From Aquificaceae bacterium (lineage in GTDB: Bacteria; Pseudomonadota; Gammaproteobacteria; Thiotrichales; Thiotrichaceae), in the NCBI GenBank assembly GCA_003972955.1, contig QOAQ01000045.1:1-36918 (forward strand): 36,918 bases of DNA, in the 5' to 3' direction. Positions 1 through 36,918 of the stretch are shown piece by piece. Numbering within the stretch: the first letter of the stretch is position 1; the number at the start of each line of letters is the position of its first letter. The notes under the pieces were generated by a model. The model did not search any database, was not told where the DNA came from, and worked only from the letters and a program-made list of their open reading frames with translations. Both the position numbers and the translations under genes were made by a program.

Positions 1-143
1 TAGAGGAACTTAACTTGCTTTTTTGTCCCAGCTTGAATGATCTCAAATCGTTGCATAGAATAACTATGCGCCTCTTGAGATCATCCAACCTGAAACAAAA
101 ATTCTGCGTTATCTTCCTCTAGTTATTTAATTCGAAGTCCTTA
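1..143. repeat. Long imperfect palindromic element, copy A (left end probably cut by the window edge)
   Basis: Left arm tagaggaacttaac pairs with right arm gttatcttcctcta. The core ATCGTTGCATAGAATAACTATGCGCCTCTTGAGATCAT is shared with 16313-16468. Confidence 0.8.
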
Positions 144-1796
144 GTGTCGCAATAAACTATACAAAAGCAACGCAAAACCACTGACTCCTAATATCAAACT
201 TGTTGTTGAGATACTCACCGCTACGGGCATTAATGCGGAGCTATTTAGTACAGCGGTGATAAGTAGAGTTGCGCCTGTGATGGTGATAATAATGCGCTTA
301 TTATGATGTTTTATTTCTTCACGCAGCTGCGCTAATTGCTCCGATTCACTTTGTTGGTTGAGCTGTTGCTTGTGAACATGATGGATAATTTCATTGAGCA
401 TAACGGGGATATGCGGTGTTTGCTCCATCAATTTAGGGAGGTCTGTTTTCGCGGCTTTCAGTAAGGAGCGGATACCAAACTGTTCATCGACACGACGTTG
501 TAAGAACGGTTTTGCGGTTTCCCATAGGTCAAGGTCTGGATAAACTTCACGTCCTAAGCCTTCGATATTTAACAAAGTTTTTTGTAGTAAAACCAGTTGT
601 GGTTGTACTTCCATATTAAAGCGACGTGCTGTTTGAAAGAGGCGCAGTAATAATTTTCCGTAAGATATTTCTTTTAACGGCAGTTGGAAGATTGGCTCAC
701 ACACGGTACGAATAGCGCTTTCAAATTCACTGGCATTGGTATCCGCAGGAACCCATCCTGAGGCAATGTGTGCTTCGGCGACACCTTTATAGTCACGATT
801 AAAAAAGGCATGAAAATTATCGGCGAGATAGCTTTGGTCTTCAGGGGTTAATGTACCCACAATGCCAAAATCAACAGCAATATATTTGGGGTCTTTTGGG
901 TTATTAATATCAATAAAGATATTGCCAGGATGCATATCCGCATGGAAAAAATTATGCGTAAAAACCTGAGTGAAAAATATATCTACACCCCGCTCGGCTA
1001 AGCGTTTCATATCCGCCCCCGCCGCGTGTAATTGACTAATATCACCACTAGGAACGCCATGAATACGCTCCATTGTCATGACATTACGCGCACATTGATT
1101 CCAGTATACTTTAGGTATGTAGAGGTCTTTGGAGTTTTTAAAGTTACGTCGTAATTGACCTGCATTCGCCGCCTCTCGCATGAGATCTAGCTCATCTAAA
1201 ATCGTTTTTTCATATTCCTCAACGACTTCAACAGCACGTAAACGCTTTCCTGTGGCGCTAAAGCGATGCACCATTTTTGCCATTAGATACATTAATTCAA
1301 TATCATGGCGTATGGTTTTTTCAATTTCAGGACGGACAACTTTTACAATGACTTCTTCGCCTGTGCGTAATATTGCCGCATGAACTTGGGCAATGGAGGC
1401 AGAGGCTAAGGGCGTATCTTCAAATATCTGAAATAAATCATCGATGGGTTGTTCTAGCTCGCGCTCTATTATTTCGCGGGCAGCTTGAGGTGAGAAGGGG
1501 GGAACATTATCTTGTAGTTTTGCTAACTCATCGGCAATATCTTCTTCGAGCATATCGCGACGTGTAGACAGCATTTGTCCTAGCTTTACAAAAACAGGGC
1601 CTAAGTCCTCTAACGCCTTGCGGATACGTTCACCACGAGAACGTGTTTCTTTTTTGCGCCAATTCCACGGAGAGAGATGATAGATAAAGCGGAGTGGCTT
1701 TAATGCGGGAATATTATAAATAATGTCGTCTAAGCCATGACGAATGAGGACGCGATTTATTTCAATCAGGCGTAAGGTCTGCGAGAAAAAATTCAT
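141..1796 (-). CDS. ubiB: UbiB, ABC1/UbiB-family atypical kinase for ubiquinone biosynthesis
   Basis: 551 aa; motifs LGPVFVKLGQMLSTRRD, ASASIAQVH, FFHADMHPGNIF, AVDFGIVG; C-terminal TM helices; follows ubiE-ubiJ. Confidence 0.95.
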   Translation of the reverse strand: MNFFSQTLRLIEINRVLIRHGLDDIIYNIPALKPLRFIYHLSPWNWRKKETRSRGERIRKALEDLGPVFVKLGQMLSTRRDMLEEDIADELAKLQDNVPPFSPQAAREIIERELEQPIDDLFQIFEDTPLASASIAQVHAAILRTGEEVIVKVVRPEIEKTIRHDIELMYLMAKMVHRFSATGKRLRAVEVVEEYEKTILDELDLMREAANAGQLRRNFKNSKDLYIPKVYWNQCARNVMTMERIHGVPSGDISQLHAAGADMKRLAERGVDIFFTQVFTHNFFHADMHPGNIFIDINNPKDPKYIAVDFGIVGTLTPEDQSYLADNFHAFFNRDYKGVAEAHIASGWVPADTNASEFESAIRTVCEPIFQLPLKEISYGKLLLRLFQTARRFNMEVQPQLVLLQKTLLNIEGLGREVYPDLDLWETAKPFLQRRVDEQFGIRSLLKAAKTDLPKLMEQTPHIPVMLNEIIHHVHKQQLNQQSESEQLAQLREEIKHHNKRIIITITGATLLITAVLNSSALMPVAVSISTTSLILGVSGFALLLYSLLRH

Positions 1797-2432
1797 TTAT
1801 TTTTCGTTATCCTGATCTTTCTTTGACTGTTGCAGAATATAGTGATTAATACGTGCTTCAAGGCGATCAACTCCCATACGTAACTCATCAACTTGATCAA
1901 GGTAGTGATTGATTTCAGCTTCTGCGGGGGTGAGTTTGACCTCTTCACTAATGTATTCAGAGGTATTTAGTTTTATTGCTTCCAAGCTTTCTTGCAACCA
2001 TTCAAAACCCGTTGATGTGACTTGTCCTGCCTGATGTGCCACAACATCGCCAACGAGCTTAGAAAGTAGCTCCTCCCAGTCAATATCGACTTCACTCAAA
2101 ATACGACTAAACTCTGCTCCAAGGTGAGTGTCACCTGCAATACTGGCATCACTATCTAATAAGGTTTTTCCTGAATTTTTTGCGACGCCTAAACGTATCA
2201 AAGCCATCGGTGAACCTGTAATAGTTGTATCAGGCTCTCCCGCATAATTACCCATTACCGCGATATTTTGTTTATCAGGTAAAAAATAAAGATCTAACTC
2301 TAAGCCACTGATATGCAAACAAATGACTTTGCCCTGCATATCGGCAAATTTATCTAAAGTCTCCCCATCTAATGCTAACCATGCATTGAGAGAGGTTTCG
2401 ATACTGGCGAGAATGGCAACAGGTAACTGCAT
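1797..2432 (-). CDS. ubiJ: UbiJ, SCP2-domain ubiquinone biosynthesis accessory factor
   Basis: Lies between ubiE and ubiB; SCP2-like sequence. The ORF opens at 2474, but the Met at 2432 (MQLPVAILASIE) is the likelier start. Confidence 0.85.
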   Translation of the reverse strand: MQLPVAILASIETSLNAWLALDGETLDKFADMQGKVICLHISGLELDLYFLPDKQNIAVMGNYAGEPDTTITGSPMALIRLGVAKNSGKTLLDSDASIAGDTHLGAEFSRILSEVDIDWEELLSKLVGDVVAHQAGQVTSTGFEWLQESLEAIKLNTSEYISEEVKLTPAEAEINHYLDQVDELRMGVDRLEARINHYILQQSKKDQDNEK

Positions 2433-2436
2433 GATA

Positions 2437-3198
2437 TTAAAGTTTATAGCCGATATGCAGGGCAACAATACCACCTGTCATATTGTGATACGTAGTGCGC
2501 TCAAAACCTGCCTCATCCATCATTCCTTTTAAAGTCTCCTGATCGGGGTGCATACGAATAGATTCTGCTAAATAGCGGTAACTATCCGCATCATTCGCCA
2601 CTATTTTTCCAATCAACGGCAATAATTTAAACGAGTATTGGTCGTAAATTGTGTTAAGACCTGGCACAACAGGCTTAGAAAATTCCAATACCATTAATTT
2701 CCCACCAGGCTTTAATGTCCGCAGAATAGAACGTAGCGCCTTGTCTTTATCCGTTACATTACGTAAACCAAACGCAATGGTGACGATATTAAAGTGATTA
2801 TCAGGAAAGGGCAGGCATTCAGCATTCGCCTGTACGTATTCAACATTACCTGCAATGCCCATATCGATTAAGCGTGAGCGACCATTTTCTAGCATCGAGC
2901 CATTAATATCGGATAAAACAACATTTCCTTCTGAGCCAACAATACGTGAGAATTTAGCCGCTAAATCCCCCGTACCACCCGCCAAATCAAGAATCGTATC
3001 TCCACGTTTAGCACCAGACTTATCAATGGTATAACGCTTCCATAAACGATGCACACCTGCTGACATCAAGTCATTCATTACATCGTACTTATCGGCTACC
3101 GAATGGAAGACCCCTGCCACTTTGCTGGCTTTCTCTTCGACAGGGACTTGAGTGTATCCAAAATGAGTAGACTGTTTTTCTGAGGTTTTATTCGACAT
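2437..3198 (-). CDS. ubiE: UbiE, demethylmenaquinone/ubiquinone C-methyltransferase
   Basis: 253 aa; [39 protein letters not shown]. Confidence 0.95.
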
Positions 3199-3420
3199 AA
3201 GATATTCCTGATGAATCTTTTAGTGTGCTTATTGTAACAATCAATGAGGCTCTTATACATGATTTATTTTTGCGTTTAAATTCCATGCAGACTACACAAA
3301 AATTGCATATTCGGGTTAAGTTTGGCAATAACTGCTATGCTATTTGTATGTTTTAAGGAGAGATTTTTAATGTGTGCTCCTTATCGACTTATAAATAAAA
3401 TAATTTGGAAAAATTCTCTC

Positions 3421-4152
3421 ATGAAACACTTATTTAAAATCACCTTAGCCATCGCTTTATACCTGCCTGTTAGTAGCTATGCTGATAATCAAAAAATTAA
3501 AATTCTACCATTAGGTGACTCCATCACTTGTGCAAGTAAATATAAGGAAAGCTATCGTTATCCTTTATGGAAGCATCTAGTCGATGCGGGTAAGGGAAAG
3601 CAAATTGAATTTATTGGTAGCCAAATCAAAAAAGGGAATAATGGAAGGGTGTGGAAGCCATACAAAGGTTTGGCTTTTCCTGAAGCTAATGAAGGGCATT
3701 CTGGTTGGAGAGCTGATCAGGTTTTAGAGGGGGTATCCAATGCTGAAAAGGGTTTAGATACATGGATTGCTGGCTACCGTCCTGATATAGCGTTGATCCA
3801 CTTAGGGACGAATGATGTGTATCAGTCACAAAGCCCTGAATCTACTCGTGATGAAATTGAGCAGATTATTTTAAAATTACGGAATAAAAATCCTAAGATA
3901 AAAGTGCTACTTGCTAAAATTATACCGATGAGAATGGATAATGGTGTGCCACGTTTAAATCGTTTGCTTACTCAGCTTGTGATTAAATTAAATACAACAC
4001 AGTCACCTGTGGTTAGCGTCGATATGTATTCAGGTTTTAGTATTAATACTGATATGCAAAAAGATAAAATCCACCCTAATGCAAAGGGTGAAAAGAAAAT
4101 GGCAAAGCGTTGGTTTGATGCTTTGATCAGTCATCACTTTCTTTCCAAGTAG
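3421..4152 (+). CDS. Secreted SGNH/GDSL-type hydrolase
   Basis: Signal peptide MKHLFKITLAIALYLPVSSYA, then LPLGDSITC, HLGTNDV, DKIHPNAKG. The listed ORF start at 3322 is probably upstream of the true start. Confidence 0.85.
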   Translation: MKHLFKITLAIALYLPVSSYADNQKIKILPLGDSITCASKYKESYRYPLWKHLVDAGKGKQIEFIGSQIKKGNNGRVWKPYKGLAFPEANEGHSGWRADQVLEGVSNAEKGLDTWIAGYRPDIALIHLGTNDVYQSQSPESTRDEIEQIILKLRNKNPKIKVLLAKIIPMRMDNGVPRLNRLLTQLVIKLNTTQSPVVSVDMYSGFSINTDMQKDKIHPNAKGEKKMAKRWFDALISHHFLSK

Positions 4153-4196
4153 TCGTTCACTTATCTTCTGAAATCTGCAAGATGTGTAATAAAAAA

Positions 4197-4224
4197 GCGG
4201 TATGAAATTTCTATTTCATACCGC
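4197..4224 (-). terminator. Rho-independent terminator, probably for hppA
   Basis: Perfect 12-bp stem gcggtatgaaat/atttcataccgc with loop ttct. aaaaaa upstream on + gives a U-run on the - transcript. Confidence 0.8.
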
Positions 4225-4278
4225 CGTACTACTTTCATAAAATTTATAGAAAGTCTGTTTTCGTAATCGTTTAGATTC

Positions 4279-4315
4279 CCCCTGAAATTTGTCAGTTCAA
4301 GGCAAATTTCAGGGG
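4279..4315. repeat. Perfect 13-bp inverted repeat downstream of the hppA stop codon
   Basis: cccctgaaatttg - 11 nt - caaatttcagggg; no adjacent U-run. Confidence 0.8.
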
Positions 4316-4339
4316 AGTAGGTGAACAGTTAGCAATTTT

Positions 4340-6376
4340 CTACATCAAAGGAATCATCAATAAAGCAACAATATTGATAATTTTGATTAAAGGATTAATC
4401 GCAGGACCTGCTGTATCTTTGTAGGGGTCACCCACAGTATCACCTGTGATAGCAGCTTTATGTGCTTCAGAGCCTTTACCACCGTAGTTATCATCTTCGA
4501 TATATTTCTTTGCGTTATCCCATGCACCACCACCTGTGGTCATAGAAATTGCGAGGAATAAACCTGTTACGATTGTTCCTATTAGTAAGCCACCAAGTGC
4601 TTGTGGACCAAGCCATAGACCTACAATTAATGGAACCAATACGGGTAATAAAGAAGGTAAGATCATTTCTTTTATGGCTGATTTTGTGAGTAAGTCAACC
4701 GTACGAGAATAATCTGGCTTCTCTGTGTTTTCCATAATGCCAGGCTTTTCTTTAAACTGACGACGTACTTCTATCACAACTGCACCTGCTGCTCTACCAA
4801 CCGCTTCCATTGCCATTGCGCCAAATAAGAAGGGGATTAAGCCACCAATAAATAAACCAATAATGACCATGTGATTGGAGAGATCAAAGGTAATTGCACC
4901 ATTACCATGTGCTGATAATCCATGAGTAAAGTCGGCAAATAAAACCAGTGATGCTAATGCCGCAGAACCGATGGCATAACCTTTGGTAACTGCTTTTGTT
5001 GTATTACCAACAGCATCTAAGGCATCGGTTGTTTTACGTACATCTTCAGGAAGGTTTGCCATTTCTGCGATACCACCCGCGTTGTCTGTCACAGGACCAA
5101 ACGCATCCATTGCAACAATAATCCCTGTCATTGATAGCATGGAGGTTGCTGCGATAGCGATACCAAACAGTCCCGCGTAGTGATGTGCTGCGAAAATACC
5201 TAAGCAGATAACAATTACAGGTGCTGCGGTAGACTTCATTGAAATAGCAAGACCTGCGATAACATTTGTTCCGTGACCTGTTGTAGAAGCTTTTGCTAAG
5301 TGTTTAACAGGCTTAAATGATGTTGAGGTGTAGTAATCGGTTACAACAACAAGTAGGGCGGTTACTGCTAAGCCGATTAATGCACTGAAATAAATAGACA
5401 TAGCACTATAAGCAACACCTTCTAAACTTGTTATCGATGGTAATAACCATGTAGTGACAGGGTAGAAAAAGACTGCCGATAAAACACCTGAAACAATCAA
5501 ACCTTTATACAGTCCTTTCATTACCTTGCCATCACTGCCGACCGATACAAAGAAAGTACCGATAATGGATGCAATAATAGAAACAGCACCTAATACAAGA
5601 GGATAGATAACGGCATTAGAACCAACACCAAAGGTGAGTGCCGCTAACATTAAGGTCGCTATAATAGTTACTGCGTAGGTTTCAAATAAGTCTGCCGCCA
5701 TACCTGCACAGTCACCCACATTATCTCCTACATTGTCTGCAATAACCGCAGGATTACGTGGATCATCTTCAGGAATTCCAGCTTCAATTTTACCCACAAG
5801 GTCAGCACCAACATCAGCACCTTTTGTAAAAATACCACCACCTAGTCGAGCAAAAATAGAAATTAATGATCCGCCAAAGGCTAGACCAATTAAAGGAGCA
5901 AGATCAGGGGCAGCACCATCAGCACGCATTGCAACGAGCAATAAAAGAAAGCCTGTGACACCGACTAAACCAAGTCCAACAACAAGTAATCCTGTTACTG
6001 CACCACCACGAAAAGCAACTTGCATGGCAGGGTTTAAACCATCTTTAGCCGCTTCAGTCGTACGAATATTGGCACGTACAGCAACATACATCCCGATATA
6101 ACCTGCTAAAGAGGATAAGACAGCGCCAATAATAAAGCCAGAGGCTGTCAATGCGCCTAGCGCATACCAAAGTGCAACAAAGAGAATAACGCCAACGATA
6201 CTAATCGCAGAATACTGACGTTTAAAATAAGCAGTGGAACCTTCTTGAATCGCTTTGGCGATCTCCCTCATCTCTGGGTTTCCCTCGGGTTTTGAGAGAA
6301 CCCAACGTATCGAATATACGCCGTACAGCAAGGACGCAAACGCGCATCCTAGTGCTATCATTAATCCTAGTGACAT
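4340..6376 (-). CDS. hppA: Membrane-bound proton-translocating pyrophosphatase, predicted K+-independent
   Basis: 678 aa; [55 protein letters not shown] (Lys at the K+-independence position); [22 protein letters not shown]. Confidence 0.96.
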
Positions 6377-6749
6377 AAAATATTACCTCCTAAAGGTATT
6401 AGAAATTAGTAAAATGGATAAAATAAGCGGTGAAACTGTATTGTAATTTTTTTGCACTTACCTTGACCTAGTACTCCATTAAAATAATATTTATAGAGTA
6501 TTTTGAGTGTGTTTGATGAACTATGATCATGAGTGTAGATGCATTTGAAATTAAAATAGCAAATATAGATCTATAGTCGAGTAGTTTTATTTTAAAATAA
6601 CCCTAGCTGTTGATTTATAAGGTAAAAAGATAGACAAAAGGTGATTTATTAAGTAGGAAATTAAGATTTCTACTAATGTTTATCGCTACCATAAATACTT
6701 TTTTGCTGATACATTATTTAGATATAAGGCGTATTGTAGAGGCTACATC

Positions 6750-8618
6750 ATGGGGAAAACAAAGTTGTTAAAATTTTATTTATTTAGCTCAGTTCTGATT
6801 GTAGCGCTTAGTTGTCTCTTTGCATGTGGTCGTAGTCAGTCTTTTGATGTTGAGTTTAGTAGTAATGTCGAGACGATTGAGTCAGGCAATAACATTCAAC
6901 TGTCATGGTCATCACAAAATGCTTCACGTTGCTATAGCAATGATTTTGATAGCAAAAATCAGGTTTCTGGTACGATCACATTAAAAATTGTTACCACTAC
7001 CACCTATACCATCACGTGTAGTAACAGCCAAAATAGCACCATCAGCAAACAACTCACCGTATCGGTTAGTTCAGCAAAAATTGAATCAAGTAATAGCGCT
7101 GGAGCGACGTATTATGTTGCTAATAATGCACTTGCTAATAACAGCAATACAGGAGCAAGCGATGCACCTTGGCGTAATATTCAATTTGCGATTGATCAAC
7201 TCGTGGCAGGTGATACCTTAATTATTAAAGCGGGTATCTATGAAGAAACAGTGTTGCTGTCGGGTGCTAAACACTCAGGCATCGCGAATGCTCCTATTCG
7301 TATTCAAGCACAAGATGGAGCAGTTATTGATGGGAGTCATTTAACACCTAAAGGATCTCAGGGCTTAATAACACTGCAAGATGTCAAGTATGTAACGATT
7401 GATAATATAGAGCTAAGAAATTTTAGGACTGCTAGTGGAGATGAAATAAGTGATACACCCATAGGGATATATATTAAAGGAGCTTCTGCTCATCTTTATA
7501 TTGCAAATAATTACATCCATCACATAGAAAACCGTTCAAACTGTGGTCAATCATCAGGCTGTGGCACAGGGGCAAATGGTATTGCCGTTTATGGAGATAC
7601 ACGTACTGCGATCAGCGATATAGTGCTGTCTGGAAATGAAATTTCACACTGTATTTTATCATCCAGTGAGGCTTTTACGTTGAATGGCAATATTGATGGA
7701 TTCAAAGTGTTAAATAATTATGTACATGATAATAACAATATAGGTATCGATATTATTGGCTATGAGTCTGACACCTGTAGCACTTGCGCTCCAGAGGAAA
7801 ATCGTGCCAGAAATGGTCTTGTCCAAGGTAATAAGATTATAAATAACTCAACAAATTTAGCATTAGGTCGTTTTAGCAATAACCCATGGTATGAAGGGGA
7901 TGACGGTAGTGCAGGGGGCTTTTATGTCGATGGTGGTAGAAATATCGTGTTTGATCGTAATATATCCTCTAAAAATGATATTGGTTTTGAATTTGCAAGC
8001 GAGCATTCTGCGAAGTTTAGCGAAGATATTTTAATGAGAAATAATTTACTCTTCGCAAATCGAGAAGCAGGTTTATCTATTGGTGGTTACGCTCAAGACA
8101 GCCGTGCAGAAGGTGGTGGTGGCACAAAAAATATTGCTATTTTTAATAATACCTTTTATAAAAATAAAGGTTGGGGGACTGAAATTAACTTTTCTTACCG
8201 TATAAGTGCCGTACAACTGGCAAATAATATTATTGTTGGCGAAGGTGATATAGCCGATAACTTCTCAAGCGAAATAAATGCTCAGAATGACCATATAACA
8301 TGGCTCAATAACCTATGGTGGGCTACCAATAATAGTGACACATCAACGCTGCAAGGATCTTTTATTGCCGAAGACCCTCTGTTTATCGCGCCCACACAAG
8401 GAAATCTTCATTTACAAACTAACTCTGTCGTGATTGATCGTGCCATCATTCAAGCACCACTTAGCACATGGAAGAATGCTTTTTGGCAGCGCTTATTATT
8501 GACGGATGGAATTCTTTCCGTACATGGAAAGCAAGATATTTATGGCAATAGCCGTTTTAATAATCGTTTAGATATAGGTGCGGAAGAAGTGATTATTGTT
8601 GAGAGTAATTCAAGCTAA
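6750..8618 (+). CDS. Lipoprotein with N-terminal Ig-like region and right-handed parallel beta-helix
   Basis: Lipobox-like LFAC; Ig-like NIQLSWSSQNASRC...TITC; repeated N-rich strands (IANNYIHHIEN, VLNNYVHDNNNIGIDIIG, NNTFYKNKGWG). Confidence 0.8.
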   Translation: MGKTKLLKFYLFSSVLIVALSCLFACGRSQSFDVEFSSNVETIESGNNIQLSWSSQNASRCYSNDFDSKNQVSGTITLKIVTTTTYTITCSNSQNSTISKQLTVSVSSAKIESSNSAGATYYVANNALANNSNTGASDAPWRNIQFAIDQLVAGDTLIIKAGIYEETVLLSGAKHSGIANAPIRIQAQDGAVIDGSHLTPKGSQGLITLQDVKYVTIDNIELRNFRTASGDEISDTPIGIYIKGASAHLYIANNYIHHIENRSNCGQSSGCGTGANGIAVYGDTRTAISDIVLSGNEISHCILSSSEAFTLNGNIDGFKVLNNYVHDNNNIGIDIIGYESDTCSTCAPEENRARNGLVQGNKIINNSTNLALGRFSNNPWYEGDDGSAGGFYVDGGRNIVFDRNISSKNDIGFEFASEHSAKFSEDILMRNNLLFANREAGLSIGGYAQDSRAEGGGGTKNIAIFNNTFYKNKGWGTEINFSYRISAVQLANNIIVGEGDIADNFSSEINAQNDHITWLNNLWWATNNSDTSTLQGSFIAEDPLFIAPTQGNLHLQTNSVVIDRAIIQAPLSTWKNAFWQRLLLTDGILSVHGKQDIYGNSRFNNRLDIGAEEVIIVESNSS

Positions 8619-8624
8619 CCATTC

Positions 8625-10013
8625 TCAAAAAGGTAATGTGAGGTGTGAGATAACCCGCTTTAATAAATCACGAAACTGTTGTTGTATCATTTCTAAACGT
8701 TGCGGTGTTGTTGCTTCAAAACGAAAGCTTAGAGTAGGGCTGGTGTTGGAGGCGCGTACCAACCCCCAGCAATCATTATAGTCAATGCGTAAGCCATCAA
8801 TTAAAGTATGTTTTGCTAAAGGGAATAGGGCTTGCTCACGGATATTTTTTATGGCTTCTTTTGCCATGAGCGCATTATCAAAATACAAGTGATATTCAGG
8901 TGTTGAGTAGCTATCCGCTATCTCTGCAAATATTTGAGTGGGTGATAGGGTAAATTCAGATAAAATTTCGAGTAATCTCGCGGCATTGTATAAAGCATCA
9001 TCATAGTCTGACCAACGATCACGCAGAATAATATGACCACTAAATTCTCCACCCATAATGGCATCGATTTCTTTCATATGGGATTTTAGTGATGAATGAC
9101 CACTAATGCACATAGAGGGCTTCCCCCCCGCTTTTTTGATGGCTTGGGGAAGAAGAAAGCTACATTTAACATCAAAAGCTATTTTTTTATTTGGATAGTG
9201 TTTCAGTATGCTATTGGCAAGCAGGATCATGATTCGGTCAGGCCATAATATTTTGCCATTTTTATCCACTGCGATCATGCGGTCGGCATCGCCATCAAAG
9301 GCGATACCAATATCTAACTGTTTTCTGATAACAAGTTCTTGCAAAGCCTGTAAATTTTCAGGTTTGGTGGGGTCGGGAGAATGGTTTGGAAATGTACCAT
9401 CAAGCTCACAGTATAAGGTGTGTACCTCACAACCTAGCCGATTAAAGAGATCATGTGCAATGAGAGAAGCTACACCATTACTACAATCAATCGCAATTTT
9501 TAAAGGGCGTTTAAGTGATACATCGTTGATAATTGCGTTTGAATAAGCGGGGAGAATATCTTGTTTTATAATCGGTTGTGCTGGCAGAGTGCTAAGTAAA
9601 AAATCCTCTGAGGCAATACGTTGATACAAACACTGAATTTCTGCGGCACTTAAGGGATGATTATCCATCACCATTTTGATGCCATTGTGATTTGCAGGAT
9701 TATGGCTTGCAGTCACCATAAGACCATTAGCGATATGCAAATGTGAGAGTCCAAAATATAGAGCAGGTGTAGGAATAATGCCAAGATCAATTACTTCACA
9801 GCCTGTATCCAATAAACCTTGCGTTAATGCTTTGGTCAGTTCTGGGCTACTAATGCGCGCATCTCTGCCTAATAAAACCTGAGGGGACTGTTTGCTTTGT
9901 AATTGCGAGCCAATACTAAGCCCTATTTGATAGGCATCTTGAGGTATAAAATCTTTGCCTATTTCACCTCGAATATCATACGCTCTAAAAATCTCTTTAG
10001 ATATTTCCCCCAT
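8625..10013 (-). CDS. algC: Phosphomannomutase/phosphoglucomutase (AlgC type)
   Basis: FRAYDIRGEIG, VTASHNPANHNGIKMV, AFDGDADRM, GGEFSGHI; next to dut-coaBC. Confidence 0.92.
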   Translation of the reverse strand: MGEISKEIFRAYDIRGEIGKDFIPQDAYQIGLSIGSQLQSKQSPQVLLGRDARISSPELTKALTQGLLDTGCEVIDLGIIPTPALYFGLSHLHIANGLMVTASHNPANHNGIKMVMDNHPLSAAEIQCLYQRIASEDFLLSTLPAQPIIKQDILPAYSNAIINDVSLKRPLKIAIDCSNGVASLIAHDLFNRLGCEVHTLYCELDGTFPNHSPDPTKPENLQALQELVIRKQLDIGIAFDGDADRMIAVDKNGKILWPDRIMILLANSILKHYPNKKIAFDVKCSFLLPQAIKKAGGKPSMCISGHSSLKSHMKEIDAIMGGEFSGHIILRDRWSDYDDALYNAARLLEILSEFTLSPTQIFAEIADSYSTPEYHLYFDNALMAKEAIKNIREQALFPLAKHTLIDGLRIDYNDCWGLVRASNTSPTLSFRFEATTPQRLEMIQQQFRDLLKRVISHLTLPF

Positions 10014-10034
10014 ACTGCCCCCCGTATTCCTTAA

Positions 10035-10502
10035 CTATTTCTTCCCTGAATGACCAAAGCCTCCCTCGCCACGGTCGCTTGAATCAAAACTATCGACTTG
10101 ATTCAAGCTTACTTGTAGGACAGGTACAAACACAAGCTGTGCAATTCTATCGCCTATTTCAATATCAAAATCAGTATTACTACGATTCCAACATGATATA
10201 AACAGTTGTCCTTGATAATCGGAGTCAATCAGACCAACTAAATTACCGAGCACAATACCGTGTTTATGCCCTAGACCAGAACGCGGCAAAATAGTTGCAG
10301 CAATTGTAGGGTCTTTAATATGAATAGCAAGTCCTGTGGGAATAAGTTGAGTCTCATCTGCTTTAATCGTGAGCGTTGCATCAATACAAGCACGTAAATC
10401 CATGCCTGCTGAACCTTGTGTGGTATAGGTTGGTAGCGGGATGCTGTCACCTATACGAGGGTCAAGCACGGTGAAGTCGATAGTTGGGGAGGGTATTGAC
10501 AT
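10035..10502 (-). CDS. dut: dUTP diphosphatase
   Basis: 155 aa; [56 protein letters not shown]. Confidence 0.97.
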
Positions 10503-10510
10503 AGGTAAGA

Positions 10511-11725
10511 TTATCCAAAGTGTGAATTATAGCGTTCTACGATGATATCCATCAATTCATAAGCTAACAGTTGTTTGTCTTTTTCTGGCAGTGATAAATG
10601 TCCGTCATGCCAGATAATTTCCAGTTGATTGGTGTCTTGATCGAACCCTTTACCTTCGCCAACAGGATTAGCAACAATAAGGTCTAGTTTTTTACGGTCG
10701 AGCTTACTGCGTGCATACTCCATTAAATTATGTGTTTCGGCAGCAAAACCAACGGTGAATAAATCATCTGATTGATGGCTAACGTCGGCAAGAATATCAG
10801 CATTTTGTTTTAGCTGTAAATGCAAATGCTCGCCTGATTTTTTAATTTTTTTAGTAAATATCTCTTTTGTCGCAAAGTCGGATACGGCTGCCGTGGCAAT
10901 AAAAATATCGGCATTTTTTGCGGCACGGAGTGTCGCCGTGTGCATCTCTTCTGCAGATTCTACCTTAATGACCTCCACGCCCTGAGGAGGGGCTAGGCTA
11001 ACAGGTCCTGAGATAATCGTGACGGTTGCTCCTAAATCTCGGGCAGCAATGGCAATAGAGTAGCCCATTTTTCCTGAGCTACGGTTGGTAATATAGCGCA
11101 CAGGGTCAATCGCCTCACGTGTTGGCCCCGCAGTAAGTAATACGTGTTTTCCCTGTAAGAATTGTGGCTTATCCATACATGCTAAGGCTGTTAAACTTTG
11201 ATGAACAAGCTCACTGGGTTCAAGCATTCGACCTGCCCCTATTTCTCCACACGCCTGCTCCCCGCTGGCAGGACCATGTGTTTTAATACCACGTTGTAAT
11301 AATATATGAAGATTATGTTGGGTGGCTGGGTTATCCCACATAACACGGTTCATCGCAGGTGCGAGATGAATCGGTGCAGTGCTGGCTAAACACAGCGTTG
11401 AAAGTAGATCATTTGCCATGCCGATGGATAATCTTGCCATAAAATCGGCACTGGCTGGTGCAATTAAAATCATATCTGCCCAACGAGCTAATTCGATATG
11501 CCCCATTCCTGCTTCAGCATCAGTATCCAATAAATCACTATGCACAGGATTCCCTGATAATGCTTGAAAAGTGAGGGGGGTAATAAACTGCATTGCGGCG
11601 GCGGTCATGCAAACACGAACATTTGTACCTGCTTTTATGAGTCCGCGAACAAGTTCGGCAGATTTATAGGCGGCAATTCCACCACTTATCCCTACAACGA
11701 TGTTTTTATTAATTTGATTTGTCAT
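10511..11725 (-). CDS. coaBC: CoaBC, phosphopantothenoylcysteine decarboxylase/synthetase
   Basis: 404 aa; [59 protein letters not shown]. Confidence 0.96.
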
Positions 11726-11765
11726 ACTAGAATGATAACAAACTTATAAGGCTTAAATAAACATT

Positions 11766-12437
11766 ATGGCAATCACCGATTGGGCAATTGAAGATAGACC
11801 ACGTGAAAAATTATTACAACGTGGAGCAATCGCCTTGTCTGATGCTGAGCTTTTGGCGATATTTTTACGTACAGGTATAAAAGGTAAAAGTGCGGTCGAT
11901 TTAGCCAAAGATTTATTGATAGAATCAGGCAGTTTAAGTGCTTTACTGTCTGCCAGTGAGGAAAAGTTTTGTTTACATAAGGGCTTAGGGCAAGCTAAAT
12001 ATGTGCAGATGAAAGCCGTTGTTGAAATGTCACGGCGTTATCTTGATGAAAAAATGAAACGGGGTGATGTACTAAAAGATGCCTCTGATGTTGAAAACTA
12101 TTTGAAGCTAAAGCTACGTCACTCTCCCTATGAAATATTTTCTTGTGTTTTTTTAGACAATAAACATCGTGTTATAGAGTATGAAGAACTGTTTCGTGGC
12201 ACGATAGATAGTGCTAGTGTGCATCCGAGAGAAGTAGTAAGGCGTGTGATACATCATAATGCCGCTGCGGTTATCTTATCTCATAATCATCCATCAGGTG
12301 TTGCTGAGCCGAGTCAAGCAGATCATCGAATAACAGAAAGATTAAAACAAGCATTATCATTTATTGATGTACGTGTTTTAGATCACTTTATTATTGGTGA
12401 TGAGGTCGTTTCATTTGCTCGTCGTGGCTTGATATGA
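11766..12437 (+). CDS. radC: RadC family JAB-domain protein
   Basis: 223 aa; [31 protein letters not shown]-like [24 protein letters not shown]. Confidence 0.95.
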
Positions 12438-12922
12438 GTGTATTAAAATATAGGGGGAAGGGAAGTATGGGGTTTATCCAAATTGTGGTGGGTGTGTTAT
12501 TAGTATTGTTTAGTACAGGACTATATTCTGCACCGTTTGATCAGTCTATTGCTATCAATGTGAAAACTAAAATAGGACATGCTTTTGCTCTACAACCACA
12601 GCGCAAATCTCGTTTGAATTGTAAAGGTTTAAAGCCTATCAAATGGAAAATACACATGAATATGCGTAAAAAAAGGATGTGGCTAAAAATTGAAAATAAA
12701 AAAAGCTATAGCCTTCCCATTACTTACTCACAGTGGAACAGAAAAAGCCATAAGCGTATGATTATTTTAGCAGGTAAAGATCGAAAACGTGTAAAAGCAA
12801 CCTTAAATCGTAGCCAGCTTTGTCGTCGTAAGTTCTCACGCTCTCGTTATACTTATTCTATTCATGCCATTGTGTCCCATTCTCAATTTCTTTCAGGCTG
12901 TTGTGCGGATATCACACGTTAA
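12434..12922 (+). CDS. Small, very basic Cys-containing predicted secreted protein, overlaps radC by ATGA
   Basis: Hydrophobic [21 protein letters not shown], then K/R-rich mature region with C at LNCKG, QLCRR, SGCCAD. No family recognised. Confidence 0.6.
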
Positions 12923-12959
12923 TATATTGTGTTTTTACCTTGACACTCTGCATTTAATA

Positions 12960-14060
12960 TTAAGCAATCGAATCTAAGCTAACTTGATCGGGATTAACAG
13001 CTGAGCATTGCATTAGGCGATTAAATAATTCATCTTGCTCTAAAATAGTGTGCTCGCCATTTGCATGTTGTACATATGCTGCCCATGGTACAAATTGGGT
13101 TTGAGCAAAAGAATGTTCATTATCTGGTGAGTAATCAATATTGAGTCCTGAGATATAAATGAGATTACGCCCATGATAACTTTCTTCACGCACGATAGAA
13201 CGATAACCACGATCAAATTCAACCTGAATATTAATTTCGGCGGCACTTAACATTGGTTCTGATGATGTCACTATCCAAGGAATAAAAGGATAGATATTTT
13301 TTTCTACTTGATGAGTATTATCAATATTACGTTTGTATTCAAATAAATTAGGTTTAAGATATTTTCCGATGGCTCGTGGTTTTTTAGGCCATAAAAAATT
13401 TCTCTCTCTCAAATAGGCTTTAAAATTTTTTGATACTCTGTAGCGTTTGCTGGTGCTAAGTACTTGTACAGACTTGGTCATTTCTTTAGTTAACTCTTCA
13501 AATTCAATAATACTACGCAGATTTATAAAGAGACCTTCATCATATTTTTGGCTTAAGAGCTGATTGTCAATAGTAACAAAACTACCTTCTTCCGTACGAT
13601 GCAAGAGTATATTTTTACTAGCAAATTTATACTCATTAAGATACCACTCAAGTGTGTGGTCTATCATGCCGCAATTAGGCGAAAATTCTTGATTACTGGT
13701 TTGTAAACGTCGATATATGCCAAATGTTTCAGTGCTTGTGTCATAACCCACGTGGCTTGCCTGAATAATGGCAAGGTCCTGACCATGATGTGCATGAGGA
13801 CTATGACGGCTTGTTGCCATAACACCGCCAACTAAGCCGTGGTCAAAAGGAAAGGCGCCAAAATGTTTACTGATAAGAATAATCGGTAAACCTTGGCTTT
13901 CATCAGAACAAAAGGCACGTGAAGGAACTATTTTTCCTGCTGTCATGCCTTCTTCTAAACAAAAATTATAAAATCTGGCAATAAAACTATGATAATCAAT
14001 TATTTTTTCTTCTATCTCAAAATTACCTAGGATAGATCGTAAGCGTAAATTTGAGATCAT
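12960..14060 (-). CDS. LCIB/LCIC-like (theta-type) carbonic-anhydrase-fold protein, candidate
   Basis: 366 aa; FCSDES (C51,D53), HFGAFPFDHG, IIQASHVGYD (H103), FGIYRR, NCGMI (C130) match the order of LCIB-family zinc-site motifs. Start overlaps the upstream stop (ATGA). Confidence 0.6.
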   Translation of the reverse strand: MISNLRLRSILGNFEIEEKIIDYHSFIARFYNFCLEEGMTAGKIVPSRAFCSDESQGLPIILISKHFGAFPFDHGLVGGVMATSRHSPHAHHGQDLAIIQASHVGYDTSTETFGIYRRLQTSNQEFSPNCGMIDHTLEWYLNEYKFASKNILLHRTEEGSFVTIDNQLLSQKYDEGLFINLRSIIEFEELTKEMTKSVQVLSTSKRYRVSKNFKAYLRERNFLWPKKPRAIGKYLKPNLFEYKRNIDNTHQVEKNIYPFIPWIVTSSEPMLSAAEINIQVEFDRGYRSIVREESYHGRNLIYISGLNIDYSPDNEHSFAQTQFVPWAAYVQHANGEHTILEQDELFNRLMQCSAVNPDQVSLDSIA

Positions 14061-15349
14061 GCTAAATAATACTCGTTAATTGCCTCGCCGATTTTTTCTA
14101 AGGTGTTTGTGAAAATGACATCATCTTCTTGCAATAAGGTCATACGAAAACCATTTATAGTGCTACCAAATCCTGTAAGTGGAACAACACAAACGCCTTT
14201 TGATGCCATTAATTCATAAGAAAACTGAAAATCTGCAGCAACTTTTTCCTTTTTTAATAAATCATCTAAAAATAAGCGTACGGCTTTATTTGTGGCATTG
14301 AGTTGTGCGCGAGGCAAGTTAAGTAATTCGACCACTAAATAGAAAACTCCCTTTGGTTTATTAACGCGTATTTGTGGTATATCTTTAAAAAATAGAAAAG
14401 CTTCATCTGCACGTTTTTCATACTTACTTAAGCGGGATGCTAAATAGACTTTATATTCAGGGTGTGCATAAAGGTGGGGTAAAATAACTTGTGGCAAAGT
14501 CGTCGAGCAGACTTCTAGCATTTTGGCGAGTAAGATCATTTTCATATAATCACGGAAATTATCATTTTTTTCCGCATTGTAAATTTCAACCCACCCACAG
14601 CGAGAGCCAGGCCAAGGAATATCTTTACTAATACCTTTGAGACTTAACCCTGGTACATCGCCAATAATCTCATGTAAAAGCGTCATCTCAACACCTTTAA
14701 ATGTCATGTGATGATAAATCTCATCAAAGATTAAGAAGCAGTCATAACGTCTTGCAATATCAACTATTTTCTCTAAGGTTTCACGTTCGTAAACGCTACC
14801 CGTCGGGTTGTTTGGATTAATCACTAAAATAGCAACGACATGATCGTTATATTTGACTTTATTTTCAATCTCTTCTAAATCAGGTTCCCAGTTATTTTCA
14901 GGGTCTAAGCTATAAGAAATAAAGTTACAACCTGCATGCATCGCCTCTGCTGTTGCATGTGAAGGATAAGTAGGGGAGGGAACTAACACACGAACTTCAC
15001 GCGGTAAGTTATTGATAATTTTATTGATAGCTTCGCCAAGACCATTGAAAAATAAAATATCATCAATCATGCAAATCTTGTCACTAGAAAAATTATCTAA
15101 AACAAACTGGCGCGCATCAATAAACCCGCGTGAGTCCGTGTAAGCAAATGTTTCATCCTTAGCAATATGCTTTTGAACAATCTCTTTCATCCATTTGGGT
15201 ACAGATTCCCCCGCTGAAATAGGGTCACCAATATTTTCCCAAACCATCGAAAACCCACCTAATTGTTCTAATTGCTTACCAATTAAAACAACCTCGCGAA
15301 TGGGATAACTCAATAAACTGCTGTCTGCACGTAGTAGGTTTTGCCTCAC
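14057..15349 (-). CDS. PLP-dependent aminotransferase, class I/II fold
   Basis: 430 aa; NPNNPTGSVYERETLEKIV, IFDEIYHHMTF, SLKGISKDIPWPGSRCGWVE (PLP lysine region). Confidence 0.9.
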   Translation of the reverse strand: MRQNLLRADSSLLSYPIREVVLIGKQLEQLGGFSMVWENIGDPISAGESVPKWMKEIVQKHIAKDETFAYTDSRGFIDARQFVLDNFSSDKICMIDDILFFNGLGEAINKIINNLPREVRVLVPSPTYPSHATAEAMHAGCNFISYSLDPENNWEPDLEEIENKVKYNDHVVAILVINPNNPTGSVYERETLEKIVDIARRYDCFLIFDEIYHHMTFKGVEMTLLHEIIGDVPGLSLKGISKDIPWPGSRCGWVEIYNAEKNDNFRDYMKMILLAKMLEVCSTTLPQVILPHLYAHPEYKVYLASRLSKYEKRADEAFLFFKDIPQIRVNKPKGVFYLVVELLNLPRAQLNATNKAVRLFLDDLLKKEKVAADFQFSYELMASKGVCVVPLTGFGSTINGFRMTLLQEDDVIFTNTLEKIGEAINEYYLA

Positions 15350-15443
15350 CGTTTTTTCTCTGCTTTTGTTTATAAAATAGAAACTAAACTATAACATGAA
15401 TGGCATAGAAGAATAATTGTTGATGCGTTGTCATCATAACGGA

Positions 15444-15992
15444 TTAGCTATCGAGATAAGTTCCAAATTTTATGAATTTACTAAACCAATAGGAATTATC
15501 CATACTGCTTATTTTTACACGACTGCGACGGTTGGGCGCATGGATAAACTGTCTATTACCAATATAGAGACCAACATGATTGGTTTTACTGCTGGTTTTA
15601 AAAAACAACATATCACCAGGTTGTAGGTCTTCGTAACGTACTAAACGGCTTCTATTTCGTTGTTGTGCGGCAGTTCTTGGAATATTTACGCCAGCTCCAT
15701 TTTTATAGACATAGGTCATTAGCCCACTGCAATCAAACCCTTCTCTGGGGCTTGATCCTCCATATTTATATCGTATACCTAGCTGCTTATAAGCAAGTTG
15801 AACGATATTATGACGTGCTTGTATTGTTGGAGAGTAATTTTGTGCTGGAGGATTACGGTGTTGCGAAATAGGTGGTGGAATATAGACAGGAGGACGGTGA
15901 ATTGTATGTGCTTGTCGTTGTGGTAACGGTGTACAAGCAGTTGTTAGTGTCAAAAAGAAGCCTAAGCCAAACAAAAAAAGTAATTGTTTCAT
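15444..15992 (-). CDS. NlpC/P60 family lipoprotein, peptidoglycan endopeptidase
   Basis: MKQLLFLFGLGFFLTLTTAC lipobox; YGGSSPREGFDCSGLM, QPGDMLFFKTSSKTNHVGLYIGN. Listed ORF opens at 16037, but the signal peptide starts at 15992. Confidence 0.9.
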   Translation of the reverse strand: MKQLLFLFGLGFFLTLTTACTPLPQRQAHTIHRPPVYIPPPISQHRNPPAQNYSPTIQARHNIVQLAYKQLGIRYKYGGSSPREGFDCSGLMTYVYKNGAGVNIPRTAAQQRNRSRLVRYEDLQPGDMLFFKTSSKTNHVGLYIGNRQFIHAPNRRSRVKISSMDNSYWFSKFIKFGTYLDS

Positions 15993-16312
15993 TATTATTA
16001 TCCTATCTACTGTAGCGGATATATTTATAGGCAACACGAGGGTGTCTATTTATCAGCCCATTATTTTAATTATTATTGTTTTGAGTGTCACTTATGAAAG
16101 ATAAGTTCAGGGCTAACAGATAAGCGGCCTGACTATAGGATTTCTTTATTTATTCTGTGTTTATGAATGAATAGATCCAGAATTAGGCATCCTTGTATGT
16201 AACTTCCAAGATTAAGTAATAGACATTATACCAATTTCCCTAAACAATATAAGCATATCAATATATATCTATTATTTATTTTGATATGATAGAAATTTAT
16301 CTAACTAAGGAC

Positions 16313-16468
16313 TCAGAATTAAATAATCTACGAAACTTGACTTATCTTTTTATCCCAGCATTGAATGCTCTCAATCGTTGCGTAGAGTGACTATGCGCCT
16401 CTTGAGATCATCCAGTCTGAGATAAAAATTCTGTGTCAAGTTCCGTAGATTATTCAATCCGAGTCCTA
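16313..16468. repeat. Long imperfect palindromic element, copy B (MITE-like)
   Basis: Termini aggactc...gagtcct; arms aataatctacgaaacttgac / gtcaagttccgtagattatt; same core as copy A. Confidence 0.85.
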
Positions 16469-16488
16469 AAATATAATGAGATACAAAA

Positions 16489-16965
16489 ATGGAAATAGAA
16501 GATGAAAAACTAACCTTCTACTACAATGGAAATCAAGATCTTGAATCTTTTCAAATACTTCAAACTGCACTTGATATAAGGGGATACTATCTTGTTGAGT
16601 TTTATAATGAGTTTTTAATTGATATCTATATGCTGCTTGATGACCCTGAATCAAAACATATTGCTATTGATTGGGATAACACTATTAGCGCAGATCAAGA
16701 TTTTTTCAAAAATCTCATTAAACAATTCCAATCTGCGGGATATAAACCCTTCGTCTGCACTTTACGTGCTCCTGATAGGGAAAACATTGAAGAAATTCGC
16801 TCAATATTAGAAAAGACTAATATTGCTATCTATCTTACTGATGGCAACCCTAAACGTGAGTATATGAAAGAGCTAGGTGTTAACGTTCATTTATGGATTG
16901 ATGACTTCTATCCTGGCGTTTGTAGGGAAACAAGCTCACTACTAACGAGGAATAGCATCGAATGA
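16489..16965 (+). CDS. HAD-like hydrolase, phage-like
   Basis: 158 aa; IAIDWDNTIS (DxDxT), FVCTLRA, YLTDGNPKREYM (Lys motif), LWIDDFYP (DD motif). Confidence 0.7.
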   Translation: MEIEDEKLTFYYNGNQDLESFQILQTALDIRGYYLVEFYNEFLIDIYMLLDDPESKHIAIDWDNTISADQDFFKNLIKQFQSAGYKPFVCTLRAPDRENIEEIRSILEKTNIAIYLTDGNPKREYMKELGVNVHLWIDDFYPGVCRETSSLLTRNSIE

Positions 16966-17537
16966 ATTCAGAAACGATAATGGAAAACTTTCTTGCAGGT
17001 AAGTACGAACAACTGCACTGTGATAAATGTGAAATGACATTTCTTACCAATGTCTTTGACTATGATGAAACACATGTTTTATTAGAAAAACGCTCACTTG
17101 GACTCGAATATTACTGTGGTGCTATTCATACTAAAAACTTGACCAAAGTACCTAATATACAGCGTATTGGTATTATTGATGAAGAAGACAACCCTGTAGA
17201 AGCTCCTAGCAATGAGGAAATCTATTCTGGTGATGAAACAGACTACCGTTTTATTTATATTATGGAAAAACTTGAGCATATGAATGATGAAAACAGTGCT
17301 TATTTTGATAAACATATTAAAGACTTAGATTGGAAAAATAAAGAAAGCAGAGAAGCTTCATTGCAAGAAGTCAGCGACAAGTACAACCCACAACTTGCAA
17401 CTGACATCGCTAAACTTTATGAATTCTATACACAACATAAAGAGGTTATTGCATGGGATTTACACGGTGATAACTTAATGCAACGTATTGAGAGCAATGA
17501 AATTGTTATTTTAGACCCTTATACAAGGAGAGCTTGA
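16962..17537 (+). CDS. Small protein kinase/APH-fold-like protein, phage-like
   Basis: 191 aa; IYIMEKLEHM hinge-like, WDLHGDNLMQR catalytic-loop-like, VILDPY metal-loop-like; ATGA overlap with the preceding gene. Confidence 0.6.
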   Translation: MNSETIMENFLAGKYEQLHCDKCEMTFLTNVFDYDETHVLLEKRSLGLEYYCGAIHTKNLTKVPNIQRIGIIDEEDNPVEAPSNEEIYSGDETDYRFIYIMEKLEHMNDENSAYFDKHIKDLDWKNKESREASLQEVSDKYNPQLATDIAKLYEFYTQHKEVIAWDLHGDNLMQRIESNEIVILDPYTRRA

Positions 17538-17578
17538 AAAAAGAACAAATAGACATAGTTCATAGCAAGCTAACAAAC

Positions 17579-18172
17579 TCATATTAAGGATAGAAGTCGC
17601 TTTATTTTATCGGCAATTTGTTTGCTAAAGTCTTGTAAAGCTTGGCTCTGTGCTTTTACATAGTCACCATAGCTTTTGCCATGAACAGGGGTATTTATTA
17701 GCGTTTGTTTAACGAGTATTTCTTTATTCTGCTTCAATAAGCGCCAGCGGGCTTTGAGGGTAACGTTCTTGCCTATTTCACCATCAAATCGTTCGATATT
17801 AATACGGACTTGATAGCTGGGTTTAAAGGAGAATTTCCATGGATATTGTTCTACGCTATTTGTTTTTAATAGCACGGATAGATTATCTGTTAGGGATTGA
17901 ATAATCTCTTCTTTGTAAGAACCTCCCCATTGATGATTTTCCGCCATTTTGATTTCATTGCTATTTTTTCGGCTGATGATTTGCGGGCGGTTTAATAAAC
18001 GAGGTATTTCAACAGGACCGACACCAATGCGTAATTTTGCATTACTCGCTGTTACAGGAGGAAGTGATGATAGTGAGTAAAAACGTGTGCCACCTAATGA
18101 TTCCTCACCCCCTGATAAACTAGAACATGCACTAAGCAATGTGGAAAGTAGGAAGAATAAAAATAATTTCAT
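17579..18172 (-). CDS. pqiC: PqiC-like outer-membrane lipoprotein (ABC-type transport auxiliary)
   Basis: Lipobox LLSAC; RFYSLSSLPP, LRIGVGPVEIPRLLNRPQIISR; downstream of pqiB. Confidence 0.88.
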   Translation of the reverse strand: MKLFLFFLLSTLLSACSSLSGGEESLGGTRFYSLSSLPPVTASNAKLRIGVGPVEIPRLLNRPQIISRKNSNEIKMAENHQWGGSYKEEIIQSLTDNLSVLLKTNSVEQYPWKFSFKPSYQVRINIERFDGEIGKNVTLKARWRLLKQNKEILVKQTLINTPVHGKSYGDYVKAQSQALQDFSKQIADKIKRLLSLI

Positions 18173-18177
18173 GGTAC

Positions 18178-20085
18178 TTATTTTCCAAAAATAACAGAGT
18201 TAGGCTTGCGTTGTATGGTATCTGCAAGAATAGAAAAGGATTTAGATGCTTCACCTAAATCATTGATAAGTTGCTGTAATTTATATTGTAATGCAGAGTC
18301 TTCACTTAATGTAGCTTTAAGTCCTTTATTGACAACTAGCGTCGTTTTATCTATATGCCTTAATGTTCTGCGTAAATCTTGCTGTAGTTTATTGCTGACA
18401 TTATTAAGATTTTGCATGGTGTGATGTGCATCTTTTTGTAATTTATTACTGACATTATTGAAGGTTCGTAGAGCCTGACGGGTATCTTTCTGTAATTTAT
18501 TCCCCACATTGCTAAATGTCCGTAGGGTGTGGCTGGCATCTTTTTGTAATACCTTCATTGTGTTGCGGGTATCAACCATCAAGTGGCTTATGTTGTCGGC
18601 AGTCTTTTGTGCGCTTGCAAGTGTTTTAACTAACTCGCCAGAAAAGCCTTTTTTATGCAGCTCTGCTGAAATTTTACTGATACTTTCTGCGGTAGAGGAG
18701 ATGCCTTTGAGTGTTTTCTTTACGTCTTTAGAGTTAAGTAAGGCAGTTACACTCGAAATAGCTTTGTTTAATTCGTCGGTTATTTCACTTGCATCGAAGT
18801 TGAGTAAGGAGGTCAATGAAGCTGTAGTGGGGAAGATGGCAGGCTCACTAGCATCTGTGGGTAGTAAAGCGAATACTTGTTTTATCTCTTGCTCAGAAAG
18901 TGGTTTTTTAGGCATGGTTAAAGAGATGTATTGAGCACCTGTAATCAGGCTATCGACGGTTAGTTGTGCCTGTAATCCGTTGCTGACTAAATTCTGTAGT
19001 GTAGTTTCTGCGTCGTTACGTTGTTTTTTTTCTGAGAATTTATCGATAAAGAGAGAGACTTTTACCAGTGTTTTTACCTGTGTATTTTTATTGTTTTTCT
19101 CTAAGATAATGCTTTCAACTTTTCCCACACGCACCCCATTGTATTCGACAACAGAGTCAGTGCTTAGACCATGCAGGCTATCATCAAAATACATGATGTA
19201 AAATATTTTTTCTAAACGTTGCGTGTCATCATTGGCGAGTTTGTAGCTATCGTAGAGTTTATAACTTGTTTCACCATCAAGCTCATACCCCAATTTGTCG
19301 ATAGGGGTTTCAAAGGCAATGCCACCGATTAATAAAGACACCAGTGATTCAACACGTGCGGATACACCGCCTGAATTTAACTCTAGTTCTAAACCGCTGG
19401 CATTCCAAAATCGGGTGTTGGTTTTAATTTTTTTGTCGTAGGGTGCATGTACATAGATAGATATATCGACACTATTATTGTCATCATTCAACTCGTAAGC
19501 GGTAACTTCTCCGACATTAATTTTATGATAATAAACAGGAGAGCCAATATTTAAAGAGCCAAGGTTGGCACTATTTAAGGTAATTGAGCGACCTTTTTCT
19601 TCCGCAGTGATAATGGGAGCAACGGATAAACCTTCGTAGCGTTCTAGAGCTTCCGTCTTTTTTTCGCCAGGGTCAATACCAATGTGAACACCTGACAATA
19701 GGGTGTCTAAACCACTCACTCCTTGCAACGTAAGACGAGGACGCTCAACCCAAAAGCGAGTATCACCACTTAAATTTTCAGCCATATCAGGAAAAATCTC
19801 AGCCGTCACTTGTACTTTTTTAAGGTCACTCGTAAGGCTTAATTTTTTAACTTTGCCGACTTGAATGTCTTTATAGCGAATAGGTGTTTTTTTTGCTTCT
19901 ATACCTGATGCTTGATCAAAAGTGATAGTGATGATCGTACCGCGCTCACTGTAATATTTGAACAATAGCCATCCTGCAATAAGAGCGGCGCTGAGGGGAA
20001 TAATCCAAATAAGAGAGAATCGTGGGGCAGCTTGCACTTGTGCTGTGGGGTATTCGTTATTTGCCATTATTGTCTTCACTGTCAA
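18178..20085 (-). CDS. pqiB: PqiB-like MCE-domain intermembrane transport protein
   Basis: 635 aa; three MCE-like blocks (GIEAKKTPIRYKDIQVGKVK; LNIGSPVYYHKINVGEV; HGLSTDSVVEYNGVRVGKVE); long helical C-terminus. Confidence 0.92.
   Translation of the reverse strand: MTVKTIMANNEYPTAQVQAAPRFSLIWIIPLSAALIAGWLLFKYYSERGTIITITFDQASGIEAKKTPIRYKDIQVGKVKKLSLTSDLKKVQVTAEIFPDMAENLSGDTRFWVERPRLTLQGVSGLDTLLSGVHIGIDPGEKKTEALERYEGLSVAPIITAEEKGRSITLNSANLGSLNIGSPVYYHKINVGEVTAYELNDDNNSVDISIYVHAPYDKKIKTNTRFWNASGLELELNSGGVSARVESLVSLLIGGIAFETPIDKLGYELDGETSYKLYDSYKLANDDTQRLEKIFYIMYFDDSLHGLSTDSVVEYNGVRVGKVESIILEKNNKNTQVKTLVKVSLFIDKFSEKKQRNDAETTLQNLVSNGLQAQLTVDSLITGAQYISLTMPKKPLSEQEIKQVFALLPTDASEPAIFPTTASLTSLLNFDASEITDELNKAISSVTALLNSKDVKKTLKGISSTAESISKISAELHKKGFSGELVKTLASAQKTADNISHLMVDTRNTMKVLQKDASHTLRTFSNVGNKLQKDTRQALRTFNNVSNKLQKDAHHTMQNLNNVSNKLQQDLRRTLRHIDKTTLVVNKGLKATLSEDSALQYKLQQLINDLGEASKSFSILADTIQRKPNSVIFGK
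18366..18560 (-). repeat. 54-bp (18-aa) tandem repeat in the pqiB C-terminal helical region
   Basis: LQKDASHTLRTFSNVGNK / LQKDTRQALRTFNNVSNK / LQKDAHHTMQNLNNVSNK / LQQDLRRTLRHID; matching bases at 18384, 18438, 18492, 18546. Confidence 0.85.
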
Positions 20086-20719
20086 GCTGATTAGTTTCTA
20101 TCGTGTCCCATATTAAGCGTGGGTCGAATGTATGTGCTGCAAACATAGTGAGTATCACAACTGCTGCAAATGCGGGTGCGCCAATGCCGGGGGTAACCGT
20201 TGCACTGTTGCCGAATTGTACCAAAGCGACTAAGAGTGCGATAACAAAAATATCGACCATTGACCATCGTCCAACAAACTCTGTTACACGATACATGACG
20301 GTGCGGTCTTTGGGTCGCCAATGTGTTTTAAAATGGATGCTAAGTAGTAACCCAAGTAGTGTGAGTAATTTAAGAATAGGTATGAAAATACTCGCAATAA
20401 AAATAAGTAAAGCAAGAGGCCATAAACCAGATTCTAAAAGGTGCATCACACCACTTAAAATAGTGGCGGGTTGTCCTTCGCCTAAATAAATAAAGGTCAT
20501 AATAGGGAAGGTATTGGCTGGGATATATAAAATTAAAGCAGCGATTAATAACGCCCATGTTCTACGTAGGCTATCAGGGTGGCGTGAATGTAAGCTGGAT
20601 TGGCAACAGGGACAATGGATAACAGAATTGGCTTCCATATTTTTAGGTAACTTACTCAAAGTATGGCAAAAATGGCAGGAAACTAATCCTGCTGTACGTG
20701 CAGTTATCATTATCCACAC
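20057..20719 (-). CDS. pqiA: PqiA-like single-domain membrane protein (second half-protein)
   Basis: CHFCHTLSKLP, CPCCQSSLHSRHPDSLRRTWALLIAALILYIPANTFPIM; overlaps pqiB. Confidence 0.88.
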   Translation of the reverse strand: MWIMITARTAGLVSCHFCHTLSKLPKNMEANSVIHCPCCQSSLHSRHPDSLRRTWALLIAALILYIPANTFPIMTFIYLGEGQPATILSGVMHLLESGLWPLALLIFIASIFIPILKLLTLLGLLLSIHFKTHWRPKDRTVMYRVTEFVGRWSMVDIFVIALLVALVQFGNSATVTPGIGAPAFAAVVILTMFAAHTFDPRLIWDTIETNQLDSEDNNGK

Positions 20720-21360
20720 CTGTTTTTTGTTCTTAGTTTATTCCATACATCGTGGGGGTTTAGGGAATGACTTAGTAAGGTTAACGATAAGATTAATAAG
20801 CAAAAGGCGTAGAGAGAAGTACCTAATATCACATCAGCAATATCGCCTAGTTTTACCAATGTGACTAAAATTGCCAACATTAAAATTTCTAACATTCCCC
20901 ATGCATCGGTACTGCGTAAAAAGCGAAAAATAGGAGCAGTATAACGGTTTATATTATTGGTTTTTACTTGAAGAAGAATATAGATTGTTCCAATTAATGT
21001 TGTTGCAGGAAAAATAATGGTTGTAAGCAACATCAACAGACTTAATAAGGGTTGACCTTCATTAAATAAGGATAATGCAGCCGTTAACAGCGTACCTTCT
21101 TGTACCAAACCAAGTGCTTTAAGTGATAATAAAGGAAAAAGATTAGAAATAATAAATAAAATCAAGCCAGTGATAGCAAAAGCAAGACTGCGGTTGATGG
21201 AGTTTTCTTGGTTTTTAAATAAAGTTGCATGGCAACGCAAGCAGTGAGCAATTTGATTTTTGGAAAGAGGGGGGATTGTCTGGATTAAATCACAATCAGG
21301 GCAAGCAATTTTACTTATTTGTGTATCTATTTGGGGGGGATTTGAGCTATTAGATTTCAT
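20710..21360 (-). CDS. pqiA: PqiA-like single-domain membrane protein (first half-protein)
   Basis: ACPDCDLIQTIPPLSKNQIAHCLRCHATLF; ISNLFPLLSLKALG; overlaps the next gene. Confidence 0.88.
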   Translation of the reverse strand: MKSNSSNPPQIDTQISKIACPDCDLIQTIPPLSKNQIAHCLRCHATLFKNQENSINRSLAFAITGLILFIISNLFPLLSLKALGLVQEGTLLTAALSLFNEGQPLLSLLMLLTTIIFPATTLIGTIYILLQVKTNNINRYTAPIFRFLRSTDAWGMLEILMLAILVTLVKLGDIADVILGTSLYAFCLLILSLTLLSHSLNPHDVWNKLRTKNRCG

Positions 21361-21483
21361 TCGCTCATTCTGCCAGATTTTTATTACAAAATCTGTAGTA
21401 GTTTTTTTACCTTGTCAAAGGTTGCAATGTAGAGATGGATCATCATGGGATGCTGTAGGGCTGCCTCCTATTTAATCGTAGGC

Positions 21484-21562
21484 GTAGGGTCGGTGAAGTT
21501 TACGGAATCGACTAAGTTCGAGTAGTATCATGGTCGGTTTCGCAAAGCTACACCGACCCTAC
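21484..21562. repeat. Short inverted-repeat element with 12-bp perfect ends
   Basis: gtagggtcggtg ... caccgaccctac, 79 bp, intergenic between pqiA and glmM. Confidence 0.7.
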
Positions 21563-21624
21563 AAAAGAGAATAAAGTGTTCACTGGGATATGAAGGATGC
21601 CTATTTCTTCTAATTTTAATCGAC

Positions 21625-22974
21625 TTAATCAGAGACGCCTTTAGAAATATTTTCTACAACAAGGGCTATATCTTCAGCAAGTTGTTCCGTTTCATCAGGC
21701 TTATCACCTTCAACCATGACGCGAATTAAAGGTTCTGTTCCCGAGGCTCTAAGGAGTACACGCCCACGGTCACCTAATTGTGCTTCTGCACGTTTAACAG
21801 CATCTTGAATTTCGGCATTATTTTTGAAGTCAATCGTCTTAGAGATGCGAACATTCTTTAAAGTTTGTGGATACTTTTTCATAACTTGTTTGAGTTCGTG
21901 TAGTGATTTTCCGCTACTAATCATTGCATTTAGTACTTGAAGGGCAGCGATAGTGCCGTCACCTGTCGGAATTTTATCCCTAATGATAACGTGTCCAGAG
22001 CCTTCACCGCCTAATATGCCATCATATTTGCGTAAGAGTTCCATAACGTAACGATCACCAACATCGGCTCGATGAAAATTTAGTCCAAGCTTTTCGATTG
22101 ATTGTTGTAGTCCTAGGTTACTCATCAGAGTACCAACGACATCCTTTCCTAATGTACCTTCTTGATGTTTGTAATGGGCAATAATTGCTATCGCTTCGTC
22201 ACCATCTACCGTTTCACCTTTATGATCGACCATCATTAGGCGGTCACCATCACCATCAAGTGCTATTCCAATATCTGCCTCATACTTTTTTACTTTTTTA
22301 GTCAGTGTTGCTAAGGAGGTTGCACCACAATGATGGTTAATATTAAGACCATTTGGTTCATCTGCAATGGTAATAATTTCAGCACCTAACTCTGTTAGTA
22401 CATGCGGTGATACTTGGTAAGTCGCGCCGTTGGCACAATCTAGAATAATTCGTAAAGAGCTAAATGAAATATCAGCAGGTACAGCGCGTTTACAAAATTC
22501 GATATAACGCCCTCCTGCATCATCAATGCGTATGACTTTTCCTAACCGAGCGGAGCTAACGGTTTCAATTTCACGGTCTAAATAATTTTCAATTTCTTCT
22601 TCTATCTCATCAGCAAGCTTTGTGCCTTCTGAGGAGAAAAATTTCACGCCATTATCTTGATAAGGATTATGCGATGCACTGATTACAATGCCCGCCGATG
22701 CGCGGAATGTGCGTGTTAGATAAGAAACAGCAGGAGTTGGCATAGGCCCAAGTAAACGTACATCGACACCTGCGGCAACCAGCCCTGCTTGTAGAGCGGT
22801 TTCTAGCATGTAGCCAGATATACGCGTGTCTTTGCCAATAACAACTAAAGGATGCCCTTTTTTGGTTAATACTTTTCCTGCTGCCCAACCTAGCTTTAAG
22901 GCAAAATCAGGTGTCATGGGAGATTTGCCAATTTCGCCACGGATACCATCTGTTCCGAAGTATTTTCTGCTCAT
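21625..22974 (-). CDS. glmM: Phosphoglucosamine mutase
   Basis: MSRKYFGTDGIRGEIG, VISASHNPYQDNGVKFF, ALDGDGDRLMMVD, GGEGSGHVI, RASGTEPLIRVMVEG. Listed ORF start at 23007 is upstream of the canonical start. Confidence 0.96.
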   Translation of the reverse strand: MSRKYFGTDGIRGEIGKSPMTPDFALKLGWAAGKVLTKKGHPLVVIGKDTRISGYMLETALQAGLVAAGVDVRLLGPMPTPAVSYLTRTFRASAGIVISASHNPYQDNGVKFFSSEGTKLADEIEEEIENYLDREIETVSSARLGKVIRIDDAGGRYIEFCKRAVPADISFSSLRIILDCANGATYQVSPHVLTELGAEIITIADEPNGLNINHHCGATSLATLTKKVKKYEADIGIALDGDGDRLMMVDHKGETVDGDEAIAIIAHYKHQEGTLGKDVVGTLMSNLGLQQSIEKLGLNFHRADVGDRYVMELLRKYDGILGGEGSGHVIIRDKIPTGDGTIAALQVLNAMISSGKSLHELKQVMKKYPQTLKNVRISKTIDFKNNAEIQDAVKRAEAQLGDRGRVLLRASGTEPLIRVMVEGDKPDETEQLAEDIALVVENISKGVSD

Positions 22975-23136
22975 TATTATTACTCTGTCGCTAAAGTAGA
23001 TAGGCACTTACTATATGCTATCTTTATTGAATATTACGAAAGTATAGCAGTTATATAGAAAGACTCTATTCGGGCTGATTATTGGTATTAGAAGCATAAT
23101 GTGACACGTTCTTTTGTACTATTGGTACTGAGCTAA

Positions 23137-23164
23137 TATCCATTATCCATTATCCATTATTCAT
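23137..23164. repeat. Heptanucleotide tandem repeat, TATCCAT x3 plus TATTCAT
   Basis: Direct reading: tatccat tatccat tatccat tattcat. Confidence 0.9.
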
Positions 23165-23307
23165 AAGCCCATTATGTACCATCAGCATCTTGGGCTATCT
23201 ATTTTGTCCATTCGGGATAATCTGATTTTATTATCATATATTTTTCTCTGATCTTATTTTGCTAGTATAATGTTTTGATATACATCTAATAAAAAAACTA
23301 TATCACT

Positions 23308-26100
23308 ATGAAAAGTATACTCTACGCGGCTATTTTCTTCCTGCTCTCTGCAACTGCTTCAGCTTTGTTTTATCGCTCGAATGAGTGGGTTATTGTTATT
23401 TTAGCGACAGGACTAGGTTTTGTTTTAGGTCGAGTCAATCAATTACAAAGTGATATGAATGCTTTGAAATCAGCATTAGCCGCAGACTGGGAGAAACGAG
23501 AAAAGTCTCAAGGTATTCCAGCAAATGCTAAGGACGAAGCCACGCAAGCGGTAAAAAAAGAGACAGAACAACAAGCACAGCCTGCAATCGTAGGGAATGA
23601 TATTGATGAACCCCCAGAGATTGTAAAGCCACACAAGATAAAGCCATCAACAAGTCCAATAGTCACTCCTGACCCTATTCAAAAAATCGCTATCCCTCAA
23701 GAACCAAGTAGTGTCGATAAACTCACTGCTATGATTAAAAACTATTTTACAGGGGGGAATTTATTCGTTCGTGTGGGAATTCTTATCCTATTTTTCGGTG
23801 TGTCATTTTTATTAAAATATGCTTCCGATGCAGGTTTCTTCCCCATTGAGTATCGCCTGATGTCTGTTGCTCTAGGGGCTATTGCGTTACTGCTTTTTGG
23901 TTGGCGTTTAAGGCAAACAAAACAAGCCTATGGATTATTATTACAGGGGGCAGGAGTCGGTATTCTTTATCTCGATATTTTCGCTGCCTTTAGTTTGTAT
24001 CAATTAATCCCACCACTACCTGCTTTTGCTTTGATGTTTGTTGTGAGCATGTTTGCAGCGGCTTTAGCAGTATTACAAGACTCTCGCTCTTTAGCGGTTC
24101 TAGGATTTACAGGTGGTTTTCTAGCGCCTATCTTGGCATCGACAGGTTCGAATAATTACGTGGGACTTTTCAGTTATTACGTGTTATTGAACGTCGCGAT
24201 TGTCGTTATCGCATGGTTTAAGGCATGGAGAGAACTTAATTTATTAGGCTTCTTTTTTACCTTTATTGTCGGTACAGCATGGGGCGTGACAAAATACGTT
24301 CCTGAAAATTTTAGTACAACCGAACCTTTTTTGATTATTTTCTTCTTATTTTACGTCTTAATAGCTGTTTTATTTGCCCTGCGTCAACCGCCTAAACTAC
24401 GTGGCTATGTGGATGGCAGTTTATTGTTTGGCGTACCTTTAGCCGCTTCTGGTTTGCAATATGGTCTCGTTAAAGATTTTGAATACGGTATCTCAATCTC
24501 ATCGTTTACAATGGGCGCATTTTATTTGATCCTCGCATGGGGCTTATGGAAACGTGCGGGTGATGGACTGAAATTATTATCAGAAGCTTTCCTTGCTTTA
24601 GGCGTTATTTTCGCATCATTAGCGATACCGTTTGCTTTAGCGCCTACACATACCGCAGCCGCTTGGGGTTTAGAGGGATTAGGTTTGATGTGGCTTGGTT
24701 CGCGTCAAAACCGTTTATCGGTGCGTTTCTTTGGTTTATTACTGCAAGCTGGAGCAGGCGTTTTTGTCGCGGTGGGCGTTGTGTCTTATCGTGCGACGGT
24801 AGAAATGCCCTTTATTAATGCTACTTTTATTAGCGCAATGATGATGGCGATAGCAGGGGGTTTATCTGCTAGATTATTATCAGTCGCCTTTAACGGTCGT
24901 CGAAGCTGGGAAAAGCCTCTGGCTACGATCCTATTAATATGGGGTTTAGTCTGGTTATATGGTGGCGTTATGTCGCAAGTTATCGACTATTATGGTGAAA
25001 AATGGTTAGAAGCTACTTTTTTACTACTTTCTGCGGCTGTGAGTCTTATCTTTATGCTGGCAGCATTGCGTACAAAACCACAGTGGAAACAAGCATGGAT
25101 AGTGTCTTTAGGCTTGTTGGTTGTCATGGTGATGGTCGCCTTAACGCAATTAAATGGTGTACTGTTTAACCCTTATCAAGACCATCCTTTTCGTGATGGT
25201 GGCTTGTTAACATGGCCTATAGCTTTAACTGTTTTCTATACAGTTCTTTTTCAAGTAGATAAACAACAGCTTTACGGCAGTTATCGCGGCATTATTCATA
25301 GTGTTGCCGCGATATTATTGGTTGCACTAATCACATGGGAGGGAATGAATCAGTTATTACACTTTGTTCCTAGCGAAAGTGGCTGGGCTAAATTATGGTT
25401 AGCAATACCCGCTACCATCGCTCTGTGGCTAATAGTTAAAAGTCAGTTCTGGCCAATCGCATTAAACCGTAGCAGCTATCAACAACAGGCAGGGACAGCC
25501 TTGGCTATTTACCTTATTCTATGGGGATTCCTTGCCGTTATTGCACGAGGCAACTCCGAACCATTACCGTGGATACCACTCTTAAATCCTTTAGATATTA
25601 CCTTAGCGATTGTCTTGCTAACGCTTTATAAGTGGTGGCAATCTATTAGTCATGAGGAAATTATGGCAAATATCAGCCAGTTTAAACCTAATAAAAGCAT
25701 GTTTGCGATTAGTATCGCAGGGCTGACCTTTATGTGGCTAAACTTTACTTTATTTCGCATTGCAACTCACTGGTTTGATGTACCATATACTGCTCAGGGT
25801 TTATATCACTCAGGTTTAGTGCAGACTTCCGTTTCCGTATTGTGGGCGCTATCGGGTGTGATGTTAACGATATTTGCCAGTAAGAAAAAAATGCGTACTG
25901 TATGGATTGCAGGCGGGATTTTATTAGGGCTAGTGGTACTAAAACTCTTTACGGTTGATCTTTCGACCTTGAGTAATTTATCACGCATTATTTCATTCTT
26001 GGTCGTCGGTTTGTTGCTGACCAGTATTGGTTATTTTGCCCCTTTACCCTCTTATGAAGATGAGAGTGATAACAATAAGCGAGGGATAAGTGATGACTAG
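23308..26100 (+). CDS. DUF2339-family polytopic membrane protein
   Basis: 930 aa, many TM segments; NLFVRVGILILFFGVSFLLKYASD, GGFLAPILASTG; partner of a DUF3999-like protein. Confidence 0.85.
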   Translation: MKSILYAAIFFLLSATASALFYRSNEWVIVILATGLGFVLGRVNQLQSDMNALKSALAADWEKREKSQGIPANAKDEATQAVKKETEQQAQPAIVGNDIDEPPEIVKPHKIKPSTSPIVTPDPIQKIAIPQEPSSVDKLTAMIKNYFTGGNLFVRVGILILFFGVSFLLKYASDAGFFPIEYRLMSVALGAIALLLFGWRLRQTKQAYGLLLQGAGVGILYLDIFAAFSLYQLIPPLPAFALMFVVSMFAAALAVLQDSRSLAVLGFTGGFLAPILASTGSNNYVGLFSYYVLLNVAIVVIAWFKAWRELNLLGFFFTFIVGTAWGVTKYVPENFSTTEPFLIIFFLFYVLIAVLFALRQPPKLRGYVDGSLLFGVPLAASGLQYGLVKDFEYGISISSFTMGAFYLILAWGLWKRAGDGLKLLSEAFLALGVIFASLAIPFALAPTHTAAAWGLEGLGLMWLGSRQNRLSVRFFGLLLQAGAGVFVAVGVVSYRATVEMPFINATFISAMMMAIAGGLSARLLSVAFNGRRSWEKPLATILLIWGLVWLYGGVMSQVIDYYGEKWLEATFLLLSAAVSLIFMLAALRTKPQWKQAWIVSLGLLVVMVMVALTQLNGVLFNPYQDHPFRDGGLLTWPIALTVFYTVLFQVDKQQLYGSYRGIIHSVAAILLVALITWEGMNQLLHFVPSESGWAKLWLAIPATIALWLIVKSQFWPIALNRSSYQQQAGTALAIYLILWGFLAVIARGNSEPLPWIPLLNPLDITLAIVLLTLYKWWQSISHEEIMANISQFKPNKSMFAISIAGLTFMWLNFTLFRIATHWFDVPYTAQGLYHSGLVQTSVSVLWALSGVMLTIFASKKKMRTVWIAGGILLGLVVLKLFTVDLSTLSNLSRIISFLVVGLLLTSIGYFAPLPSYEDESDNNKRGISDD

Positions 26101-27457
26101 ATTCTCATGTTTTTTATTGAGCTTGCTATTTTTAGCGACAGTGGCATTTGCAGAACAGGATTTAACACCCCAAAACTTTAGTTTTAAAGCACCATTAGCT
26201 GGTGGTGAGAGTTCATTGCGTCAAGTTGATTTACCAAATGCTATTTTGCAAGGCATGATGCGTAATGACTTGGGGGATTTGCGTGTTTTTAATGCAGCAG
26301 GGCAGATTGTTCCACACACCTTTGTGCGAGGTGTCACACAAAAAACATCACAAGATCGTCCCCTTGTTTTTTATCCTTTTGATAAAGAACAATCCGCTAA
26401 TCCTGCCTCTATTCGTATTCACATAGAGCAAAAAGGCATACAACAACGTGTTGATGTTCAAAGTCAGAAGGCAAGCCAAGATGCTAAAAAGCAGAATGAG
26501 TTTCAATACATTATTGAAAATACACTGAGTCAGAATAATGCCAACCAACAACTCTGCCGTTTGGATCTTGATTGGCAACAGCCTAAAGATAGTATGGTGC
26601 TACCATTAAAAATCGAAAGTAGTCGTGATCTGCAACATTGGTCGTTATTAAGCAGCCGTAAAACAGTATCAAAACTTAACTATGCAGGTTCACAGTTATT
26701 ACGTTCATATATTGATATACCTTGTACAACACAACGCTATTTACGTTTGCAATGGCTGAAACCAGAGCAAAATATCAAACTGATAAAAATAACAGGACGC
26801 TACCGTCAAGCAGGTAGTAAAAAAATGCAATGGGATAATCTAGGCAAGCCACAGGTTAATAATCAAGGGGAGTGGTTATTTGAAAATAAAAGTGTTGCGC
26901 CTATTGCTCGTTTATCTTTAAACGCACCCAGCAATGGCGTTTTGTATAAAGGGCAACTGTTTTCCAGAGCGACTAAAAAATCCAAATGGAGAAGACAGCA
27001 AAGTATTATCCAATATCGCCTTAAAATGGGTGAGTCAGAGCTGAAAAGTGATGCCGTCGAGCTTTATAATGGGGGCGATAAATACTGGAAAATTAAGCTA
27101 AGTGGAGAAACTAAATTTAGTGAAAGCCAGTTACCAGACATAAACGTAAGCCGACAGCAACAGCAAATTATCTACCTAGCGCAGGGTGCAGAACCTTTTA
27201 CATTGGTCTATGGCAATAGTGAGGTTAAACCAGCGAGTGACAGTGGTATTACACAACTTATCAGAACATTAACAGAGACAGGTAGTAATCCAGATATTGC
27301 AACAATCGCTGATATTGTAAAAATTACGGATAAAGTAGAGGTAGCTCAAAAAACACCTTGGAAAATCATTGCCTTGTGGTTGGTTTTACTATTAGGAACA
27401 GCCGTGATGGGGTACATGGCATATAGCCTTTATCGGCAGATGAACAGTAAGGATTGA
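26090..27457 (+). CDS. DUF3999-family exported membrane-anchored protein
   Basis: 455 aa; signal peptide, FYPF region, LVYGNSEVKPA, C-terminal TM LWLVLLLGTAVMGYMAYSLYR; overlaps the DUF2339 gene. Confidence 0.8.
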   Translation: MMTRFSCFLLSLLFLATVAFAEQDLTPQNFSFKAPLAGGESSLRQVDLPNAILQGMMRNDLGDLRVFNAAGQIVPHTFVRGVTQKTSQDRPLVFYPFDKEQSANPASIRIHIEQKGIQQRVDVQSQKASQDAKKQNEFQYIIENTLSQNNANQQLCRLDLDWQQPKDSMVLPLKIESSRDLQHWSLLSSRKTVSKLNYAGSQLLRSYIDIPCTTQRYLRLQWLKPEQNIKLIKITGRYRQAGSKKMQWDNLGKPQVNNQGEWLFENKSVAPIARLSLNAPSNGVLYKGQLFSRATKKSKWRRQQSIIQYRLKMGESELKSDAVELYNGGDKYWKIKLSGETKFSESQLPDINVSRQQQQIIYLAQGAEPFTLVYGNSEVKPASDSGITQLIRTLTETGSNPDIATIADIVKITDKVEVAQKTPWKIIALWLVLLLGTAVMGYMAYSLYRQMNSKD

Positions 27458-27477
27458 GGAGTGCCTTTTGTGATGGT

Positions 27478-27516
27478 AATCCGTGACTTCACTGTGTCTT
27501 AATAAAGTCACGGATT
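27478..27516. terminator. Hairpin between convergent genes, possible bidirectional terminator
   Basis: Perfect 12-bp stem aatccgtgactt / aagtcacggatt, 15-nt loop; weak U-tracts. Confidence 0.5.
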
Positions 27517-27531
27517 CAGATTTAAGTTGAA

Positions 27532-28359
27532 CTATGGCTTGATTTGACCGCGTAACTCTCCTTTAGGAAAAGCAGGGCTGTGAATATTAATATATAAATC
27601 TTCATTTAAAAATTTGCTGTAATTCTCTTCGGTTAATTGACTACCAGTCGGTAATTCCCATACAGAGCCATCATTTGTATTTTTTGTAAAACCGACAACA
27701 ACTTTACCACTTGCTCCCGCAGCACCCATATGGATATGAGCAGCTTTAGCATCATTAAGATCAGTTAGTTTAATATTAGCTCTTAACTTATGATCTCCTG
27801 ATGTTTCAACGGTGACATAAGCATGTCCTGATGCTGTAGAGGCATTTGGTGGTACTTGATTTGCGCCTGAAAGTTCTACTCTAGCGACTTTGTAAGTGTC
27901 AGGAATAATCTGACCTCTTACTTCTCCCGCAGGATGGCTTTGAGTATGTACATTAATATATAAACCTGCTTTTAAAAGTGTTTCTAGTTGAGCAGCATTG
28001 AGCTGACTTCCATTGGGTACGGTAAATTTATTAGGATTATTTGGATCTTGTGTTAAGGCAATCATCACGCCGCCATTTTTACCTGCATCACCACCATGAA
28101 TATGGGCTGCTGTTGGGTTTCCTGTGGTGTTTTCTACCGTGATACTGCCACTAATAGCACCTGTTGAGGTATCTATTTTGATATTTCCTGATCCTTTTCT
28201 ATTGCCTGTTACAGGAGGGTTTTCCTGATCTCCTGAGAGTGAAATAGAGATACTTTCTGTATTTGACGAGCTTGAATCACAGGCACTTATTCCTGTCATA
28301 ATGACGGCAAATGAAGCTGCGAGGGTTAGTGTCTTTATATGACCATTTAGATGAAACAT
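27532..28359 (-). CDS. Lipoprotein with two tandem CHRD domains
   Basis: Lipobox ISAC; two copies of LSG..(E/Q)NPPVTGN ... AAHIH.G.AG..G.V ... LYIN(V/I)H(T/S)..(H/F)P.GE(V/L)RGQI.P. Confidence 0.9.
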   Translation of the reverse strand: MFHLNGHIKTLTLAASFAVIMTGISACDSSSSNTESISISLSGDQENPPVTGNRKGSGNIKIDTSTGAISGSITVENTTGNPTAAHIHGGDAGKNGGVMIALTQDPNNPNKFTVPNGSQLNAAQLETLLKAGLYINVHTQSHPAGEVRGQIIPDTYKVARVELSGANQVPPNASTASGHAYVTVETSGDHKLRANIKLTDLNDAKAAHIHMGAAGASGKVVVGFTKNTNDGSVWELPTGSQLTEENYSKFLNEDLYINIHSPAFPKGELRGQIKP

Positions 28360-28632
28360 AATTTCTCCCGATTTAATTACTTTATAATTAGCTATGATGA
28401 TGTGTATTAAATAGGTGACTAATAAATCTACTTAAAATACATCGTGTGAACGTACAAAATTATAAACACCTAGCGCAGCTTATCTATTCCAACTTATTGT
28501 GATTATTTTAAATAATCTATATTAATCATCTATTTATAAAATATATTTTTTATTATTGAATAATAATCGTTAGAAAGTGTTAGTAGAAGTGAAGAGATAG
28601 CAATTAGATATATCACCACTAAGGACTATAAA

Positions 28633-29136
28633 GTGAGTCAATTTCTGACTGAAGTAGAAAACTGTATACCCGCATTGCGACGCTATGCTCATGCCTTAGC
28701 GTATGACAGTATGGAAGCAGATGAGTTAGTGCAAGACTGTTTAGAGCGCGCACTGCGTAAACGTTTTTTATGGAAACCAACCTCATCAGTAAGGGCATGG
28801 CTATTTACCATGCTACATAATATCAATGCCAATAAAGTACGAAAAGTTAAGCGACAACCTGTTGTATCAAGCTTAGAGAATGATATTGATAAAACATTAC
28901 ATCCTATTGATTCCGATATGGGAATAAGAGATATTAAAACGTGTCTACGACAACTGCCTGAGCAACAGCAACATATTTTACTACTCGTTGCATTAGAAGG
29001 AATGAGTTATAAAGAAGTGGGGAAAATTCTTAATATTCCAGTCGGAACGGTTATGTCACGTTTATCTCGGGCAAGAGAAGCATTACGAACAATAATGACG
29101 GCAGCACAAACGCCACGATTGAGGCGCGTAAAATGA
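28633..29136 (+). CDS. ECF-type RNA polymerase sigma factor
   Basis: 167 aa, GTG start; ADELVQDCLERALRKR, VRAWLFTMLHNI, LPEQQQHILLLVALEGMSYKEVGKILNIPVGTVMSRLSRARE. Confidence 0.95.
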   Translation: MSQFLTEVENCIPALRRYAHALAYDSMEADELVQDCLERALRKRFLWKPTSSVRAWLFTMLHNINANKVRKVKRQPVVSSLENDIDKTLHPIDSDMGIRDIKTCLRQLPEQQQHILLLVALEGMSYKEVGKILNIPVGTVMSRLSRAREALRTIMTAAQTPRLRRVK

Positions 29137-29951
29137 ATAAAAAAGACAAGACAATTCAAGAGCATGAGCTACATGCTTATGTCGATAATCAACTTGATGA
29201 TGAAAGGGTGAAAGCAGTTGAGAAATGGTTAAAAAACAATCCTCATGATGCTCAAAAAGTGTTTGATTGGCAGGGGCAAAATATAGCCATCAATAAATAC
29301 TTTGATGATGAAAAATATCAGCAAATACCCCATCAATTTGATGTAAAAAAATTATCTCAGCAAAATAGAAGATACCAATTTCAACTAGCAGCCTCTGTCA
29401 TGATGATGCTATTCACAGGGCTGATCGGTTGGTTTTCACATGCTTATTACCAGAGCGAAAGCATCCAAATAGCAGAAAACTATAATTTTGTCAGCCCCGC
29501 AGTGAGTGCGTACAAAGTCTATTCTGTGGATATAAAACACCCTGTAGAAATCTCTGCCGATAAAGAAAAACATCTGGTTAAATGGTTGTCTAATCGTTTA
29601 GGAAAACCACTGAGCACGCCACAATTATCTTCGCTTGGTTATCAGTTAGTAGGCGGGCGTTTACTCGCGGTTAAGCAAGGGCCAGCCGCACAGTTTATGT
29701 TTGAAAATAAAGCAGGAAAACGTATCACCTTATTTATTAGCAATAATCCTTCGCTACAAACCGCATCTTTTCACTTTACGGAAGAACAACAGGTGAAATC
29801 ATTTTATTGGGTTGATAAAAATTTGAGCTACGCTTTATCGGGTGATATTTCTCGTCAAGAGCTTTTAGCATTATCTCACTTGGTTTATCAACAACTAGAA
29901 GACCCGCTTCCTGTTAATCAGTTAGATAAAAAATTATTAAAGGAAGCGTAG
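29133..29951 (+). CDS. Transmembrane anti-sigma factor
   Basis: HELHAYVDNQLDDERVKAVEKWL, single TM LAASVMMMLFTGLIGWFSH; ATGA overlap with the sigma gene. Confidence 0.88.
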   Translation: MNKKDKTIQEHELHAYVDNQLDDERVKAVEKWLKNNPHDAQKVFDWQGQNIAINKYFDDEKYQQIPHQFDVKKLSQQNRRYQFQLAASVMMMLFTGLIGWFSHAYYQSESIQIAENYNFVSPAVSAYKVYSVDIKHPVEISADKEKHLVKWLSNRLGKPLSTPQLSSLGYQLVGGRLLAVKQGPAAQFMFENKAGKRITLFISNNPSLQTASFHFTEEQQVKSFYWVDKNLSYALSGDISRQELLALSHLVYQQLEDPLPVNQLDKKLLKEA

Positions 29952-30031
29952 ACTAAATTAAACCTAATAACCGTTCAGACAGATACCTTCTGAAATTTGT
30001 CAGCTCACGACGAAAAATGTGATAAATACTG

Positions 30032-30138
30032 CTTCTCTTGCTTTTTGAGGAGAAGTACTTCTTTCTGGAATAATGTAGATGAAGTACTAGTACTCCAACA
30101 ATATTGTATTGATGGAGTACTAGCTCCCCGTTTTTTAT
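30032..30138 (+). promoter_or_regulatory. Two consecutive hairpins followed by a T-run (terminator or leader structure)
   Basis: cttctctt/aggagaag, then ctagtactccaacaata-ttg-tattgatggagtactag (17 bp, one mismatch), then ctccccgtttttt. Confidence 0.6.
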
Positions 30139-30265
30139 CCAAATACGAACCATAAATCCCTTTTATATTGATAATTAATCCTTTCATAAAAATACTCTAA
30201 GGCATTCTGACAAGGTTTATGTAAAGTGTTGACATAATCATTACCGCGAACTTGGTGTATTTACG

Positions 30266-31360
30266 ATGAGAAAGTTATTAATTTTATTAATTGGTCTTTT
30301 GCTATTTGCTTTATTGTCTTATTTTTGTATTTATAAATATTCGACTCAAAAAATAGAGTTAGATATTAAAAGTAAAGTCGAAGACTCGCTTATACGAAAT
30401 GATCTTTCATCCGTTAAGGTGAAGACAGATGGTTTAGATATAACGTTACAAGGCGTTGTTGCCTCGCAAGCGTTGAAAGCAAAAGCTGAGAGGGTCGCAT
30501 CAGTAGATGGTTATCATAAAATCAATAACTTAATCGAAGTTGTAAAAAAACAAGCACCTCCTAAGCCTGTTTATATAGAGCCTTACTCAATGGCAATAGG
30601 GCTTAAAGACGACAAATCCCTCATTCTCAGTGGTTCAGTTCCCAATAGTCAAATTAAAAATAAACTTCTGAGTTTGGCAAATAGTGAATACGGTAAACCT
30701 CATGTAACAGATGATTTAATGATTAAAGCGAAAGCTCCAAGGGATTGGGAAACTGCTTTAGTGAGTGTGCTTGATATATTTCCATTAATGAAAAATGCCC
30801 AATTAGAAGTATCAGATGAAGACCTCAAGTTATCGGGCATGGCAATAAATGAAGCGGCGCGTGAGAAAATCACTCTATCTTTAGAACAAGCCCTGCCTAA
30901 AAACTATGTCGGAAATTTAAATATAAGCGTAGCTCCTAAAGTTGATGCTGATAATGAGCAAGTGTCTAGCGCTGCTCTTCAAGAAGCCGCTAAAAATTGT
31001 CAGGAAACATTTGCAAACTTGCTTTCTAAAAACAAAATTCACTTTAAAACAGGACGAGCCGAAATAGCAAAAAGTAGCTCTACATTGTTAGATGATTTGA
31101 GTAAGGCAGCCAACGGATGTCCTAAACAAATTATTGTTATTGCGGGTCATACTGACTCTCAAGGTTCAAAAAAGGCGAATAAAGCATTAAGTCAAAAACG
31201 TGCAGAAGCAGTTGTTAATTATTTACAGAAAAAAGGGATTAATAAAAGTAATTTAAAAGCAATAGGGTTTGGAGAAGAAAAACCTATTGCTAGCAATAAA
31301 ACATCTAAAGGGCGGGCACTTAACCGTAGAATTGAATTTACTGTAGAAGGAGTAAAATAA
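30266..31360 (+). CDS. BON-domain/OmpA-C-terminal-domain envelope protein
   Basis: N-terminal TM; BON-like repeats (VKVKTDGLDITLQGVVASQALKAKAERVASVDGYHKINNLIEV); OmpA IHFKTGRAEIAKSS...IAGHTDSQGSKKANKALSQKRAEAVVNYL...GEEKPIASNKTSKGRALNRRIEF. Confidence 0.9.
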   Translation: MRKLLILLIGLLLFALLSYFCIYKYSTQKIELDIKSKVEDSLIRNDLSSVKVKTDGLDITLQGVVASQALKAKAERVASVDGYHKINNLIEVVKKQAPPKPVYIEPYSMAIGLKDDKSLILSGSVPNSQIKNKLLSLANSEYGKPHVTDDLMIKAKAPRDWETALVSVLDIFPLMKNAQLEVSDEDLKLSGMAINEAAREKITLSLEQALPKNYVGNLNISVAPKVDADNEQVSSAALQEAAKNCQETFANLLSKNKIHFKTGRAEIAKSSSTLLDDLSKAANGCPKQIIVIAGHTDSQGSKKANKALSQKRAEAVVNYLQKKGINKSNLKAIGFGEEKPIASNKTSKGRALNRRIEFTVEGVK

Positions 31361-34300
31361 TGAATGCTTATCTTGTTTCACAATTATGGTTATGTTTATC
31401 ACTCGCACTATTGCTTGGTGGTCTTATGGGCTGGTTTTTACGAGGTGGTTGTAAGGCTAAATTAGCAAAAATACGTAGTGATTGGGAGCAACGTTATACA
31501 CTTCTGGAAGATGAAAAAAATAGTTTTGCAGCACAATTAGAAGATGGAAAAAATCTGAATGGTGAGCGAAAAAATCTATTAAGTCGTTTGGCGGCAATGG
31601 AGAATGGAGCAAATATTGCAAGTAGTGTTTTAAAAGAAAATAAAGATAAATTAGATAAAGCAGAAAGTCGTTTGGCGGAAATTAAACAAGAGCTACAACA
31701 GCGTGATAAAGAAATAATAGAACTAAAGAAGAACTCAGACGAGGCTTCTAAAACACTCAATTTAATGATGGAAAAATCCTCTAGTGATGAAGATAAATCA
31801 GTAGAGCTTCAAAACCTATTAGACAAACAACTATCAGCGTCAAAAGCAAGCAAATTAAAATTTGATAAAGAGTTATTAGAGAAGAGTAAAGAAATTGAAA
31901 AGCTAGCAAAAGATTTAAAAGTTGCTCAAGAAGAATCGAAGTCAAATTATGATCAAATAGAGACAATGCAGGCATTACTAGATGCACACGAAGAAGGTAG
32001 TAGTGTTTTATCTAAAGAAATGAATAAATTAGAAAAAGCATTATCGGTTAAAGAAGCATTGCATCTTGAAGAAAAGAAAAAATTAACAGAGCTAAGTACT
32101 CAATTTGATCTTAAAGAAAAAGAAATACAAGAAGCTAATCTTGCTTTACAAACCGAATTAACAACATTGAAAGATACAAAAAATTCTTCACGAGAAAAAA
32201 TTAATTTGTTGCTTAAACAATTGTCGTCATCTGAAGACAAAGAAAAACAAGCTAAAGTATTGTTAGATAAGCAAGTTAAAGATTTAGAAAGTTATAAATT
32301 AGCAGCAGAACAAAATAAAAACAAACTAGCAGATGCATTAAAACAAAAAGAATCCGAGATAGAAAAGCTAACAGAAACTTTAAAGATGATTAAAAAAGAA
32401 GCTGAATCGAAGGATAGTCATGCCGAACAACTACAAGAGGAAGTAAAGCAACTACGTAAACAATCTCAGTCAAATGAGGAAAAATTAAAGCAAACTCAGA
32501 GTTTATTAGATGAGCAACTTAAAAGCATAGAAAGCTATAGATTGACAGCAGAAAAAAATAAAGGTCAGTTAACTGAAAAACTGAAAAAGAAGAAAACTGA
32601 ATTATCAGCATTAGCAAAAACAGTAGATGCTATTAAAGAAGAGCTTGTATCAAAGAATGCAGATACAGAGTCATTGCAATCATTATTGGATGAACAAAAA
32701 ATACTGAATAAAGCAAAATCTGAAAAAGAGAACGAGTTAAAGAAAGCCTTATCATTATCGGATAAATTAAATATTGATTATGAGAAGAAGACAGAAGAGT
32801 TTGTTTCTCAATTAGCGCTTAAAGATGAAAAAATAAAAGAAGTTGAACTTGCTTTAAGCAATACAAAGCAAGAGTTGAATACTGTGACACCACAAGTGGA
32901 TGAAATTAAGTCACTAATGCATGAGTATGAAAAGAGCAGTAAGAAAATGATTGGAGAATTATCATCATTAGAGTCTCAATCAGATGCTTATCGCGCAGAG
33001 CTTCTTGATGCTGAGTCTAAGTTAAAGATGGTGCAAGAACAGTTAGAATTTAGAGATAAAGAAAATAAAGAAAAACTTGCTAATTTGAAATTAAAGCTAC
33101 AGGAAAGTGAGGATGAAGCACAGCTAATTAAGAATAACTTATCAAGTAGCGAAGCAAAAATAGCTGAAAGTAATAAGGCGAAAATAGAGTGTGACAAAGA
33201 AGTTGCAGACTTAAAATTAAAGCTACAAAAAAGTAAGGATGAAGCACAGTCCATTAAGGATAATCTATCAAGTAGCGAAGCAAAAATAGCTGAAAGTAAT
33301 AAGGCGAAAATAGAATGCGACAAAGAAATTGCAGACTTAAAATTAAAGCTACAAAAAAGTGAAGATGAAGCACAGTCCATTAAGGATAATCTATCAAGTA
33401 GCGAAGCAAAAATAGCTGAAAGTAATAAGGCGAAAATAGAGTGCGATAAGGAAGTTGAAGCTTTAAAACGAAAGTTACGAAAGAGCGAAGATGAAGCTCA
33501 GTCAATTAAAGAGAATTTATCAAGCAATGATGCAAAGGTCGCTGAAAGTAATAAAGAGAAAATAGAGTACGATAAAGAAGCCAAAAAATTAAAGGGTCGT
33601 TTAGCTTTAAAAGAAGCAGAGCTTGAGGTTTTAAGCGCTGATTTAAAGGCTAATCAAAAGATGCTTAAGGTGAGTGACGTAGAGAACGAAAAAACCACCA
33701 TTGCATTAGTCGAGAATAGCAATAAAAAATCAATAACGTCTAATCCAGAAGAATCTACAAAAAAGAAAGAGAAGATCATAAAGCCAAAGAAGGTCGTTAA
33801 AGGTATTTCAACTGAGAGTAAAAAATCAACGACTAAGAAAGCTTTATTAAAACCGAGTTCAAAGCCTCAGTCTCTTATGACATCCTCGGTAGTTAGTGAC
33901 ACTACTGCTAAGCCAAGCAATGAGTATGAAATAGAAACAATAGAAGGTATTGGAAACGTTTATGGAGAGAAGTTAAGAATCTTTAATATTTCCACAACAA
34001 CAGACTTGTTAAATAAAGCAACATCCCCCGCAGGTGTACATGATATTGCGAATAAATTAAACCAGAAAAGTTGGATTGTTAGATCTTGGGTGAGTATGAG
34101 TGATTTACTTCGAGTTGATGGTATTGATGGGCAATATGCAGAGCTACTAGAATTTTCAGGTATACATTCAGTTCAATCCTTAGCTAAACAAAAAGCTAAG
34201 CCATTAAGTGAAAAGATGTTTGCAGTTAATGAAAAAGAGCATTGTGTAAAAATAGCACCCGATACTGCTACAGTGGCAGAATGGATTATATACGCAACAA

Positions 34301-34821
34301 CATTGAGTCCACGATTAACAGATAAACTTGAGTTTATTCAAAAAGATAAGGTCACTAAAAAATCATCAGAAAAACCTGAAACACTAAAAAATGAAATAAA
34401 AGATAACTTAAGTAATACTCAAAAAAATGATTACGATATAGAGGAAATTGACGGTATTGGTAAAGGCTATGGTAAGCGTTTGCGTGCAATGGGTATTCAT
34501 ACCACTACTAAATTATTGAATAAGTGTACCAATACGGATTATGAAAAAAATATAGCGAAAGCAATGATGCTGAATGAAAAGATTGTAAAATCTTGGTGTC
34601 AAATGGCTGATTTGATAAGAGTTGAAGGAATAGACGGGCAACTTGCCGATCTGCTATTTTTCTCAGGAATAACATCAGTTAAAGAACTTTCGATTAAAGA
34701 TGCTGATAAATTAACAAGTAAGATAGAAAGTGTTAATAAAGCACAACAACGTATGAAAGAAACACCAACACAAGAAATGGTTTCTATGTGGATTACTGCA
34801 GCTCAGTCACTTTGTAAGTAA
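31360..34821 (+). CDS. Giant membrane-anchored coiled-coil protein with two DUF4332-like helix-hairpin-helix domains
   Basis: 1153 aa; N-terminal TM; ~800 aa K/E-rich heptads; two copies of YEIETIEGIGNVYGEKLRIFNISTTTDLLNK / YDIEEIDGIGKGYGKRLRAMGIHTTTKLLNK. Confidence 0.8.
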   Translation: MNAYLVSQLWLCLSLALLLGGLMGWFLRGGCKAKLAKIRSDWEQRYTLLEDEKNSFAAQLEDGKNLNGERKNLLSRLAAMENGANIASSVLKENKDKLDKAESRLAEIKQELQQRDKEIIELKKNSDEASKTLNLMMEKSSSDEDKSVELQNLLDKQLSASKASKLKFDKELLEKSKEIEKLAKDLKVAQEESKSNYDQIETMQALLDAHEEGSSVLSKEMNKLEKALSVKEALHLEEKKKLTELSTQFDLKEKEIQEANLALQTELTTLKDTKNSSREKINLLLKQLSSSEDKEKQAKVLLDKQVKDLESYKLAAEQNKNKLADALKQKESEIEKLTETLKMIKKEAESKDSHAEQLQEEVKQLRKQSQSNEEKLKQTQSLLDEQLKSIESYRLTAEKNKGQLTEKLKKKKTELSALAKTVDAIKEELVSKNADTESLQSLLDEQKILNKAKSEKENELKKALSLSDKLNIDYEKKTEEFVSQLALKDEKIKEVELALSNTKQELNTVTPQVDEIKSLMHEYEKSSKKMIGELSSLESQSDAYRAELLDAESKLKMVQEQLEFRDKENKEKLANLKLKLQESEDEAQLIKNNLSSSEAKIAESNKAKIECDKEVADLKLKLQKSKDEAQSIKDNLSSSEAKIAESNKAKIECDKEIADLKLKLQKSEDEAQSIKDNLSSSEAKIAESNKAKIECDKEVEALKRKLRKSEDEAQSIKENLSSNDAKVAESNKEKIEYDKEAKKLKGRLALKEAELEVLSADLKANQKMLKVSDVENEKTTIALVENSNKKSITSNPEESTKKKEKIIKPKKVVKGISTESKKSTTKKALLKPSSKPQSLMTSSVVSDTTAKPSNEYEIETIEGIGNVYGEKLRIFNISTTTDLLNKATSPAGVHDIANKLNQKSWIVRSWVSMSDLLRVDGIDGQYAELLEFSGIHSVQSLAKQKAKPLSEKMFAVNEKEHCVKIAPDTATVAEWIIYATTLSPRLTDKLEFIQKDKVTKKSSEKPETLKNEIKDNLSNTQKNDYDIEEIDGIGKGYGKRLRAMGIHTTTKLLNKCTNTDYEKNIAKAMMLNEKIVKSWCQMADLIRVEGIDGQLADLLFFSGITSVKELSIKDADKLTSKIESVNKAQQRMKETPTQEMVSMWITAAQSLCK
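33085..33588 (+). repeat. 126-bp tandem repeat (42 aa), four copies plus a diverged fifth start
   Basis: Unit starts at 33085, 33211, 33337, 33463, 33589; consensus LKLKLQKSEDEAQSIKDNLSSSEAKIAESNKAKIECDKEVAD. Confidence 0.95.
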
Positions 34822-34982
34822 GATGAGTTAAACCTGTTTAGGAACGTATATCTCGATGCTCCAGTTTTTAAGCCAGCAAAAGCCAAATAGTTTTGATATT
34901 ATTCCAACCGTCAAAGTCACTTATTGTTTCACCTAAATTTATGCTGATTAAAACATCTGCCTCCTTTATAAAATAATTCATA

Positions 34983-35452
34983 GATTCTTTAGATGAGGCA
35001 CTACGAGAACTAAAACCCAATGCAAAATTAACGGCTACTCAAAAGACATGGTTAGGTTTTTGTCTAATGGAAATTTTGATGCTGAATGCGGTTAATTGGG
35101 AAAAATTTGAAAGAGCAGGTTTAGGTTCTTATAAAAGCTCCGCGTTATCATGGATGCTCCATCATGCTAAAATTGCGTGGGAATTGCTTTTCAGAGCAAG
35201 CGTGATAACCATTTTAAAACAGCATGGAATCACAAAAGGAACACTTGTTCTTGACGAATCTGATCGAGCACGTTCTAAACGAACTCGTTTTATTCACAAA
35301 GCTCACAAGCAAAAAGATAAAGCAACAGGCGGTTATGTTAATGGGCAAACGATTGTTCTTTTGTTGCTCGTAACTGAAACCATCACTTTCCCTGTTGGTT
35401 TTGCTTTTTATATGCCAGATCCCGTTGTTTCCGCATGGAGAAAAGAGGATGT
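34983..35452 (+). pseudogene. 5' remnant of a DDE transposase gene interrupted by an ISKra4-like IS
   Basis: LRELKPNAKLTATQKTWLGFCLMEILMLN...GTLVLDESDRARSKRTRFIHKAHKQKDKATGGYVNGQTI...FAFYMPDP; reading runs into the IS end. Confidence 0.75.
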
Positions 35453-36827
35453 GTGTGACTTCAATATAATGTTATGCATTCTGAAATTGCACACCAAATT
35501 GATTTATTTTATCCCAAAATGCCTGCCATCGATTAGTCGTTTGGACTAATGCACGTAAACTCAAAACAATTCTTGCACCCCGTTTCTTCCATCGCATACC
35601 TGAACCACATAATCTTTGTTTGACGAGTGTTTTACAAGCGGCTTCTGTTACACCAGAACCAATCGGTAAGTTTTCATTAACATGCTTTGCATAATCCATT
35701 CTGTTCTCTTTGTTATTTTTAAAATAGGTACAAGTTGCTTTCAGTTCTTGTTGTCTTTTTTCTGGTAATTTACTGGCTTCTATCTTATCTAATTCATCAT
35801 AGATTGCTTGGGCTGCTTGTGGCTCATGTTTCAGTTGATGACAAGCCGCTGAGAGCCATTGCTTACGCGCTATTTTTTGATCTTTTTTTGGATAAACAGC
35901 ATGGGAGGCATTAGCTAAATACTCAGTGACATGATAAAAATCGAGTAGCTGCTGATCAACATGAGGGGCAAGGAACGTCCAGTTATCCTTTGCACCATCC
36001 GCTATGCCGAGACAAAGTGCATCGGGGTAGCGCATCTTTAAACGCTGTATTTCTATTTCATAACGTTTTTTAAAGCTAGCTTTTCCATACTCAGGCGCGG
36101 CTCCAAAATAGATTGTGTGCTGACGTTCTCCTTCGCTGTTGTATAAAGAAATATTACCCACCATCGCCTCACGGTATCCGTCCTGAGCCATGAGAAGATA
36201 AGCACCATCAAGGCTGAAAACAAGGGTGTTAATTGGCTCATCAATGGCGGGCAATTCATAGTCCCATTCTTCTTCTTTCGCACAGGCAAGACTACCAACC
36301 CAGTCGGTAATATTTTGTACGGTGGATTTAGCAATTACTCGATGATGATTTTCTTTTAAATCCTGACAGACGGCTCTTACATTTCCTTGGGCATATTTGT
36401 GGGAAAGCTGTTGGGCAAATTTAGGTGTGGCGGTATACACCGTACGGGCGCTATCTTCTAGAGGACAGTAGATTTTACCCCCTTTTGAACTTTGGTAAAC
36501 GTGTCGTTTTATCTTCACTTTACCATAAGGCGTCTGATACGTTTTAGAATCTTTATTTCGACTCGTCCATTTGGAGCCTTCTCTGATCAAGGGCATACCA
36601 TTGGTATCAAATTGTTTAAGTGCTTCTTTTGTTCCAATACACCCCACCTCATTAACGGCATCCAAGATGCTATTTTCCATTTCCAGCATACTACCTGTGA
36701 GTTTAAACGTAACTGAAACTGTAATACTTCCATCAGGATTTTGGACAAGTGTTGGCATAACTAACCTCTAATTTTTTGAGTAATGATATCAGAGGATTAT
36801 AGCGCAAACATTATAAACAGGTCACAC
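35453..36827 (-). mobile_element. ISKra4-like insertion sequence with imperfect terminal inverted repeats
   Basis: Ends share gtgtgac followed by tataatgtt: left gtgtgacttcaatataatgtt, right (revcomp) gtgtgacctgtttataatgtt. Exact boundaries may differ by a few bp. Confidence 0.75.
35472..36758 (-). CDS. ISKra4-family-like transposase
   Basis: 428 aa; VFSLDGAYLLMAQDGYREAMVGNISLY, CLGIADGAKDNWTFL, LLDFYHVTEYLANASHAVYP, NENLPIGSGVTEAACKTLVKQRLCGSGMRWK. Confidence 0.85.
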   Translation of the reverse strand: MPTLVQNPDGSITVSVTFKLTGSMLEMENSILDAVNEVGCIGTKEALKQFDTNGMPLIREGSKWTSRNKDSKTYQTPYGKVKIKRHVYQSSKGGKIYCPLEDSARTVYTATPKFAQQLSHKYAQGNVRAVCQDLKENHHRVIAKSTVQNITDWVGSLACAKEEEWDYELPAIDEPINTLVFSLDGAYLLMAQDGYREAMVGNISLYNSEGERQHTIYFGAAPEYGKASFKKRYEIEIQRLKMRYPDALCLGIADGAKDNWTFLAPHVDQQLLDFYHVTEYLANASHAVYPKKDQKIARKQWLSAACHQLKHEPQAAQAIYDELDKIEASKLPEKRQQELKATCTYFKNNKENRMDYAKHVNENLPIGSGVTEAACKTLVKQRLCGSGMRWKKRGARIVLSLRALVQTTNRWQAFWDKINQFGVQFQNA

Positions 36828-36918
36828 CCCTTCCTACAAGCGGATGATTGCTCTTTAATAAAGTCTATCAGGTGCTGACGGACTCGCTTATTGGCTTCAT
36901 ATTTGAGGGTAATTTCTG

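Follow-up and report, generated by a model that had tools for sequence, protein, structure and literature searches.

A putative LCIB-like zinc carbonic anhydrase at a Thiotrichaceae locus and the distribution of its family in mostly autotrophic bacterial lineages

Results

The stretch of DNA analysed here (36,918 nucleotides, referred to below as the window) comes from a Thiotrichaceae-like genome; among named genomes, a MAG labelled Leucothrix mucor is its closest relative. On the minus strand, positions 14057 to 15349 encode a class I/II PLP-dependent aminotransferase of 430 amino acids with a GTG start, which matches Pfam PF00155 with 133 bits and falls in the NF005334 (PRK06855) family with a score of 543.7 bits, above the NCBIfam cut-off of 443. 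Downstream on the same strand, at 12960 to 14060, lies the gene with which this report is mainly concerned, an open reading frame for a protein of 366 amino acids that we describe, from Pfam PF18599, an AlphaFold model and Foldseek comparisons, as a putative LCIB-like zinc carbonic anhydrase (CA) of the LCIB_C_CA fold. The two frames share a 4-nucleotide ATGA overlap at 14057-14060. The reading frame, this overlap and all of the motifs quoted in the initial annotation are present, in the order given there.

Elsewhere in the window, a 162 amino acid frame with a signal-like N-terminus (12434-12922, plus strand) lies directly after radC and is convergent with the LCIB-like gene; it has no convincing Pfam or NCBIfam match. 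Two overlapping frames of 158 and 191 amino acids (16489-17537, plus strand) likewise returned no convincing family match. A BON-OmpA protein (30266-31360, plus strand) is followed by a protein of 1153 amino acids with a C-terminal DUF4332 (31360-34821, plus strand), one base being common to both frames, and a weak match to UPF0236 is found near the contig end (35472-36758, minus strand).

The 366 amino acid protein carries, in order, FCSDES (containing C51 and D53), GAFPFDHG, SHVGYD (H103), FGIYRR (R117/R118) and NCGMI (C130). Conservation was examined in two alignments, one of 21 sequences obtained by a whole-genome protein search and one of 74 sequences obtained by a pattern search, and neither contains any variation at C51, D53, H103, R118 or C130. 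Because the search patterns overlap C51-E54 and F70-G78, conservation of these two stretches in the larger set is partly selected; H103, R118 and C130 lie outside the patterns. S52 is found in 73 of the 74 family members, giving a CSDE motif as in PtLCIB4, for which an S47R mutant (equivalent to CRDE) was crystallised by the PtLCIB4 authors. As judged from these alignments, the conservation of the motifs is beyond chance. The predicted zinc ligands are C51 of the CSDE motif (codon 13908-13910, minus strand, as are those that follow), H103 of SHVGY (13752-13754) and C130 of NCG (13671-13673), which align respectively to CSDD, GPHIG and CCG in a bacterial LCIB proper (L111, discussed below). D53 (13902-13904) and R118 (13707-13709), the latter aligned near HRF of the same protein, are the predicted members of an Asp-Arg dyad. 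At the level of sequence, both the Cys-His-Cys ligands and the dyad match the LCIB motifs, and the predicted site agrees with the ligands and the Asp-Arg pair that had been proposed for this protein, with the arginine now placed at R118.

Against the Pfam LCIB_C_CA model (PF18599) the protein scores 19.1 bits over residues 23-143, below the cut-off of 25, whereas some relatives exceed it (27.2, 26.7 and 25.9 bits, for example) and 20 of the 21 and 67 of the 74 family members match the model, with a best E value of 1.9e-8. When the window's own genome was scanned with PF18599 nothing was found, indicating that the Pfam model alone misses the LCIB-like family. The protein has no NCBIfam match, and neither it nor its family matches the β-CA model PF00484 at E values up to 1. 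Nor did phmmer match the sequence to any solved structure, while a profile search of the structures returned only unrelated matches with E values of about 0.5 and above; a comparison of folds was thus needed for the link to LCIB. The AlphaFold model, built on the 74 sequences, has a pLDDT of 87.8 and a pTM of 0.87, residues 74-85 beside the predicted site being modelled at a pLDDT below 50. Its top seven Foldseek matches in the PDB are all LCIB-family structures (5b5y, 6kfs, 5k5w, 5b5x), the best being PtLCIB4 5b5y (E 7.7e-6, probability 1.00, TM 0.69 by target). Among the remaining matches listed only one, a further LCIB chain, has a probability above 0.3, and nothing significant was detected outside the LCIB/LCIC family. 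When the family profile was compared with the single L111 sequence the motifs aligned (E 0.008, low probability score), a sequence score that would not convince by itself. Taken as a whole, the sub-threshold Pfam match, backed by the relatives and by the modelled fold, leaves the LCIB-like identity of the protein well supported.

The initial annotation had named the protein LCIB-like (theta-type) and had pointed to the Pfam model and to superposition on LCIB/PtLCIB4. The first half of the name stands: although the window protein itself is below the Pfam cut-off, most of its relatives match the same model, and only LCIB/LCIC structures match its fold convincingly. The second half we have dropped. 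Kikutani 2016 reportedly deals with theta-CA, and Jin 2016 is said to treat LCIB as a β-CA-like group; since parts of the literature separate theta-CA from LCIB, "LCIB-like" is the better name.

A scan of GTDB genomes identified at least 331 genome stretches encoding relatives of the protein, mostly in autotrophic lineages. The best 80 of these are from Gammaproteobacteria (Thiothrix, Cocleimonas, Sedimenticola, Thiodiazotropha, Chromatiales and Methylophaga), Nitrospirota, Scalindua, Desulfobacteraceae and Verrucomicrobia. Some Thiotrichaceae (G002, G023 and G040) have two LCIB-like paralogues of different clades. An origin in phage, plasmids or defence systems was considered and rejected, as viral contigs and plasmids contained no relatives and there was no PADLOC match.

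Genes of inorganic carbon uptake recur beside the family. Within ∼6 kb of the LCIB-like gene, 77 loci yielded 14 cases of PF00361 proton-antiporter/NuoL-M-N-type subunits, 13 of SulP transporters and 5 of DabA, and 19 of the 71 loci placed in our tree had SulP, DabA or NuoL/M-type genes within that distance. One neighbouring SulP scored 610 bits to the bicarbonate transporter BicA versus 285 bits to sulfate permease, neither score reaching its curated cut-off. Other neighbours include CbbR-like regulators, a CbbO-like VWA protein and a BMC-domain protein; at one locus (L106) a RuBisCO large subunit is found near the LCIB-like gene, and at another (L058) the LCIB-like gene is preceded, on its own strand, by a piece of DabA and three more genes, of which at least one is NuoM-like. 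On the tree of 71 rows the label for linkage to DIC genes needs 13 changes, at least 9 of which are forced by well-supported branches, indicating that linkage was gained or retained at many points of the tree and is not one inherited accident. We estimate that linkage by chance at such a level is unlikely for genes of these types. The clade to which the window belongs showed no DIC gene adjoining the LCIB-like gene.

Two features of these neighbourhoods may be recorded separately. At three loci (L058, 1-7122; L072, 3617-10685; L094, 2633-9695) the LCIB-like gene stands beside DabA and a number of individual antiporter-like subunits, of which one scores as NuoM, in arrays that are apparently larger than the described two- or three-gene DAC. 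In Thiothrix-type genomes (L106, L013, L014, L016-L019 and L023) the neighbourhood of the LCIB-like gene repeatedly includes a protein of ∼210 amino acids in which a BMC (microcompartment shell) domain is weakly matched, and at L106 this BMC-type protein (4956-5588) is beside RuBisCO and a LysR regulator.

Co-occurrence was calculated over a fixed sample of 243 gammaproteobacterial genomes, 17 of which, across 14 family codes, have an intact LCIB-like copy. RuBisCO is present in 16 of the 17 carriers versus 103 of 226 non-carriers (p 6e-5; this and the p-values below are uncorrected for shared ancestry and for the number of comparisons, several of which were post hoc). Among RuBisCO-positive genomes CsoSCA, the anhydrase of carboxysomes, is found in 1/16 carriers versus 43/103 non-carriers (p 0.004). 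In the cyanobacterial mechanism a fast cytosolic anhydrase is harmful to carboxysome-using cells, and the near absence of CsoSCA from carriers fits such harm. Considering only RuBisCO-positive genomes that are negative for CsoSCA, 5 of 15 carriers have a β-CA versus 48 of 60 non-carriers (p 9e-4). The same tendency was observed among Thiotrichaceae genomes at least 90% complete, where β-CA is missing from 9/22 carriers versus 2/25 non-carriers (p 0.01). Several carriers do keep a β-CA. Within the window's genus no genome has both the LCIB-like gene and a β-CA: the carriers (G000, G001, G002, G007 and G008) have no β-CA, three non-carriers (G003, G004 and G005) have one, and G006 has neither.

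The host genome of the window encodes a RuBisCO matching NF010002 (872 bits), which we take to be form II, beside a LysR (CbbR-like) regulator and CbbQ/CbbO-like genes. It also encodes DabA and two α-CAs that are probably periplasmic, since their N-termini read as signal peptides. No β-CA was found in this genome, an absence that is weak alone because the genome is 70% complete, and two more complete genomes of the same genus (G002, 98%, and G007, 93%) are also without one. On one host contig (G000:C37, L142) DabA (1865-5233) and a secreted-looking α-CA (7218-7991) are ∼2 kb apart, with an OmpA-like protein between them.

The aminotransferase is encoded in 33 of 64 Thiotrichaceae genomes, that is, in 15 of the 28 with an intact LCIB-like gene versus 18 of the 36 without. 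Intact adjacent pairs number only five, in two genera (G000, G002, G007, G044 and G057); the frames overlap by ATGA in the window and in two of its close relatives, and by 8 nucleotides in two genomes of the other genus. Two further genomes (G024, locus L030 on G024:C42, and G059, on G059:C71) have a broken or fragmentary LCIB-like remnant directly downstream of the aminotransferase, and both carry a β-CA match. In G035, G040 and G048, whose LCIB-like genes fall in the same clade as that of the window, the two genes are on different contigs with other neighbours. Half of this clade has the pair separated or lacks it, and it was not found in any other clade of the tree that was examined. The initial annotation had read the overlap as implying coupled translation and counted a lack of conservation of the pair in relatives as evidence against its reading. 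A functional coupling of the two is not supported: the aminotransferase is distributed independently of the LCIB-like gene, and what recurs beside the wider family is genes of DIC uptake and the Calvin cycle and not aminotransferases. On this distribution we rejected coupling to the aminotransferase as the key, and the enzyme is probably a positional, lineage-specific neighbour and not a pathway partner.

Discussion

We think it probable that the window protein is a cytosolic, zinc-dependent CA of the LCIB fold that supplies CO2 to RuBisCO and replaces β-CA, mostly in autotrophs without carboxysomes, and that the aminotransferase is no partner in this. The predicted fold, the invariant residues, the distribution and the gene linkage are the observations from which we infer zinc binding, catalysis, the direction of flux and a physiological role. 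The protein would interconvert CO2 and HCO3-, with zinc held by C51, H103 and C130 and with D53 and R118 forming a β-CA-type dyad, and it would represent a distinct bacterial family of ∼370 amino acids in which the two LCIB domain halves are both retained and are separated by a longer segment. Among autotrophs, mostly carboxysome-less, it would stand in for the usual cytosolic β-CA, converting the bicarbonate that DAC or SulP-type transporters accumulate to CO2 for RuBisCO, and it may also supply HCO3- to biosynthetic carboxylases; co-expression with the overlapping aminotransferase gene is possible. We regard such a cytosolic enzyme, doing the work of β-CA, as the most economical explanation; RuBisCO needs the CO2/HCO3- equilibrium that it would speed up if bicarbonate is accumulated by such transporters without a carboxysome. 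A more specific proposal, which we put forward tentatively and would not ourselves expect to hold, is that the family is the dedicated cytosolic partner of the membrane DIC machinery (multi-subunit DabA/NuoL/NuoM-type complexes and BicA-type SulP) in mostly carboxysome-less bacteria, a bacterial counterpart of the algal LCIB mechanism and possibly an antiporter-docked vectorial CO2 hydratase.

Of the competing explanations, the one that survives best, though we judge it unlikely, is a protein of the LCIB fold that is regulatory or has no catalytic activity; it would bind zinc, and perhaps CO2 or HCO3-, and serve as a sensor, a scaffold or a barrier to leakage, a role that has been suggested for recombinant Chlamydomonas LCIB and LCIC. 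Those two purified proteins have the fold and the zinc site, yet no activity (PMC5876011), so the site alone is no proof of catalysis, and the poorly modelled loop at residues 74-85 is also in keeping with a silent protein. Against this, the full dyad and all of the ligands are invariant in the family, and its CSDE motif is that of PtLCIB4, PtLCIB3/4 being described as constitutively active (PMC9614477). The anti-correlation with β-CA, too, fits the replacement of an activity.

A β-CA-like hydrolase acting on a different small molecule (COS or CS2, for instance) was considered because many of the hosts are sulfur oxidisers: Thiotrichaceae, the family of the window's host, and many carriers (Thiothrix, Sedimenticola, Thiodiazotropha and Chromatiaceae) belong to sulfur-oxidising lineages. 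A relationship between COS hydrolase and clade D β-CAs has been reported (PMC8209446). We nevertheless hold this activity to be very improbable, since the carriers include Nitrospirota, Scalindua, Methylophaga, Desulfobacteraceae and Verrucomicrobia and the linked genes serve inorganic carbon uptake and the Calvin cycle. Least probable of all is the suggestion, raised in the initial annotation, of a repurposed zinc enzyme sharing one amino-acid pathway with the aminotransferase, which the overlapping frames in two genera favour but which is opposed by the independent occurrence of the two genes, by the splitting or absence of the pair in half of its own clade and in every other clade examined, and by the decay of two neighbouring LCIB-like copies in genomes with a β-CA match.

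The LCIB fold and its β-CA-like chemistry are already known. The bacterial LCIB-like family, by comparison, is widespread but barely annotated, its members scoring near or under the Pfam cut-off. LCIB goes unmentioned in the main text of recent surveys covering bacterial and microbial carbonic anhydrases and the DIC toolkits of autotrophs (PMC13098186, PMC10880623), and we found no description of such a family in the open-licence literature, absence from which is no proof of novelty. Many genomes appear to be without a carbonic anhydrase, and a family found in carboxysome-less autotrophs, often replacing β-CA, would fill part of this gap. If the carbonic anhydrase reading is correct, an algal CO2-concentrating protein family would be extended into bacterial CO2 fixation.

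The closest known systems are the LCIB/LCIC proteins of solved structure (PtLCIB4 5b5y, Chlamydomonas LCIB 5k5w and LCIC 5b5x, and 6kfs), with which the window family has in common the fold and the motifs CSD(E), H-V/I-G, R and C-G, alike in order and identity, as well as a GGIQINT-like C-terminal strand whose counterpart, by eye, is SGLNIDYS. It differs from them in its length (∼366-390 amino acids versus the 223-position Pfam domain of LCIB), in aligning to PF18599 over only the first ∼120-150 positions, and in a longer, less conserved segment of ∼110 residues (∼150-260) between the zinc half and the conserved C-terminal half; identity to the LCIB structures in the structural alignment is ∼10%. 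We take the extra segment as a subfamily trait and therefore file the proteins as an LCIB-related family and not as LCIB itself. Bacteria also have an LCIB proper, L111 (G183:C88), with the same set of zinc-site motifs in unchanged order. At 246 amino acids and 255 bits to PF18599 it is the sole match of that strength in the 243 sampled genomes, versus 17 carriers of the window family; its host is a gammaproteobacterium with RuBisCO and β-CA. DabA (PF10070), of the DIC-accumulating complex, for which a β-CA-like zinc site has been reported (PMC13144422), occurs in many genomes that carry the LCIB-like gene, sometimes at a common locus. However, DabA has ∼1100 amino acids and acts with a membrane subunit, DabB, whereas the window protein is small, has no transmembrane segments in its model and does not match PF10070. 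The β-CAs (PF00484) have a Cys-His-Cys zinc site and an Asp-Arg dyad like those predicted in the window protein but are a different family, one that tends to be missing where the LCIB-like protein is present, and this complementary occurrence suggests that the two do the same job.
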